Assembly (NCBI GenBank): GCA_902768825.1
Contig: CACXMR010000002.1
Location: 49,019-113,018 of the forward strand
Source of the DNA: an uncultured Ruminococcus sp.
Lineage (GTDB): Bacteria; Bacillota; Clostridia; Oscillospirales; Acutalibacteraceae
Direction of reading: 5' to 3'
DNA length: 64,000 nucleotides
In this document: in pieces, positions 1-64,000 of the stretch
Layout: the number at the start of each line of letters is the position of its first letter
Position numbering within the stretch: the first letter of the stretch is position 1
The notes under the pieces: model-generated
Database searches by the model: none
Told to the model about the DNA's origin: nothing
Seen by the model: only the letters and a program-made list of their open reading frames with translations
Program-made: the position numbers and the translations under genes

Positions 1-396
1 ATCCTTGATATGACAGGCGACGATATGGAGCTCTGGCCCATGAGCTTCAGCTACAGAGGCGGCGGCGATGACAGCGATCTTTCCGACATGATCTTTGTTG
101 ACACAGGCAAGGACGGCGATTATGTTGAGCCTTCAGATGAGCCTTCAGATGAGCCCTCAGAAGAGCCTTCAGAGGAACCCTCAGAGGAACCTTCAGAGGA
201 GCCTTCACAGGAGCCCTCAGAAGAGCCTTCACAGGAGCCTTCACAGGCTTCTGACACAAGCAAGGTCAGCCCCTCAGATGACAACGTAAAGACCGGCGAC
301 AGCACAAACGCAGCTATTGCTGTAATCCTTATCCTTATCTCCGGCGTTGCAGTGACATCTATCGTTATTTCCAAGAAGTCAAGCAAGTCAAGATGA
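1..396 (+). CDS. Wall-anchored surface protein, C-terminal part (5' end outside window)
   Basis: The reading frame is already open at base 1, so this is the tail of a longer gene. What remains is an acidic segment, then about ten tandem four-residue units of the type P-S-[DEQ]-E (roughly bases 127-250), then a spacer with the motif NVKTGD, one hydrophobic helix and a short Lys/Arg tail (KKSSKSR). That order (Pro-rich spacer, TG-containing motif, membrane helix, positive tail) is typical of Gram-positive proteins anchored by sortase, although the motif is not a textbook LPXTG. The spacer would hold a missing N-terminal domain away from the wall. The function of that domain cannot be read here. 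A strong terminator follows. Confidence 0.75.
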   Translation: MLDMTGDDMELWPMSFSYRGGGDDSDLSDMIFVDTGKDGDYVEPSDEPSDEPSEEPSEEPSEEPSEEPSQEPSEEPSQEPSQASDTSKVSPSDDNVKTGDSTNAAIAVILILISGVAVTSIVISKKSSKSR

Positions 397-441
397 GCTT
401 TCTGATGCTTCTTGAGGAATGATTGATTGACCAATGAAAAA

Positions 442-477
442 CTCCCCAAAACTTAGTGTTTTGGGGAGCTTTTTTTT
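442..477 (+). terminator. Intrinsic terminator after the surface protein gene
   Basis: A perfect 11-bp stem (CTCCCCAAAAC / GTTTTGGGGAG) with a 5-base loop is followed by a run of eight T. It ends the transcript of the surface protein and separates it from typA. Confidence 0.9.
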
Positions 478-628
478 AGCCATTTGCAGAAATTCGATAT
501 TTTTGTATATAATATTGTTATAACCCTGAAAATATGCTATAATATCATAGCTTGTGCAAAGCAGGAATATCTGTTTGCACTGTGATTTGCTGTTAAAAAT
601 CGGTTGTGACAAAAGAAGAGGGATAGGG

Positions 629-2449
629 ATGGACAAGAGAGAAAATCTGAGAAATATTGCTATTATTGCTCATGTTGACCACGGAAAGACGACCCTTGTA
701 GATCAGCTTCTGAGACAGAGCGGAATATTCAGAGATAACGAGGCTGTCGCAGAGCGTGTGATGGACTCCAATGACCTGGAGAGGGAAAGAGGAATTACCA
801 TACTCTCCAAGAATACTGCCGTCATGTATAACGGAACAAAGATTAATATTGTGGATACTCCCGGACACGCCGATTTTGGCGGCGAGGTGGAGCGTATCCT
901 TATGATGGTTGACGGCGTGCTGCTGCTGGTAGACGCTTTTGAGGGATGTATGCCCCAGACAAGATTCGTTCTCAAAAAGGCTCTCGGTCTCGGCAAAAAG
1001 CCCCTCGTTGTTGTCAACAAGATCGACCGTCCCGGCGCACGTCCGGACGAGGTAATCGATGAGGTGCTTGACCTGTTCATAGAGCTGGGAGCAGACGAGG
1101 ATCAGCTGGACTTTCCGGTTGTTTATGCCTCTGCAAAGGATGGCTATGCATCCATTGACCCCCATAAGCAGGGCACGGACATGAAGCCCCTCTTTGAAAA
1201 GATTCTTGAGGAGATTCCTGCTCCGGAGGGCGAGATGGATGGACCGCTCCAGCTTTTGTTCTCGAATGTGGACTATGACGAATATGTTGGCAGGATAGGC
1301 ATTGGCAGAGTGGAAAGAGGAAGCTGCAGGGTAGGTCAGAGTGTTGTGCTTTGCCATAACGACGGCAGCAGAAAAAATGCCAAGATCTCAAGACTCTATC
1401 AGTTTGAGGGTCTGAAAAGAGTGGAGGCGGAAACGGCTTCCCTCGGAGATATCGTTGCTGTATCGGGCATTGCGGACCTCAATATCGGTGAAACAGCCTG
1501 TGATCCTGAGCATCAGGAGCCGCTGCCCTTTGTCAAGATAGACGAGCCTACAGTGTCTATGCTCTTTATGGTCAATAACAGTCCCTTTGCCGGCCGTGAG
1601 GGCAAATATGTTACCTCCAGAAATATCCGTGACAGGCTCTTCAAAGAGGTGGAAACCAATGTGGCTATGCGTGTGGAGGAGACTGATTCTGCGGATACCT
1701 TTAAGGTAAGCGGCAGGGGAGAGCTTCACCTTTCGATACTTATTGAGACCATGCGACGCCAGAACTTCGAGTTCCAGGTGTCCCGCCCCAAGGTTATTAT
1801 GAAGGAAATCAACGGCAAGCTCTGCGAGCCTATGGAGCTGCTTATGATAGAGGTGCCGGACAGTTATGTTGGCGCCATTATGGAAAAACTGGGCCCCAGA
1901 AAGGCTGAGCTTCTTAATATGGGCACCCGTGAGTCAGGAGTGACCCACATTGAATTCAAGATTCCTGCAAGGGGTCTGATGGGCTACCGCTCTGAGTTTA
2001 TGACCGACACAAACGGCAACGGAATAATGAACCATATCTTTGATGGTTATGAGGAGTATAAGGGAGAGATTCAGTCACGTCTCCAGGGCTCACTTATCGT
2101 CCATGAGACAGGCGAGAGCACAGCTTATGGTCTGTTTGCCGCTCAGGACAGGGGCAGACTCTTTATCGGCCCCGGCGTTGAGGTCTATGAAGGTATGGTT
2201 ATCGGTGCCAACCCCAAGAATGAGGATATGGTAGTCAATGTGTGCAAGAAAAAGCACATGACAAACACCAGAGCTTCCGGTTCTGATGAGGCGCTCAAGC
2301 TTACTCCGCCCACAATACTTAGTCTGGAGCAGTCCCTGGAATTCATTGCCGATGATGAGCTTGTTGAGGTGACGCCTACTTCTATCCGTATGCGCAAAAT
2401 GATACTTAACAAGGAACAGCGCCTCAAGGCACAGAGCAGGGGCGGCTGA
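629..2449 (+). CDS. typA: Translational GTPase TypA/BipA
   Basis: Ribosome-associated GTPase of the EF-G family, involved in ribosome assembly and stress adaptation. The protein has 606 residues, the usual length. The G1 motif AHVDHGKTT lies at residues 14-22, followed by the switch II motif DTPGHADF and the NKID motif, then the EF-G-like domains and the TypA-specific C-terminal domain with basic surface residues. The start is the ATG at 629. It follows GAGGG, and the protein then begins MDKRENLRNIAIIAHVD as in relatives. An in-frame ATG at 554 would add 25 residues without family support. The stop lies 2 bases before the next gene, so the two are probably cotranscribed. Confidence 0.97.
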   Translation: MDKRENLRNIAIIAHVDHGKTTLVDQLLRQSGIFRDNEAVAERVMDSNDLERERGITILSKNTAVMYNGTKINIVDTPGHADFGGEVERILMMVDGVLLLVDAFEGCMPQTRFVLKKALGLGKKPLVVVNKIDRPGARPDEVIDEVLDLFIELGADEDQLDFPVVYASAKDGYASIDPHKQGTDMKPLFEKILEEIPAPEGEMDGPLQLLFSNVDYDEYVGRIGIGRVERGSCRVGQSVVLCHNDGSRKNAKISRLYQFEGLKRVEAETASLGDIVAVSGIADLNIGETACDPEHQEPLPFVKIDEPTVSMLFMVNNSPFAGREGKYVTSRNIRDRLFKEVETNVAMRVEETDSADTFKVSGRGELHLSILIETMRRQNFEFQVSRPKVIMKEINGKLCEPMELLMIEVPDSYVGAIMEKLGPRKAELLNMGTRESGVTHIEFKIPARGLMGYRSEFMTDTNGNGIMNHIFDGYEEYKGEIQSRLQGSLIVHETGESTAYGLFAAQDRGRLFIGPGVEVYEGMVIGANPKNEDMVVNVCKKKHMTNTRASGSDEALKLTPPTILSLEQSLEFIADDELVEVTPTSIRMRKMILNKEQRLKAQSRGG

Positions 2450-2451
2450 TC

Positions 2452-3339
2452 ATGGAGCTTGTTATTTTTGACCTGGAATGGAACAGCGGCTACTGCAAAA
2501 AGACCAAGAGCTTTATTAACGAGATAATCGAGCTGGGAGCCGTTAAGGTCAACGAGAATATGGAGATCATCGGTCAGTTTTCGATCTTTGTCCGACCGGA
2601 TATCACAAAACGGCTTAATCCAAAGGTCAGGGAGCTGACTCAGCTCTCAAATGAGGACCTTGTCCATGGAGCTACCTTCAACTACGCTATCAGTAAGTTC
2701 AGGAAGTTTTCTGAGGGGTGTGTGATCTCAAGCTGGAGCACCAGTGACCTCAACGCCCTGGAAACAAACTGCGAATACTACAATGGCAGCAGAAGGATTC
2801 CTTTTTTAAAGAAGTATGCAGATGTCCAGGCCTATTGTCAGGATGTTATCGGCAAGGAGAAGAACCAGCTTGCTCTGCAGGCCGCTGCTGAGCTGTTGGA
2901 GATAGATAGCGGGGACATTCCTTTGCACAGGGCGGTAGGCGACAGTATCCTTACCGCCAGGATTCTGAAGAAGATCTATGAGCCGGAAAAGTTTGCAGGC
3001 TATGTGAGTGTTGTTGATGATGAGTTTTATGCAAGACTTGATTTTCATAACACATTCATTTACGATATAAATAATCCGCTGATCAATAAGGAGGATATGT
3101 TTATCCTCTGCGATGTCTGCAATACACGCTGTGAGGTCACCCAGGGCTGGAAATCCCGCAACAGATCCTTTTATGGAGAGCTGTTTTGTCCGGTGTGTGA
3201 GATAAAGATGAAGGGCAGGATACAGTATAAGCTGGAATATGACGGTCTGACGGTCAACAAAAGGATCATCCACAGCGCCGCTGATCAGACAGAGGGTCAG
3301 ACAGATGACAGGGATGACGTGTCGGAAACGGACGAATGA
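2452..3339 (+). CDS. DEDDh 3'-5' exonuclease with C-terminal zinc ribbon
   Basis: Member of the DnaQ/KapD-like exonuclease superfamily. The first metal-binding motif is D7-x-E9 (VIFDLEWNS). The second region is around ISSWSTSDLNAL, and the third has the pattern H-x4-D in HRAVGDS, which marks the DEDDh type. Beyond the nuclease domain the protein carries two CxxC pairs (C220/C223 and C246/C249) that would form a zinc ribbon, followed by an acidic tail. The substrate is unknown; RNA or DNA 3' ends are both possible. The gene starts 2 bases after typA stops, with no terminator between them, so translation is probably coupled. The zinc ribbon extension is the unusual part. Confidence 0.85.
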   Translation: MELVIFDLEWNSGYCKKTKSFINEIIELGAVKVNENMEIIGQFSIFVRPDITKRLNPKVRELTQLSNEDLVHGATFNYAISKFRKFSEGCVISSWSTSDLNALETNCEYYNGSRRIPFLKKYADVQAYCQDVIGKEKNQLALQAAAELLEIDSGDIPLHRAVGDSILTARILKKIYEPEKFAGYVSVVDDEFYARLDFHNTFIYDINNPLINKEDMFILCDVCNTRCEVTQGWKSRNRSFYGELFCPVCEIKMKGRIQYKLEYDGLTVNKRIIHSAADQTEGQTDDRDDVSETDE

Positions 3340-3353
3340 TACTGAAATATACA

Positions 3354-3394
3354 AACAGGATGCGACTCTTGAGAGCCGTGTCCTGTGTTTTTTT
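3354..3394 (+). terminator. Intrinsic terminator after the exonuclease gene
   Basis: ACAGGA ... TCCTGT arms with an imperfect inner stem are followed by seven T. It closes the typA-exonuclease unit. Confidence 0.75.
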
Positions 3395-3453
3395 GTGCAG
3401 GAAAAGTATCAAAATGTTGACTATAGGCTTGTTTATTTATAAGAAAAAATAGA

Positions 3454-3482
3454 TTGATTTTTTAGTGCATATATGGTTTAAT
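3454..3482 (+). promoter_or_regulatory. Candidate promoter of the V-ATPase operon
   Basis: TTGATT, 17 bases, TTTAAT, located about 55 bases before the first V-ATPase start and after the upstream terminator. It matches the sigma-A consensus moderately. No other candidate in the gap is clearly better. Confidence 0.5.
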
Positions 3483-3537
3483 TTAATGGGACAACTGTAT
3501 GTTGTGCTTAGTTTTAGTGATAAAGGAGAAAATGCTG

Positions 3538-3861
3538 ATGGCAAGTGAAATGCTAAAGGCTGTGCTCGAAGCAGAGGAGGAGTGCTCTGCAAGAGAGGCT
3601 GAGGCAAAAAAACAGGCAGAGGCCGATAAGCAAAAGGCGAGACAGCAGGCATCCGAGCTTGTAGCTGAGGCTCAACGTCAGTCTGAGAGGATGCTTTCGG
3701 ACAACGAAAAGGCTCTCGGACAAAGCTCTGAGGAAGAGCTGAAGAGAGCCAGGGAACAGGCTCAGGCACAGTGCTCAGGAATCTCCAAAAATGCCGAAAA
3801 AAACATCGGCAGGGTCAGGAGGCTTGTGGTTGATTTGCTTACGGCTGACCCCCAGGGATAA
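3538..3861 (+). CDS. ntpF: V-type ATPase peripheral stalk subunit (G/H type, NtpF-like)
   Basis: Small (107 aa), almost entirely charged and Ala-rich helical protein, predicted to be a coiled coil. It matches the G/H-type stalk subunit that pairs with subunit E and links the A3B3 head to subunit I. It is the first gene of the V-ATPase operon, the position of ntpF in Enterococcus hirae. Two in-frame ATGs lie close together at 3532 and 3538. The AGGAG at 3524-3528 is only 3 bases before the first but 9 before the second, so I chose 3538. The identification rests on composition and position rather than on a catalytic motif. Confidence 0.8.
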   Translation: MASEMLKAVLEAEEECSAREAEAKKQAEADKQKARQQASELVAEAQRQSERMLSDNEKALGQSSEEELKRAREQAQAQCSGISKNAEKNIGRVRRLVVDLLTADPQG

Positions 3862-3901
3862 TGCTTCCCGCAAAATACAATAAAAGTGTGGTGATAAACA
3901 T

Positions 3902-5896
3902 TTGGCAAAGCTAAAAATGAAATCGGTAAGGATCATCGCTCTCAGAAAAGACAGAAAGCGTCTGCTTGAGCATTTGCAGGACAGTGCTCTTGTGATGGTG
4001 CAGAAGGGCAGGAAGGAAGAAAAGGGCTTTACACGTCTTGACACCTCCGCACAGATCAAGCAGTTTGAGAGAAATGCAGAGCTTACCGAACAGGCGCTGA
4101 AGATCCTCGGCAAAGTCGAGCCTGAGAAAAAGGGAATGCTTGCAAGCTTCAAGGGCAGGAAGGAGATAGATCCTGACGAGATCGGAAGGATAGCCTCAGA
4201 TTCTGCCAAGGTCATAGGCATCTGTCAGAAGATTTGCAAGCTTGATAAGCAAAGAGCGGATTATGCTGCCGAGCAGGTGCGTATAAAAACAGCTCTTGCT
4301 CAGCTTGAACCATGGAAAAAGCTTGATATTCCTCTGAATACGAAGGATACGGCTACCACCGCTGTCCTCATCGGCACACTGCCGAGGCTGTATGACGATA
4401 CAACCCTTTCAGAAGCCCTTGCAGGCGAATGTCCTGAGCTTTTATTTGAGTTTGAGATACTTTATTCCTCATCAAACCTGACCTGCCTGACACTCTTTAC
4501 GCCAAAGAAGCAAAGAGAAATGGCAGAAAAGGCTCTCCGCACCTTTGGCTTCTCCCAGCCCCTCAATCCTACCAGCCGCACACCTGCGGTAAAGACAGAG
4601 CATCTTTTGGATAAGAGCGAGGAGATTGCAAGAAAGGACGAGGATGCCAAAAACGATATTGCGTCCTTTGCAAAATATCGGGAGAATATATGCGAGACTC
4701 AGGATTACTTTAACCTGAGAGCAGAAAAATATCAGGTTATTGCGGAGCTTGACCAGACTAAGCACGTTTTTGTTCTCAACGGCTATGTGCCGGAGGAGGA
4801 TTGCTCAAAGCTTGAGGCAGTATGCAGCAAGGTGCCATCCTGTGTGGTGGAGTTTGAGGATGCAGGTGAGGACGCACCTGTCAAGCTCAAAAACAACAAA
4901 TTCGCAGAACCTGCCCAGAGCATTGTCACTATGTATTCTACTCCTTCTCATGGAGATATCGACCCGACGCCGATACTTGCGTTCTTTTTCTATTTCTTCT
5001 TCGGCATGATGTTCTCCGATGCGGGCTACGGTCTGCTGCTGATAATCGGTACAGCCATAGCGATCAAGGTGTTCAAGCCTGACAAGCGCATGAGGAACAA
5101 CCTCAAGCTCTTCCAGTATTGCGGTGTGGCTACCGTGTTCTGGGGACTGGTTTTTGGCAGTATCTTCGGAGATGCTCCTCTGATGTTCTACAAAATGTTT
5201 ACGGGTGATGACAGCATCAAGACTATGCAGCAATTATTGCCCTGGCCGACCCTTGATACCCAGAAGGATGCATTGATGATAATGATAATGTCCATCGGTC
5301 TTGGCCTTGCACATATCCTGGTGGGTATGGGCTGCAAGTTCTACATCTGCATAAAGAATAAGGAATACACCAAGGCGTTCTTTGACACCGGTTTGTGGAT
5401 GCTTATGCTCGCAGGCTTCGCTGTCCTTGCGGTTGGAATGGCCACATCTCAGGTGGTGCTCTATATCGGAGCAGGAATAGCCGCTGCAAGCGCTGTAGGT
5501 CTCGTGCTTACACAGGGCAGGGGCAAAAAGGGCATATTCGGCAAGCTCATAGGCGGCGTTGCTTCCCTCTATGACATAACAAGCTACATAAGTGACCTTC
5601 TCAGCTATTCGAGACTTTTGGCGCTGGGTCTTACCACGGGAGTCATGGCACAGGTGTTCAATATGCTGTCAAATCTCTTCGGCACCAGCGTTTTTGGAAT
5701 TATCTGCATGATACTCATTTTTGTGGCAGGTCATGCTATTACCATCGGACTTAATGCACTGGGCTCCTATGTTCACACCATGAGGCTGCAGTACGTTGAA
5801 ATGTTCAGCAAATTCTATGAGGGCGGCGGCAAGCCCTTTGAGCCGTTCTCCACCAAGAGCAAATATTTCAGGACAAAGGGCAGTAATGATGATTAA
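3902..5896 (+). CDS. ntpI: V-type ATPase subunit I (membrane stator)
   Basis: Subunit I/a forms the stator half-channels through which ions reach the rotating K ring. The 664-residue length is typical. The N-terminal half is soluble and helical, and the C-terminal half (from about residue 355) has seven or so membrane helices with the conserved GMMFSDAGYG and SYSRLLALGLTTG segments. The start is a TTG at 3902, after the weak ribosome site GTGGTGAT. From there the protein reads MAKLKMKSVRIIALRKDR, as subunit I proteins begin. It follows the stalk gene by 40 bases and precedes the proteolipid gene by 33. Confidence 0.95.
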   Translation: MAKLKMKSVRIIALRKDRKRLLEHLQDSALVMVQKGRKEEKGFTRLDTSAQIKQFERNAELTEQALKILGKVEPEKKGMLASFKGRKEIDPDEIGRIASDSAKVIGICQKICKLDKQRADYAAEQVRIKTALAQLEPWKKLDIPLNTKDTATTAVLIGTLPRLYDDTTLSEALAGECPELLFEFEILYSSSNLTCLTLFTPKKQREMAEKALRTFGFSQPLNPTSRTPAVKTEHLLDKSEEIARKDEDAKNDIASFAKYRENICETQDYFNLRAEKYQVIAELDQTKHVFVLNGYVPEEDCSKLEAVCSKVPSCVVEFEDAGEDAPVKLKNNKFAEPAQSIVTMYSTPSHGDIDPTPILAFFFYFFFGMMFSDAGYGLLLIIGTAIAIKVFKPDKRMRNNLKLFQYCGVATVFWGLVFGSIFGDAPLMFYKMFTGDDSIKTMQQLLPWPTLDTQKDALMIMIMSIGLGLAHILVGMGCKFYICIKNKEYTKAFFDTGLWMLMLAGFAVLAVGMATSQVVLYIGAGIAAASAVGLVLTQGRGKKGIFGKLIGGVASLYDITSYISDLLSYSRLLALGLTTGVMAQVFNMLSNLFGTSVFGIICMILIFVAGHAITIGLNALGSYVHTMRLQYVEMFSKFYEGGGKPFEPFSTKSKYFRTKGSNDD

Positions 5897-5923
5897 GGGC
5901 CAAGGCCCGATTAACGGAGGTAA

Positions 5924-6412
<489 letters not shown>

Positions 6413-6468
6413 TAGGTTGCACCAATACGACCATACAATGATACCATACTATAAAGGTGGGAAGTGTT

Positions 6469-7053
6469 ATGAGCAGCGGTGAAAAAATACTGTCCTCCAT
6501 CAAGGCGGACAGTGATCGCAATATAATGGAGATCAAAATGCAGTCAAAGGCTGAGTGCGACAAGATCATTTCTAAGGGTCAGGAGGCTGCCCATGAGATC
6601 AGGCAAAAGACCGAGATCAAAAAGGCAGAGCAGAGCGCAAGACTTTCCAAGGCAGCCAAGAGCAGGATCGACCTTGAAAAGAGGAACATGATCCTCAAGG
6701 CAAAGCGCATTGAGATAGATAAGGCTGTCGAGGATGTGCTGGTCTATATGAAGGGACTTCCTGACAAGGAATATTTCGGTCTTGTATATAAGCTTGCTGC
6801 CACTCTTGGAAAAAAGTCCGGCACGGTTTTCCTTTGCAGCAAGGACCTTGCCAGAGCTCCCAAGGATTTTGAAGCGAGGCTTGCAGAAAAGGGAATTGAT
6901 GCCAGGCTCAGCAGCAAGCCTGATGACAGTATTTCCTGCGGTTTTATTCTCAAAAACGGAGATATCGAGGACAATATGTGCTTTGATTCCGTTGTAGCAG
7001 AAAAGAGAGAGGCCATAGAGGATCTTATCAACCGTGAGCTGTTTAAGGATTGA
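6469..7053 (+). CDS. ntpE: V-type ATPase subunit E (peripheral stalk)
   Basis: A 194-residue protein with a long charged N-terminal helix and a compact C-terminal domain, the layout of subunit E, which pairs with the G/H-type subunit to hold the head static. The start is the ATG at 6469 (MSSGEKILSSIKADSD), 8 bases after AAGGTGG. The in-frame GTG at 6457 lies within that ribosome site. The gene sits between K and C as in the ntp operon. Confidence 0.9.
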   Translation: MSSGEKILSSIKADSDRNIMEIKMQSKAECDKIISKGQEAAHEIRQKTEIKKAEQSARLSKAAKSRIDLEKRNMILKAKRIEIDKAVEDVLVYMKGLPDKEYFGLVYKLAATLGKKSGTVFLCSKDLARAPKDFEARLAEKGIDARLSSKPDDSISCGFILKNGDIEDNMCFDSVVAEKREAIEDLINRELFKD

Positions 7054-7064
7054 GGGGGAATTAT

Positions 7065-8036
7065 ATGGCTTTATCGTATGAATTTTCCATCGGCTCTGTT
7101 CGTGCGAGAGAGAATAGTATGTTCTCCGAGGCCGATGCAGAGCAGATGCTCGCCCTCAAAAGCATTGACGAGCTTGTCAGGTTCCTTAAGGATAAGGGCT
7201 ATGGCGAGGGTGATACTGTAGATGAGATAATTGAAAGCAATACCCGGAAAATGTGGAAATATATAAGGAGTATTGCTCCTGATTTTGATATATTTGAACC
7301 GTTTCTTATTCAGAACGATTTGCATAATTTCAAGACAGTGCTCAAGGGTACAATGTCTGACAGGGACTATGAGCAGCTGATGATGGAGCCGTGCACTATC
7401 AAAAAAGAGGACATGGTCAAGGCTGTCGAAAACAGGCGCTTTGACGTTTTTCCGGAATGGCTCCGAAAGCCTGCGGACAAAGCATATCAGCGCCTTGCCG
7501 AGACAAAGGACGCAAGGCTCAGCGATGCGGGAATAGACAGGGCAGTGCTTGAGAGACTGTTATTCCTTGGGAAAAAGTCAGGCTCTGTGTTTCTCTCAGA
7601 ATATTTCAGAACTCTTGTGTTTTATGCAAACGTAAAGACCGCCCTCAGAGGAGCTAAGGCAGGGGTAGAGAGATACTTCTATGACAAGGCGCTCTGTGAG
7701 GTTGAGGGCTTTGATAAGCAGGCTGTCACCAAGGAGGCTGTTACCAGTGAAGAGGCACTGGTAAAATACCTTGAAAAGCAGGATGCATATAACTGCCGGG
7801 TGGCTATGAGTATATTTGAAGAGTCTCCCTCAAAATTTGAAAAGTTTGTTGAGGATGAGCTTATCCGTCTTGCGAAAAAGCTCTGCAAGCTTTCCAGTGA
7901 GGGCTGTGAGCCGCTGATGGGTTATTATATCGGCTGTGAATATGAGAGAAAGCTGATATTCATTATTGCCAGCGGCCTCAGAACAAGGACTCCGTCAGAA
8001 AAAATAAGAGAAAGGCTGCGTGAGATCTATGGCTAA
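7065..8036 (+). CDS. ntpC: V-type ATPase subunit C (central stalk to ring connector)
   Basis: A mostly helical 323-residue protein of the V0D/AC39 family, which sits on the K ring and connects it to the central axle. It begins MALSYEFSIGSVRARE, typical of the family. The start is the ATG at 7065, 6 bases after GAGGGGG; the in-frame start at 7050 overlaps the end of ntpE and lacks a site. Its last 8 bases overlap the next gene, which suggests coupled translation. Confidence 0.92.
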   Translation: MALSYEFSIGSVRARENSMFSEADAEQMLALKSIDELVRFLKDKGYGEGDTVDEIIESNTRKMWKYIRSIAPDFDIFEPFLIQNDLHNFKTVLKGTMSDRDYEQLMMEPCTIKKEDMVKAVENRRFDVFPEWLRKPADKAYQRLAETKDARLSDAGIDRAVLERLLFLGKKSGSVFLSEYFRTLVFYANVKTALRGAKAGVERYFYDKALCEVEGFDKQAVTKEAVTSEEALVKYLEKQDAYNCRVAMSIFEESPSKFEKFVEDELIRLAKKLCKLSSEGCEPLMGYYIGCEYERKLIFIIASGLRTRTPSEKIRERLREIYG

Positions 8037-8352
8037 GAGTATCGCTATCATAGGCGACAGTGAGAGCGTAAAGGGCTTTGGCGCCGTAGGGATGGATATG
8101 TTTATCTGTGACGATCCTCTTTCATCGCCGCAGCTTCTCAAGCAGATCACGGAAAATGATTATTATGCTATTGTCTACATGACGGAGGAGGTCTTTGAGG
8201 CCTCTGCCAGAGAGCGTGAAAAGCTGTCCGAAAGACCCGTCCCTGCTATCATTCCTATTCCCGGAGTAAGGGGCAATACGGGTATCGGTGTGAGAAGGCT
8301 GTCACGCTTTGTGGAGCAGGCGGTAGGCTCTGATATACTCTTTAAGAATTGA
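8029..8352 (+). CDS. ntpG: V-type ATPase subunit F (central axle)
   Basis: A 107-residue Rossmann-like protein starting [17 protein letters not shown], the usual opening of subunit F (called NtpG in E. hirae), which binds subunit D in the central rotor. The ATG at 8029 overlaps the end of subunit C by 8 bases (ATGGCTAA), which argues for translational coupling. Confidence 0.92.
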
Positions 8353-8362
8353 GGTGTATAAT

Positions 8363-10129
8363 TTGATAAGCGGAATCATAACAAAGGTAGCAGGACCTCT
8401 CGTTATCGCAGAGGGAATGCGAAATGCAAATATGTTTGACGTGGTGCGAGTCAGCAGCCAGAGGCTTATTGGCGAGATCATCGAAATGCACGGCGACCAG
8501 GCTTCCATCCAGGTCTATGAGGAGACCTCCGGACTTGGCCCTGGCGAGGTGGTAGAATCCACAGGAGTGCCTCTTTCCGTTGAGCTGGGTCCCGGACTTA
8601 TCGGCGCAATCTATGATGGTATCCAGCGCCCTCTCAACGAGATAATGAAGGTCGCCGGTAATAACCTTACAAGAGGCGTCGAGGTGCCGTCCCTTGACCA
8701 TAATAAAAAGTGGCGTTTCAACCCAAGCGTTAAGGCAGGCACAAGGGTGCAGGCCGGAGATGTTATCGGAACGGTAAACGAGACAAATGCCGTGCTGCAT
8801 AAGATCATGGTGCCCAACAAGGTGAGCGGCGTGGTCAAATCCATCAAGGAAGGCAGCTTTACCATTGATGAAACCGTTGCCGTTATCGAAAACGAAGGTA
8901 AGACCACTGAAGTCACCATGGCTGTCAAGTGGCCTGTTCGTGTGGGCAGACCCTATAAGCGCAAGCTGTCTCCGGATATCCTGCTAACCACGGGCCAGAG
9001 AACTATCGATACCCTTTTCCCAATAGCAAAGGGAGGCGTTGCAGCAGTGCCGGGTCCCTTTGGTTCGGGCAAAACTGTGGTGCAGCACCAGCTTGCAAAG
9101 TGGGCTGCCGCTGACATCATCGTATATATCGGCTGCGGCGAGCGCGGAAATGAGATGACGGACGTTCTTAACGAGTTTCCGGAGCTGAAGGACCCAAGAA
9201 CAGGCAACTCTCTTATGGAGCGTACCGTTCTTATTGCTAACACTTCGGATATGCCTGTTGCAGCCCGTGAGGCGTCTATCTATACAGGCATTACCATTGC
9301 GGAATATTTCAGAGATATGGGTTATACCGTAGCTCTTATGGCAGACTCTACATCAAGATGGGCTGAGGCTCTCAGAGAGATGTCCGGCCGTCTTGAGGAA
9401 ATGCCCGGTGAAGAGGGTTATCCTGCATACCTGGGCAGCCGTCTCGCTCAGTTTTATGAGCGTGCAGGACGTGTCATCGTTAACGGTACCGGCGACACCG
9501 AGGGTGCACTGTCGGTTATCGGTGCGGTTTCTCCTCCCGGCGGCGATATTTCTGAGCCTGTGTCTCAGGCTACACTGAGAATAGTAAAGGTTTTCTGGGG
9601 TCTTGATGCTTCTCTTGCTTACAAGAGACACTTCCCGGCAATCAACTGGCTGACAAGCTATTCATTATATACCGACCAGCTCACAAAGTGGTTCAAAGAG
9701 AATGCTTCTGAGGACTTTATGGAGCTGAGAGGAAGGCTTATGTCCCTTTTGCAGGACGAGGCTGAGCTGCAGGAGATCGTTAACCTTGTTGGTATGGATG
9801 CACTTTCCTCAGGAGACAGGCTCAAGCTTGAGACAGCCCGCTCTATCCGTGAGGACTATCTCCATCAGAATGCTTTTGACTCTGTTGATACATATACATC
9901 CCTCAAAAAGCAGGTGCTTATGATGAGGGCTATCCTGCTTTCCTATGACAAGAGCTCTGAGGCTCTCAAGCAGGGGGCAGATATCGACCTTCTGATGAAA
10001 ATGGATGTCCGTGAAAGAATAGGACGTTTCAAGTATGTGGATGAGGGCGATATCGACACTGAGTTCGGCGCAATCTCCGCAGTTATAGATCAGGAGATCG
10101 AGGACGTTATCGAAAGGAGTGAGGACTGA
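8363..10129 (+). CDS. ntpA: V-type ATPase catalytic subunit A
   Basis: Catalytic subunit that hydrolyses or makes ATP in the A3B3 head. A P-loop (GPFGSGKT) sits near residue 235. The family's long non-homologous insert precedes it and the conserved [14 protein letters not shown] segment follows. Two starts are possible: GTG at 8354 and TTG at 8363. The sequence GAGGTG at 8351-8356 is the only good ribosome site and contains the GTG, so I place the start at the TTG 6 bases later, giving [13 protein letters not shown], which matches the length of homologues. The stop overlaps the subunit B start by one base (TGATG). Confidence 0.95.
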
Positions 10130-11499
10130 TGCCTAAGGAATATCGTACTATAAGAGAGGTTGCAGGTCCTCTTATGATGATAAGTGATGTTGAGGGTGTT
10201 ACCTACAACGAGCTTGGAGAGATAGAGCTGCCAAACGGTGAAAAACGCCGCTGTCAGGTGCTTGAGGTTAACGGAACCAACGCTCTCGTACAGCTTTTTG
10301 ATTCGGCGGCGGGCATCAACCTTGCAGAGTCAAAGGTGCGCTTTCTCGGCAAATCGATGGAGCTTCCGGTATCATCGGATATGCTCTCACGAGTGTTTGA
10401 CGGTCTTGGCAATCCTATTGACGGCGGCCCCGCTATTATTCCGGAAAAGCGTCTTGACATCAACGGCACTCCCATGAACCCTGCAGCCCGTGACTATCCT
10501 CAGGAGTTCATTCAGACAGGCGTTTCAGCTATTGACGGACTTAATACCCTGGTAAGAGGTCAGAAGCTCCCGATCTTTTCAGCTTCCGGTCTGCCTCATG
10601 CCCAGCTTGCTGCTCAGATAGCACGTCAGGCGGCGGTCAGAGGTAAGGACGAGCAGTTTGCCGTTGTCTTTGCCGCAATGGGTATCACCTATGAGGAATC
10701 AGACTATTTTGTTCAGTCCTTCCGTGAGACAGGCGCTATCGACAGAACTGTAATGTTTGTAAACCTTGCAAACGACCCTGCTATCGAGCGTATCGCTACT
10801 CCGAGAATGGCACTCACTGCGGCAGAGTATCTTGCTTTTGACCTGGGAATGCACGTTCTTGTTATCATGACCGATATCACAAACTATGCGGACGCTCTCC
10901 GTGAGGTCTCCGCCGCAAGAAAAGAGGTTCCGGGCAGACGTGGATATCCCGGATATATGTACACTAACCTTGCGACTCTTTATGAACGTGCCGGCAGGCA
11001 GAAGGGTAAGACGGGATCGATCACAATGATACCCATTCTCACCATGCCTGAGGACGACAAGACCCATCCTATACCTGACCTGACCGGATATATCACCGAG
11101 GGTCAGATTATCCTTAGCCGTGAGCTTTACAGAAAGGGCATTACACCCCCGATAGATGTATTGCCGTCTCTTTCACGTCTGAAGGATAAGGGAATCGGTG
11201 TTGGCAGGACAAGAGAGGACCACGCAGCTACGATGAACCAGCTTTTCTCGGCCTATGCGAGAGGCAAGGATGCAAGAGAGCTGATGATCGTGCTTGGTGA
11301 AGCTGCCCTTACCGATATTGACAAGAAGTATGCAGAGTTTGCCGAGGCTTTTGAGAGAGAGTATGTTTCACAGGGTTACACCACCAACCGTACCATAGAG
11401 GACACTCTCGACAAGGGCTGGGAGCTGCTTCATATTCTGCCGAGATCAGAGCTTAAGAGGATCAAGGACGATATGCTTGATAAGTACTACGGCAAATAA
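10129..11499 (+). CDS. ntpB: V-type ATPase regulatory subunit B
   Basis: Non-catalytic nucleotide-binding subunit alternating with A in the head; 456 residues, normal length. It begins [18 protein letters not shown] and carries the degenerate P-loop region [14 protein letters not shown] in place of a working P-loop, the hallmark of B subunits, then [15 protein letters not shown]. The start ATG shares a base with the ntpA stop. Confidence 0.95.
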
Positions 11500-11517
11500 C
11501 AGCTAAGGAGCATTGCC

Positions 11518-12177
11518 ATGGACATAATGAATGTTAACCCCACAAGAATGCAGATGACAAAGCTAAAAAGGCAGCTTGTCACTGCAAAAAGGGGACATAA
11601 GATGCTCAAGGACAAGCGTGACGAGCTTATGCGTCAGTTTATAGAGCTTGTGCAGGAAAACAAGCGTCTTCGTGAGAAGGTAGAGAAGGAGCTGGAAATC
11701 TGCAGCGGGCACTTTGTAAATGCCAGCGCCGTAATGAGCAAAAAATCTCTGGATTCTTCACTTCTTGCGTCAAAGCAGCAGACCGGTGTTGATGTAAGCT
11801 CAAAGAATATTATGAGCGTTGACGTGCCTGTATTTTCGGCTGTAAGCGAAAGCCCGGAAAAGGGAGATATCTATCCCTACGGCTTTGCGTTTACATCATT
11901 TGAGCTTGATGATGCAGTGAGCTCTCTTAACGAGCTGATGCCGGATCTTATCAAGCTGGCAGAAATCGAAAAAAGCTGCGAGCTTATGGCAGCCGAGATA
12001 GAGCGCACACGCCGGCGTGTAAACTCCCTTGAACACGTTATGATCCCAAGATATGAAGCCACGATAAAATACATAGCGATGAAGCTGGAGGAAAACGACC
12101 GCAGCAGCCGCACACGACTGATGAAGGTCAAGGATATGCTCCTTGAAAAGGCTCATCATTATTCAGAGAAGAAATAA
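11518..12177 (+). CDS. ntpD: V-type ATPase subunit D (central rotor shaft)
   Basis: A 219-residue protein with long N- and C-terminal helices that would pair as the coiled-coil shaft inside A3B3. It begins MDIMNVNPTRMQMTKLKRQL, close to the NVNPTRMxLxxLKxRL opening of the family. AAGGAG lies 9 bases before the ATG at 11518. It is the last gene of the operon and is followed within 5 bases by a terminator. Confidence 0.93.
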   Translation: MDIMNVNPTRMQMTKLKRQLVTAKRGHKMLKDKRDELMRQFIELVQENKRLREKVEKELEICSGHFVNASAVMSKKSLDSSLLASKQQTGVDVSSKNIMSVDVPVFSAVSESPEKGDIYPYGFAFTSFELDDAVSSLNELMPDLIKLAEIEKSCELMAAEIERTRRRVNSLEHVMIPRYEATIKYIAMKLEENDRSSRTRLMKVKDMLLEKAHHYSEKK

Positions 12178-12180
12178 ATC

Positions 12181-12216
12181 AAAAAGCACGGTACCCGAGG
12201 GTATCGTGCTTTTGTG
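12181..12216 (+). terminator. Bidirectional terminator between the V-ATPase operon and the lipoprotein gene
   Basis: AAAAAGCACGGTACCC and GGTATCGTGCTTTT form a long stem with a 3-base loop, A-rich on the left and T-rich on the right. It lies between convergent genes and probably ends transcription from both sides. Confidence 0.85.
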
Positions 12217-12246
12217 CGTCTTTGACTGTATTTAGCTTTGAGATCA

Positions 12247-12750
12247 TTATTTGTAGCCGAGAATTGCCAATGTGGTGGAGCTTGTCAGGTGGTCATTCGC
12301 TTCTGACGGTCTTGCATCGTCCAGCTCACTGTAGATATCACCCGTTGACGGGTCGAAGACAAAGTGCTCAAGAGTAGAGAAGGAAAGGTGACCGTATGCG
12401 AGAGCGTCCTCAATAGTAAGCTTCAGGGCTGCTTCCTTTACCGTTGCGTTGGAGTCTTTGAGGCTGGGCAGTCTTGCCGGGTCCATAGTACCTGGTGACT
12501 CTGATCTGACAGTGCCTGCAATAACCTCCGCATACATGTTCTTGCAGGCGTATGAAAGATTAGCAGCGTCAGCCTTGCTGCTTGCTGAGTCTGCTTTACT
12601 AATTGTGTTGATGACCTGAGACACATCGTTAGCAAGGTTAGGACTTCCGGAGGTCGCATCCCCGCTGCCGCCTGTGCTGCATCCCGCAAGGACCGTAGCC
12701 GAGAGCACCGCTGAAATGATGATAGCTGTTAGTGACACTGTTTTTTTCAA
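12247..12750 (-). CDS. Small lipoprotein of unknown function
   Basis: A 167-residue protein with a clear lipoprotein signal: positive N-terminus (MKK), hydrophobic core and lipobox LAGC with the lipidated cysteine at position 24. After a Gly/Ser linker comes a soluble domain of about 130 residues with no motif I recognise. It has the alternating Ala/Lys helical character of a short helical bundle. It starts 22 bases after the pgeF stop, so the two are probably cotranscribed. Expected location: outer face of the membrane. Confidence 0.8.
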   Translation of the reverse strand: MKKTVSLTAIIISAVLSATVLAGCSTGGSGDATSGSPNLANDVSQVINTISKADSASSKADAANLSYACKNMYAEVIAGTVRSESPGTMDPARLPSLKDSNATVKEAALKLTIEDALAYGHLSFSTLEHFVFDPSTGDIYSELDDARPSEANDHLTSSTTLAILGYK

Positions 12751-12772
12751 TATCCTTACCTCCGAAATATTA

Positions 12773-13603
12773 TTATTTAATGCACATCATCGCAACAAGC
12801 CCGCCTCGTTTTCCTCCGCTTGCCCGGTGAGAAAACAGCAGACCGCTGTTGCATTTGGTGCAGACGTCGCTTATGGTTATGTTTATGCTCATCAGACCGG
12901 CCTCAAGCAGCATACGACGATTGGTTTCCTTCAGATCGACGATATACTTGCCGTGGCCAAGACTCTTTGTAAAATACGCAGGCTTCAGCTCCGTCAGAGA
13001 ACCAAACCGCTCAAAAACCGGCGTGTCAACCTCATAGCAGCATGAGCCTATTGCCGGCCCAACAACGGCGACAATGTCCGAGGGGTCACAGCCGTATTTC
13101 TCGGTCATAACATCTACGGTGGCTTGACTGATCTTTTCTATAGTGCCACGCCAGCCGGCATGGGCAAGAGCGATGACCTTTTTTTCGGGGTCTGCAAACA
13201 GCAGGGGAGTGCAGTCGGCATAATGAGTGACGAGAGTGACACCAGGTTCGTTGGTCACCAGAGCGTCAACGCTTGACATATCATGCTCACGATAAATGCC
13301 AATGCCGCAGTCGGCCTTGGTAACGCAGCGGACGTTTATGTTATGATCCTGGTTAGAGCTTACAAGTGTATCATAGTCAAAGCCGGCGGCTTTGCAGAAA
13401 ATCTTGTAGTTTTCTGTGACATTATCGGGGTTATCCCCACGCTTAAAGTTAAGGTTCATTGACTTATACTCACCTGTACTGACACCGCCGATACGGGTCG
13501 AAAATGCGTGATTTACAAAGCCAAGGGCAGACAGAGATGGAAAGGTGAGAAATCCCACCCCGTCAACAAAATTCAGCTCTGTATTTTTACTCTTGAAAAC
13601 CAT
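12773..13603 (-). CDS. pgeF: Multi-copper-oxidase-fold purine nucleoside phosphorylase (PgeF/YfiH/LACC1 family)
   Basis: Member of the laccase-domain family now known to cleave or deaminate purine nucleosides and linked to peptidoglycan editing. It has 276 residues from the ATG at 13603, which AGAGGT precedes by 6 bases; the in-frame start at 13891 would add 96 unrelated residues. Zinc-site segments are visible: NHAFSTRIGGVS near the N-terminus, THYADCTPLLF and ALAHAGWRGT in the middle, and SCCYEV further on. The lipoprotein gene follows closely. Confidence 0.92.
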   Translation of the reverse strand: MVFKSKNTELNFVDGVGFLTFPSLSALGFVNHAFSTRIGGVSTGEYKSMNLNFKRGDNPDNVTENYKIFCKAAGFDYDTLVSSNQDHNINVRCVTKADCGIGIYREHDMSSVDALVTNEPGVTLVTHYADCTPLLFADPEKKVIALAHAGWRGTIEKISQATVDVMTEKYGCDPSDIVAVVGPAIGSCCYEVDTPVFERFGSLTELKPAYFTKSLGHGKYIVDLKETNRRMLLEAGLMSINITISDVCTKCNSGLLFSHRASGGKRGGLVAMMCIK

Positions 13604-13627
13604 GGCACTACCTCTTAAATATAGGTA

Positions 13628-13656
13628 TTTACATATTGCAATAATGATTGTATAAT
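13628..13656 (+). promoter_or_regulatory. Promoter of the small Cys protein gene
   Basis: TTTACA, 17 bases, TATAAT, lying in the divergent gap between pgeF and the small protein gene and pointing to the right. It is 52 bases before the start codon. Confidence 0.7.
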
Positions 13657-13707
13657 TGTTGTTGGAACTCTGATCCAAATGACGTAAAAGTAAAAGGGTG
13701 AATAAAA

Positions 13708-13926
13708 ATGTTTCTGTCAAAGAAAAAGCTGTTCGGAAATAATATACCGCCGAAATGTGAATACTGCAGGTTTTCCGTAAAAAACAACAGCGGTAACCCG
13801 TCGTGTCGATTTGGTCCCGGGACTGCTGGTGACACCTGTAAGAGATACGTTTATGATCCGCTAAAGCGTGAACCGCAATCCATGCCGACACTTCCGAAAT
13901 TTACCGCCGATGATTTCAAGCTCTGA
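13708..13926 (+). CDS. Small four-cysteine protein, conserved-type hypothetical
   Basis: A 72-residue protein with a real ribosome site (AAAGGGTG) and its own promoter. It has cysteines at 17, 20, 33 and 44 in the pattern CxxC-x12-C-x10-C, followed by RYVYDPLKREP. I recall proteins of this kind, ending in YDPLKRxP, being common in Clostridia, but their role is not established. The cysteine spacing suggests a small zinc knuckle. The function is unknown. Confidence 0.8.
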   Translation: MFLSKKKLFGNNIPPKCEYCRFSVKNNSGNPSCRFGPGTAGDTCKRYVYDPLKREPQSMPTLPKFTADDFKL

Positions 13927-13966
13927 GAATGAACTCAGAGCTTGTTCTCTTCCTTGACTAAAATTA

Positions 13967-14440
13967 TTACTCTTTAAGTGCTTCCTCTGCCATTTCAAGT
14001 ACAGAAGTACAGTTCGGGCAGCGTGTAGCCTCGAGGTCGATCTCTGTCTTACAGAAGGGGCACTTCTTTGTGGTGGGTGCTGCTTCTTCTGCGGGCTTCT
14101 TGCGAGCGTTCATCAGCTTATTGATACCCTTGACAAACAGGAAGATGATCAGTGCGAGGATAAGGAAGCTGATAACCGATCCGATGAAGTTGCCAAAATT
14201 GATGGGACCTACGTTCAAGGACTGCAGAGCCCTGGAGAATTCGACCTGATTCGTCTCCGGATTAACGAGATCCATTCCCGAAGCGTTAGCAACTATCCAA
14301 GCCACGCCAGGCATGATGATGTCGTTACAGAGTGAAGTAACGATGCTGTTGAATGCACCGCCGATGATAACACCGACAGCAAGATCAAGCACGTTGCCTC
14401 TCATGACGAATTCTTTGAACTCACTCATTAATTTTCCCAT
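13967..14440 (-). CDS. mscL: Large-conductance mechanosensitive channel MscL with C-terminal zinc ribbon
   Basis: Pressure-release channel of the cell membrane that opens on osmotic downshock. The N-terminus (MGKLMSEFKEFVMRGNVLDL) and first helix (AVGVIIGGAFNSIV) are typical. The second helix is at about residues 86-104. Normal MscL ends in a short helical bundle. This 157-residue protein instead has two CPxC pairs (C127/C130 and C141/C144) forming a probable cytoplasmic zinc ribbon. The start is the ATG at 14440, 8 bases after AAAGGTG. The GTG at 14452 is part of that site. Confidence 0.95.
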   Translation of the reverse strand: MGKLMSEFKEFVMRGNVLDLAVGVIIGGAFNSIVTSLCNDIIMPGVAWIVANASGMDLVNPETNQVEFSRALQSLNVGPINFGNFIGSVISFLILALIIFLFVKGINKLMNARKKPAEEAAPTTKKCPFCKTEIDLEATRCPNCTSVLEMAEEALKE

Positions 14441-14563
14441 AATTGATTTCACCTTTCTCGAAAAAAATTATGTAATTATTATAGCACAACACTTTACTGT
14501 CGTAAAGTCCTTTTCAAAAAAAAATGTGAAATTTTGGCATTTTTTAGTCAGAAAATTTCTGAC

Positions 14564-15049
14564 TCAGTATCCCATCAGTCCCTCAATAGATTCATCATTT
14601 ATTATCCAGTCGCTGACAAAGATGTCGGTATGTTCGTTTTTGCTGTTGCGGATGATGATTTTTTCGATGCCCGCATTGATTATCATTCTTTTGCAAAGGG
14701 AGCAGGCGGATGCGTTGCGGACATATTCTCCTGTTTTTGCATCTTTGCCTACGAGGAACATGACTGATCCGATCATGTCCTCTCTTGCAGCATTGATGAT
14801 TGCGTTCTGTTCTGCGTGAACGCTCCTGCAAAGCTCATATCGCTCACCTCTCGGAACCTTGAGGTTTTCACGAACGCAATAGCCCATGTCAATGCAGTTT
14901 TTTCTACCTCTCGGTGCGCCCACATATCCTGTGGAGATTATGGCGTCGTTTTTTACGATAATCGCACCATAGTTTCTGCGCAGACAGGTTCCACGCTCAA
15001 GAACCGTCTCGGCAATATCCAGGTAATAGTTTATCTTGTCGGTACGCAT
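14564..15049 (-). CDS. dCMP deaminase family protein (ComEB-like)
   Basis: Zinc-dependent cytidine/deoxycytidylate deaminase fold, 161 residues. The catalytic HAE motif is H78-A79-E80, and the second zinc motif is C116-x2-C119 (SACSLC). The likely reaction is dCMP to dUMP, feeding dTMP synthesis. It starts 21 bases after the end of the TIR-like membrane protein gene, on the same strand and with its own AAAGGGA site, so the two may share a transcript. No competence genes are nearby, so I leave the comEB symbol out. Confidence 0.92.
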   Translation of the reverse strand: MRTDKINYYLDIAETVLERGTCLRRNYGAIIVKNDAIISTGYVGAPRGRKNCIDMGYCVRENLKVPRGERYELCRSVHAEQNAIINAAREDMIGSVMFLVGKDAKTGEYVRNASACSLCKRMIINAGIEKIIIRNSKNEHTDIFVSDWIINDESIEGLMGY

Positions 15050-15070
15050 TTTTTCATCCCTTTCATTTAT

Positions 15071-16102
15071 TCAGAGTATAAGGTTCTGGGCAAAGCATAT
15101 TCCCAAGGACAGGGCAAACATAACAATATATACTACTGTAAAAATCAGAGGTATCTTTTTTTCGTTTGACGTGAAGGATACATACTTCTTGTTGTTTAGT
15201 TTATCGCTCATTACCCGCCATTCCGAGTCATACAAAGCTACGGGCAGCTGCTGCTCAAGAAGGGTAATGACCTTCATTTTTGCGCTGTTGAGCTTTCCGT
15301 ATGAATCAAGTACATTTAGCCATGAAATATCCAGAATTATTCCGGTTATGCACATAAACAGCATAATGTATAGCTTTGCAGGTGAGCTTACAAGACTCAT
15401 AACTACGCCAAGCAGGCTCACAAGTGCACTGTTGACGGAAATATAGAAGGAGCTTATCTTTTGTCTGCGCTCCACCAGGTCTTCCGAGGATTTCTGGAAA
15501 AGCTTATATTGATCAAGAAGCTCATCCTTGTGGCTTTCCTTTTCTTCTGTTTCCATTTCCTTATACTTTTTTGAAAAGATGTCATAATACCCGTTTGCAT
15601 AGTTATCAATGCAGTTTTTGATATCCTGAAGCTCCATTTTTTCTGCCAGCAAGGTATCGTGCTGTGTAAATCTGTCCTTCCCGTTCAGATATTTAGGGAT
15701 CTTGTTGCCATCTGGATTATAAGCCACCAGTCTTTTGTTATATTTCAGGGCGGTTTTGACCTCCCACCCCATGGTATCGGCCTTTGCTTCAGAGGCTGCG
15801 CCCTCACCGATGAAAACAATGATCAACTGGGCTAATTTGATCTTTTTTGAAGCATCCTTTTTCCATCCGTTGCCGGAGCTTTTTTTCTTGCCTGCAGAGT
15901 TTTGCCCTTCATTGGAGTTGGCTTTTTTGGTTTCATTCTCCTGTTCGTCATCAGAACCGTTATCGGATTCCAATGTCAGTATTCTTGCATGACAGTTATC
16001 GTCATCGGGGGAGAGACCGCCATAAAGAAAGGGCTCGATCTCTTTTTTTACATGTTTGTGATCATTTCCTGAGTGGATAATGAATACATTTATTTTAGAC
16101 AT
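15071..16102 (-). CDS. TIR-like domain protein with C-terminal membrane helices, candidate defence effector
   Basis: A 343-residue protein. The N-terminus (SKINVFIIHSGND) has the strand-1 and following-loop pattern of TIR-like domains. Residues about 88-130 continue the fold: AQLIIVFIGEG, then MGWEVKTAL with W113-E114, then a strand. A low-complexity charged insert at about 42-85 interrupts the domain. A coiled segment precedes three predicted membrane helices (about 209-229, 233-252 and 316-337), and between the last two is the segment LDSYGKLNSAKMKVI. The arrangement resembles sensor/effector proteins in which a TIR-like module is joined to a membrane-disrupting module. The start is the ATG at 16102, 8 bases after AAAGGA. 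The ATG at 16111 overlaps that site. The domain call is moderately sure, the defence role is inference. Confidence 0.65.
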   Translation of the reverse strand: MSKINVFIIHSGNDHKHVKKEIEPFLYGGLSPDDDNCHARILTLESDNGSDDEQENETKKANSNEGQNSAGKKKSSGNGWKKDASKKIKLAQLIIVFIGEGAASEAKADTMGWEVKTALKYNKRLVAYNPDGNKIPKYLNGKDRFTQHDTLLAEKMELQDIKNCIDNYANGYYDIFSKKYKEMETEEKESHKDELLDQYKLFQKSSEDLVERRQKISSFYISVNSALVSLLGVVMSLVSSPAKLYIMLFMCITGIILDISWLNVLDSYGKLNSAKMKVITLLEQQLPVALYDSEWRVMSDKLNNKKYVSFTSNEKKIPLIFTVVYIVMFALSLGICFAQNLIL

Positions 16103-16142
16103 CCAGACCATCCTTTCACAAAATCAAGAAAATTACAGTAGT

Positions 16143-16172
16143 ATTATAATACTATCAATACATACACATCAA
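16143..16172 (-). promoter_or_regulatory. Promoter of the TIR-like gene
   Basis: On the minus strand: TTGATG, 18 bases, TATAAT. The -10 is inside the perfect 14-base palindrome AGTATTATAATACT. It gives the TIR-like gene its own transcript separate from ligA. Confidence 0.6.
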
Positions 16173-16222
16173 TAATTATATACTATTATCACTGCTATTT
16201 CAATGGTCTGACCAAAATAATG

Positions 16223-16264
16223 CGCCCTAACTGTGCCGAAAATCCATCCTTCACAGTTAAGGCG
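16223..16264 (-). terminator. Terminator-like hairpin after ligA
   Basis: Thirteen-base arms (CGCCTTAACTGTG and CACAGTTAGGGCG on the minus strand, one G-T pair) lie 5 bases after the ligA stop, followed by CATTATTTT. The T tract is imperfect. Confidence 0.65.
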
Positions 16265-16268
16265 TTGT

Positions 16269-18323
<2,055 letters not shown>

Positions 18324-19256
18324 TCATCCGGCGCCTACAGTTCTTGCAAAGCCCACGATAAGGGGCATGGTTATTACTGACAGCAGCGTAGAGAGTGTTA
18401 CAAGGTTTACCGAAAGCTTTGCGTCATTGTCAAATTTTGCCGCAAACATTGTGGTGGCAGCGGCCACCGGTGCTGAAGCTGCAATAACGCAGGTGATTAG
18501 TACCGTATCCCTTATGCCGCAGAGCATCATGCCCCCAAAGGCGAGAAGCGGCACAGCTATTAGTCTGAAGAGCACACAGATAAAGCCCTTGCCGTCCTTG
18601 AAGGCATCCCGGATTTTTGACTTGGAAAGGTAGTAGCCCACTATCATCATGGGAAGAGGCGTGTTCAGGTTAGCAAGGAAGCCTATAGGCTTTTCGATGA
18701 TCTCCGGTACGGGCAGTGATGTGAGAAATATCACAAAGCCCACAGCCATTCCGATAATGCAGGGGTTAAGAACGATCTTTTTGACCGAGAGGGATTTTTT
18801 GTCTCCGCTTGAGAGCCAGACACCGAAGGTCCACATCACAATGTTGAACACAACGATATAAACGGCCCCAAAAAACACACCGTCCGAACCGAGTATCGCC
18901 TGCTGCATGGGAAGGGACATATAACCGCAGTTTGAAAAGATCAGGGCAAAGCGGTAGACCCTGTTCCTTTCGGGGGTCTTGTCGTGGAACACCAGCATGG
19001 CTATCACGATAGAAACGATATGTATGCACAATGCAGCCGCACCGCAGGTCAGGAGCTTTCCCAGCATTGCCGGGTCAAAGGGTCTTATGAAGTTTTCGAT
19101 AATAACACAGGGGCATACGATATACAAAACGATGTCGGTGATGGATTTTGAGGTCTTGTCGTTGAGCCATCCGATCTTCCCGCACAGATAGCCTACTGCT
19201 ATCAGAATGAAAAGCTCCAGCACCTGTGTGCCCACGGTAATGAAATTATCAAACAT
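18324..19256 (-). CDS. AEC family permease (auxin efflux carrier type)
   Basis: A 310-residue integral membrane protein with about ten helices in two inverted halves. It contains the AEC-family segments GYLCGKIGWLND and GYMSLPMQQAILG. Members export or import small carboxylates such as malate; the substrate here cannot be read. The ATG at 19256 follows AGAGGG by 9 bases. It starts 29 bases after the nspC stop with no terminator between, so it may move a compound related to that pathway, but this is only positional. Confidence 0.85.
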   Translation of the reverse strand: MFDNFITVGTQVLELFILIAVGYLCGKIGWLNDKTSKSITDIVLYIVCPCVIIENFIRPFDPAMLGKLLTCGAAALCIHIVSIVIAMLVFHDKTPERNRVYRFALIFSNCGYMSLPMQQAILGSDGVFFGAVYIVVFNIVMWTFGVWLSSGDKKSLSVKKIVLNPCIIGMAVGFVIFLTSLPVPEIIEKPIGFLANLNTPLPMMIVGYYLSKSKIRDAFKDGKGFICVLFRLIAVPLLAFGGMMLCGIRDTVLITCVIAASAPVAAATTMFAAKFDNDAKLSVNLVTLSTLLSVITMPLIVGFARTVGAG

Positions 19257-19285
19257 ATCAGATAACCCTCTTTTTATTTCAATTA

Positions 19286-20425
19286 TTACAATCGGCTCTT
19301 GAAGTCCTCATATCCAAACTCCTTCAGAAGCTCTGTACTCCCGTCCTGCTTCAGAAGATAAATGGACGGCAGCGGCATTCCGTTGAAGGTGTTGTTCTTG
19401 ACCATGGAATAAATTGCCATGTCGGTAAAAATCAGCTTATCTCCCACAGAGAGAGGCTTATTAAAGGAATAATCCCCGATCACGTCCCCGGCAAGACAGG
19501 TGGGGGCGCCGAGCTTGTAGGTGAATGGCAGGACACCGGGCTTTTCTGAGCCGACTATCATCGGTCTGTAGGGCATTTCAAGCACGTCAGGCATATGACA
19601 GGCAGCGGAGGTGTCAACAATGGCTATATCAATGCCGTTTTTTGTAATATCAAGAACGGTGGTTATGAGCCAACCGGCATTAAGTGCTATTGCTTCACCC
19701 GGCTCTATATAGACCTGCACATCATACTTGTCTTTTATCCTGTTAATACATTTTATCAGCAGCTCCACGTCATAATCGGGTCTTGTAATATGGTGTCCGC
19801 CGCCGAAGTTTATCCATTTCATGTTATAGAGGTATTTTCCGAATCGCTGCTCTACAGCCTCAAGGGTCCTTTCAAGGGTATCTGCGCCCTGCTCGCACAT
19901 GGTGTGAAAGTGCAGACCGCTGATGCCCTCAAGCTCATGCTCCTCAAAATTGGACAGAGTGATGCCAAGCCTTGAGCCTGTGAAGCAGGGATTGTATATG
20001 TCAGTCTCGATCTCGGAATATTCGGGGTTAATCCTCAGTCCGAATTCTATCTCCGGATGCTCCAGGGCTTTTGTGCGGAAGTGCTTCCACTGGGAAAAGG
20101 AATTGAAGATAATATGGTCGCACAGGCCTAAAAGCTCATCAAAATCCTGATCTTTATATGCCGGCGAAAAAACGTGTACCTGTTTGTTTCCCATTTCCTC
20201 GTGACCAAGCCTTGCCTCAAAGATACCGCTGGCAGTGGTGCCTGAGATATATTCCGAGATGAGAGGGTAGAGCCTGTAGGCGGAGAAGGCCTTCTGTGCA
20301 AGCAGCACATGGCAGCCTGTCTGTTTTTCCACATAGCTGAGGGTTTCGAGATTTTTTATCAGTGCCGTCTCGTCAATGACGTAGGAGGGAGTAGGCAGTG
20401 CCTTGAGGGCGTTTTTAATATCCAT
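19286..20425 (-). CDS. nspC: Carboxynorspermidine decarboxylase
   Basis: PLP enzyme of the alanine-racemase/ornithine-decarboxylase fold that decarboxylates carboxynorspermidine or carboxyspermidine, the last step of the alternative polyamine route. It has 379 residues, the family length. It begins MDIKNALKALPTPSYVIDE. The PLP lysine is in LLAQKAF, the phosphate-binding glycines are in NFGGGHH, and the later motifs YIEPGEA and DTSAACHMPDV are present. The start is the ATG at 20425 after AGGTGAT. The partner dehydrogenase is not in the window. Confidence 0.93.
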   Translation of the reverse strand: MDIKNALKALPTPSYVIDETALIKNLETLSYVEKQTGCHVLLAQKAFSAYRLYPLISEYISGTTASGIFEARLGHEEMGNKQVHVFSPAYKDQDFDELLGLCDHIIFNSFSQWKHFRTKALEHPEIEFGLRINPEYSEIETDIYNPCFTGSRLGITLSNFEEHELEGISGLHFHTMCEQGADTLERTLEAVEQRFGKYLYNMKWINFGGGHHITRPDYDVELLIKCINRIKDKYDVQVYIEPGEAIALNAGWLITTVLDITKNGIDIAIVDTSAACHMPDVLEMPYRPMIVGSEKPGVLPFTYKLGAPTCLAGDVIGDYSFNKPLSVGDKLIFTDMAIYSMVKNNTFNGMPLPSIYLLKQDGSTELLKEFGYEDFKSRL

Positions 20426-20453
20426 TTTATCACCTGTACGATCCGTTGTTATT

Positions 20454-21644
20454 TTACTTAAAGCGTTTGCGGCAGTATTTGGCAAGAGCTATCTCGTATG
20501 CCTTCACATACTGCTCCGCCATGGTGTTGTTGTCGGTGGTAACAAGGGAGTCACGGACAATCTGACGGATACGCTTCCGGTCGTTGTCGTTCATCATGGA
20601 GAGGGTTTTGAGATATTTGACAAATTCCGACTTTTTGCTGAATACAAATCCGTTAGTGCCGTGCTTTATCATTTTATTGACGATCTTCTCCTTGTCCTCC
20701 TTGACAAGAACAGGCAGTCCGCAGCCCATTGCCTCCAGGAAGGACATGGAAACGAGTCCGTCATCGGAGGAACAGACATAAATATCACAGGCGGAATAAA
20801 CATCCGGCATGATAGTATTTGCTACAGACCCTGCAAAAATCACCATATCCGAAATCTTGAGCTTGACGCACAGGCTTTTGAGATAATCGGTCTCTGTGCC
20901 GTCTCCCACGATCAAAAGCTGGATGTTATCGGATTTTTTGAGGTGTGTGGCAAAGGCGGACAGCACAAATTCAAGATTTTTTTCCACAGTGAGCTTGCCG
21001 GCAAAGACAGCGACGGTGGCATTGGGAGACAGACCAAGCTTCTGGCGCATTTTCCTGATGGAGGTCTTTGTAGAGTTGTTATAGTCAAAGCGTTCCGTGT
21101 CCGTGTTGGAGCGGATCAAAAAGACCTTCTTTTTGCGGTCAGCCTTCTGGATGAAGATGGCCGCCCTGCTGCAGGAGGATGTAACCACATCGGCATTGTC
21201 AAGCATATCCCTGAAATGCTGCTTTTCAAAATAGGTCTTGACGTTCCACAGGAGCTTAGAGTTGTCGGCTGCAAACCTGTCCATAAAGTAGTCATGGATG
21301 GTAAACACCACAGGAGAATTGGTTTTGTCTGCAACCAGCAGCCCCATATAGCCTATCCTGGTGTCGGTATGTATATGCACTACGTCGGGCTTAAAGCTCG
21401 AAATAAACGAAATAATCTTGGGATCATTGTAGCTCTTGCACTCGTAACCATATTTATTGTTGGCAAGCCTTGCCGGGCAGCGGATGATCCCGTTTTTGTA
21501 TGAGGCTTCCTTTATCCTTGGGGAGGATGTGACGATAAGCACCTGATGAGAAAGCTCTTCAAGTCCGTTTTTGAGCACATCCACATAGCTTGAGATACCG
21601 CTGACGTAAGGAGCAAGGACCTCAGTGAAAATCAAAATACGCAT
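20454..21644 (-). CDS. GT4-family glycosyltransferase, glycolipid-synthesis type
   Basis: A 396-residue GT-B fold enzyme starting MRILIFTEVLAPYVSGISSY, a common opening of retaining glycosyltransferases that glucosylate diacylglycerol or similar lipids. C-terminal donor-binding segments are present (AVFAGKLTVEKNLEFVL, LIVGDGTETDYLK, and SSDDGLVSMSFLEAMGCGLP with the EX7E-like acidic positions). The acceptor cannot be settled from sequence. The start is the ATG at 21644 after GGTGAT. The upstream ATG at 21863 would add 73 unrelated residues. It heads a possible unit with nspC and the permease. Confidence 0.85.
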   Translation of the reverse strand: MRILIFTEVLAPYVSGISSYVDVLKNGLEELSHQVLIVTSSPRIKEASYKNGIIRCPARLANNKYGYECKSYNDPKIISFISSFKPDVVHIHTDTRIGYMGLLVADKTNSPVVFTIHDYFMDRFAADNSKLLWNVKTYFEKQHFRDMLDNADVVTSSCSRAAIFIQKADRKKKVFLIRSNTDTERFDYNNSTKTSIRKMRQKLGLSPNATVAVFAGKLTVEKNLEFVLSAFATHLKKSDNIQLLIVGDGTETDYLKSLCVKLKISDMVIFAGSVANTIMPDVYSACDIYVCSSDDGLVSMSFLEAMGCGLPVLVKEDKEKIVNKMIKHGTNGFVFSKKSEFVKYLKTLSMMNDNDRKRIRQIVRDSLVTTDNNTMAEQYVKAYEIALAKYCRKRFK

Positions 21645-21746
21645 AGCATCACCAATTTTATTATTATAGGTAAAAGATATTATACCATGTTGTGCAGGCA
21701 AACAAAAGAGTTTTTTAAAAATCCTGTTATTTTTATAATAAAACAC

Positions 21747-21775
21747 TTTCAAAATCATAAAAAATAGTATATAAT
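21747..21775 (+). promoter_or_regulatory. Candidate promoter of hprK
   Basis: TTTCAA, 17 bases, TATAAT, located 78 bases before the hprK start. The -10 is perfect and the -35 matches 4 of 6. Confidence 0.6.
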
Positions 21776-21852
21776 GAATATACGATTCTGAAGGAGCCTT
21801 TCTGCCGGAGTATGCGGATTGCATTATCGGAATAATTAACGGAGGTGCGGAA

Positions 21853-22815
21853 ATGGAAACCAAGTTTTCTGTGACACTTGCAAAAATTATTAAGGAAATA
21901 GAGCTTGAGGTATCCTATATGCCTGACGACCCTGAGACTATCAAGATCGTGTCAAGGGATATCACAAGGCCGGGCCTTGAGCTGACGGGATTCCTTGATT
22001 TTTTTGACAATTCACGTATGATGATATTTGGCAATACCGAAAACAGCTATCTGAACAGGTTCAGCACCGAGCAGAGATATCACGTCATAGAGAGACTGTT
22101 TTCTCTGCAGCCCCCTGCTATAATAGTGACAAGGAATATTATTCCCTACGGCGAGCTTATGAGCGCTGCGGAAAAGTATAAGATACCTGTGCTGCGCAGC
22201 CCTGAGACTACATCCGTTCTGTCCGCATCCCTTATTTCCCTTCTCAACACCGAGCTGGCTCCGAGAGTTACCAGACACGGAGTGCTTGTTGAGGTCTATG
22301 GTGAGGGTCTGCTGATCGTGGGTGACAGCGGAGTCGGAAAGAGCGAGACGGCGATAGAGCTTGTCAAGAGAGGTCACCGTCTGATAGCCGACGATGCGGT
22401 GGAGATCAGGCGCATATCAAACAAACAGCTCATAGGTACATCCCCGGCAAATATACGTCATTTTATCGAGCTGAGGGGCATAGGAATTATCAATGCCAGA
22501 AGGCTTTTCGGTATGGGCTCCGTCAAGCTCAGCGAGAAGATCGACATGGTCATCAACCTTGAGCAGTGGGATAACAAGAAGGTCTATGACCGCATGGGCA
22601 TGAGCAATGAGATGACCGAGATATTGGGAAATCAGGTGCCGATCCTGACCATTCCTGTCAAGCCCGGACGTAACCTTGCCGTGATCATCGAGGTGGCGGC
22701 TATGAACAACCGTCAGCGCAAGATGGGCTATAACGCGGCAAGAGAGCTGTTCCAGCTTCTCGGCCTTGAGCTTCCGGAGGAGGAAGAGGGAGATCTTAAG
22801 ACGATCCCGTTCTGA
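21853..22815 (+). CDS. hprK: HPr kinase/phosphorylase
   Basis: Phosphorylates and dephosphorylates HPr on Ser46, the signal for carbon catabolite control in Firmicutes. It has 320 residues. The Walker A motif is GDSGVGKS (157-164), and the family signature follows (HFIELRGIGIINARRLFG). The ATG at 21853 is preceded by GGAGGTG. It leads the hprK-murB-rapZ-whiA group. HPr itself is not in the window. Confidence 0.97.
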   Translation: METKFSVTLAKIIKEIELEVSYMPDDPETIKIVSRDITRPGLELTGFLDFFDNSRMMIFGNTENSYLNRFSTEQRYHVIERLFSLQPPAIIVTRNIIPYGELMSAAEKYKIPVLRSPETTSVLSASLISLLNTELAPRVTRHGVLVEVYGEGLLIVGDSGVGKSETAIELVKRGHRLIADDAVEIRRISNKQLIGTSPANIRHFIELRGIGIINARRLFGMGSVKLSEKIDMVINLEQWDNKKVYDRMGMSNEMTEILGNQVPILTIPVKPGRNLAVIIEVAAMNNRQRKMGYNAARELFQLLGLELPEEEEGDLKTIPF

Positions 22816-22874
22816 TAAGAATATACATAACAGCGCCGGCAGAACTGCCGGATAACGGATATAAAGGAGACGCT

Positions 22875-23786
22875 ATGATCGAAAAAGCTTTTATTGAATT
22901 GATCAGTAAGGAAAATGCAGACATCAGGCTCGATGAGGAAATGAAGAGTCATACGAGCTTCCGGATAGGGGGAAAGGCTGACTGTCTTTGCTCAGTGAAG
23001 GACGTGGATTCCCTGAGAAACATCATACTGCTGTGCCGTGAACACGGGGTGCCGTATTTCATTCTCGGCATGGGCTCAAATATCCTTGTTTCCGACAAGG
23101 GAATAGAGGGTCTTGTGATAAAATTAGAGGGTGAGTTCAACGAAATAACCCTTGCGGAGGATAATATAGTGCGCTGCGGTGCAGGCTCTACCCTTGCAAG
23201 GCTGTGCACCTTTGCAAGGAATATGTCCCTTGGAGGCCTTGAGTTTGCATGGGGAATACCGGGATCGGTGGGCGGCGCCATCTATATGAATGCCGGTGCA
23301 TACGGAGGAGAGATCAAGGATACCGTGATCTCTGTGGATTATATGGATAAGGACGGAAATATCAGGCGCTGCAGCGGCGAAGAGCTTGACTTTTCCTACC
23401 GCCACAGTGCGTTTACTGACACCGAAAACATCATTATCCGAGGTTCCTTCCGTCTTGAGCCGGGATCCCATGACGCCATAGTCGAAAGAATGCAGTACCT
23501 TATGGATCAGCGCAAGACCAAGCAGCCCATCAATCATCCCAGTGCCGGAAGCGTTTTCAAGAGACCGGAAAACGGCTATGCGGCTGCTCTGATAGAGGAG
23601 TGCGGACTGAAGGGGTACGAATACGGCGGGGCACAGGTCAGCCCCAAGCATGCGGGATTCATAGTCAACGATAAGGGTGCAAGCGCCGCAGATGTGCTTG
23701 GACTGATCGACCACATAAAAAAGGAAGTCAGGGAAAAGAAAAACGTGGAGCTTTGCTGTGAGGTAAGATTCATCGGCAGGGTCTGA
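22875..23786 (+). CDS. murB: UDP-N-acetylenolpyruvoylglucosamine reductase MurB
   Basis: FAD enzyme that reduces UDP-GlcNAc enolpyruvate to UDP-MurNAc in peptidoglycan synthesis. It has 303 residues, the short type II form usual in Firmicutes. The FAD-binding segments ILGMGSNILVSDKG and WGIPGSVGGAIYMNAGAYGG are present, then the catalytic serine in SAGSVFKRP and the final glutamate region (ELCCEVRFIG). AAAGGAG precedes the ATG. Confidence 0.97.
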   Translation: MIEKAFIELISKENADIRLDEEMKSHTSFRIGGKADCLCSVKDVDSLRNIILLCREHGVPYFILGMGSNILVSDKGIEGLVIKLEGEFNEITLAEDNIVRCGAGSTLARLCTFARNMSLGGLEFAWGIPGSVGGAIYMNAGAYGGEIKDTVISVDYMDKDGNIRRCSGEELDFSYRHSAFTDTENIIIRGSFRLEPGSHDAIVERMQYLMDQRKTKQPINHPSAGSVFKRPENGYAAALIEECGLKGYEYGGAQVSPKHAGFIVNDKGASAADVLGLIDHIKKEVREKKNVELCCEVRFIGRV

Positions 23787-23849
23787 TGATAACAGTGCCT
23801 GCCGTTGCCTGCAGACAGATCATTTTGCTCCTTATTTCAGGTGAGTTTT

Positions 23850-24719
23850 ATGGAATTTATTATTATAACCGGTCTTTCGGGAGCCGGAAAATCCGTTGCA
23901 ATGAAGAGTATGGAGGATATAGGATACTACTGCGTAGATAATATTCCTCCTATGCTTCTTCCTACGTTTTATGATCTGTGCGAGAAATCCTCAGACGACA
24001 GGATGAAGAAGATCGCTGTCGTTACTGATGTCAGGGCAGGAGACGGATTTGAGGACCTGTTTGAGGCGCTTGACAGCTTCAAGGGCGAAAAGAACAATTA
24101 CAAGATACTGTTCCTTGACGCAAGGGACGACGTGCTTCTGAGACGATACAAAGAAACCCGCAGGAAGCATCCTCTTGCCGATGCGAGTAAGGGTTCTACC
24201 GAAAACGCAGTGGTGATGGAGCGCAGCCTTCTTATGAGAGTGAAGGCAAGGGCGGACTATGTCATAGATACCTCTCTGCTTTCAGGCTCACAGCTCAGGG
24301 AAAGGATATCCGCACTGTTTCTGGGAAATCCCTCTCTGGGTATGACTGTTACCTGCCTGTCGTTTGGCTTTAAGTATGGAATACCTGCCGAGGCCGATCT
24401 TGTTTTTGACGTGAGGTGCCTGCCGAATCCATTCTATATTCCCGATCTGAAATATCACACCGGTCTTGAGGATTGCGTATATGACTATGTAATGAGCTTT
24501 GAGCAGTCAAAGGGCTTTGCAAAAAGGATGATCTCGTTGGTGGATTATTCCCTTCCGCTTTACCTTGCTGAGGGAAAGAGCCAGCTTGTTATCGCCATAG
24601 GCTGCACCGGAGGACAGCATCGTTCTGTCACTCTCACAAGGGTGCTCTATCAGCATATACTTGAATCAAGACAAAGAGCTATTGTACACCATAGAGATGT
24701 TTCAAAGAACAAGCGGTGA
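23850..24719 (+). CDS. rapZ: RNase adapter / nucleotide-binding protein RapZ (YvcJ)
   Basis: P-loop protein of 289 residues. The Walker A motif is GLSGAGKS (8-15). The C-terminal domain has the conserved IGCTGGQHRSV segment. In enterobacteria RapZ guides decay of a small RNA that controls GlmS. In Firmicutes the YvcJ form has a less defined role near hprK and whiA. The ATG at 23850 follows AGGTGAG. The in-frame ATG at 23805 lies well upstream without a site. Confidence 0.95.
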   Translation: MEFIIITGLSGAGKSVAMKSMEDIGYYCVDNIPPMLLPTFYDLCEKSSDDRMKKIAVVTDVRAGDGFEDLFEALDSFKGEKNNYKILFLDARDDVLLRRYKETRRKHPLADASKGSTENAVVMERSLLMRVKARADYVIDTSLLSGSQLRERISALFLGNPSLGMTVTCLSFGFKYGIPAEADLVFDVRCLPNPFYIPDLKYHTGLEDCVYDYVMSFEQSKGFAKRMISLVDYSLPLYLAEGKSQLVIAIGCTGGQHRSVTLTRVLYQHILESRQRAIVHHRDVSKNKR

Positions 24720-24725
24720 TGAGCT

Positions 24726-25652
24726 ATGTCATTCTCAAAGGAAACAAAGGAGGCTCTCTGTGAATACAGGGACCTGACTATTGAACAAAAAACTGCCCTT
24801 GTCTATGGTATGACCCTGTTTTCAAAGAGCTTTAGTCCCTCGGCTATATCAATGACCACAGAGTCAAGACCTGCGGCCATGACCTTTTCTGAGGGGCTTG
24901 CGTCATTGACCGGCGTTATAGTCGATCTTTCTGTCAAGCTTACGAGACGGGGAGGAAAGGGCAGTCTTTATTATCTTTCTGTTCCGGAAAAATCGGACTG
25001 TATGAGGGTGTTTGACTTTTTTGGCCACGATCGTTCCCAGCCGAGCCTTCGCATTAACCGTGGAAATATAGACGGTGAGGGGGCTACAGCCTGCTTCCTG
25101 AGGGGTGTTTTTCTCGTGTGCGGAAGCGTGACTGATCCCGAAAAGGATTATCACCTGGAGTTTTCTGTGCCCCACATGAACCTCGCTTCCGACCTGGAAC
25201 GCATTATAAGCGAGATCGAGGAGATAAACACCGAAGCTAAAACCGTTTTCAGAAAGGGCAGCTATGTTGTATATATCAAGGGCAGCGACAATATCGAGGA
25301 TATGCTCACCTATATCGGGGCGCCTATGTCAGCTCTCAATATCATGCAGAGCAGGATATACAAGTCTGTAAGGAACGATGTCAACCGCAGGATCAATTCT
25401 GAGACCGCAAACCTGAACAAGACGGCTGATGCCTCCGCTAAACAGCTTATCGCAATTGACCTTATCAGGGATCGGATCGGGCTTGAAGCGTTGCCGGAGG
25501 AGCTCAGGGAAATGGCACTTCTCAGGATCGAGCACCCGGAGTATAATCTCAGGGAGCTTGGAAATGCCTTGCCTGTGCCGATCAGCAGATCAGGTGCGAA
25601 TCACCGGATACAGAGACTGATGACCATTGCTGAGGAACTGAAGGGTAAATGA
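24726..25652 (+). CDS. whiA: DNA-binding protein WhiA
   Basis: Conserved Gram-positive protein with an N-terminal LAGLIDADG-like domain without endonuclease activity and a C-terminal helix-turn-helix (about residues 265-305, with NLRELGNAL and SRSGANHRIQRL). It influences cell division and chromosome segregation in Bacillus. It has 308 residues and starts 6 bases after rapZ. Its stop overlaps the next start (ATGA). Confidence 0.96.
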   Translation: MSFSKETKEALCEYRDLTIEQKTALVYGMTLFSKSFSPSAISMTTESRPAAMTFSEGLASLTGVIVDLSVKLTRRGGKGSLYYLSVPEKSDCMRVFDFFGHDRSQPSLRINRGNIDGEGATACFLRGVFLVCGSVTDPEKDYHLEFSVPHMNLASDLERIISEIEEINTEAKTVFRKGSYVVYIKGSDNIEDMLTYIGAPMSALNIMQSRIYKSVRNDVNRRINSETANLNKTADASAKQLIAIDLIRDRIGLEALPEELREMALLRIEHPEYNLRELGNALPVPISRSGANHRIQRLMTIAEELKGK

Positions 25653-26218
25653 GAACTGTTATCAATTATGCAATAAGCTTTCTGTCTGAGGGCCTTGCGC
25701 CTGTTATGGTCTTTTTGCCGATATGCCTTTTCCTGCGGATGCTCTATCTCAGAGAACGACCCAAAACCAGCCTTGCGGATAAAACCGATCCTCTGAGAGA
25801 GTCGATCTTCGCTTTGTTTATGGTTTTTTTGATAATGCTCTTTACACAGACCTTTATCTACAATCCCGGAATAGACAACATCAGCATAATACCCTTTTAT
25901 ATTATCATAAAGCAGATTGCTGAAGCCGATGTCAGCTTTTATACATTAAGAGGAATGATCTTTAATATCTTCGGAAACATCGGCATTTTTATTCCCGTGG
26001 GTATTTTTATCCCTATTCTTTTCAAAACGAACTTTTCTCAGACTGTGTTGAGAGGATTTTTTATCTCTCTTGTCATCGAGGTTGTACAGCTTCCGCTTCC
26101 GAGGACAAGCGATATTGACGATCTGATCCTGAATACGGCAGGGACAGCCTTGGGTTATGGGATTTTTTGCCTTGCCGGAGTAATCATCAACCGACTGCGG
26201 TGCCGCAAGCATAAATAA
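25649..26218 (+). CDS. VanZ family membrane protein
   Basis: A 189-residue protein with about four or five predicted membrane helices. The VanZ-like conserved acidic segments are present, including NIFGNIGIFIPVG and TSDIDDLILNTAGTALGYG. VanZ proteins lower teicoplanin binding in enterococci, but most chromosomal homologues have no known role. The start overlaps the whiA stop by 4 bases, so it is translated from the same message. Confidence 0.85.
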   Translation: MRTVINYAISFLSEGLAPVMVFLPICLFLRMLYLRERPKTSLADKTDPLRESIFALFMVFLIMLFTQTFIYNPGIDNISIIPFYIIIKQIAEADVSFYTLRGMIFNIFGNIGIFIPVGIFIPILFKTNFSQTVLRGFFISLVIEVVQLPLPRTSDIDDLILNTAGTALGYGIFCLAGVIINRLRCRKHK

Positions 26219-26273
26219 TCAACGATTCATTGCCCGCGGGAAGAAAATGATTTTCGGTTTTTTAAAAAATTGA

Positions 26274-26301
26274 TTGACATGAGAGAATTTTTGATTATAA
26301 T
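26274..26301 (+). promoter_or_regulatory. Promoter of the alaS T-box transcript
   Basis: TTGACA, 16 bases, TATAAT: a perfect match in both hexamers. It drives the leader and alaS. Confidence 0.9.
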
Positions 26302-26307
26302 AGTAAT

Positions 26308-26542
26308 AGTATTGTATACAGAAGCTGCTGTGATGAGAAAAAGAGCAATACCGCCGTCAAAGAGAGAAAACCGTATTGATGAGAGGTTTTTACGGAAGGC
26401 TGCTTGGGCTGACTCGGAGCATTTGCGGAAAACCGCAACGCAGGGCTGCGTTATGGCCTTTGAGTGGTGCGTCCATGACGTGCAATTTGGGTGGTAACAC
26501 GGATCTTTTCGTCCCATACAGGCGAAAGGGTCTTTTTTATTT
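26308..26542 (+). promoter_or_regulatory. T-box riboswitch controlling alaS (tRNA-Ala)
   Basis: Leader RNA that reads the charging state of tRNA-Ala. Visible parts are the Stem I start GATGAGAA, the AGAGAG distal segment, a probable specifier codon GCT at 26408-26410 just before GACTCGGAGC, the T-box GGGTGGTAACACGG at 26489-26502, and a terminator stem (GATCTTTTCG with CGAAAGGGTC) followed by six T. In the bulge UGGU the variable base is U. That pairs with the A discriminator base of tRNA-Ala, so the bulge and the specifier agree. Uncharged tRNA would favour read-through into alaS. Confidence 0.9.
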
Positions 26543-26571
26543 TCACACAGCAAAACAGAAGGGTGATAAAA

Positions 26572-29202
26572 ATGAAATGGACAGGATTGAATGAATTAAG
26601 GGAGATGTTTCTGTCATTTTTTGAATCAAAGGGACATCTCAGACTGCCGAGCTTCCCGCTCATCCCAAACAACGACAACAGCCTGCTTCTCATCAATTCA
26701 GGCATGGCTCCTATGAAGAAATACTTCACAGGTGAGGTCACTCCCCCCAGAACCAGGGTTACTACCTGCCAGAAGTGCATCCGTACTCCCGATATCGAGA
26801 GAGTGGGCATCACTGCAAGACACGGTACATTCTTTGAAATGCTGGGCAACTTCTCCTTTGGCGACTATTTCAAGCACGAGGCCATGGCATGGGCATGGGA
26901 GTTCTTTACTAAGGTGCTGGAGATGCCACCGGAGAAGATATACATTTCAGTCTATGAGAATGACGATGAGGCATGGGATATCTGGACAAACGAGGTCGGA
27001 GTCGATCCCTCTCATCTCAAGAGGCTTGGCAAAGAGGATAACTTTTGGGAGCATGGCGAAGGCCCCTGCGGTCCCTGCACGGAGCTTTACTTTGACAGAG
27101 GCGAGAAATACGGCTGCGGCAAGCCTGACTGCGGTGTGGGCTGTGACTGTGACAGATATGTTGAGGTGTGGAACAACGTTTTCTCCCAGTTTGTCAACGA
27201 TGGCAATGGCAACTATACCCCTATGGATCATCCCAACATCGACACTGGTATGGGTCTGGAAAGACTTGCCTGCGTTATGCAGGGCGTGGATAATCTCTTC
27301 CTTGTGGATACTGTGCAGAACATCATGAAGAAGATCTCCGAGCTTGTGGGCGTCAGCTATGGTGACGGTGAAAAAACCGATATTTCCCTGCGTGTTATCA
27401 CTGACCATATCAGAAGCACTACCTTTATGATCGGTGACGGAGTAATGCCTTCCAACGAGGGCAGAGGCTATGTTCTCAGAAGACTCCTCAGGAGAGCTGC
27501 ACGTCATGGCAGACTTCTCGGTGTAAAGGAAAGCTTCCTGTATAAGGTGGTAGACACCGTGATCCAGGAGAACGCTTCCTATCCTGAGCTTTCTGAGAAG
27601 CGTGACCTTATAGTTAAAGTTATCAAGACAGAGGAGGAAAGCTTCGGCAGGACTCTTGACCAAGGCTTTGCTCTCCTTGATGATATCATCAAAAAGTCAG
27701 AAATCAACCGGATTTCCGGTGATGACGCATTCAGGCTCAACGATACATTCGGCTTCCCGATAGACCTTATCAGAGAGGTCGCTGAGGAAAAGGGCTTTAC
27801 TGTCGATATTGACGGCTATAACGAGCTGCTCAAGGAGCAGAAGATCAGGGCAAAGAATGCAAGAAAGAACGCAGGTGCCGATGCATGGCTCAGCGACAGC
27901 GTTGATTTCAGCGGCATAGAAAAGACTGATTTCATAGGCTACAGCGAGCTTTCCTGTCAGTCAAAAATCCTTGCTGTGGTCGAGGACGGCGAGAGAGTAG
28001 AATTTGGCGGCACCGGGGACGATGTTGTCGTTGTGCTTGACAAGACTCCCTTCTATGCAGAGAGCGGCGGTCAGGTGGGAGATAAGGGTGTTATCGTTGC
28101 CGATAAGACAAGACTTGAGGTACTTGATACAGTCAAGGACAGCAACGGCATATATATGCACCACTGCCACATTGCCGAGGGTACTGTGGAGGTAGGTCAG
28201 ACTGTTTCCGCTGAGGTGGACAAGGAAAACCGTCTTTCCATCATGCGCAACCACACTGCCGCTCATCTGCTGCAGGCAGCCCTCAGGAAGGTGCTGGGCA
28301 CTCATGTTGAACAGGCCGGACAGCTCGTTGACAGCGAGAAGCTCCGCTTCGACTTCACTCATTTCTCTGCATTGACTGAGGAGGAGCTTGCAAAGATCGA
28401 AGCTCTTGTAAACGATCAGATATTCGCCGGAGTCCAGGTTGTGACAAAGGAGATGAAGATCGAGGAGGCTAAAAAGCTTGGTGCGATGGCTCTCTTCGGC
28501 GAGAAATACGGCGATGTTGTAAGAGTGGTAATGATCGACGAATTCTCAAAGGAGTTCTGCGGCGGTACACATATTGATAATACCGCAAGGATCGGTCTGT
28601 TCAGGATAAAGAGCGAAGGCTCTGTAGCTTCCGGAGTGAGAAGGATCGAGGCTGTTACTGGCAGAAACGTCATTACGATGCTTGATGAGTATAAGAACAC
28701 CACCGTTGAGTGCATGAAGGCTCTCAAGATTACCAACGCCGCAAGCCTTGCCGCTTCCTGTGAAAATGTTGCAGCCGAGCTGAAGGAAAAGGACAGAGAG
28801 ATCGATCGTCTCAACACCAAGATCTCGGCTATGTCACTGGATAACATCTTCAGTATTTCTGTCATTGAGAAGGGTGTCAGGATTATCAAGGGTAAGCTTG
28901 ACGGCATTAACACCACAGCACTCAAGAATATGTGTGACAGGGTGCTTAATACCGCACCGAAGAGCGTGGGTGTGCTGTTTGCTGTTGATAACGGCAAGGC
29001 AAATCTTGCGGTGGTCTGCGGTAAAGAAGCTCAGGAAAAGGGTCTCCATGCAGGCAAGCTTATCAAGCAGGTGGCTGAGCTTGTTGACGGAAAAGGCGGC
29101 GGCAAGCAGGAGAGAGCTATGGCAGGTGTCGGAGATATCAGCAAGATCGAAGCTGCACTTGATAAGGTTAATGACATAATATTCAGTAATGTCAAGGAAT
29201 GA
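26572..29202 (+). CDS. alaS: Alanyl-tRNA synthetase
   Basis: Class II enzyme that charges tRNA-Ala; 876 residues, full length. The aminoacylation core includes RHGTFFEMLGNFSFGDYFK and the GMGLERLACVMQG region. The editing domain has the zinc motifs HTAAH and, later, CGGTHIDN. A C-terminal DHHA1 domain follows. The start is the ATG at 26572 (MKWTGLNELREMF), preceded by GGGTGAT. The in-frame GTG at 26491 lies inside the T-box. Confidence 0.98.
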   Translation: MKWTGLNELREMFLSFFESKGHLRLPSFPLIPNNDNSLLLINSGMAPMKKYFTGEVTPPRTRVTTCQKCIRTPDIERVGITARHGTFFEMLGNFSFGDYFKHEAMAWAWEFFTKVLEMPPEKIYISVYENDDEAWDIWTNEVGVDPSHLKRLGKEDNFWEHGEGPCGPCTELYFDRGEKYGCGKPDCGVGCDCDRYVEVWNNVFSQFVNDGNGNYTPMDHPNIDTGMGLERLACVMQGVDNLFLVDTVQNIMKKISELVGVSYGDGEKTDISLRVITDHIRSTTFMIGDGVMPSNEGRGYVLRRLLRRAARHGRLLGVKESFLYKVVDTVIQENASYPELSEKRDLIVKVIKTEEESFGRTLDQGFALLDDIIKKSEINRISGDDAFRLNDTFGFPIDLIREVAEEKGFTVDIDGYNELLKEQKIRAKNARKNAGADAWLSDSVDFSGIEKTDFIGYSELSCQSKILAVVEDGERVEFGGTGDDVVVVLDKTPFYAESGGQVGDKGVIVADKTRLEVLDTVKDSNGIYMHHCHIAEGTVEVGQTVSAEVDKENRLSIMRNHTAAHLLQAALRKVLGTHVEQAGQLVDSEKLRFDFTHFSALTEEELAKIEALVNDQIFAGVQVVTKEMKIEEAKKLGAMALFGEKYGDVVRVVMIDEFSKEFCGGTHIDNTARIGLFRIKSEGSVASGVRRIEAVTGRNVITMLDEYKNTTVECMKALKITNAASLAASCENVAAELKEKDREIDRLNTKISAMSLDNIFSISVIEKGVRIIKGKLDGINTTALKNMCDRVLNTAPKSVGVLFAVDNGKANLAVVCGKEAQEKGLHAGKLIKQVAELVDGKGGGKQERAMAGVGDISKIEAALDKVNDIIFSNVKE

Positions 29203-29272
29203 CTGCATATAAAAACAGCTGATAACAGCCAAAATGCAAAAAAATAATACAAAATAAGATATTTTGATGTCT

Positions 29273-29316
29273 GCATCTGTCAATTTATTTCCGGATATAT
29301 TGACAGATGCTTTTTT
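29273..29316 (+). terminator. Intrinsic terminator after alaS
   Basis: Perfect 12-base arms GCATCTGTCAAT and ATTGACAGATGC with a 14-base loop and six T. Confidence 0.9.
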
Positions 29317-29400
29317 ATGTGATAATAATATTGTTGTATAGTGTTATCCCTGCATAGGTATAACGACTCTACATAACAAGAGAATACGGAGGTAAGTGGA

Positions 29401-30735
29401 TTGAGAAGAGATCAGAAGCTTTTAAAGATCATCGTTTCTGTTATTGTCTGTGCAATGCTTCTTTGCGCTGCGGGACTTTCGGTCAATGCGGAATCACTCC
29501 ATGATCGGTTAATCAGTGCGCTGGCTGAAAAGTATGATGATTCCATCAACAACTCATATATCAGCTCCGAAAGGATATTTGTGGGTGATTCTGTGGTGCT
29601 TCACGGAGCACCTAAGGGTGTGGATCCGTCAAAGTGCACCTATGCCTTTTATTTCCGACCCAAGGGCCTTATGTGGTTCACTCTTTCCGATTATAGCGAG
29701 GCTCAGGATTATATCTGGAGCCCTACAGCCGTAGGCGATTATGAGGTGTGCATAAAAATCAAATTCGGCCGTACCATCGGAGCAAAGTATTATGATCTGA
29801 GAGTGACAAGAGAGCTTGTAGCAAAATCCTATGCCAGCACTTCCTTTTTGCAGCTGGGCAATACAATGGAGCTGTGCGCTATCCATCAGGGCGGTTTTGG
29901 CAATGTGAGCTGCGGATTCTTCTATAAGCGCAGCGACGAAGAGCTGTGGAGCACTCTCAGCGAATATGGACCTGCCGACTATATCAAATGGAGACCTACT
30001 CAGGTGGGGGATTATGAGCTGTGCATAAAGGTTAAGGACCAGGACGGACAGATGAAGGAGGACTATTACAGCCTTACCGTTTCGGAGACACTCCCCAGGA
30101 CTCCCACTGAGTTTGTCATTACGGTTAAGTCTCCCATAGCATCGCCTTATTTCTGGAAGTGCAGCTTTAGCGACGAGGATGTGCTTGATTATTACATCAC
30201 CGAAAAACCGGTGGCATTGATGGATCTCAGGACCTACGTGGTGCTTGAATATCATTTCAGGACAAAGTCTGCCGGCAGGACGGATATTGACTTTTCCTAT
30301 GATACATACAGCGGTGAGAAGTATTCATTCTCATACGATGTGACGGTTGACAGGAACCTGAACTACAGGATAAACAGTTCTGATGGCAACTATCTTGAAA
30401 AGGATATCCCTGAGCCGGAGCAGGTGAGCAGCAGCTTTTCCATATCTGTGTGCAAGCCGGATGCTGACTGCCGCTGGACCTGTGATATCAGCGATAACCT
30501 GGTCGCCGACATAGAAAAGGTAGACACCCATGACAGCGACGTGGATACATACAGGTTTACAGCAGTGCGCAAGGGCAGCCTTACTATTGCGTTTACCTGC
30601 AAGTCGGTGGGGGACAGGAATCCCAAATATAAGCTGATATACGACCTGACGGTTGACGACGATCTTAACGTGAGTGTGTACAACAAGGACGGCATTTATC
30701 AGGACTATACTGAGCTGCCCGATCCCGTGCAGTAG
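29401..30735 (+). CDS. Secreted protein built from two pairs of duplicated modules, unknown function
   Basis: A 444-residue protein with a signal peptide (residues 1-30, cut after SVNA). It starts at a TTG preceded by GGAGG. Two related modules lie at about 50-135 and 138-225. Both carry a W-x-TLS-x-Y segment and end in VGDYE[VL]CIK[IV]K, which resembles the ligand-type beta domains that follow sensor propellers (three-tyrosine type). Two more related modules lie at about 235-345 and 350-440. Each has a W-[KT]-C segment, a S-D-x2-V stretch and a Y-D-[VL]-TVD ending. I see no anchor, so it is probably released or held by protein contacts. I do not recognise an enzyme. Confidence 0.75.
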   Translation: MRRDQKLLKIIVSVIVCAMLLCAAGLSVNAESLHDRLISALAEKYDDSINNSYISSERIFVGDSVVLHGAPKGVDPSKCTYAFYFRPKGLMWFTLSDYSEAQDYIWSPTAVGDYEVCIKIKFGRTIGAKYYDLRVTRELVAKSYASTSFLQLGNTMELCAIHQGGFGNVSCGFFYKRSDEELWSTLSEYGPADYIKWRPTQVGDYELCIKVKDQDGQMKEDYYSLTVSETLPRTPTEFVITVKSPIASPYFWKCSFSDEDVLDYYITEKPVALMDLRTYVVLEYHFRTKSAGRTDIDFSYDTYSGEKYSFSYDVTVDRNLNYRINSSDGNYLEKDIPEPEQVSSSFSISVCKPDADCRWTCDISDNLVADIEKVDTHDSDVDTYRFTAVRKGSLTIAFTCKSVGDRNPKYKLIYDLTVDDDLNVSVYNKDGIYQDYTELPDPVQ

Positions 30736-30757
30736 CTCAGAAGGATGATTATTATAT

Positions 30758-30800
30758 GCAGTCTCATGCAGGAATCCTGCTGTGAGGCTGCAAAACTCTT
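30758..30800 (+). terminator. Probable terminator after the duplicated secreted protein gene
   Basis: An imperfect stem (GCAG-CTCA-GCAGGA with TCCTGC-GAG-CTGC) is followed by AAAACTCTTTT. The T tract is interrupted, so the strength is uncertain. Confidence 0.6.
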
Positions 30801-30823
30801 TTACTGATATTTTTATTGCTGTA

Positions 30824-30853
30824 TTGACAAACAAGACGAAATTAGTGTATTAT
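30824..30853 (+). promoter_or_regulatory. Promoter of pckA
   Basis: TTGACA, 18 bases, TATTAT, 84 bases before the pckA start. Perfect -35. Confidence 0.7.
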
Positions 30854-30936
30854 ATAGGTGTAAATAAAGGCGGCAGAGCTTGGTTGTGCCCTTTGGCGCA
30901 GTCCTTTGCCGACAAAAAAGAAAAGGGGTTTTCTTA

Positions 30937-32550
30937 ATGGCAAATATTGACGTTACCAAATACGGTATCAGCGATGTGAAAGAGATAGTTTACAATCCTT
31001 CCTATGAGCAGCTTTTCAAGGATGAGATGGATCCTTCACTTGAGGGCTTTGAAAAGGGTCAGCTCACAGAGCTGGGCGCTGTTAACGTAATGACGGGTAT
31101 TTATACAGGTCGTTCTCCTAAGGATAAGTTCATCGTTATGGATGAGACTTCTAAGGACACAGTGTGGTGGCCCACTCCTGAGTATCCCAACGACAACCAT
31201 CCCGCAACAGAAGAAGCATGGAAGGCTTGCAAGGAGCTGGCTCTCAAGGAGCTCTCCGGCAAGAAGCTCTATGTGGTTGACGCTTTCTGCGGTGCAAACA
31301 AGGATACCCGCATGGCAGTGCGTTTTATCATGGAGGTTGCATGGCAGGCACATTTCGTTGAGAATATGTTCATAAAGCCCACCAAGGAAGAGGAAGAGAC
31401 CTTTGAGCCTAACTTTGTTGTCTATACTGCTTCAAAGGCAAAGGTCGAGAACTATAAGGAGCTTGGCCTCAACTCTGAGACTGCAGTTCTCTTCAACGTT
31501 TCAAGCCGTGAGCAGGTTATTCTCAATACATGGTACGGCGGCGAGATGAAGAAGGGTATGTTCTCAATGATGAACTACTTCCTCCCGCTTCAGGGCATTG
31601 CTTCCATGCACTGCTCTGCAAACACTGATATGAACGGTGAGCACACTGCAATTTTCTTTGGTCTTTCCGGCACAGGCAAGACTACTCTCTCTACCGATCC
31701 CAAGCGTCTCCTTATCGGTGACGACGAGCACGGATGGGACGACAACGGCGTGTTTAACTTTGAGGGCGGCTGCTATGCAAAGGTTATCGGCCTTGATAAG
31801 GACAGCGAGCCTGACATTTATAACGCTATCAAGAGAGACGCTCTCCTTGAGAACGTAACTGTTGACGCTGACGGCAAGATCGACTTTACCGACAAGAGCG
31901 TTACAGAGAACACTCGTGTGTCTTATCCTATCGAGCACATCGAGAAGATCGTTAAGAACGTAAACAAGATCTCTTCCGGCCCTGCTGCCGACAATGTTAT
32001 CTTCCTTTCAGCTGACGCTTTCGGCGTTCTGCCTCCGGTATCTGTACTCACACCTGAGCAGACACAGTATTACTTCCTCTCAGGCTTTACAGCTAAGCTT
32101 GCAGGCACAGAGCGCGGCATCACCGAGCCGACTCCCACATTCTCAGCTTGCTTTGGTCAGGCATTCCTTGAGCTCCATCCCACAAAGTATGCAGAGGAGC
32201 TTGTAAAGAGAATGGAGAAGAGCGGAGCAAAGGCTTATCTTGTAAACACCGGCTGGAACGGCACCGGCAAGAGAATCACCATCAAGGATACAAGAGGCAT
32301 CATCGACGCTATCCTTAACGGCTCTATCAAGGACGCTCCCACAAAGAAGATCCCCTATTTTGACTTTGAGGTTCCCACAGAGCTTCCCGGCGTTGACACA
32401 GGCATTCTTGATCCCAGAGATACCTATGCAGATCCTGCAGTATGGGAAGAGAAGGCAAAGGATCTTGCTTCAAGATTCATCAAAAACTTCAAGAAATATG
32501 AGACAAACGATGCAGGCAAGGCTCTTGTAGCTGCAGGTCCCCAGCTTTGA
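30937..32550 (+). CDS. pckA: Phosphoenolpyruvate carboxykinase (ATP)
   Basis: Interconverts oxaloacetate plus ATP with PEP, CO2 and ADP. In ruminal and gut Firmicutes it often runs towards oxaloacetate during fermentation. It has 537 residues. The P-loop GLSGTGKT is at 242-249, and the ATP-type signature [20 protein letters not shown] region follows. The ATG at 30937 follows AAAAGGGG; the in-frame start at 30880 adds 19 residues without support. Codon choice is strongly biased (AAG, CTT/CTC, GTT), suggesting high expression. Confidence 0.97.
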
Positions 32551-32592
32551 TAGTATTGGATTACTGAAAGCATCGTATAGTTGTTGATTTAC

Positions 32593-32632
32593 AGCTGCCC
32601 GCTGCCCTCAGGGGTTTCGGGCAGCTTTTTCT
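32593..32632 (+). terminator. Intrinsic terminator after pckA
   Basis: AGCTGCCCG and CGGGCAGCT arms are followed by TTTTTCTTCT. Confidence 0.9.
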
Positions 32633-32649
32633 TCTAAAAGGCTGTATAA

Positions 32650-32706
32650 GAAAAAGTACCGGTACCGCCGTCAGTATATGATCTGACAGCAGTGCCGGTT
32701 TTTTGT
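32650..32706. terminator. Second, probably bidirectional terminator
   Basis: ACCGGTACCGCCGTCAG and CTGACAGCAGTGCCGGT form a long imperfect stem. T6 follows on the plus strand and an A5 run precedes it, so it can also serve the minus-strand hydrolase gene that ends 18 bases to the right. Confidence 0.75.
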
Positions 32707-32723
32707 ATATTGAAAAGAATGGG

Positions 32724-33686
32724 TTATTTCAGTCTGAGTATCTCGTCAAATATAGCCTTCATACCGTTGGTTCCGGGAATATGCGCACTGTTGGGTATAA
32801 CCTTACAGTCAAGATGAGAATTGCCTGCTTCCTTGACAAAGGACAGGATGATGCTTGTATCGGTGACGATATCTGTTTCGCCCTGCAAGATATGATAGGG
32901 AACAGCTACGCTTTTCAGAGTCTCCCGCAGATCAAGGGCTGATAGTTCCGTTATCAGGCTCGTGTTTTTCATATAGCCGTTGATCACGACCGCTTTGAAA
33001 TCCCTGAATTTGTAATCGGGGCTTTTCATAATGCCGAGTATGATTTTCCCCACATCTGCCTTAGGTTCATTCGGGTTGTTGTAGCCGTATGTATATTTCC
33101 GGATAGCAGTGCTGATTTTCATTGCTGTTTTGTGATCTATCTTCTTTGAATCAACCGCTGCTTTTATTTCGGCTTTTATCTTTTTGGGCGCTTTTGAATT
33201 CATCAGTGTGTCTATTGTATTCTCGCTTTGCATCAGCTGATAAAGCACCTGACCGTAGGTGATGACACCGCTAATAAGTTCCGGGACCTGCTTTGCTGCC
33301 ATAGCCGACAAAACCGAACCCCATGACATTCCCAAAAGCCACAGGGGATTATCGGGAAATCTGTTTTTGATCTCCTTTATCAGATCAACGGTCATGTTTA
33401 CAAAATCACCGATAGAAATATCCTCAGGCAGCTTTGCGTTGTTGATACCGCAGCCATACTGATCCCAGGATACAAGAATACAATTATCCGTAAAGATGGG
33501 GAACAATCCTCTTGCCCCCACGCAAAAGGGTATCGGCGTACCGGGACCGCCGTGGAGTGTTATTACAACAGGAAGGTTTTTGTTTTTGCCCTCTATCAGC
33601 ACCTTCTGCTTATAACCTCCCAGATTAAACTCCTCCACAACCGATATTTCGTTTGCTGCTATGGCTGCTTTTCTTTCCTTATTCAT
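32724..33686 (-). CDS. Alpha/beta hydrolase, proline iminopeptidase-like
   Basis: A 320-residue hydrolase with the oxyanion motif HGGPG, the nucleophile elbow GMSWGS and a C-terminal His in NSAHIPG. HGGPG is typical of proline iminopeptidases and related esterases. The substrate is not clear. Two adjacent ATGs exist; GAGGGG lies 2 bases before the one at 33689 and 5 before the one at 33686, so I use the latter. The start overlaps the end of the PadR regulator gene by 8 bases, so regulator and enzyme are coupled. Confidence 0.85.
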   Translation of the reverse strand: MNKERKAAIAANEISVVEEFNLGGYKQKVLIEGKNKNLPVVITLHGGPGTPIPFCVGARGLFPIFTDNCILVSWDQYGCGINNAKLPEDISIGDFVNMTVDLIKEIKNRFPDNPLWLLGMSWGSVLSAMAAKQVPELISGVITYGQVLYQLMQSENTIDTLMNSKAPKKIKAEIKAAVDSKKIDHKTAMKISTAIRKYTYGYNNPNEPKADVGKIILGIMKSPDYKFRDFKAVVINGYMKNTSLITELSALDLRETLKSVAVPYHILQGETDIVTDTSIILSFVKEAGNSHLDCKVIPNSAHIPGTNGMKAIFDEILRLK

Positions 33687-34242
33687 CATAACCCCTCATT
33701 TCAATTAACAGATCTTCATACCACTTTATCGTAAAGGCCAACAGATCACGGCCAAAGCGTGCGGTTGCAAGCTGATAAAAAATGATGTCCTTTGCTTGCT
33801 TCTCCAGACTTATGTAAGCTTCCGAGCGGACGAAATCTTCCGACTCATCGCACATAAACTTCAGCGACTCATGCTTAATCTTTAATTCGTTAATATACTT
33901 TTCAATTATTTCCGGGCGTTTTTCCTCCTCAGAAAAGCCCAAAAAATAAACCTTTGTAAGCTCAGGACATTTAATCCCGGTGGATTCAATAGGACTGTTT
34001 ATCCAGCTGTTAAATTCCTGTCTGCCGGCTTCGGTGATATAATATTCCTTTTTCTTTTTACCGTTTTCCAGAATATCATTGTAATCTATGAAGCCGTTAT
34101 CAAGCAGTTTTTTAAGACCCGCCTGTATGCTTCCGGTACTGCTGCTGTACATGATATTCAGCCCTTTGTCGATCCGGCTTCGCAGCTGATAGATAGTCCT
34201 GTTGCTGAGTATCAGTAGACCAAGAATGATATATTCCGTAAC
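33679..34242 (-). CDS. PadR family transcriptional regulator with non-standard start codon
   Basis: The winged-helix N-terminus reads TEYIILGLLILSNRT, then QLRSRIDKGLNIMYSSS, the PadR pattern, followed by a C-terminal helical dimer domain (about 187 residues in all). An in-frame ATG at 34152 would cut off the first half of the DNA-binding domain. Upstream of the conserved TEY there is no ATG, GTG or TTG downstream of the AGGAGGG site: the codons are ATT, GTT, ACG. The in-frame TTG at 34273-34275 lies inside the promoter -10. I place the start at the GTT as a best guess. The gene is coupled to the hydrolase and carries a promoter/operator typical of self-repression. Confidence 0.75.
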   Translation of the reverse strand, partial: VTEYIILGLLILSNRTIYQLRSRIDKGLNIMYSSSTGSIQAGLKKLLDNGFIDYNDILENGKKKKEYYITEAGRQEFNSWINSPIESTGIKCPELTKVYFLGFSEEEKRPEIIEKYINELKIKHESLKFMCDESEDFVRSEAYISLEKQAKDIIFYQLATARFGRDLLAFTIKWYEDLLIEMRGYDE

Positions 34243-34254
34243 AATCCCTCCTGC

Positions 34255-34269
34255 GTTACTAATAGTAAC
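34255..34269 (-). promoter_or_regulatory. Palindromic operator at the padR transcription start
   Basis: GTTACTA-A-TAGTAAC is a perfect inverted repeat with 7-base arms, lying directly downstream of the -10 and over the expected start of transcription. A dimeric regulator bound here would block the promoter, so PadR autorepression is likely. Confidence 0.7.
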
Positions 34270-34272
34270 ACA

Positions 34273-34301
34273 ATTATAACAGCATCAAATACAATTGTCA
34301 A
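34273..34301 (-). promoter_or_regulatory. Consensus promoter of the padR-hydrolase unit
   Basis: On the minus strand: TTGACA, 17 bases, TATAAT, perfect in both hexamers. Confidence 0.9.
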
Positions 34302-34408
34302 TAGGAGGAGGTAGAATTTAGTGGGTGTGCTGTGGTATAATAAAAAACAGTAATTATTCGGAGGATTATTTTCTGATAAGAATTATGATGACAATGGAGG
34401 TAGAAATT

Positions 34409-35413
34409 ATGATAGATAAGAGCTTCAGGGGTAATGCTTATATTATTAGGGGTGATGAAGTCCTATACGAATATTCATCAGGCTATGCCGATCTGCCTAA
34501 TGAGATTCCCAACACCATTGATACCAGATTTGCCAGCGCTTCTGCCGGAAAGGTGTTTGTTGCCGTGGATATTCTCCGGCTTGTGGATCAGGGCAAGCTC
34601 CGCTTGAAGGACACCATTGGAGAGCTTCTTGATTTGCAGCTGAATCAGATCGACCCTGATGTGACAGTGGCACAGCTTCTCAATCACACATCCGGTGTTC
34701 CTGACTATTTTGACGAAACCGTCATGGATGAATATGAGGATCTTTGGATCGATTTCCCTAATTACAGAATAAGAAAAAACAGCGATCTGCTGCCGCTGTT
34801 TATCAATAAGCCTATGATGTATCCCAGGGGCACCAAATTCCAGTATAACAATTCCGGATATGTCATGCTGGCGCTCATTATTGAATCGGTGACCGGTATG
34901 CCCTTTGATAAGTATCTGAAAGAAAACGTGTTTGATGTGTGCGGGATGGAGTCTACGGGATATTTTGAGCTTGACAGACTGCCTTCACGATGTGCAAATA
35001 ATTATATTTATTGTGAGGATACAAACGACTACCGCACTAATATCTATTCTGTAGACGCAAAGGGCACAGGTGCAGGAGGCGCTTTCATCACCGTTAAGGA
35101 TATTGCCAGATTCTGGAAGGGCTTGACAGAGTGCAGGCTGATTTCCAAAGAACTGACTGACAAGATGCTTAGCAAGCAAAGCGGAGACGGCCAGGACCCG
35201 GAAGAAGGCTGGTATGGCTATGGGATATGGATCATTGACAATCCCAAAGGCAGGGATATCCCATATTTTCAGGGGTGTGATCCGGGAGTGAGCTTTATCT
35301 CGGAGTATAATCCGGACAATGGGATTATTTCCGTGATCGTCAGCAATTACGGCGACAACGTATGGAAAGAGATGAGAAAGATCCGGAATGATATGTATAG
35401 TGAATACATATGA
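34409..35413 (+). CDS. Serine hydrolase, class C beta-lactamase / D-peptidase fold
   Basis: A 334-residue member of the beta-lactamase-related family. The SxxK motif is S45-A-G-K48. The YxN-type motif is Y146-N-N148. A Gly-rich segment (GTGAGGAF) follows further on. There is no signal peptide, so it probably acts in the cytoplasm, where such enzymes are often esterases or amide hydrolases rather than true beta-lactamases. The ATG at 34409 is 8 bases after GGAGG. The in-frame ATG at 34325 would add 28 residues. The gene is divergent from padR but shares no clear operator with it. Confidence 0.85.
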   Translation: MIDKSFRGNAYIIRGDEVLYEYSSGYADLPNEIPNTIDTRFASASAGKVFVAVDILRLVDQGKLRLKDTIGELLDLQLNQIDPDVTVAQLLNHTSGVPDYFDETVMDEYEDLWIDFPNYRIRKNSDLLPLFINKPMMYPRGTKFQYNNSGYVMLALIIESVTGMPFDKYLKENVFDVCGMESTGYFELDRLPSRCANNYIYCEDTNDYRTNIYSVDAKGTGAGGAFITVKDIARFWKGLTECRLISKELTDKMLSKQSGDGQDPEEGWYGYGIWIIDNPKGRDIPYFQGCDPGVSFISEYNPDNGIISVIVSNYGDNVWKEMRKIRNDMYSEYI

Positions 35414-35551
35414 GTGACGTTTCTAAAAAGAAACAACGGGCTGTATTTTTCTTCTTAAAAAATATCCGAAAAATGGTAGCTTTGGATGCTTTATGTGTGG
35501 TATAATGATTGATAGGTAAGGGGTAAAAAATCTTACAAGAAGTGATGTCTA

Positions 35552-36910
35552 TTGAGAAAAAATAAATTGTCTTTTTCAACCACTCATATTATTATGCTGA
35601 GCTTTTTGGTGGGGATCATACTGGGCAGTTTTCTGCTATCTTTACCCATAAGCACTGTGAGCGGAAGGAGCGTTCCCTATGTGGATGCCCTGTTTACTGC
35701 TACCACGTCGGTATGTGTAACCGGACTTGTAACTCTGCCTACGGTCACAACGTGGAGCGTGTTCGGACAGATTGTGATTCTTATTCTTATACAGATCGGC
35801 GGACTTGGCATTATCACAATAATGTCGGCTTTTATGATAGTCACGAACCGAAGATTAGGTCTGAAAAGCAGGGTGCTCCTGCAGGATGCTTTTAACCTCA
35901 GTTCTATTTCCGGGGTTGTGGTTTTTCTTAAAAAAGTTGTGGCCGGAACATTTGTGGTTGAGGGCGTAGGGGCATTGATGTATATGACAGTGTTTATCCC
36001 CCAATACGGAGCCCGGGGAATCTGGATATCTGTGTTCAATTCCATCTCCGCATTCTGCAATGCAGGCATAGATATTATGTCAGAAAACAGCCTTTGCGAT
36101 TATGCCGTAAATCCTATGGTCAACATCACCACAAGCCTTTTAGTCATTCTCGGAGGGCTTGGGTTTATCGTATGGTGGGACGTGATACGTGTCACAAAGA
36201 AATTCCGGAGTCAGAAGCTTAAATGCTTTTCCCGGCTCACCCTTCATAGTAAAATTGCATTGTCCGCAACAGGAATACTTCTGCTGTTAGGAGCGATTTT
36301 ATTCTTCGTTTTTGAATACAATAATCCCCTTACAATGAAAAATCTTTCTCTGTTTGACAAGATCCAGGTATCGGTGTTTCAGTCCGTAACCACAAGAACG
36401 GCAGGCTTTGCCTCTGTTCCTCAGCAGGATCTGACGAATGCCTCTTCTGTTGTATCCCTTGTGCTGATGTTCATCGGAGGTTCGCCGGTGGGAACAGCCG
36501 GAGGAGTAAAAACCGTTACCTTTGTTGTTTTGATTTTTGCGGCACTCAGCGCAATAAAAAATGAGGATGAGGTATTGCTGTTTAGCAGAAGGATTTCAAA
36601 GCAGGCGATCAGCAAGGCGGTGGCTGTGATAACGGTGTCCTTTATGATAATGCTTATTTCGACAGTGCTTCTGTCGGCTGTGACTGATGCCCCGATTCTC
36701 GACGTTGCCTATGAAACCGTCAGTGCAACAGCTACAGTGGGACTAACAAGAGACCTTACGCCGTCTCTGAATATCTGGGGAAAGGTTATCATCATCTTCA
36801 CCATGTACCTTGGCAGGATTGGTCCCATATCACTTTTAGTCGCCTTCAACGTAAAAAATAAAAAGCGGAATATTATTACCGATCCGATTGAAGATATCAG
36901 CATCGGATGA
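35552..36910 (+). CDS. ktrB: K+ uptake transmembrane subunit (KtrB/TrkH family)
   Basis: A 452-residue protein with four repeated M1-P-M2 units. The selectivity-filter segments are visible (TTSVCVTGL in the first, SAFCNAGI in the second, TTRTAGF in the third, SATATVGLT in the fourth). The start is a TTG at 35552 (MRKNKLSFSTTH). A nearby ATG is out of frame. It is followed 16 bases later by its cytoplasmic partner. Ktr systems are typically driven by Na+, which fits the Na+-type V-ATPase in this window. Confidence 0.92.
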   Translation: MRKNKLSFSTTHIIMLSFLVGIILGSFLLSLPISTVSGRSVPYVDALFTATTSVCVTGLVTLPTVTTWSVFGQIVILILIQIGGLGIITIMSAFMIVTNRRLGLKSRVLLQDAFNLSSISGVVVFLKKVVAGTFVVEGVGALMYMTVFIPQYGARGIWISVFNSISAFCNAGIDIMSENSLCDYAVNPMVNITTSLLVILGGLGFIVWWDVIRVTKKFRSQKLKCFSRLTLHSKIALSATGILLLLGAILFFVFEYNNPLTMKNLSLFDKIQVSVFQSVTTRTAGFASVPQQDLTNASSVVSLVLMFIGGSPVGTAGGVKTVTFVVLIFAALSAIKNEDEVLLFSRRISKQAISKAVAVITVSFMIMLISTVLLSAVTDAPILDVAYETVSATATVGLTRDLTPSLNIWGKVIIIFTMYLGRIGPISLLVAFNVKNKKRNIITDPIEDISIG

Positions 36911-36926
36911 ATGAAAGGAAACAATA

Positions 36927-37583
36927 ATGAGCAATAGAGTAGATTATGCTGTTTTTGGTCTGGGAAGATACGGCAGTGCCGTTGCAAAGGAACTTTGCGC
37001 TAACGGTGCTGAAGTGCTGGCAGTTGACATTGATGAGGAAAAGGTGGATGACGCCGCTGCAGAGATTCCCTATTGTAAATGTGCGGATGTTACAGACCCG
37101 GAAACTATCAGACAGCTTGGGGTTTCAAACATTGATGTTGTGATTATTTCAATGGCAACAAATCTTGAAGCCAGCGTCATGGCTACGATGCTCTGCAAAG
37201 AAGCCGGTGTCAAGACGGTTATCGCAAAATGTGCCAGCGAGATGAATTGCAGGATACTGGAAAAGGTGGGGGCGGACCGAGTGCTTTTCCCGGAAAAGGA
37301 TTCCGGAGTTCGCCTTGCCAAAAACCTGTTAAGCTCGGGTTTTGTGGATATTCTGGAGTTTTCCGATGATGCTTCCATGGTTGAGCTTGAAGTAAGGACA
37401 GAATGGGTCAACAAAAGCCTCAAGGAATTGAATCTGAGGAAAAAATATTCAATCAATATCGTAGCTATCATTGAAGGTGATAATGTGGTCGTGAACATTG
37501 ACCCGGATAAGCCCTTGAAAAAGGACATGAGCCTGATCGTAATTGCAGAAAAAGAAGGTCTTTCCAAATTAAGGAAGCTCTGA
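36927..37583 (+). CDS. ktrA: K+ uptake regulatory subunit (KtrA/TrkA, RCK domains)
   Basis: A 218-residue cytosolic gating ring subunit. The N-terminal RCK domain has the nucleotide-binding GLGRYG (11-16) and an acidic end of strand 2 (VDIDEE). The C-terminal RCK_C domain spans about residues 135-218. It binds ATP/ADP or NAD(H) to open the KtrB channel. AAAGGA precedes the ATG. Confidence 0.93.
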   Translation: MSNRVDYAVFGLGRYGSAVAKELCANGAEVLAVDIDEEKVDDAAAEIPYCKCADVTDPETIRQLGVSNIDVVIISMATNLEASVMATMLCKEAGVKTVIAKCASEMNCRILEKVGADRVLFPEKDSGVRLAKNLLSSGFVDILEFSDDASMVELEVRTEWVNKSLKELNLRKKYSINIVAIIEGDNVVVNIDPDKPLKKDMSLIVIAEKEGLSKLRKL

Positions 37584-37584
37584 A

Positions 37585-37622
37585 ACAAAAGCCGTGCAGA
37601 TTTGATCCTGCACGGCCTTTTA
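37585..37622. terminator. Bidirectional terminator between ktrA and the alcohol dehydrogenase gene
   Basis: GCCGTGCAG and CTGCACGGC form a perfect 9-bp stem with an 8-base loop, A-run on the left and T-run on the right, between convergent genes. Confidence 0.9.
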
Positions 37623-37642
37623 TCTTGATTATTCTGTTGTGC

Positions 37643-38806
37643 TTATAATGACGCCCTGAATATCTCGGCAATATCCTTTTCAAAGAGAGGTACCCATGCT
37701 TCTTCAAGACCCTCGTTGAGGGCAACATGATGAGCCATTTCGTCAATGCGGCTTTCGTCAATGCCGACGTCTCTCAGGTGCATGGGAATGTTGATGGATT
37801 CAAAGAACTTATACGTTTCGTCTATTGCCTTTTCTGCGATCTCAAACCTGTCAAGGGTGCTGTCAATTCCGAATACATTCACGCCGTATTTCACAAAGCG
37901 GTCAACCGTTCTTTCGGAAAGGATATGCTTCATCCAACGAGGTGTGATTATCGCAAGGCCCTCGCCGTGTGTGATGTCATAGTAAGCGGAAAGAGCGTGT
38001 TCCATTCCGTGGCAGGGCCAGCCCGTTTCGCTGTTGCCGAGAGCATAGATCCCGTTGCAGCCGTAGGTGCAGGTGAGCATCATTTCTGCTCTTGCGTTAT
38101 AATCCTCCGGGTTTTCAAGGCATTTTACTGTATTTATCATCAGGCTTTTAAGGCCTGCTTCCATAAAGCCGTCGTTGAGGATAGATGAATCCTCGCAGAA
38201 ATACTGCTCCATGATATGGTTCATAGCGTCTGCGCATCCTGCGGCAGTCTGCTTTTTTGATACGGTGAAGGTGTAGGTCGGGTCAAGGAAGGAGACCTCA
38301 GGATAAAGGTGAGGGTCCATATAACCTATCTTATCGTTTGTTTCAGTCCTGGAAATTACTCCGCCGCTGTCATATTCGCTGCCGGTTGCGGCAAGGGTGA
38401 TAATGTCAACTATCGGCAGGGCAGCCTTTGCCTGCACCTTGTATGAGATCAGGTCCCAGGGGTCGCCGTCATAAAGCGCACCCGCTGCAATGGCCTTTGA
38501 ACAGTCGAGAACACTTCCGCCGCCCACAGCAAGAATAACGTCAATATCGTTTTCCTTGCACATTCTCACTCCGTCAAGCACGCTGGGATCATACTTCGGG
38601 TTTGGCATAATATCCGATAGCTCGTAGATATCATAATCAGCAAGCAGCTCCTTAACCTTGTCATAAAGACCGATTTTTTTGATGCTGCCGGCACCATATG
38701 TGAGCAGTATTTTTTTGCCGTAGCTGCTCATCACTTCGGGAAGCTGTCCGATAACGTCTTTGCCAAAAATAAGCCTTGTCGGGGTCTGATAATCAAAGTT
38801 TTGCAT
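37643..38806 (-). CDS. Iron-containing alcohol dehydrogenase (butanol dehydrogenase type)
   Basis: A 387-residue member of the Fe-ADH family, NAD(P)H-linked, reducing aldehydes to alcohols. It begins MQNFDYQTPTRLIFGKDVIGQL as in BdhA/YugJ-like enzymes. The nucleotide-binding GGGSVLDCSKAIA, the metal-binding GHGMEHALSAYYDITHGE and an upstream Asp/His pair (CADAMNHIMEQ) are present. A strong GGAGGTATCACC site precedes the ATG. It likely serves NADH disposal in fermentation. Confidence 0.93.
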   Translation of the reverse strand: MQNFDYQTPTRLIFGKDVIGQLPEVMSSYGKKILLTYGAGSIKKIGLYDKVKELLADYDIYELSDIMPNPKYDPSVLDGVRMCKENDIDVILAVGGGSVLDCSKAIAAGALYDGDPWDLISYKVQAKAALPIVDIITLAATGSEYDSGGVISRTETNDKIGYMDPHLYPEVSFLDPTYTFTVSKKQTAAGCADAMNHIMEQYFCEDSSILNDGFMEAGLKSLMINTVKCLENPEDYNARAEMMLTCTYGCNGIYALGNSETGWPCHGMEHALSAYYDITHGEGLAIITPRWMKHILSERTVDRFVKYGVNVFGIDSTLDRFEIAEKAIDETYKFFESINIPMHLRDVGIDESRIDEMAHHVALNEGLEEAWVPLFEKDIAEIFRASL

Positions 38807-38995
38807 GGTGATACCTCCAGATCAATGTTAATTTTATTATACACATTTATTGATACCCCGTCAACAGCCATGGGATAATCATAAGTCATTATGGTCAGGA
38901 CTAACTGCATAAATAAATCAGATATTATCAGGCTATTGCTATTTTTCACCGGGCTGATATAATAGTTGTATTGACAGGTAATATGGAGGGCTAAT

Positions 38996-39463
38996 ATGGA
39001 AGTGAAGCTCATAAAAGCATCAAGAGAGGATATGCAAACTGTATGGAATATGCAAAGGGAAGCCTTTGGCGGTCTGCTTGAAAAATATCAGGATCACGAC
39101 ATAAGTCCTGCCAGTGAAAGCTTTGAAAGGATCATGGGAAAATTTGAAATGCATGGGTCCTTCTATTATTTCATTTCGGATGAGGGCGTCAATGTGGGGG
39201 TGATACGCATTATTGATAAACAGGACGGCAGCAGAAAACGAATATCGCCTATATGGATCATGTCGGAATACAGAAACAAGGGCTATGCCCAGGCGGCGAT
39301 CAGGGAAGCCGAAAGCATACACGGGGAGGATAACTGGAGCCTTGATACGATCCTTCAGGAAAAGGGCGACCTGCACCTGTATGAAAAGCTTGGCTATCAT
39401 CGGACAGGAAGGATAGACAGGATAAACGACAGAATGGATATTGTCTATTATGAAAAAAACTGA
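38996..39463 (+). CDS. GNAT family N-acetyltransferase
   Basis: A 155-residue GCN5-type acetyltransferase. The acetyl-CoA pyrophosphate loop is EYRNKGYAQAA and the C-terminal LYEKLGY is typical. The substrate is unknown. GGAGGG lies 6 bases before the ATG. A second GNAT gene follows 36 bases later. Confidence 0.88.
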   Translation: MEVKLIKASREDMQTVWNMQREAFGGLLEKYQDHDISPASESFERIMGKFEMHGSFYYFISDEGVNVGVIRIIDKQDGSRKRISPIWIMSEYRNKGYAQAAIREAESIHGEDNWSLDTILQEKGDLHLYEKLGYHRTGRIDRINDRMDIVYYEKN

Positions 39464-39499
39464 AAAGATTTTATAAAGCACCATGGGAGGTGATGAGTC

Positions 39500-39955
39500 T
39501 TGAACAGCCTAAAAGTTATGCGGGCAGAGGAGGAGTGGCAGCGAGCCGGAGCATATTCTGTCAGGATCGAGGGAATGAACCGTCAGTATCATATTTCTCT
39601 GCGAGAGGAGTTTGATGAGCATGACGGGGACATGAGCAAATATATCGTTCTTTTAGATGACGAATATCCTGTGGCTACCTGCCGATTTTATGAATTGAGC
39701 AGTCAGTGCGTGATGATCGGAAGAGTGGTTGTGCTGCCTGAATACAGAAACAGGCATCTGGGGAGCATGGTGATAAAGGAAGCCGAAAAATGGATAGGGG
39801 AGTTAGGTTTTTCTGAAATCCGGATAGACAGCAGGGTGGTTGCGGTAGGCTTCTATGAAAAGCTGGGTTACAGCCGGATGGATGACGAAGTGATCAGGAG
39901 CTGGGAGTTTGAATGTGTGAGGATGAATAAGCTGTTAAATCAACAAAACAATTAA
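39500..39955 (+). CDS. GNAT family N-acetyltransferase
   Basis: A 151-residue acetyltransferase with VVVLPEYRNRHLGSMVI (acetyl-CoA loop RNRHLG) and FYEKLGYSRM. The start is a TTG at 39500, 7 bases after GGGAGGTGATG. The ATG within that stretch is out of frame. It is distinct in sequence from the preceding GNAT, so the two are not a recent tandem duplication. Substrate unknown. Confidence 0.85.
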   Translation: MNSLKVMRAEEEWQRAGAYSVRIEGMNRQYHISLREEFDEHDGDMSKYIVLLDDEYPVATCRFYELSSQCVMIGRVVVLPEYRNRHLGSMVIKEAEKWIGELGFSEIRIDSRVVAVGFYEKLGYSRMDDEVIRSWEFECVRMNKLLNQQNN

Positions 39956-40018
39956 CGGACTGGGCATTGGACACAACATTTATTCCTGCTGAATTAACCA
40001 TAGTCGCAATCCTGGTAT

Positions 40019-41149
40019 TCAGCGGATGCCTTTAATCATCCGGAACATCCTCACTGCCGCAGAAAAATACAGCTTTTCGGCATTTTGCATTGCGTATTCA
40101 AGGGTCATGGGGCGGTCAATGATACACTGCAGGGAAGTGATTCCATAGTCAAAGAGCTTTTCCGCACCGTCACCGAGAGAACCTGACAGTCCTATGCAGG
40201 GAATACCCTGAGACTTTGCGTGAGCGCCGACGCCCATCATAACCTTGCCGCAGACGCTCTGACCATCGGTGCAGCCCTCTCCGGTAATGACAAAATCAAC
40301 CCCCTGCAGCTTTTTGTCAAAATCAATCAGGCACAAAACTGTTTCAATACCGGACTGCATTTTGCCGCCGAGAAAGACCCTCAGAGCTGCCCCCAGACCT
40401 CCTGCAGCACCTGCACCCTCTATCCTATCGCAGTCAATACCAAACTGAGAGCGTATCACATCACGGTAATTGCACATGCCGATTTCGAGAATATCTATCA
40501 TTTCAGGCGATGCACCCTTTTGCTTTGCGAAGGTGTGTGTCGCTCCGTTTTTGCCGCAGAGTGGATTTCTTACATCGCACATCACTGTGATATTGCACTC
40601 CTTTAAACGGCTGTCAAGTCCACTTGTATCAATAGCACCAACATCTGCAAGTTCACGCCCTCTGCCGGAAAGCTCTGCTCCGTCAGCCGAGAGAAACTTC
40701 ACCCCCAATGCTCTCATACAGCCTGTGCCCCCGTCGTTTGTTGCCGAACCGCCGATTGCTATATAAAAATCCCGACAGCCCCGGTCAAGGGCATCCTTAA
40801 TCAGTTCCCCTGTGCCGAAGGTGGTGGTAATCATGGGATTTCTCAGCTTGTCAGGGACAAGGGGCAGACCCGAAGCCGCTGCCATTTCGATAATTGCCTT
40901 GCTGCCGTCGATAATGCCATACTGTGCACTTATCCTGTTCATAAGAGGATCGTGGACTGCTGCTGTGATGATTTCTCCTCCTGCTGCAGAAACAACGGCG
41001 CATACAGAGCCTTCTCCGCCGTCTGCAACAGGCACCCCCACGCACTGACAGTCAGGAAAAACCTCATTTGCGGCTTTTGTCAGCAATTCTATTGTTTGTT
41101 CGCTTGAAAGACTGCCTTTGAAGGAGTCTGACGCAAATAGAAATTTCAT
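40019..41149 (-). CDS. Glycerate kinase (GlxK/GarK family)
   Basis: Phosphorylates D-glycerate, to 2-phosphoglycerate in the GarK type. It has 376 residues. It begins MKFLFASDSFKGSLSSEQ, the family signature. Further motifs are PVADGGEGS, IGGSATNDGGTG and VDFVITGEGCTDGQS. The start is the ATG at 41149 after AAGGAG. The upstream ATG at 41272 adds 41 unrelated residues. No glycerate pathway partners are adjacent. Confidence 0.93.
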   Translation of the reverse strand: MKFLFASDSFKGSLSSEQTIELLTKAANEVFPDCQCVGVPVADGGEGSVCAVVSAAGGEIITAAVHDPLMNRISAQYGIIDGSKAIIEMAAASGLPLVPDKLRNPMITTTFGTGELIKDALDRGCRDFYIAIGGSATNDGGTGCMRALGVKFLSADGAELSGRGRELADVGAIDTSGLDSRLKECNITVMCDVRNPLCGKNGATHTFAKQKGASPEMIDILEIGMCNYRDVIRSQFGIDCDRIEGAGAAGGLGAALRVFLGGKMQSGIETVLCLIDFDKKLQGVDFVITGEGCTDGQSVCGKVMMGVGAHAKSQGIPCIGLSGSLGDGAEKLFDYGITSLQCIIDRPMTLEYAMQNAEKLYFSAAVRMFRMIKGIR

Positions 41150-41310
41150 TTTTTCTACTCTCCTTGGTCTGATATATTGCTTATATCGGCTTACTATTTC
41201 TGAATTGTTGCCATGACTATGATCTGATTGTACCACACATAAGCATGAAAAGCCATATACTTCCAAAAACAATGAGATGCAGAAATATGGTGCTTATTTA
41301 GTACAGGGCA

Positions 41311-41339
41311 TTGACAAATAAAAAATTATATGGTAAAAT
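41311..41339 (+). promoter_or_regulatory. Promoter of the trp operon
   Basis: TTGACA, 17 bases, TAAAAT, just upstream of the T-box leader. Confidence 0.85.
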
Positions 41340-41345
41340 CTTTTA

Positions 41346-41629
41346 CAGAAATAAAACCGTTGAAGCGGAGATAACGGCAATGATGCCTTTACAGAGAGCC
41401 TGTGGTGCTGAGAGTCAGGTAGGAAACAAGTTGTCAAATGGACCGCCGAGGGCATAGTCAAAGGATTGTATTGATCTGAGTATTCTATGACGTACAGACA
41501 GACGTTACTTGTCAGGGATATGTTGGTATCCCGCAGAGCGCACGTGTCAAAGCGTGAATCAAGGTGGCACCACGGATAGTATTATTCGTCCTTGACGTAG
41601 AGTTTTTCTATGTCAAGGACATTTTTTTG
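41346..41629 (+). promoter_or_regulatory. T-box riboswitch controlling the trp operon (tRNA-Trp)
   Basis: Leader of about 285 bases. The probable specifier codon is TGG at 41439-41441, followed by ACCGCCGAGGGC in the same relative position as in the alaS leader. The T-box is AAGGTGGCACCACGG (41561-41575). The terminator arms GTCCTTGACGTAG and CTATGTCAAGGAC are followed by seven T. The variable bulge base is C (UGGC), matching the G discriminator of bacterial tRNA-Trp. Tryptophan starvation would favour antitermination into trpE. Confidence 0.93.
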
Positions 41630-41674
41630 TCTGATCCGGTTTTTGACTGATTTTTATTCTTAGGGGGAAGTAAA

Positions 41675-43141
41675 ATGCTATTCAAACCGACTATGGAAGA
41701 GATCGGCAGTCTGGCTGCAACGGGTAAGTATGACGTTGTGCCCATAAGCTGCGAGTTGTTTTCGGACTTTACCACTCCGATAGAGGCTATGCGTATACTA
41801 AAGAACGTATCTACTCATTGCTTTATGCTGGAGTCGGCACAGTCAAACGACAGGTGGGGACGGTACACCTTCTTGGGACTTGAACCGAAAATGGAGATCA
41901 CCTGCATCGGCGGTGAACTCAAAGCCGGAGATATATCTATCAGGACTGATGATCCATCCGCTTTTCTCCGGAAGCTGATGTCGGGCTACAGGAGTCCACA
42001 TTTTGATTATCTGCCACCCTTCACCGGGGGTCTTGTGGGATATTTTGCCTATGATTATCTTGCATACAGTGAGCCGGAGGTTAAGCGTGAAGTGGAGGAT
42101 AATGAGGCCTTCAAGGACGTGGATCTGATGCTTTTTGACAAGCTCATTGCTTTTGACAACGTGCGGCAGAAGCTTATTTTGATAGCCAATATGAAGCTTG
42201 ACGATATTCCGGTGAATTACAACAAGGCAATAATGGAGATAAAGCAGCTGGCTCATTTGCTGAAGCATGGTGAAAAGTATAACGAGCCGGAAGCAAAGCT
42301 TTTGAGCGAGGTCACTCCTCTGTTTGACAAGGAAGAGTATTGTGCCATGGTGGATAGGGCAAAGGAGCATATCAGAGAAGGGGATATCTTTCAGATAGTG
42401 CTTTCCAATCGTCTGAGCGCACCCTTTGAGGGCAGTCTTTTCAACACCTACCGTGTGCTCAGGACCATAAATCCATCGCCCTATATGTTCTATTTTTCAG
42501 GCACAGATGTGGAAGTGGCAGGAGCTTCTCCGGAAACCCTCGTAAAGCTGGAAAACGGTGTGCTGCATACCTTCCCACTTGCCGGAACGAGACCAAGGGG
42601 CAAGACCGAGGAGGAGGATCGTGAGCTTGAGAGAGAGCTGCTTTCGGATGAAAAGGAGCTTGCAGAGCACAATATGCTGGTCGATCTTGGCCGCAACGAC
42701 CTTGGCAAGATCAGCAGGTTTGGCACAGTAGAGGTAGAAAAACTGCACTCCATAGAAAGGTTTTCTCACGTTATGCATATCGGATCTACAGTGCGGGGCA
42801 CAATCCGTGAGGATAAGGATGCGCTGGATGCCATAGAAGCCGTTCTTCCTGCGGGAACTCTTTCAGGGGCGCCAAAAATCCGTGCCTGTCAGCTTATCGG
42901 AGACCTGGAAAACAACAAGAGGGGCATTTATGGCGGTGCCATCGGATATATCGACTTTGCCGGAAATATGGATACCTGCATTGCAATACGCATAGCCTAC
43001 AAGAAAAACGGCAGGGTGTTTGTCAGAAGCGGTGCGGGTATAGTGGCAGACTCCGACCCGGAGAAGGAATATCAGGAATGTCTTAACAAAGCAAGAGCTG
43101 CACTAAGAGCGCTCGAGCTGGCACAGGAGGAAGAATTATGA
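41675..43141 (+). CDS. trpE: Anthranilate synthase component I
   Basis: Makes anthranilate from chorismate with ammonia supplied by TrpG. It has 488 residues. An N-terminal tryptophan-binding region with the LLESA-type segment MLESAQSNDRWGRYTF suggests feedback control. The chorismate-binding core has AGTRPRG, DLGRNDLGKIS and AVLPAGTLSGAPKIRA. It follows the T-box by 45 bases and overlaps trpG by 4 bases. Confidence 0.97.
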   Translation: MLFKPTMEEIGSLAATGKYDVVPISCELFSDFTTPIEAMRILKNVSTHCFMLESAQSNDRWGRYTFLGLEPKMEITCIGGELKAGDISIRTDDPSAFLRKLMSGYRSPHFDYLPPFTGGLVGYFAYDYLAYSEPEVKREVEDNEAFKDVDLMLFDKLIAFDNVRQKLILIANMKLDDIPVNYNKAIMEIKQLAHLLKHGEKYNEPEAKLLSEVTPLFDKEEYCAMVDRAKEHIREGDIFQIVLSNRLSAPFEGSLFNTYRVLRTINPSPYMFYFSGTDVEVAGASPETLVKLENGVLHTFPLAGTRPRGKTEEEDRELERELLSDEKELAEHNMLVDLGRNDLGKISRFGTVEVEKLHSIERFSHVMHIGSTVRGTIREDKDALDAIEAVLPAGTLSGAPKIRACQLIGDLENNKRGIYGGAIGYIDFAGNMDTCIAIRIAYKKNGRVFVRSGAGIVADSDPEKEYQECLNKARAALRALELAQEEEL

Positions 43142-43710
43142 TCCTGCTTATCGATAATTACGACAGCTTTTCCTACAATCTATATCAGATGGTAGGCAGT
43201 ATAGAGCCGGACATTAAGGTTATCAGGAACGATGAAATGCAAGTGGAAGAGATAAGGGCATTGCATCCGGAGAGAATAATCCTATCTCCGGGTCCCGGCA
43301 GACCTGAAAATGCGGGCGTCATCACAGAGGTGGTCAGGCATCTGGGCAAGGATATACCTATTTTGGGGGTATGTCTGGGACATCAGGCAATATGTCAGTG
43401 CTTTGGTGCAGTCATCACCTATGCGTCCCGGCTCATGCACGGCAAGCAGTCCGTTGCTCTGCTGGATACGGAGTCGGTGCTGTTTGCGGGCTGTCCCGAA
43501 AAGACAGCAGTTGCACGATATCATTCTCTTGCTGCGGATAAATCTACTATGCCTGATTGTCTCAGGATAACCGCAAGGACCGAGGATGGGGACATCATGG
43601 CGGTGCAGCACAGAGAGTTTCCTGTATTCGGAGTTCAGTTCCATCCTGAGTCCATCATGACTCCGGAAGGCTCAAGGATGCTCAGGAATTTTATAAGCTA
43701 TCGGGCATGA
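43138..43710 (+). CDS. trpG: Anthranilate synthase component II (glutamine amidotransferase)
   Basis: Class I amidotransferase of 190 residues that releases ammonia for TrpE. The catalytic Cys is in GVCLGHQA and the His-Glu pair is in QFHPESI. It begins [17 protein letters not shown]. It may also serve folate synthesis, as dual PabA/TrpG proteins do. The ATGA overlap with trpE couples translation. Confidence 0.96.
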
Positions 43711-43754
43711 TGCCTGTTAAACGCATTAATATACTATTGAAAGGAAGAACAAAA

Positions 43755-44777
43755 ATGATAAAGGAAGCCATTGCAAAAATCGTAAACAAGGGTGATCTTA
43801 CCTATGACGAGGCCTACGCAGTAATGAACGAGATTATGAGCGGCGAAACCTCACCGACCCAGAATGCTGCTTTTTTGGCGTCTCTTTCCACAAAGAGCGC
43901 AAGAGCAGAAACAACTGATGAAATCGCAGGCTGTGCCGCTGCTATGCGTGACCACGCAACTAAGGTCAACACCGGAATGGACGTGTTTGAGATCGTGGGA
44001 ACAGGAGGAGACAATGCAGGAAGCTTTAACATTTCTACCACTTCTGCGATCATTGCTGCGGCGGGGGGCATGAAGGTGGCGAAGCACGGCAACCGTGCGG
44101 CTTCGTCAAACAGCGGCACTGCAGATTGCCTTGAGGCCCTCGGCGTAAACATTGAGCAAAGCCCCGAAAAATGCGTTGAGCTGCTGAGTGAAGTCGGAAT
44201 GTGCTTCTTCTTTGCTCAGAAGTATCACTCTTCAATGAAGTATGTAGGTCCCATACGCAGAGAGCTGGGATTCAGGACTGTATTCAACATTCTCGGACCA
44301 CTTACAAATCCGGCGTCACCCACCATGCAACTGCTGGGAGTATATGACGACTATCTTGTTGAGCCTCTCGCACAGGTGCTTATCAATCTTGGAGTAAAAA
44401 GAGGTATGGTAGTTTACGGAATGGATAAGCTGGACGAGATATCTCTCAGCTCTCCTACAAAGGTTTGTGAGATAAAGGACGGCTGGTTCAAGTCATACAT
44501 CATCAAGCCGGAGGATTATGGCTTTGAGCGCTGCTCAAAGGAGGATCTCAGGGGCGGCACACCCAAGGAGAATGCTGAGATCACAAGAAGGATACTGAAG
44601 GGTGAAAAGGGTCACAAGAGAAATGCGGTTCTGATGAATGCGGGCGCAGCTCTGTATATCGGAGGAAAGGCTGACAGTATCAGGGAGGGTATCGCACTTG
44701 CCGCTGAGATAATTGATTCAGGCAGGGCTGCACAGACCCTTGAAAAGCTGATCGAAGTAAGCAACAGAACGGAGTAA
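43755..44777 (+). CDS. trpD: Anthranilate phosphoribosyltransferase
   Basis: Joins anthranilate to PRPP. It has 340 residues. The PRPP-binding motif GTGGD is in [17 protein letters not shown], and KHGNRAASS, the second conserved segment, follows. The start is the ATG at 43755 after AAAGGAAG, 44 bases after trpG. The in-frame ATG at 43707 overlaps the trpG end but lacks family support. Confidence 0.97.
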
Positions 44778-44782
44778 CGGAA

Positions 44783-45565
44783 ATGACCATATTAGACGAG
44801 CTTGCGCAGACCGCAAAAATGAGAGTCGAGCAGGATAAGACAAGGTGCTCCCTTGCTGATATGCAAAAGGCTGCCTTATCAATGCAAAAGGGTGATTTTG
44901 CCTTTGAGAGAGCGCTGAAAAAGGATGACATCGCTTTTATCTGCGAGTGCAAAAAAGCTTCTCCGTCAAAGGGTATCATTGCTGAGGACTTTCCGTATCT
45001 TGAGATAGCAAAGGAATATGAACGGGCAGGGGCGGATTGTATTTCTGTATTGACCGAGCCCAGCCGCTTTCTGGGCAGTGATGATTATTTAAGGGAGATT
45101 GCGGAGAGCGTCTCTGTCCCGTGTATCAGAAAGGATTTTGTTGTTGACGAGTATATGATCTATCAGGCAAGGGTGCTGGGCGCATCAGCCGTACTTCTTA
45201 TCTGTTCAATCCTTGAAAAGGGGCAGCTAAAGGAGTATATTCAGCTGTGCGATGAGCTTGGACTTTCCGCCCTTGTGGAAGCCCATGATGAAGGGGAGAT
45301 AGATAAGGCTCTGCAGTCAGGCGCCAGAATGATCGGGGTTAACAACAGAAATCTCAAGGATTTTTCCGTTGATACCGGCAACAGCGGGAGACTGAGGAGC
45401 CTTGTGCCCAATAGTGTTATCTTTGTATCAGAAAGCGGAGTAAAGACCCCTGAGGATGTTCAGCGGCTAAGAGAAATCGGTGCGGATGCAGTGCTTGTGG
45501 GTGAGACTCTGATGCGGGCTGAGAATAAAAAAGAGATGCTTTTGTGGCTGAAAGGACAGATATGA
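44783..45565 (+). CDS. trpC: Indole-3-glycerol phosphate synthase
   Basis: TIM-barrel enzyme of 260 residues that closes the indole ring. The catalytic lysines are in ECKKASPSKG and RKDFVVD, and GVNNRNLKDFSVD follows. It is separate from trpF rather than fused as in enterobacteria. It overlaps trpF by 4 bases. Confidence 0.97.
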   Translation: MTILDELAQTAKMRVEQDKTRCSLADMQKAALSMQKGDFAFERALKKDDIAFICECKKASPSKGIIAEDFPYLEIAKEYERAGADCISVLTEPSRFLGSDDYLREIAESVSVPCIRKDFVVDEYMIYQARVLGASAVLLICSILEKGQLKEYIQLCDELGLSALVEAHDEGEIDKALQSGARMIGVNNRNLKDFSVDTGNSGRLRSLVPNSVIFVSESGVKTPEDVQRLREIGADAVLVGETLMRAENKKEMLLWLKGQI

Positions 45566-46170
45566 CTTATATCAAAATGTGCGGGCTGACACGGATGAGT
45601 GATATCACAGCGGTCAACTCTGTAAAGCCTGAGTATGTAGGGTTTGTATTTTATGAAAAAAGCAAACGCTATATCACTCCCTCTAAGGCTGTTGAGCTTA
45701 AAGGGCTGCTGTCGCCTGAAATAAAGGCGGTGGGCGTATTCGTGAATGAGAGTGCGGAAGTGGTTGCGGGATTGCTTGAAAGCGGTGTGATTGATATTGC
45801 TCAGCTTCACGGAGACGAGGACGAGGAGTATATATCCGGTCTTCGCAGGATGACGGATAAGCCGATTATTCAGGCGTTCCGGATACGCTCGGCAGCAGAC
45901 GCAGAAAGAGCTCGGCAAAGCAGCGGGGATATGATCCTGCTTGATGCGGGTGCTGGAGACGGAAAAGCCTTTGACTGGTCGCTTATCAGTAATATCGAAA
46001 GACCGTATTTTCTTGCGGGCGGGCTGAGCTGTCAAAACGTGGCTCAGGCTGTCAGAGAATTACATCCCTATGGGGTGGATGTAAGCTCAGGTATCGAAAC
46101 AGACGGAATTAAGGATATAGAAAAAATGGCTGCCTTTGCAGGTGCAGTAAGAAAGGATAATGCATTATGA
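45562..46170 (+). CDS. trpF: Phosphoribosylanthranilate isomerase
   Basis: A 202-residue TIM barrel catalysing the Amadori rearrangement of PRA to CdRP. The catalytic Cys is in KMCGLTR near the start and the general acid Asp is in [14 protein letters not shown]. The [11 protein letters not shown] segment binds phosphate. The ATG at 45562 overlaps trpC, and the stop overlaps trpB (ATGA). Confidence 0.96.
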
Positions 46171-47357
46171 CAAATCCAAAGGGAAGATTCGGCATTCACG
46201 GCGGACAGTATATCCCTGAAACGCTGATGAATGCGGTGAATGAGCTTGAAGAAGCTTATAATTTTTATAAAAACGATGAAGGCTTCAACCGGGAGCTGAA
46301 GGATCTGTTCAATAACTATGCAGGCAGACCGTCAAGGCTTTACTATGCTGAGAAGATGACAAGGGACCTGGGCGGAGCAAAGATTTATCTCAAGAGAGAG
46401 GATCTTAACCACACGGGTGCACACAAGATAAACAATGTTTTGGGTCAGGCTCTACTTGCCAAAAAGATGGGCAAAACAAGACTGATCGCAGAAACAGGCG
46501 CAGGACAGCACGGAGTCGCAACGGCAACGGCGGCGGCTCTGATGGGGATGGAGTGCGTTGTCTTTATGGGTGAAGAGGATACCAAGAGACAGGCGCTAAA
46601 CGTCTACCGAATGAAGCTTCTTGGCTCTGAGGTAGTGCCCGTAAAAAGCGGTACGGCGACCCTTAAAGACGCAGTTTCCGAAGCTATGAGAGAGTGGACC
46701 AGCAGGATTGCCGATACCCATTACTGCCTTGGCTCTGTAATGGGACCCCATCCGTTCCCGACTATCGTGCGTGATTTCCAGGCTGTCATATCAAAGGAGA
46801 TTAAGGAGCAGATACTTGAAAAAGAGGGCAGACTTCCGGACGCTGTCCTTGCTTGTGTAGGCGGCGGCTCAAACGCAATAGGAACCTTCTATCACTTTAT
46901 TGAGGACAGCTCCGTCCGGCTTATCGGTTGTGAAGCCGCAGGCCGTGGCATAGATACCTTTGAGACGGCGGCGACGATTTCAACGGGAAGACTGGGCATT
47001 TTCCACGGAATGAAATCCTATTTCTGTCAGGATGAATTTGGACAGATAGCTCCGGTTTATTCCATTTCGGCAGGACTTGATTATCCCGGAATAGGCCCCG
47101 AACACGCTTATCTCCATGATTCCGGCAGGGCAGAGTATGTCGCCATAACCGATGATGAGGCGGTAAACGCTTTTGAATATCTTTCACGTACAGAGGGCAT
47201 CATTCCGGCGATAGAGTCGGCTCACGCTGTTGCCCACGCAATAAAGCTTGCCCCGACAATGGACAAGGATAAGATCATGGTTGTGACCATATCAGGCAGG
47301 GGAGACAAGGACTGTGCCGCTATAGCACGTTACAGAGGAGTTGAGATCTATGAGTAA
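46167..47357 (+). CDS. trpB: Tryptophan synthase beta chain
   Basis: PLP enzyme that condenses indole with serine. It has 396 residues. The PLP lysine is in [10 protein letters not shown] and the phosphate-binding loop is [16 protein letters not shown] is the conserved substrate loop. It is a TrpB1-type protein that pairs with TrpA. Its end overlaps trpA by 8 bases. Confidence 0.98.
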
Positions 47358-48126
47358 GATAAGAAATGCTTTTAAAAACGGAAAGGCCTTTATACCGTTT
47401 TTTACCTGCGGTGATCCCGACCTTGAGACTACCGCAGAATGTGTCCGTGAGGCCGTGGCAAACGGCGCTGACCTTATAGAGCTGGGAATACCCTTTTCCG
47501 ACCCCACTGCGGAAGGCCCTGTGATACAGGGTGCGAATATCCGTGCGCTGAAGGGCGGAGTAAACACAAACAGGATATTTGACCTTGTCCGTGAGCTGAG
47601 AAAGGATATTGACGTGCCTATGGTTTTTATGACCTATGCCAACGTGGTCTATTCATACGGTGCGGAGAGGTTTATTTCGGTTTGTCAGGAGATCGGCATA
47701 GACGGTCTGGTTTTGCCGGATATCCCCTATGAAGAAAAGGAGGAGTTTCTCCCGCTGTGCAGGAAATATGGAGTTGATCTCATATCCTTTATTGCGCCCA
47801 CCTCTGAAAACAGAATCGCCATGATAGCAAAAGAGGCGGAAGGCTTTATCTACATAGTGTCGAGTCTTGGCGTCACCGGCACAAGAAGCGAAATCACGAC
47901 TGATCTGGACAAGATAGTCAAGGTCGTAAGGGAAAATACTGATGTGCCCTGCGCAATTGGCTTCGGTATTTCAACGCCGGAGCAGGCCGCAAAGATGGCA
48001 GCCACAGCCGACGGAGTGATCATCGGCTCGGCAATCATCAAAATCATAGAAAAATACGGACATGATGCTCCGAAACACATTGCCGGATATGTGAGTGAGA
48101 TAAAGTGTGCTATCACAGATAAGTAA
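47350..48126 (+). CDS. trpA: Tryptophan synthase alpha chain
   Basis: Splits indole-3-glycerol phosphate and passes indole to TrpB. It has 258 residues. The catalytic Glu is in [19 protein letters not shown] and the Asp is in [20 protein letters not shown] is the mobile loop. It is the last gene of the operon. I see no clear terminator in the 82 bases after it. Confidence 0.96.
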
Positions 48127-48208
48127 CTTTCACAATTCACTTCCGGGGTGTAACGGGGATAATCAATGCCCGCCTGATGGGGAGTATTATATGAAAGCAG
48201 GATAAGCT

Positions 48209-49084
48209 ATGCACTATGTTAAAGCAAAGGGGATACTGTCACAGCACAACGGAATGAATCTCTATCGGGGCTGTACCCATGGATGTATCTATTGTGACTC
48301 AAGGAGCAAGTGCTATCAGATGAACCATGACTTTGAGGATATCGAGGTCAAGGAAAATGCCCTTGAGCTTTTAGAGGATGCCCTCAGACGAAAAAGGAAG
48401 CCCTGCATGATAGGCACAGGCTCCATGTCAGACCCTTATATTCCCCTCGAAATCAAAACAGAGCATACCCGCAGGGCGCTCCTGCTGATTGAGAAGTACG
48501 GCTTCGGTGTGGCACTGCAGACGAAATCTGCCCGTGTGCTGAGAGATCTTGATGTCCTGCGTCGCATAAACGAAAAAACCAAGGCTGTAGTACAGATGAC
48601 TCTCACGACTGCCGATGATAATCTGTGCAGGATCATAGAACCAAATGTGAGCACCACCAGTGAGAGAGCCGAAGCGCTGAAAGCTCTCCATGACAACGGT
48701 ATCCCTACTATAGTCTGGCTGAGCCCCATATTGCCCTATATCAACGATACGCCTGAAAACATCGGGGCAGTTCTCGAAATGTGCAGAGATGCAGGGGTCA
48801 AGGGCATTATCTGCTTCGGAATGGGGCTGACACTGCGTGAAGGGAACAGGGAGTATTTTTACAGCAAGCTGGATGAGCATTTTCCGGGACTGAAGGAACG
48901 CTATATGAAGCAATTCGGGTATAGCTATGAGGTCGGCAGTCCCCGCAATGCCCGGCTGATGAAGCTATTCCACGACTTTTGCAGGAAAAACGGTATGCTC
49001 CACAATAACGACGAGATTTTTGCATATCTGAGCCGTTTTGAAGAAAAACCGGAATATACCCAGCTGAGCCTGTTTGATGAATAA
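48209..49084 (+). CDS. Radical SAM protein of the spore photoproduct lyase-like (SPL) family
   Basis: A 291-residue radical SAM enzyme. The [4Fe-4S] cysteines C22, C26 and C29 are in GCTHGCIYCD. The barrel continues with GTGSMSDPYIPLE. This group is annotated as SPL-family or Rv2578c-like, and its members mostly have no known substrate. It begins 82 bases after trpA and may be read through from the trp operon if no terminator intervenes. Confidence 0.85.
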   Translation: MHYVKAKGILSQHNGMNLYRGCTHGCIYCDSRSKCYQMNHDFEDIEVKENALELLEDALRRKRKPCMIGTGSMSDPYIPLEIKTEHTRRALLLIEKYGFGVALQTKSARVLRDLDVLRRINEKTKAVVQMTLTTADDNLCRIIEPNVSTTSERAEALKALHDNGIPTIVWLSPILPYINDTPENIGAVLEMCRDAGVKGIICFGMGLTLREGNREYFYSKLDEHFPGLKERYMKQFGYSYEVGSPRNARLMKLFHDFCRKNGMLHNNDEIFAYLSRFEEKPEYTQLSLFDE

Positions 49085-49103
49085 TGCAGACAAGGAGCTG
49101 TCC

Positions 49104-49262
49104 ATGAAGGAACAAAAAAGAGCCTTTGCCGATGCGGGACGCATTGCTGCAAACAATAATCCTGCTGCTGATAATATTTTCGGAAGCAGAAGCTTTGTTA
49201 TCATACATAGAAATTTTGATATTGCCTATGAAAAAGCAGGCATCAGCCGCCAGCCGGAGTGA
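49104..49262 (+). CDS. Possible small protein (52 aa), unknown
   Basis: A short frame starting MKEQKRAFADAGRI with AAGGAG 6 bases before the ATG, following the radical SAM gene by 19 bases. An in-frame ATG at 49083 would extend it slightly and overlap that gene. The composition is protein-like and polar, ending in AGISRQPE. No motif is recognised. It may be a real small gene of the same transcript or a chance frame. Confidence 0.4.
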   Translation: MKEQKRAFADAGRIAANNNPAADNIFGSRSFVIIHRNFDIAYEKAGISRQPE

Positions 49263-49299
49263 GTGGCCATAGTATTAAGGTGCCCTGCAGGTTGCTTTA

Positions 49300-50112
49300 T
49301 CAGAGAGCGTGTCCACCTGACACCTTTATCACCTGACCGGTTATCATTCTTGCCTGCTCACTTGCTAAAAACAGGATCGTTTCTGCAATATCCTCCGGCA
49401 TGATCAGCGTTCCCATGGGTATCATGGGAACGATAGCCTTTTCAAGAGCTTCGTCTATCCATCCTGTCTGAGTCGGTCCCGGAGCTACACAGTTGACTGT
49501 AATACCATACTTCCCGACCTCAAGAGCGATACTGCGGGTAAGAGCCTCCAGGGTCGCCTTGCTCGCACCGTAGGTTATTTGTCCCGCAAATACCTGTGAT
49601 GCGTCTGTAGAGATATTGATGATCCTGCCGTAGTCCCTGTGCTGCCTGACAAATTCTCTTGTCATCAGGATGCTGCCACGCACGTTGACGGCAAAGGTAT
49701 CGTCGATCACGCTGCGGGTAATCCTTTCTATGGTATCAAAGCCGTTTTCATCGTCCACTGCCGCATTGTTTACAAGAATATCCACCCATCCGAAGTGACG
49801 TGATGTCACTGAATAGATATCCGTCACAGCGTCCTCGTTGGATATGTCGCTTTCTATGATCAGATAATCCGCATTCAGCTCCCTGAGCCTGCTCTCCACA
49901 GCTCCGGCGTTGCCTGCGTTGGCGGCGTAGTATCTGTCGGCACCGTTTTTATCGGTTTTGTTTATATCGAACTGTCTGTTGATTTTTTTATAGACCAGCA
50001 CCACCTTTGCGCCATCCCGTGCAAAAGCCAGTGCAGCTGCGGCTCCGATGCCCTGGGGATTATTAGCTCCCGTGATGAGAGCAACTCTGTCCCTTAGCCC
50101 ATAGTCTGTCAT
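49300..50112 (-). CDS. SDR family oxidoreductase (3-oxoacyl-ACP reductase-like)
   Basis: A 270-residue short-chain dehydrogenase. The nucleotide-binding region is ITGANNPQGIGAAAALAFA, with the conserved NNAA. The catalytic Tyr-Lys is in YGASK. The C-terminal segment MIPMGTLIMPEDIAETILFLAS is typical. An insertion after strand 2 (about residues 43-68) is longer than usual. The substrate could be an acyl-ACP, a sugar or an alcohol. It stands alone. Confidence 0.88.
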   Translation of the reverse strand: MTDYGLRDRVALITGANNPQGIGAAAALAFARDGAKVVLVYKKINRQFDINKTDKNGADRYYAANAGNAGAVESRLRELNADYLIIESDISNEDAVTDIYSVTSRHFGWVDILVNNAAVDDENGFDTIERITRSVIDDTFAVNVRGSILMTREFVRQHRDYGRIINISTDASQVFAGQITYGASKATLEALTRSIALEVGKYGITVNCVAPGPTQTGWIDEALEKAIVPMIPMGTLIMPEDIAETILFLASEQARMITGQVIKVSGGHAL

Positions 50113-50242
50113 AAATATATCCTCCTGTCAGTTTTTAGATATTTTTATTATATTACTTAATAACAAGGACTTCAATGCGTAAAACAAATTGTTGAAACGG
50201 CTCATTGTTTGGTGAGCTGTCTTTTTTTATAAAAATATAGTA

Positions 50243-50271
50243 TTGACAATAGTTTTTCTAATTTATAAAAT
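50243..50271 (+). promoter_or_regulatory. Promoter of the debranching enzyme gene
   Basis: TTGACA, 17 bases, TAAAAT, 107 bases before the start. It lies in the divergent gap between the SDR gene and the debranching enzyme gene. Confidence 0.75.
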
Positions 50272-50378
50272 AATTATAGCGATATTGTATGAATTGCGGG
50301 TTATTATCCAGGTCTGATACATACAAGAGTCTGATTGCGATGAAATAATTCAGTTTGACAGGAAAGGCGGTATGTTCT

Positions 50379-52463
50379 ATGCGTAGAATCGATATGGCAC
50401 CGACTCACACATTGAAGGGGATACGTTACAGAGCCGGTCATGTGTTTCCCTTCGGCGTCAGCCTGATCGAAGACGGAGTGCAGTTCAGCGTTTTTTCCAG
50501 GGAGGCCACCGGATGTACACTGGTGCTCTATAATCAGGGGGAATCAAAGCCGTTTATTGAGATCCCGTTCCCTGAGGAATTCCGGATAGGAAATGTCTAT
50601 TCCATGATCGTGTTTGACCTGAATATCGAGACACTTGAATACGGTTTCAGATTTGACGGTCCGTGGGACCCTCAAAACGGTCTGCGCTTCAATAAGAATC
50701 TTGTTCTGCTTGATCCCTATGCTCACTCCGTATCGGGCCGCTCGGTATGGCGTGAAAAGCCCAAGCAAGGACGCTTTCAGCACCGGGGCAAGATTATCCT
50801 GGAGGATTATGACTGGGAGGGCGACAAGCCGCTGGAACTGCCGGGCAAGGATCTGATCATCTATGAGATGCACATCCGCTCCTTTACTGCCGACCCGTCA
50901 TGTGGTGTCCGTTTTAAAGGCACCTTCGCAGGACTGGTGGAAAAGATACCCTACCTCAAGGAGCTTGGGGTGAACTGTGTAGAGCTCATGCCCATATTCG
51001 AGTTTGACGAGTTTGAAAACAGCCGGGGTGATCTGGTGAATTACTGGGGCTATTCCACCGTCAACTTTTTCTCTCCCAAGGCTGGTTACGCTGCCTCTGC
51101 CCGTTACGGCACTGAGGCGGACGAGCTAAAAAACATGATAAAGAACCTTCACGCCAACGGCATACAGGTCATACTTGATGTTGTGTTCAATCACACTGCT
51201 GAAGGAAACGAGCATGGCCCCACTATTTCTTATCGGGGTATCGACAACAGAACCTACTATCTCCTGACTCCTGACGGGTATTATTATAATTTCAGCGGGT
51301 GCGGCAACACCATGAACTGCAACAACTCCATTGTCAGAAACGTGGTTTTGGACTGTCTGAGATATTGGGTGGCTGCCTATCACGTTGACGGCTTCCGCTT
51401 TGATCTTGCGTCAATTCTTTCCCGTGACGAAAACGGCACTCCCATGATGAATCCACCGCTGCTTGAAAGCATTGCCCATGACTCAGTATTGGGAAACTGT
51501 GTGCTTATAGCCGAAGCATGGGACGCAAGCGGTCTTTATCAGGTGGGGTCCTTTCCAGCATACGGCCGATGGGCGGAGTGGAACGGTAAATACAGGGACT
51601 GTGTGCGCCGCTTCATAAAGGGCGCAGCCGAGTGTGCTCCGGAGATGTACCTTCGCATTGGCGGCTCGCCTGATATGTATTCCGGCAGGTCATCGGCTGC
51701 ATCGGTAAATTTCATAACCTGTCACGACGGGTTTACACTGCGTGATCTTGTTTCATATAACGAAAAACACAACGAAAACAACGGTGAGGATAACCGTGAC
51801 GGCTGCAATGACAATAATTCCTGGAACTGCGGTGTGGAGGGCGAAACTGATGATCCGGAGATACTTGCCCTGCGCCTGCGTCAGATGAAGAATATGCTGA
51901 CGATACTCCTGACCAGCAGAGGTATTCCTATGCTTCTGTCGGGGGATGAGTTTGGTAACACCCAGTTTGGAAACAACAACGCCTATTGTCAGGACAATGA
52001 GATATCCTGGCTTGACTGGACACTTCTTGACAGCAACCGGGAATTGTTCGACTATGTGCGCCGGCTAATTGCCTTCCGCAAGGCTCATCCGGTGCTGCGT
52101 TCAGAAAACTATGAAACGGGACATAACGGCACAGGCTATCCGGAGCTGTCGTTCCATGGGACTGAGCCATGGGATCTTGATGCAGAAGGTCCCGGACTGT
52201 GCTTTGCAAGCCTTTGGGCTGAGGATCACGTCCGCTTCGGGACGAAGAAGGACTGCTTCCTCTATGTATTGGTCAATGCCCATTGGGAGGAGCATGATTT
52301 TGGATTGCCCATAGTCCCTCAGGGCTTCAAGTGGCACATAGCCTTCGAGTCAAACGGAATATCCACCGAGCCAGGGGAGGAGCTGCCCCTCAGGGGGGAG
52401 CGCATTACACTTGGTGCAAGAACTACTGCAGTGCTTATTGCCAAGACTAAGGGCCGGGGCTGA
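50379..52463 (+). CDS. Glycogen debranching enzyme / isoamylase-type GH13 (GlgX-like)
   Basis: A 694-residue enzyme cutting alpha-1,6 branches in glycogen or related glucans. The N-terminal CBM48-like domain (GVSLIEDGVQFSVFS) is followed by the GH13 barrel with VDGFRFDLAS (nucleophile Asp), LIAEAWDASG (acid Glu) and NFITCHDGFTLRDLV (third Asp). The start is the ATG at 50379, 8 bases after AAGGCGG. There is no signal peptide, so it acts on intracellular glycogen. It could also be an intracellular pullulanase-like enzyme. Confidence 0.9.
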   Translation: MRRIDMAPTHTLKGIRYRAGHVFPFGVSLIEDGVQFSVFSREATGCTLVLYNQGESKPFIEIPFPEEFRIGNVYSMIVFDLNIETLEYGFRFDGPWDPQNGLRFNKNLVLLDPYAHSVSGRSVWREKPKQGRFQHRGKIILEDYDWEGDKPLELPGKDLIIYEMHIRSFTADPSCGVRFKGTFAGLVEKIPYLKELGVNCVELMPIFEFDEFENSRGDLVNYWGYSTVNFFSPKAGYAASARYGTEADELKNMIKNLHANGIQVILDVVFNHTAEGNEHGPTISYRGIDNRTYYLLTPDGYYYNFSGCGNTMNCNNSIVRNVVLDCLRYWVAAYHVDGFRFDLASILSRDENGTPMMNPPLLESIAHDSVLGNCVLIAEAWDASGLYQVGSFPAYGRWAEWNGKYRDCVRRFIKGAAECAPEMYLRIGGSPDMYSGRSSAASVNFITCHDGFTLRDLVSYNEKHNENNGEDNRDGCNDNNSWNCGVEGETDDPEILALRLRQMKNMLTILLTSRGIPMLLSGDEFGNTQFGNNNAYCQDNEISWLDWTLLDSNRELFDYVRRLIAFRKAHPVLRSENYETGHNGTGYPELSFHGTEPWDLDAEGPGLCFASLWAEDHVRFGTKKDCFLYVLVNAHWEEHDFGLPIVPQGFKWHIAFESNGISTEPGEELPLRGERITLGARTTAVLIAKTKGRG

Positions 52464-52478
52464 ATAGTGGCTTTGCAG

Positions 52479-53330
52479 CTAATCTGACGCCTTGCCGGAC
52501 ACTGACAGCAGGTGACAGGATAATCCGATGATCTCCTCATTGGTATCAAGCATCCGCACAGTATTCATCAGGGCGTTTCGGGATGCTTCGTTTTTCCACA
52601 GCTCGTCGATGTTGTTGGCAAGCCATGCGCCGCCCATGACCCCGTGTACTACAGTATCACGAAAGCCGCCCTCTTCAAGCTCTGACCTCAGGGCTTTTGC
52701 GGTGTGCAGGTTGGAGCTTCCCAGTCCGTTATAGACTTCCTTGTTCGGATTGATATGGCAGCCGTCCTTCAGTTCTCTTTCCACCATTGCCAGGAACCCC
52801 GGATCCTCAAGGCAGGTTTCTCCGTTGGCGGGAGAATAGACTGTGATATTGTAAAGCAGTACGGAGAAGGGGGTCAGAGCAGCCGTAAAAAGCTTTCCGC
52901 CGTTTTTGAGCAGGCGCCTGCTTTCCCTGATGGCGATGATGCGCTCATCGTGATCGGTGATGTGGTAAAGCGGACCCATTAGCATTACCGCATCTGCGCT
53001 GTTATCGGGTCTTGGTACGCTTCGTGCGTCACAGACCTCGCTTGAATAAAGGGAGCAGCCGGGATATTCCCCTGCAAGCTCCTTGCTCATTCTGATGTTT
53101 GTGGGGGACAGGTCAAACAGATGCACCTCGTATCCGAGTGAAGAGAGCCACCATGAGTATTCTCCGTATGCGCCGCCGATGTCATAGATCACCGCAGGCG
53201 GTGCGGGCAGGTTTTCCAGGAGTATCTCCTTGGTTCTCTCAAATTCGATCAATCCGATATCTGATCTCAGTCGGTTGTATTCTCTTCCGGCCTCGTAGTA
53301 AGCCAGAACGGACTTGTCTATAGTTTTCAT
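52479..53330 (-). CDS. Class I SAM-dependent methyltransferase
   Basis: A 283-residue small-molecule-type methyltransferase. Motif I is VIYDIGGAYGEYS, and the acidic end of strand 2 is in VHLFDLSP. MLMGPLYHITDHDER follows, as in UbiE-like enzymes. The substrate is unknown. The start is the ATG at 53330, 9 bases after GGAG. The ATG at 53360 lacks a ribosome site. It lies downstream of the 28-codon gene and its terminator, and a small frame with a strong site overlaps its start, so its expression may depend on read-through or coupling. Confidence 0.88.
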   Translation of the reverse strand: MKTIDKSVLAYYEAGREYNRLRSDIGLIEFERTKEILLENLPAPPAVIYDIGGAYGEYSWWLSSLGYEVHLFDLSPTNIRMSKELAGEYPGCSLYSSEVCDARSVPRPDNSADAVMLMGPLYHITDHDERIIAIRESRRLLKNGGKLFTAALTPFSVLLYNITVYSPANGETCLEDPGFLAMVERELKDGCHINPNKEVYNGLGSSNLHTAKALRSELEEGGFRDTVVHGVMGGAWLANNIDELWKNEASRNALMNTVRMLDTNEEIIGLSCHLLSVSGKASD

Positions 53331-53421
53331 AGCAATTATCTCCTTTTTGATAGTATTCATTAGTGTTGGGTTGGTAGGCTTCGCTATTTGTTTGCTGGTG
53401 GTGAACGTCCTGTTCCGGCAT
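53239..53421 (-). CDS. Possible upstream ORF overlapping the methyltransferase start (60 aa)
   Basis: The ATG at 53421 has an almost ideal ribosome site, AAAGGAGGG, ending 6 bases before it. The frame begins MPEQDVHHQQTNSEAYQPN, is rich in Gln, Asn and Tyr, and runs 92 bases into the methyltransferase gene in another frame. Either it is a real small peptide or a coupling uORF. The C-terminal half is Arg-rich and simply reads the methyltransferase gene out of frame, so a conserved function for that half is unlikely. Confidence 0.35.
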   Translation of the reverse strand: MPEQDVHHQQTNSEAYQPNTNEYYQKGDNCYENYRQVRSGLLRGRKRIQPTEIRYRIDRI

Positions 53422-53440
53422 ATCGGACCCTCCTTTCAAA

Positions 53441-53484
53441 AAATAAAAAACCGGTCAGAAGCTCACACAGAGCCGCTGACCGGT
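53441..53484 (-). terminator. Intrinsic terminator after the 28-codon gene
   Basis: On the minus strand: ACCGGTCAG and CTGACCGGT (9 bp), with an inner GCTC/GAGC helix and TGTGT loop, then TTTTTTATTTT. It lies 17 bases after the small gene and about 110 bases before the methyltransferase start. Confidence 0.92.
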
Positions 53485-53500
53485 ATTTTGTCGTTAAGCG

Positions 53501-53587
53501 TTATTTTGCACACAACAAACCAAGCCAGATGCCCTGATCGACACTGACCTGCTGCTGGCCTATTCTGTTTGAGAAAAAGTCAGACAT
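53501..53587 (-). CDS. 28-residue peptide gene with its own promoter and terminator, unknown
   Basis: A complete mini-gene. AAAGGAGG lies 9 bases before the ATG, there are 28 codons, TAA, then an intrinsic terminator. The peptide begins MSDFFSNR, has a run of three Gln (residues 11-13), and ends in a hydrophobic stretch with one Trp and one Cys (WLGLLCAK). It lacks a classical signal peptide and a double-glycine leader. Possible roles: a small regulatory or signalling peptide, a RiPP precursor, a membrane-associated micropeptide, or a leader peptide controlling read-through into the methyltransferase. The full set of expression signals makes a chance frame unlikely. Confidence 0.7.
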   Translation of the reverse strand: MSDFFSNRIGQQQVSVDQGIWLGLLCAK

Positions 53588-53615
53588 TGCTGTGTACCTC
53601 CTTTACGTTTACGAC

Positions 53616-53644
53616 ATTATAACACCTGGTTCCATTTTTGTCAA
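53616..53644 (-). promoter_or_regulatory. Consensus promoter of the 28-codon gene
   Basis: On the minus strand: TTGACA, 17 bases, TATAAT, perfect in both hexamers and spacing. The transcript would be about 165 bases if it ends at the terminator. Confidence 0.92.
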
Positions 53645-53648
53645 GTCA

Positions 53649-53674
53649 GGTGGACTTTTTAGGAAAAGTCCACC
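53649..53674. promoter_or_regulatory. Perfect dyad directly upstream of the small-gene promoter
   Basis: GGTGGACTTTT-TAGG-AAAAGTCCACC: 11-base arms and a 4-base loop, ending 5 bases from the -35. It could be an activator or repressor site for the promoter, or the hairpin that ends the hydrolase operon. No T tract follows on either strand, which favours a protein site. Confidence 0.6.
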
Positions 53675-53682
53675 CGAAAACA

Positions 53683-53789
53683 CTGTTCGCATTATCAGTC
53701 TAAACAAATATGCAATTTAGTCTCTGCGTATTGAGACTAAAAAATGCGAGGGTATAGTAACAAATTCGTCTCTCTGCCACCGCGAACAG
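53683..53789. repeat. Nested inverted repeats in the gap between the hydrolase and the small gene
   Basis: CTGTTCGC (53683-53690) and GCGAACAG (53782-53789) enclose a second inverted repeat, TTTAGTCTC with GAGACTAAA (about 53716-53741). The whole could fold as one structured RNA at the 3' end of the hydrolase operon, or be a small degenerate repeat element. No coding frame is evident. Confidence 0.45.
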
Positions 53790-53807
53790 GGGAGCGCAGG
53801 AGAAATT

Positions 53808-54776
53808 TTAGTTTTCGATGAAGCTGAGGATGTCCTCATAAACGTGCATCTTCCGCTTCTCGTGGAGAACATCGTGGCGCATACCCTTGTAGAGCTTGCC
53901 CTTCACGTTTTTGTAGCCCATCCTTTTCAGGAAGTAGAGCGCCTCTACCATCTTCTGGACCGAAACGGCGCAGGGATCGTCCGCTCCTGAGAAAAAGCGT
54001 ATGGGCATATCGGGATTTTTCGGAGTAAAGCCGGGAGTGTATGCAAGCAACGCCATCTTCAGCATTTCCTCATACCCACTCAACGTGAAGTTGAACTTGC
54101 ACATAGGATCATTGTTGTGCTCGATGACGGCTTCCCTCACTGAGTTAGTCCAGGCGTTATGCAGCCCCTCATGCTTGAACCTGCGCTCATAGTTGTTTCC
54201 CATGATGAGCTTCTTGGCAAGCTTTGAGCGGGACTTGTATCCCTCGAGTATCCTCAGGCACTTCAGCACCGTCAATCCCTGAATGATCTTATCCGACTTG
54301 GACGGGGAACCGGTAAGCACCAGCTTGCTGATGTCTGCATCGTATTTACGGATATAGCACCTTGCAGCCAGTGAGCCCATGCTGTGCCCAAGAAGAGTGA
54401 CCGGAAGATCGTCCCGTCCGCACTTGGCACGGGCATATTCCTTTACCTCAAGAGTGATCTCATGGACGTCATCAATCAGTCCACGATAACCGCCCTCATA
54501 GAAAAGTCCTCTGTCCGCAGGCGCCAGAACGCTCTCGCCGTGTCCACGGTGATCATTCACTATGGTCATATAGCCATGTCCGGCGAGATAACGCATAAAA
54601 GCGGTATATCGCCCCTTGTGCTCGTTCTTTCCGTGCACCATCTGAACAATGCCCTTTATGACCGCAGGATCCTCAGGTTCAATCCGCAGGACGCAGATGG
54701 GCAGTCCGTCGGTCCCTGAGATGTGAGTGTATTTTGTCTCGATAAGATTAGTATTGTTGTTAATCAATAGTTTCAT
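53808..54776 (-). CDS. Alpha/beta hydrolase, lysophospholipase / monoacylglycerol lipase type
   Basis: A 322-residue serine hydrolase. The nucleophile elbow is LLGHSMGS, the oxyanion segment is VHGKNEHKGRY, the catalytic Asp is in FFSGADDPC and the His is in GMRHDVLHE. It is the last gene of the condensation operon. Its start overlaps the acyl ligase end by 17 bases, so the two are coupled. In this setting it could supply fatty acid from a glycerolipid, release product from the carrier, or hydrolyse the product; which is inference. Confidence 0.87.
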   Translation of the reverse strand: MKLLINNNTNLIETKYTHISGTDGLPICVLRIEPEDPAVIKGIVQMVHGKNEHKGRYTAFMRYLAGHGYMTIVNDHRGHGESVLAPADRGLFYEGGYRGLIDDVHEITLEVKEYARAKCGRDDLPVTLLGHSMGSLAARCYIRKYDADISKLVLTGSPSKSDKIIQGLTVLKCLRILEGYKSRSKLAKKLIMGNNYERRFKHEGLHNAWTNSVREAVIEHNNDPMCKFNFTLSGYEEMLKMALLAYTPGFTPKNPDMPIRFFSGADDPCAVSVQKMVEALYFLKRMGYKNVKGKLYKGMRHDVLHEKRKMHVYEDILSFIEN

Positions 54777-56292
54777 CCCTTAATACTTCTGTACGGATAA
54801 TTTTTCTGGATGCGTTTTTAAAGAAAGGATTCTTTCTGACAACAAGTCTTGAAAGCTGCTTATAGGTGGGCTGTGACTTGTTGTATTCGTCAAGTATCTT
54901 CTGCAGAGCGGCAGTGATTTCCTCCTCGCTCATGGAGGCGACAAGCTCCTTTTCGGGATAGATACGGGCGGTAAGCAGGTTGTCCTCACCGGTAACGATA
55001 ATCTCATCGATAAGGTCGTTGAGTGCAAGCTTGCCCTCTATCTCCTCAGGGGAGATGTTTTCACCGTTGGAGAGAATGATAAGGTTCTTGACTCTTCCGT
55101 TGATGAAGATAAAGCCGTCCTCATCAATATAGCCCTTATCGCCGGTATGCAGCCAGCCGTCCTTCAGAGTTTCCTCGGTCTCCTTCTCCATCTTGTAGTA
55201 GCCCTTCATCACGCTGGTGCCGCGTACAAGTATCTCTCCGTTTTCAAATTTGATTTCGGCATTTGACAGAGCTCTGCCTATAGAGCCGGGCTTGCATGCG
55301 CCTTCTCTGTTGTTGGTGATAACAGGAGAGCACTCGGACATTCCATAGCCCTCATAGACCTTTATGCCATACTTCTCAAACTCTCCGATGTAATACGGAT
55401 CAAGATGAGCACCACCTGTAAAGATACGGTTAAGATTAGTTCCGAATACCTTCTTGGCAAGCATTTCCGGAGGAACATCGCTGCCAAGGGACTTGAGCCT
55501 CTTGTAGATGGTTTCCAGCATAAGCGGCACCATGAGCATTACGTCAGGATTATAAATGCTCATATTCCTTATCATATGCCTCAGATTATCATTTATGCAC
55601 AAAACCGAACCCATCCAGAAGCCGTTGAGCCAATCCATTGTAAGGCAAAACGCATGATGAACAGGCAGTACGCTGAGGAATACCAGACCGGGTCCCTCTT
55701 CATAGAGAACAGCCTCAATGTTGGAATAGAGATTGCACTGTGTAAGCATTACGCCCTTGCTCTTTCCTGTGGTGCCGGAGGTGTAAACGATCATTGAAAC
55801 ATCGTCCTCCAACGGCTCTTCAGGCTCGGCCTGATCCTTGCCGGCAGCTATGAGATCAGCGACAGTCTCAGTGCCCTCAACCGAGTCTCCGGAGAGCATC
55901 CAGATCTTCTTTACCATGGGACAGTTTTCCTTGATCTTCGGTGCAAGAGACGCAAATTTTTCGTCAAGGAACACACCCTCTGAATCAGAACGATAGACAA
56001 GATCGATCAGATCCTCTGCAGGAAGACCGGAATCCAGCGGAACGGCAGCGTTAGTGCTGGTTACTATCGACATATAGGCCTGTATCCACTCAGCAGAGCT
56101 TGTGCCGATGAGTGCGATATGCACTCTGGAAAAGCCCAGTGCAGCAAAGCCTTTTCTCATAGCGGCGGAGGCGGCAGCCAGCTCGCCGTAGGTGCGCTCA
56201 TGTATATCCTTTTTTACAAGCCAGCGCACAGCGGGAAGAGGGGAGTAGTTTTCTTCGCATCTTTTCCACATGGTATAGATCGTTTTATTCAT
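54760..56292 (-). CDS. AMP-forming acyl ligase (adenylation enzyme of an NRPS-like system)
   Basis: A 510-residue ANL-family enzyme, activating a carboxylate with ATP and passing it to a thiol. Core motifs: IVYTSGTTGKSKGV (P-loop), EGYGMSECSP, GDKGYIDEDGFIFINGRVKNLI (hinge) and the C-terminal catalytic lysine in ASRKIIR. The overall sequence is closer to long-chain acyl-CoA synthetases than to amino-acid adenylation domains, so a fatty acid is the likely substrate and the carrier protein encoded next door the likely acceptor. It lies 31 bases after the carrier gene. Confidence 0.9.
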   Translation of the reverse strand: MNKTIYTMWKRCEENYSPLPAVRWLVKKDIHERTYGELAAASAAMRKGFAALGFSRVHIALIGTSSAEWIQAYMSIVTSTNAAVPLDSGLPAEDLIDLVYRSDSEGVFLDEKFASLAPKIKENCPMVKKIWMLSGDSVEGTETVADLIAAGKDQAEPEEPLEDDVSMIVYTSGTTGKSKGVMLTQCNLYSNIEAVLYEEGPGLVFLSVLPVHHAFCLTMDWLNGFWMGSVLCINDNLRHMIRNMSIYNPDVMLMVPLMLETIYKRLKSLGSDVPPEMLAKKVFGTNLNRIFTGGAHLDPYYIGEFEKYGIKVYEGYGMSECSPVITNNREGACKPGSIGRALSNAEIKFENGEILVRGTSVMKGYYKMEKETEETLKDGWLHTGDKGYIDEDGFIFINGRVKNLIILSNGENISPEEIEGKLALNDLIDEIIVTGEDNLLTARIYPEKELVASMSEEEITAALQKILDEYNKSQPTYKQLSRLVVRKNPFFKNASRKIIRTEVLRDETID

Positions 56293-56323
56293 ATTATACC
56301 TCTCTTATCAGTTGTAAATATTA

Positions 56324-56575
56324 TCAGTTGTCGATATACTCCTTCAGAAGGTCGATAGCGTCCTGCACTGTTACTATGCCTGCAAGCTTGCTGTCATCCT
56401 CGCTGAATTCAAACTCAACATCGAATTCATCCTCCAGGTCGCCAAGCAATGTCATGAGATCAAGAGAGCTCAGACCAAGATCGTTACGAAGGTTCATGTC
56501 AGTGGTGATGTCCTCAGCCTTAACTGAGCAGTAGCGTTCTGCGACTTCCTTGAATTTCTGTTCAATGTTTTCCAT
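56324..56575 (-). CDS. Acyl/peptidyl carrier protein
   Basis: An 83-residue acidic carrier. The phosphopantetheine serine is S37 in LGLSSLDL, where the usual DSL is SSL. The helix following it (DLMTLLGDLEDEFDVEF) is typical. The start is the ATG at 56575, 10 bases after AAAGGAG. Its place between the condensation and ligase genes, away from fatty acid synthesis genes, suggests it is dedicated to this pathway. Confidence 0.92.
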   Translation of the reverse strand: MENIEQKFKEVAERYCSVKAEDITTDMNLRNDLGLSSLDLMTLLGDLEDEFDVEFEFSEDDSKLAGIVTVQDAIDLLKEYIDN

Positions 56576-56615
56576 AATGATAAAACTCCTTTCAGTTTCC
56601 TGTACGTTTTGGTTA

Positions 56616-58004
56616 TCAGACCATGTCGATGATCTCTGAGAGTGTTCTGCCGGGATCCTCAATGCCCCTGAACAGTATGCGCATCATGTAATAATACATA
56701 CGCTCTGCATCGTTTTCTGTCAGCTGAACTGTCTGATAGTGGTAAGAGAAGTTGAGCTTTCTGTCGGGCAGGTGGGATACTGTGAGGTACATCTTCTTTG
56801 TAGCGGCGCCGTTTGCAAACCACTTTACATAAACAGGCATCTTCTCAGCGTTGGGGTTCAGATCCTTGGTGTTCATGGGCGGCTGATAGGTCAGATAAAC
56901 GCTAACATATGTGGTATCATCGGGTGTGTTGTAGCGCTTCTTCATCTCGGCTCTGATCATCTCAGGATCGTATCCGCTGTACATATAGATACGGTTCTGA
57001 TGGTTCTGTATCATTCTTGCCGCATCGATAAAGGTCGTATCTCCCGGAATCACCGTTCTGCAGGGGAAGCACAATACACGGCTGCCGCCGGAGGTAAGCT
57101 CGTCACGAGTGGAACGTCTGGCGACGAAGTTTTCTATGGTGATATCCTCCTGACCGTTGTTCATCTTTGAGAGATATGTTCTGATGACCAGCAGAATGAG
57201 GTTTGTCGGAGAGATCTGGTTGTTCAGGCAGAAGTTGATAGCACGCTGCATTGAGTCTACCTCAAGCTGATAGTCCTTTACTGCAACAAAGAGCTCCTTC
57301 CTCTCGATGTCAACGGCTCTCAGATTGGGATCGTTGTGCTTTTTGCGGGCTTCCTCCAGCACTGATGGACCCTGGATATCGGAATAGAGAGGCTCTCCGT
57401 ATGTATCAAGCTCCTCGTCCCAGAAGCGCTTTGCCTTTGCCAGACGTTTTTCGTTATTCTGCTTCTCAAGATCAGAGATGAGCACCTTTTCAAAATCTGC
57501 AAGGGGAGCAGGGTAATCCTCACCAAACTTGAGGTGCTTATACAGGTTCATGATGTCCGTAGCCATTACTGCAACGCCTACAGAGTCATTGAGTCTGTGG
57601 TCCATGTGAACGAAAAAGCCGGTATAGTTGTCGGGGAGCTTCACGATGCGGAACTCGCACATGGGGATATCATCGCCGTCAAAGGTTTCATAAGCCCAAC
57701 TCTGCATGATATCATTTGCTTCCTTCATGGTCTTGTCGGTGAAATCATATTCTGCATAGTCCTGCTCTTCCCAGTCAGCGATATACTGGAGGATTTTGCC
57801 GTTTTCATCCGGCTTTGTAAAGCGTAGTCTCAGACAGGCATATCTTTCCTGTTCGAGGTTGATGCTTCTCTTCAGCACCGGGATATCGATATCTGCCTGG
57901 AAGGCGGCTACGATGCTGAGTCCCGATACCTGCTGTGTCTTATACTCCTTGATCCATTGATAGTGCATATTCTGGGCTGCTGTCAACTCATAGGTTTTTT
58001 TCAT
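56616..58004 (-). CDS. Stand-alone condensation-domain acyltransferase
   Basis: A 462-residue protein with the chloramphenicol-acetyltransferase-like fold of NRPS condensation domains. The active-site motif HHxxxDG appears as D135-H136-R-L-N-D140-S: the catalytic second His and the Asp are kept, the first His and the Gly are replaced. There is no fused adenylation or carrier domain; these are separate downstream genes. The expected reaction is transfer of an acyl group from the carrier to an amine or alcohol. A GAGGAG site precedes the ATG. It is the first gene of a four-gene operon with a consensus-like promoter. Confidence 0.82.
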   Translation of the reverse strand: MKKTYELTAAQNMHYQWIKEYKTQQVSGLSIVAAFQADIDIPVLKRSINLEQERYACLRLRFTKPDENGKILQYIADWEEQDYAEYDFTDKTMKEANDIMQSWAYETFDGDDIPMCEFRIVKLPDNYTGFFVHMDHRLNDSVGVAVMATDIMNLYKHLKFGEDYPAPLADFEKVLISDLEKQNNEKRLAKAKRFWDEELDTYGEPLYSDIQGPSVLEEARKKHNDPNLRAVDIERKELFVAVKDYQLEVDSMQRAINFCLNNQISPTNLILLVIRTYLSKMNNGQEDITIENFVARRSTRDELTSGGSRVLCFPCRTVIPGDTTFIDAARMIQNHQNRIYMYSGYDPEMIRAEMKKRYNTPDDTTYVSVYLTYQPPMNTKDLNPNAEKMPVYVKWFANGAATKKMYLTVSHLPDRKLNFSYHYQTVQLTENDAERMYYYMMRILFRGIEDPGRTLSEIIDMV

Positions 58005-58143
58005 ACTACTCCTCCTAATTTAATATTTTCGTGAGGATCAAATCCCTTCCGCATCTGACATCTGAATTTCTATTCCAAAAACAGAGCGAAAACCTGCCAC
58101 ATTCAGTTCAGCCGCTTCAGAAGGAAAATAATTCCTTTACTAT

Positions 58144-58173
58144 ATTATAACTATCACGGAAAGTAGATGTCAA
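58144..58173 (-). promoter_or_regulatory. Promoter of the condensation operon
   Basis: On the minus strand: TTGACA, 18 bases, TATAAT, giving a leader of about 130 bases before the condensation gene. Confidence 0.8.
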
Positions 58174-58394
58174 TATTTTTTGTATAAATATAATATATTT
58201 TTCTTATGTAATAACCAATAACCTTCACAACCGCGACTATCCTCAAAAATAGGTGTGCAGGGGCTTTTTTTGGCATAGTAAACCCTTTTAACAGCTTGTG
58301 CTGATGATCCGTCCATAAGGCTTTTTTGCTTATGCATAAAAAACAAGTGGTTGTCTGCCTGACTCAAAAAAGAACTAAAATATGTAAATTTGCA
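58174..58394. other. Non-coding gap between divergent promoters
   Basis: AT-rich sequence between the condensation-operon promoter and the acetyltransferase promoter. It contains a small inverted repeat (CATAAG...CTTATG near 58319-58340) and T-rich stretches. A 104-codon minus-strand frame here has no ribosome site and an unusual composition, so I do not call it a gene. Confidence 0.5.
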
Positions 58395-58423
58395 TAGACA
58401 ATTTGTAGCTTTTCTGCTACAAT
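58395..58423 (+). promoter_or_regulatory. Promoter of the sugar acetyltransferase gene
   Basis: TAGACA, 17 bases, TACAAT, 30 bases before the GTG start. Confidence 0.7.
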
Positions 58424-58452
58424 GTAGTAAAATATTCCTTGGAGGGTAAACT

Positions 58453-59088
58453 GTGGATAATATTGATCGAAGAAACAGAGGCATGGCTTATGTGAGTGAT
58501 GAAGCGGTTTTTGCACAGCAGGCACAGTGCCGCAAAAAGCTTCAGCAGCTCAACTTTATGGATAGATCAGATTTTGGCGGCATAGCAGAGGTCGTAAAGG
58601 AGCTTCTCGGCAAGTCGGAGAATGCTTTTATCAACCCTCCCTTTTACTGTGATTACGGCTTCAATATCGAGGTCGGAAAAAACCTTTTTGCAAACTATAA
58701 CTGTACGATAATTGATGTTGCAAAGGTCACTATCGGGGACAACTGTATGCTGGCGCCCAATGTTGCGATCTATACCGCAGGACACCCGATCCATCCCGAT
58801 ACCCGCCGCTCTCTTTATGAGTATGGCAAGCCGGTGGTGATCGGGGACAATGTGTGGATAGGCGGCAATGCGGTGATACTCCCCGGAGTCACAATAGGCT
58901 CCAACTGCGTTATCGGTGCAGGAAGCGTCGTTACCCATGACATCCCTCCGTGGACTGTGTCAGCGGGAAATCCCTGCAGGGTCATCAGGAGTATAACTGA
59001 GCTCGACAGAAAAAAGCTGTTCAAGGATGAGGAGATAGACCCGCAGGCGTGGGAGGATATTGTCCTGCGAGGTTTTGCATCAGAGTAA
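58453..59088 (+). CDS. Sugar O-acetyltransferase (maltose/galactoside acetyltransferase type)
   Basis: A 211-residue left-handed beta-helix acetyltransferase. Hexapeptide repeats run from about residue 75 to 180 (INPPFYCDYGFNIEVGKN, IGDNCMLAPNVAIYTAGHPI, VWIGGNAVILPGVTIG). The catalytic His is in TAGHPIHPD. It uses acetyl-CoA to acetylate a sugar or similar acceptor. The start is a GTG at 58453, 6 bases after GGAGGG. The sensor gene follows 37 bases later with no terminator between, so they may be cotranscribed. Confidence 0.9.
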   Translation: MDNIDRRNRGMAYVSDEAVFAQQAQCRKKLQQLNFMDRSDFGGIAEVVKELLGKSENAFINPPFYCDYGFNIEVGKNLFANYNCTIIDVAKVTIGDNCMLAPNVAIYTAGHPIHPDTRRSLYEYGKPVVIGDNVWIGGNAVILPGVTIGSNCVIGAGSVVTHDIPPWTVSAGNPCRVIRSITELDRKKLFKDEEIDPQAWEDIVLRGFASE

Positions 59089-59125
59089 CGACCCACTCCC
59101 GGCAGATAAAAAGGAGCAAATATAT

Positions 59126-62100
59126 ATGTACAATCCGGAAAATGAGATAAACACTCAATGCAGGATCCCCCGGGCTGGGTCTCATGGCAGAGGAAGCCTA
59201 TTTGCAAGGGCTTTATGCTTTCTGCTCCTGGCGGTGCTGTTTTTGCTGACAGGAAGCCTTTCCCTGACGTCGTTTGCGGAAGAGACAAAGGAGCAACCAT
59301 CAGCTTCTGATCCTGTTTCAAACCGTGACAGATATTCGGCGGTGCTCTATGACAACACCAACGGTCTGCCCACACCAGAAGCCAACGACATTGCAGGCAC
59401 CAACGAGGGTGTTTTGTGGATAGGCAGCTACGGCGGTCTGATAAGATATGACGGCAACACCTTTGAACGTGTGGATTCCACCAACGGCCTTTCCAGCGTT
59501 GTCTGCCTGTTTGTGGACAATTCTCAGCGGCTCTGGATAGGCACCAGTGACAGCGGTCTTTATGTCCTTGAGCAGGGCAAGACCAGGCACTGGCAGAAAT
59601 CTGACGGCATGGCGTCAGCCTTTGTGCATGACATTACTTCCGATAACGGCAATGCCATATATGCAGCCACTTCCTCAGGAGTTGTGATCGTAGATCAGGG
59701 CATGAGGATGCAAAGGCTTGAGGATGAACGCATCAACAATCTGTCCGTCCTTGAGCTCAAGACCGACAGCGAGGGTCTGATCTACGGCCGCACTGCTGAC
59801 GGAGACATATTTACAATCCGTGACGGCGTTGTGGAGACCTTCCTGAGCCAGGAGGACAACACCGTAAAGGGCATCAACTGTATTACTCCTGACCCCCAAA
59901 AGAGCGGGTATCTTTATCTTGGCACCTCCACTTCAGAGGTCTGCTACGGAACGGTCAGCAACGGCTTTAAGGATCATACCAAAAGGGAAGTGCTACCTCT
60001 TTCGTACATCCAGAGCTGCGAGTTTATAAATGACAAGCTGTGGATATGCGCCGGCAACGGTGTGGGAACACTGGTGGGGGATGAGCTGAAGATCCTCGAA
60101 AACGTCCCCATGACCCGTTCCATTGGTCACATCATAACAGATTATGAAAATAACCTGTGGTTCACTTCCACCCGTCAGGGCGTGATGAAGATAGTTCCCA
60201 ATGCTTTTTCGGATATCTATACCCGTTACCGTCTTGACCCGGCGGTAGTAAATTCCACCTGTATGCTCGGGGATCGGCTGTTTATTGCCACTGACGAAGG
60301 GCTGACGGTGCTTGATAATACTGAGGTGGTGCGCTCTGTGCCGCTGACAAGCGCTCAGACTGCCTTGGGCAAGAAGTTTGATGCAAAGGATCTTGTAGCG
60401 CTGCTGAAGGGCGTGCGCATACGCTCAATAATCCGTGACAGCAAGGACAGGCTGTGGATCAGCACCTGGAAAAAATACGGACTGCTCTGTTACGACGGGG
60501 GCGGGCTGACGGTCTTTGCTCAGGAGGACGGGCTTTTGTCCGCCAGCGTGAGGACGGTAATCGAAGGCTCGGACGGTTCGGTCTATGTTGTCAACAGTGG
60601 CGGTTTCAGTGTTATCCGTGACGGAAAGGTTGTCAGAAGCTACAGCACTGAGTCCGGCATAGTCAATACTGAGAGCCTGACAGTCGCTGAGGGCTTCAAC
60701 GGTGAGATACTGCTTGGCTCCGACGGCGACGGGATTTATGTGATACAGGATAAGGTAGTCCGTCACGTGGGCACGGAAAACGGTCTGACCTCGGACGTTA
60801 TCCTGCGCATCAAGCGTGACCGCACCCGCAGGATCTTCTGGATCGTCACCAGCAACTCAATTGCTTTTATGGATGAGAGCTATAATGTAACATCCATCAA
60901 CAAGTTTCCCTATGCAAATAACTTTGATCTTTACCAAAACAGCAAGGACGAGGTCTGGGTGCTCAGCAGCAACGGCATTTATGTGCTGCCCGCTGACGAG
61001 CTGATCGCAAACGGTAGTATAGCTCCGGTTTTTTACGGTATGTCAAACGGTCTGCCTGCCATCTCCACGGCAAACTCCTACAGTGAGCTGACAGTCGATG
61101 GGGAGCTGTATATTGCGGGCACTACCGGTGTGTCCCTTGTCAATATCGAATCGCCCTTTGAGGACATCGCTAACCTTAAAGCCAGTGTTCCTTACATAGA
61201 GGCGGACGGAGTGGTAGTCTATCCTGACCACGAGGGGCATTTCACCATCCCCTCAAATTCACGCAAGCTGACGGTCCACGGCTATGTTTATAACTATTCC
61301 CTTACCACGCCGGAGGTCACATACCAGCTTGAGGGTTTTGAGAGCAGTGATACCACCGTCAACCGTGAGGAGCTTGTTCCTGTCAGCTATACTAACCTTC
61401 CCGGCGGCGAATACCGCTTTGTTATGACGCTGACTGATTCACGGGGCTTCGGGCACAAGACCATGTGGGTTGACATCGAAAAGGAAAAGGCATTCTACGA
61501 GCAGCCCTGGTTTTATATCGTGATCGGTCTTGTCTTCCTGATTTTACTCTTTGTGCTGATCCGCATATACACCTATGTCAAGATGAGCAAGCTGGAACGT
61601 CAGAATCGTGAGAATCTCACCCTTTTGAGCGGGGTCACCGAGGCATTCGCTAAGGTTATCGATATGAAGGACAAATACACCAACGGTCATTCCTTCCGTG
61701 TGGCACAGTATACTACCATGCTTGCAAGGGAGCTGGGCTGTGACGAGGAAACGGTAGAACGCTACCACCATATTGCAATGCTCCACGATGTGGGAAAGAT
61801 CGCCGTGCCCACCGAGGTGCTTAACAAGCCCGGCAAGCTGACTGATGAGGAGTATCACATGATACAGTCCCACGTTGTGCAGGGCTATGAGGTGCTCAAG
61901 GGGATAAACATCATGCCTGAGCTGGCGTTAGGCGCACAGTTCCATCACGAGCGACCCGACGGAAAGGGTTATCCCAACCATCTGAAGGGAGATGAGATTC
62001 CCAGGGTGGCACAGATCATTGCCGTTGCGGACTGCTTTGACGCCATGTATTCTAACCGCCCCTACAGGAAGCGGATGAATTTTGAAAAGGTGGTGTCCAT

Positions 62101-62266
62101 CATCAAGGAAAGCTCCGGCACACAGCTCACTCCGGACGTAGTAGACGCCTTTCTGAGGCTTGTCGAGAAGGGAGAGTTCCGCGCGCCTGATGACGACGGC
62201 GGCGGCGAGACCGAAAACATCGACAACAGCGGGAAGATAAAGCACAACCGACCTGAAAAAAAGTAG
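59126..62266 (+). CDS. Transmembrane sensor: beta-propeller, Y_Y_Y domain and HD-GYP output
   Basis: A 1046-residue protein. After a membrane signal (about 28-50) comes a large outside domain with repeated propeller blades (patterns such as LWIGSYGGLIRYDG and LWIGTSDSGLYVL). A Y_Y_Y-type beta domain follows (around YQLEGF and PGGEYRFVM), then one membrane helix (about 797-817) and a cytoplasmic HD-GYP domain. The HD pair is H887-D888 in LHDVGKI, and the GYP motif is 948-950 in DGKGYP. HD-GYP domains break down cyclic di-GMP. The sensory half is the type that in hybrid two-component systems detects polysaccharides, here joined to a nucleotide output instead of a kinase. AAGGAG precedes the ATG at 59126. 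Confidence 0.93.
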   Translation: MYNPENEINTQCRIPRAGSHGRGSLFARALCFLLLAVLFLLTGSLSLTSFAEETKEQPSASDPVSNRDRYSAVLYDNTNGLPTPEANDIAGTNEGVLWIGSYGGLIRYDGNTFERVDSTNGLSSVVCLFVDNSQRLWIGTSDSGLYVLEQGKTRHWQKSDGMASAFVHDITSDNGNAIYAATSSGVVIVDQGMRMQRLEDERINNLSVLELKTDSEGLIYGRTADGDIFTIRDGVVETFLSQEDNTVKGINCITPDPQKSGYLYLGTSTSEVCYGTVSNGFKDHTKREVLPLSYIQSCEFINDKLWICAGNGVGTLVGDELKILENVPMTRSIGHIITDYENNLWFTSTRQGVMKIVPNAFSDIYTRYRLDPAVVNSTCMLGDRLFIATDEGLTVLDNTEVVRSVPLTSAQTALGKKFDAKDLVALLKGVRIRSIIRDSKDRLWISTWKKYGLLCYDGGGLTVFAQEDGLLSASVRTVIEGSDGSVYVVNSGGFSVIRDGKVVRSYSTESGIVNTESLTVAEGFNGEILLGSDGDGIYVIQDKVVRHVGTENGLTSDVILRIKRDRTRRIFWIVTSNSIAFMDESYNVTSINKFPYANNFDLYQNSKDEVWVLSSNGIYVLPADELIANGSIAPVFYGMSNGLPAISTANSYSELTVDGELYIAGTTGVSLVNIESPFEDIANLKASVPYIEADGVVVYPDHEGHFTIPSNSRKLTVHGYVYNYSLTTPEVTYQLEGFESSDTTVNREELVPVSYTNLPGGEYRFVMTLTDSRGFGHKTMWVDIEKEKAFYEQPWFYIVIGLVFLILLFVLIRIYTYVKMSKLERQNRENLTLLSGVTEAFAKVIDMKDKYTNGHSFRVAQYTTMLARELGCDEETVERYHHIAMLHDVGKIAVPTEVLNKPGKLTDEEYHMIQSHVVQGYEVLKGINIMPELALGAQFHHERPDGKGYPNHLKGDEIPRVAQIIAVADCFDAMYSNRPYRKRMNFEKVVSIIKESSGTQLTPDVVDAFLRLVEKGEFRAPDDDGGGETENIDNSGKIKHNRPEKK

Positions 62267-62271
62267 TTATG

Positions 62272-62316
62272 GCACCCTCAACTCACAATTGTTGTGAGCG
62301 GAAGGGTGCTTTTTTA
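62272..62316 (+). terminator. Intrinsic terminator after the HD-GYP gene
   Basis: GCACCCT and AGGGTGC outer arms with an inner CTCACAA/TTGTGAG helix, followed by six T. Confidence 0.88.
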
Positions 62317-62393
62317 TAACATAATAATTAGTACAAAAATATCTATATTGTGAGAAATTGCCATAATTTTAAGTATATTTTTATATTTTAGTA

Positions 62394-62422
62394 TTGTTTT
62401 TGTTGGAATTACATGGTATAAT
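62394..62422 (+). promoter_or_regulatory. Promoter of the SipW-type surface protein gene
   Basis: TTGTTT, 17 bases, TATAAT, 33 bases before the start codon. Confidence 0.7.
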
Positions 62423-62454
62423 TTACCTATCTTTTTTTGAAAGGAGAATAATAA

Positions 62455-64000
62455 ATGGCTAAGAAATCTGTCAAAAAGGCCATAATAGCAAGTGCCCTGG
62501 CAATGACAGTCTGCACTGGAATGCTGATCGGCACGACCTATGCATGGTTTACTGACACCGCATTATCAACGGGCAACGTGATCAAATCCGGAACCCTTCA
62601 GGTCGGCTTTAATTATACCGACGCCGTAGAGGATCCGAAAACCACACAGTCCTGGCAGGACGCTGAAGGCACGACTATCTTCAAGGATTCCGTTTTGTGG
62701 GAGCCGGGTTATACCCAGGCTTATCACCTTCAGGTAGTCAACGAGGGTTCCCTTGCTCTCAAGTATAATCTTGTGATAGAGCCTGTCGGCTACCCTGATC
62801 CTGAGAGTGACATCGCTGAGGTAATTGATGTGTATTACAGCGTACCTGCGTATTACAGCGTACCTGCCCAGCAGATCAACAACAGGGGAGAGGTAAGCGA
62901 GAAGCTCCAGAAGATCGGTACCCTCAGTCAGGTAATGAAGAATACTTCACTGGTGGCTCAGGCGACCTCGGGACATCTTTCCAGCGGAGGCGCAGAAGCC
63001 AAGGTCACTCTTGCTCTCAAGATGCAGGAGACTGCGGGCAATGAGTATCAGGACAAGCAGGTCAATGCAGGCTTTAACGTCAAGCTGTTTGCTACCCAGT
63101 GGACAGAGGAGTATGACACCTTTGACAACCAGTATGACGCATCAGCAAATCCCAACGAGGAGGGAGTGCTGGAGTCTGAGGGAGTGTATGTGACTGTTCC
63201 CGCTTATTCTGCAACAACCGATGATGTGTATGAGCTGATCGTTACCAACAAGTCTGTGGAGATTGGTGCTGACAACATGATAACAGCATCTTATGACATC
63301 AGCCTGACCAAGAACGGTGTTCCGGTAGATAAGGGAGAGCCCGGCGTACTGTATGATGTCAAGATAGACATAGGCAAGTTTATGCTTGTGCAGGAAGTTA
63401 CTCATAACGGCAATCCTGTGGAGCCCTTTACATATAACGCTCTCACGGGTATGGTCAACTTCCAGACAGCAACCTTCAGCCCCTTTACGGTTAAATACCA
63501 GAAGGCAAAGGAGATCACCTTTGACGGCAACGGCGCAACATCAGGCTCAATGGATTCACAGAGCTTCTATGCAAATGTGCCTGTGACACTTAATGCAAAC
63601 GCATTTGAAAGGGACGGCTACGATTTTGTCGGCTGGGCAACAACGGCTGACGGTGAAAAGGCTTATGATGACGGCGCTGAGTTCCGCGGAGCTGACTCCG
63701 CTACGCTCTATGCAGTGTGGGAGGCCAAGGAATACAAGCTGACAATAGATACAAGCGGTGCCACGGTTACTGCATCGGTAGGCGGCACCAATGTTTCAAG
63801 CGGCGGAAATGTAGCGTGTGGCAAGGTTGTAAAACTTTCGCTTTCATATTCGTATTCAGATGAACGAAGCATTACTGTTACTTTTGGAGACAATAATGAT
63901 ACGGTAACCCGTTATTCTGATGAGGCATGCACCAGAAGTACCACAAGCACAGACCCCAGCACCTACTACTTCAAGATGCCTGTCGGAGATGTCACAGTGA
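62455..64000 (+). CDS. Surface protein with SipW-type signal peptide and InlB-type repeat (3' end outside window)
   Basis: The frame is open from the ATG at 62455 (AAAGGAG site) to the end of the window, 515 codons, without a stop. The signal region ends GTTYAWFTDT, the hallmark of TasA/camelysin-like proteins cut by the special signal peptidase SipW. The following beta-rich region resembles that family. Near residues 355-425 is one InlB B-type repeat (FDGNGATSG ... GYDFVGWATTADG ... LYAVWE), found in many surface proteins. An 18-bp tandem duplication at 62832-62867 doubles the residues YYSVPA. No SipW gene is in the window. The protein is likely a cell-surface or matrix protein. Confidence 0.88.
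   Translation, partial: MAKKSVKKAIIASALAMTVCTGMLIGTTYAWFTDTALSTGNVIKSGTLQVGFNYTDAVEDPKTTQSWQDAEGTTIFKDSVLWEPGYTQAYHLQVVNEGSLALKYNLVIEPVGYPDPESDIAEVIDVYYSVPAYYSVPAQQINNRGEVSEKLQKIGTLSQVMKNTSLVAQATSGHLSSGGAEAKVTLALKMQETAGNEYQDKQVNAGFNVKLFATQWTEEYDTFDNQYDASANPNEEGVLESEGVYVTVPAYSATTDDVYELIVTNKSVEIGADNMITASYDISLTKNGVPVDKGEPGVLYDVKIDIGKFMLVQEVTHNGNPVEPFTYNALTGMVNFQTATFSPFTVKYQKAKEITFDGNGATSGSMDSQSFYANVPVTLNANAFERDGYDFVGWATTADGEKAYDDGAEFRGADSATLYAVWEAKEYKLTIDTSGATVTASVGGTNVSSGGNVACGKVVKLSLSYSYSDERSITVTFGDNNDTVTRYSDEACTRSTTSTDPSTYYFKMPVGDVTV

Follow-up and report, generated by a model that had tools for sequence, protein, structure and literature searches.

Fatty acid amide (FAA) synthases of human gut Clostridia make ligands for host G-protein-coupled receptors, and their gene clusters were reportedly described by Chang et al. 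in 2021. For OaaA, OaaACP and OaaC of Coprococcus eutactus, OaaC (PDB 12kh) being the condensation enzyme, the activation, loading and transfer to a free amine have been demonstrated experimentally (PMC13142362). The main text of the same paper gives as hallmarks of the class stand-alone C, ACP and A proteins, an acceptor that is a free amine, and the motif (D/H)HxxxD, with S as the next residue in 42%, A in 36% or G in 17%; the reconstituted products carry oleic, palmitoleic or lauric acid on aminovalerate or GABA. It describes C-FAA domains as monophyletic and apart from canonical C domains, and the class as a homodimer opened by the holo or acyl carrier protein (PMC13142362).

We analyzed a 64,000-nucleotide stretch of DNA from an uncultured Ruminococcus sp. 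(the window). On the whole we think it likely that the window contains a four-gene FAA synthase operon of rumen-type Ruminococcus, with the mechanism, acceptor and hydrolase role set out below.

Operon layout and relation to OaaC

Four genes lie on the minus strand at 53808–58004. They encode a stand-alone FAA-type condensation (C) protein of 462 aa (56616–58004), a stand-alone acyl carrier protein of 83 aa (56324–56575), a predicted AMP-forming fatty-acyl ligase of 510 aa (54760–56292), and an alpha/beta hydrolase of 322 aa (53808–54776). The gaps are 40 bases (C/carrier) and 31 bases (carrier/ligase), the ligase and hydrolase genes overlap by 17 bases, and the carrier protein has an ATG start within a longer ORF opening at TTG. 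On the same strand, a putative sigma-70 promoter (58144–58173) matches the consensus at 12/12 positions, with TTGACA at 58173, an 18-base spacer, and TATAAT ending at 58144. These coordinates confirm the arrangement on one strand, the spacing, and the promoter ahead of the genes that the earlier note had described.

The region 53300–58700 contains 13 promoter-like sites with at least 9/12 matches, against 8.2 expected from shuffles; at 12/12 there are only the operon promoter and one site at 53644–53616. Upstream of the window operon and 28 related loci (≤230 bases each), the best site matches at 12/12 positions in 18 regions, 11/12 in eight, 10/12 in one and ≤9/12 in two, these being best-of-scan values with no shuffled control. 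Transcription from the consensus promoter is probably strong and constitutive. No TetR gene is clustered beside the window operon, whereas most Lachnospiraceae-type versions have one. A structured RNA in the 136-base 5′ leader was considered and rejected (fold z-score −0.69), and Rfam gave zero matches at gathering scores in 52000–60000.

The C protein matches the Condensation family (PF00668, 3.8e-34) and is 48% identical to OaaC over its whole length (461 columns); PDB 12kh is its sole sequence match among solved structures at E ≤ 1e-5 (E = 7e-142). In a tree built without a set of canonical C domains, it places in the clade that contains OaaC, with SH-aLRT values of 97 and 100 at the forks holding both. 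Shared ancestry alone would yield clade-shared residues of the kind used in the acceptor argument below. Residues 135–141 read DHRLNDS, and the form D-H-R-L-x-D-S occurs in 80 of the 81 rows of the OaaC-containing clade (the remaining row is gapped there) but in 0/22 rows of two other FAA clades.

The carrier protein has a phosphopantetheine site (G-L-S-S-L-D) and matches PP-binding (PF00550, 6e-10); in NCBIfam it comes closest to fatty-acid ACPs, at scores short of the model cut-offs. The genome has two phosphopantetheinyl-transferase matches. The ligase matches AMP-binding (1.7e-54) and AMP-binding_C_3, and among solved structures it is closest to luciferases and acyl/aryl-CoA ligases (∼110 bits). 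Its best NCBIfam model, PRK06187 (long-chain-fatty-acid--CoA ligase, 5e-67, below cut-off), agrees with its earlier placement nearer to acyl-CoA synthetases.

Judged by sequence, the window operon adds a new member to the FAA synthases of the gut, because its C protein shares 48% identity with OaaC and D-H-x3-D-S is a hallmark of the class. Further features of that class are also present: a stand-alone C protein of ∼460 aa and an adjoining stand-alone carrier protein and fatty-acyl ligase, with no acceptor carrier domain, as in OaaA/OaaACP/OaaC. The human gut Clostridia clusters likewise reportedly use stand-alone NRPS-like ligase, carrier and C proteins with fatty acids and free amines (PMC13142362). 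The proposal of a fatty acid amide pathway of this type therefore holds up in architecture, motif and the OaaC match, whereas the suggestion in the earlier note that the altered D-H-x3-D-S may signal an unusual acceptor does not, since the motif is the published signature of FAA condensation domains (PMC13142362). Two differences from the three-protein system as described there are the fourth gene, for the hydrolase, and the host, a rumen-type Ruminococcus rather than Coprococcus eutactus (PMC13142362).

By homology to OaaA/OaaACP/OaaC, the following steps very probably hold here. The ligase would activate a fatty acid in an ATP-dependent manner and load it onto the carrier protein, the C protein would pass the acyl group on to a small molecule that diffuses freely and accepts it at its amine, and the N-acyl amide product would leave without a thioesterase. 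The three genes stay together across genomes: 73 of the 80 named relatives have the ligase gene after C, and the carrier gene likewise (73/80). Among the seven relatives with no ligase gene, four have no room for one (≤299 bases left), and L089, L103 and L111 have a TetR-type gene directly after C, with neither carrier nor ligase gene adjoining it.

The amine acceptor

Three basic residues of the C protein (R137, R187 and K404) are common to the window protein and OaaC and missing from all 22 rows of the two other FAA clades; they were picked as the basic ones from 39 positions that separate the OaaC-containing clade from the other two in this way, acidic and neutral residues among them. Because the motif arginine and the other basic residues are distributed in this way, they hint at a GABA/5-aminovalerate-type omega-amino acid as the likeliest acceptor, to which we give an even chance. 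Against this, identity to OaaC is no more than 48%, and the third variable residue of the motif is N in 25 rows of the clade, I in 42 and M in five, which makes for different pockets among clade members.

Somewhat less probable, though a serious alternative, is that the same FAA chemistry uses a polyamine (putrescine, cadaverine or agmatine), ethanolamine or an aromatic amine. Above cut-off, the genome has two matches to OKR_DC_1 (the Orn/Lys/Arg decarboxylase family), one of them adjoining a spermidine synthase gene, and none to Pyridoxal_deC (the glutamate-decarboxylase family), such that no endogenous GABA synthesis by this enzyme was seen; both observations favor an acceptor of this alternative kind. 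Two further matches above cut-off, to Orn_Arg_deC_N, resemble diaminopimelate decarboxylases. Decarboxylated neurotransmitters, dopamine among them, are reported as substrates for conjugation by gut Clostridia (PMC13142362, PMC8962300). The operon of L060, a close relative, adjoins a gene for N-carbamoylputrescine amidase, but this is a single locus and the gene is on the opposite strand; and R137 and K404, which are common to the aminovalerate/GABA enzyme OaaC and missing from the 22 other-clade rows, argue against such an acceptor. The decarboxylases of the genome do not fix the acceptor. No recurrent amine-producing neighbor was recognized among the gene families annotated, which were those in at least seven of the 80 named loci; besides the genes of the operon itself, they comprise the two hydrolases, a TetR-type regulator and a family of ORFs, probably shadow ORFs, that run antisense to C.

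Linkage, fold and role of the hydrolase

The hydrolase gene follows the ligase gene in 24/24 window-clade loci with room, which are mutually related (three have identical C proteins and some come from one MAG) and are not independent events, as against 0/41 Lachnospiraceae-type loci with room. The co-occurrence of all four genes, which the earlier note had wished to see surveyed, is thus found in the window clade, but the hydrolase is lineage-specific. In a search of 60 genomes (the own genome, 36 of the genus and 23 from other families of the order), the homologues with at least 67% identity are all inside an FAA operon (11/11, a count that has several loci in common with the 24); ten share a contig with C, and the 11th lies behind carrier and ligase genes on a contig that starts mid-operon. 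All other matches at E ≤ 1e-20 in these genomes have at most 41% identity. The hydrolase is absent from a close relative, L060 (69%), and in L044 it is split into two overlapping pieces, as from sequencing error or gene decay. It is not required in every member of the FAA operons, since it is missing from three OaaC-like loci (L113–L115). We found no literature linking gut fatty acid amide condensation/carrier systems to a hydrolase, and the words "hydrolase," "lipase," "Ruminococcus," "Butyrivibrio" and "rumen" each have zero occurrences in the main text of the OaaC paper (PMC13142362).

The protein matches Hydrolase_4 (PF12146; 113 bits, 1.7e-32). The top fold matches of its AlphaFold2 model (pLDDT 88.9) are a Bacillus coagulans carboxyl esterase (5o7g), a lipase (6khk) and monoglyceride lipases, with TM scores of 0.81–0.85 for 5o7g and 6khk_A and of 0.71–0.73 (query length) for the first-listed mycobacterial and human monoglyceride lipases. 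The predicted fold and the GHSMG elbow are shared with these enzymes, whereas identity is only 18%–27% and the gene is embedded in an FAA operon. S132 (of GHSMG), D267 and H301 are invariant among 18 aligned sequences (the window, 16 of the 24 window-clade loci, and L059) and would form the catalytic triad. The Hydrolase_4 fold, GxSxG and the conserved Ser/Asp/His are those of the monoglyceride-lipase type. PF00975, which we take to be the family of type II editing thioesterases, is absent among its Pfam matches at E ≤ 0.01, so that the hydrolase is not assigned to that type; there is a weak match to Palm_thioest, below cut-off (E = 0.0036).

Matches to PF12146 are scarce in the genome (three in 2.49 Mb), yet FAA operons contain three mutually unrelated PF12146 hydrolases at two positions: the one described here, an unrelated one upstream in many other FAA operons (whose fold list includes the thioesterase DcsB at low rank), and a third kind in one operon. 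FAA operons have seen at least two, and probably three, recruitments of a lipase-like hydrolase, and this repetition suggests that PF12146 hydrolases have a role in the FAA pathway. From the modeled lipase/monoglyceride-lipase fold, supply of the acyl group is favored over its removal. The hydrolase would be a dedicated fourth component in the window clade, most likely cleaving acylglycerol or lysolipid esters so that the released fatty acid feeds the ligase, a role to which we give an even chance.

It is rather unlikely that the hydrolase is instead a remover, either an editing thioesterase for mis-acylated carrier protein or an enzyme of product degradation or recycling. The overlap with the ligase gene is compatible with any such role, an editing function equally predicts the repeated recruitment of unrelated PF12146 hydrolases, and the Palm_thioest and DcsB matches point to a thioesterase, but the best matches of the model are esterases, lipases and monoglyceride lipases, and PF00975 is not among the family matches. 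OaaC, moreover, functions in vitro without such an enzyme (PMC13142362), and amide degradation would be futile if encoded in the same transcript. Still less probable is that the hydrolase is a passenger with no role in the pathway, dating from a single insertion in an ancestor and passed down in the Ruminococcus clade. The relatedness of the 24 loci, the absence from L060 and the Lachnospiraceae-type loci, and the two pieces in L044 fit such an origin, but the confinement of close homologues to the operon in the 60 genomes, and the three unrelated PF12146 kinds in FAA operons set against the few PF12146 matches of this genome, speak against it.

Acyltransferases of related fold are able to form esters, and the motif deviates from HHxxxDG; both speak for a condensation fold that acts as an O-acyltransferase in an operon making an acyl ester or serving lipid metabolism. 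That reading is highly improbable given the 48% identity to an amide-making enzyme with the same motif and the same three components (PMC13142362), and nothing indicating an alcohol acceptor was found, without a targeted search.

Returning to supply by the hydrolase, we tentatively extend it to the wider family: PF12146 serine hydrolases may be integral to Clostridial FAA operons and repeatedly replaced. By coupling N-acylation to the cleavage of lipid esters, they would let these bacteria make N-acyl amine signals directly from acylglycerols of membranes and of the diet (plant lipids, in the rumen). In Ruminococcus, a cytoplasmic hydrolase of monoglyceride-lipase type would then have taken the place of an ancestral upstream one anchored in the membrane.

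Spread and significance

The FAA operon clade is found in rumen-type Ruminococcus, where R. albus strains KH2T6 (L045) and AR67 (L048) carry the operon, and Butyrivibrio and Pseudobutyrivibrio have related versions. Horizontal transfer from a Lachnospiraceae-like donor probably brought the operon genes into Ruminococcus, since the window-clade C rows are nested among Lachnospiraceae-labeled rows (SH-aLRT 93–99 at the nearest forks) and none of eight other-genus genomes of the same family has a match at E ≤ 1e-30. A sample of 299 genomes from the family to which genome G369 belongs does not include OaaC of C. eutactus itself; the best match there is 57%.

None of the titles of rumen papers that we found names operons of FAA type. 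The three-protein FAA synthase is already known; what is new here points to an overlooked fourth component, the lipase-like hydrolase. The arginine signature of the motif may serve as a guide to the class of acceptor in FAA operons generally, and the presence of an FAA clade in rumen-type Ruminococcus means that the same chemistry probably takes place in ruminants.

Identity and extent of the operon

The operon lies on the minus strand and comprises genes for a stand-alone condensation (C) protein (56616-58004; 462 aa), a carrier protein (56324-56575), a ligase (54760-56292), and a hydrolase (53808-54776). The layout described in the earlier note was borne out by the window sequence: four open reading frames on a common strand, separated by gaps of 40 and 31 bases and an overlap of 17 bases, and preceded by a promoter. 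Pfam matches are to Condensation, PP-binding, AMP-binding, and Hydrolase_4 (PF12146), and the nearest NCBIfam models of the ligase are long-chain acyl-CoA ligases, with scores below the curated cut-offs. A methyltransferase gene (52479-53360) and, on the opposite strand, a maltose O-acetyltransferase-like gene (58453-59088; Pfam, NCBIfam) flank the operon and delimit a unit of four genes. The methyltransferase gene is probably a separate unit, since it has its own promoter, a second 12/12 sigma-70 site at 53616-53644 (-) with TG preceding the second hexamer.

A search of 177,635 distinct PDB sequences with the C protein gave a single match at E ≤ 1e-5: chain 12kh_A (E = 7.2e-142; 48% identity over 461 columns). 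12KH is the entry stated for OaaC, the fatty-acid amide (FAA) condensation enzyme of Coprococcus eutactus (PMC13142362). According to that paper, the ligase, ACP, and condensation proteins of the OaaC system are all free-standing; its in vitro products combine oleic, palmitoleic, or lauric acid with aminovalerate or GABA; and its class, a separate clade close to starter condensation domains, has the motif (D/H)HxxxDS (PMC13142362). The window protein reads D-H-R-L-N-D-S (residues 135-141), which fits this motif; what the earlier note took for an altered active site is therefore the signature of the FAA class. The window operon belongs to an established kind of FAA synthase, here in a host group that is new for it.

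Distribution, descent, and regulation

We found C matches at E ≤ 1e-3 in 24 of 60 genomes (the window's own, 36 of the same genus, and 23 from other families of the order): 23 of the 37 within the genus and one, weak, outside it. Window-type proteins (11 loci, 82-100% identity) occur in nine genomes of the genus, and the remaining matching genomes of the genus have mainly forms at 32-35% identity. The genus carries at least three FAA operon types (loci L129-L141): D-H-R-L with a downstream hydrolase, H-H-A/C-C, and D/N-H-L with an upstream hydrolase. Two types occur together in genome G004 and in G025, and two window-type copies in G012 and G025. An even sample of the class (391 genomes) has 20 genomes with matches at E ≤ 1e-30: 19 lie outside the window's order and the other is the window's own; there were no such matches in the eight genomes from other genera of the same family listed in that sample. 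OaaC has matches at E ≤ 1e-40 in 42 of 299 genomes of the family of genome G369.

From 84,980 named species genomes, a pattern-based scan that was not exhaustive recovered 144 relatives; the 80 best were retained. Among these best 80 of 144, identities of 79-95% are seen in Ruminococcus albus KH2T6 and AR67, Ruminococcus sp. YE71, and rumen MAGs; 70% and 69% in a Ruminococcus MAG (L059) and a Clostridiales MAG (L060); and 59-67% in Butyrivibrio, Pseudobutyrivibrio, Lachnospira, Eubacterium, and other Lachnospiraceae-type records. We also built a quick maximum-likelihood tree from 87 C proteins, without bootstrap and with some long branches and an outgroup warning; in it the window clade is nested within Lachnospiraceae-labelled rows (SH-aLRT 93-99), and one MAG so labelled (L061) adjoins it. 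Because of this nesting, entry of the C genes into Ruminococcus by horizontal transfer would be a fitting account. One MAG, RUG14638, has a complete operon at L052 and also a C reading frame without the D-H-x3-D motif (L091:7001-8269), with ligase and hydrolase present and a carrier protein at only 48%.

In a scan of 29 upstream regions, without a shuffled control, the best promoter site scores 12/12 in 18, 11/12 in eight, 10/12 in one, and ≤9/12 in two. A TetR-family gene (assigned by Pfam in one member, L060:733-1392; TetR_N, TetR_C_8) is clustered in 41 of the 80 named loci (the best 80 of 144 relatives), namely 40 of 49 Lachnospiraceae-type loci and L060. It adjoins the ligase gene convergently in 34 loci, for example L064:10207-10860 (-), and none is clustered in window-clade loci within reach of their flanks. 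Together with the recurrent near-consensus promoter, this distribution suggests that FAA operon expression may be constitutive in Ruminococcus and regulated in Lachnospiraceae. At L089:7001-8976, L103:7001-9041, and L111:7001-8986, a convergent TetR-type gene directly follows C, and carrier protein and ligase were not detected within the fetched stretches; these are either orphan or decayed operons, or their partners are encoded elsewhere.

Residues bearing on the acceptor

We aligned 103 C proteins, 81 from the OaaC-containing clade and 22 from two other clades. D-H-R-L-x-D-S is present in 80 of the 81 rows (the remaining row is gapped there), and the motif Arg in none of the 22. K404 occurs in 81/81 rows compared with 0/22, and R187 in 96% compared with 0/22 (Lys in 11 of these); OaaC carries all three residues. 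The third variable motif position is I in 42 rows, N in 25, and M in five. Judging from these sequences, the carboxylate of GABA or aminovalerate could be held by two basic residues, one beside the catalytic His and one in the C lobe. The signature could also be a product of ancestry alone: 39 positions part the clades by the same criterion, and the basic ones were hand-picked from these. Polyamines or imported amines are also possible acceptors, since above-cut-off Pyridoxal_deC matches are absent from the window's genome, which does have OKR_DC_1 matches, one adjoining spermidine synthase.

Hydrolases of FAA operons

The window clade comprises 28 loci (C identity ≥78%, plus L091). A window-type hydrolase directly follows the ligase in all 24 with room, that is, with the ligase present and 700 bases or more following it; the window is the 25th. 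These 24 loci, from Ruminococcus records and MAGs labelled merely Clostridiales or Clostridia, are not independent, since several come from one MAG and three C proteins are identical. At L044 the hydrolase reading is split into two overlapping pieces. Among the three intermediates (67-70%), L059 has the window-type hydrolase, L061 has a different one there, and L060 has none, its ligase being followed by an opposite-strand, nitrilase-type gene. This gene (L060:10232-11071 (-)) encodes an N-carbamoylputrescine amidase. The window-type hydrolase is found at 0/41 Lachnospiraceae-type loci with room (49 such loci, among the best 80 of 144 relatives) and at 0/24 more distant loci with room (29 loci).

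Across the 60 genomes, the hydrolase has 11 homologues at 67-100% identity, a count that overlaps the 24 loci in several cases. Ten share a contig with a C gene, in operon order; the eleventh (G019) comes after the carrier and ligase genes, its contig beginning within the operon. Every other match at E ≤ 1e-20 has ≤41% identity. The window's genome has only three Hydrolase_4 matches. Besides the operon's hydrolase, the window holds another PF12146 alpha/beta hydrolase reading frame at 32724-33689 (-), the match at C2:82255-82494 on the window's contig corresponding to 33237-33476.

In some FAA operons, a second kind of Hydrolase_4 protein, which has a hydrophobic segment at its N-terminus (in the sequences; helix 2-30 in the L082 model), is encoded upstream of C. 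Its gene is present in 17 of the 49 Lachnospiraceae-type loci (44 with at least 1300 bases upstream; among the best 80 of 144 relatives) and in 11 of 29 distant loci (25 with such sequence). Those 11 are every D/N-H-M/L-type operon with upstream sequence, including L132 and L135 of the window's genus; L137 is of this type without upstream sequence. It was found at none of the 28 loci of the window clade (17 of them with 1300 bases or more upstream) or three intermediates, nor at the OaaC-like loci L113-L115 or H-H-A/C-type loci (nine with at least 1300 bases). The upstream hydrolases compared form one family (phmmer, 6e-40 or better). This family, the window hydrolase, and the L061 hydrolase have no mutual phmmer matches (17-25% identity when alignment is forced), and the window hydrolase matches that of L027 weakly (5e-6) in a different comparison. 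By this comparison, at least two, and probably three, unrelated PF12146 members have joined FAA operons. In L061 (1083-9012), an FAA-type C-carrier-ligase operon begins exactly where a fused A-PCP-C protein of 1238 aa ends, and the third, unrelated PF12146 hydrolase lies 21 bases past the ligase; a hybrid lipopeptide/FAA cluster is one possibility.

The AlphaFold2 model of the window hydrolase (pLDDT 88.9) is nearest to carboxyl esterase 5o7g, lipase 6khk, and monoglyceride lipases, and that of the upstream hydrolase (pLDDT 87.8) is nearest to esterase Pf2001, with peptidases and monoglyceride lipases as less specific matches. The predicted role is release of fatty acids from esters; editing or recycling is a possible role instead. 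No description of the hydrolase pattern was found in the literature searched, which included the main-text wording of the OaaC paper (PMC13142362) and did not extend to the founding FAA-cluster paper. The three-gene core of C, carrier protein, and ligase is ordinary, and the apparent novelty of the window operon is its hydrolase pattern: in these genomes the window-type hydrolase appears to be a dedicated, lineage-specific member of the FAA operon.
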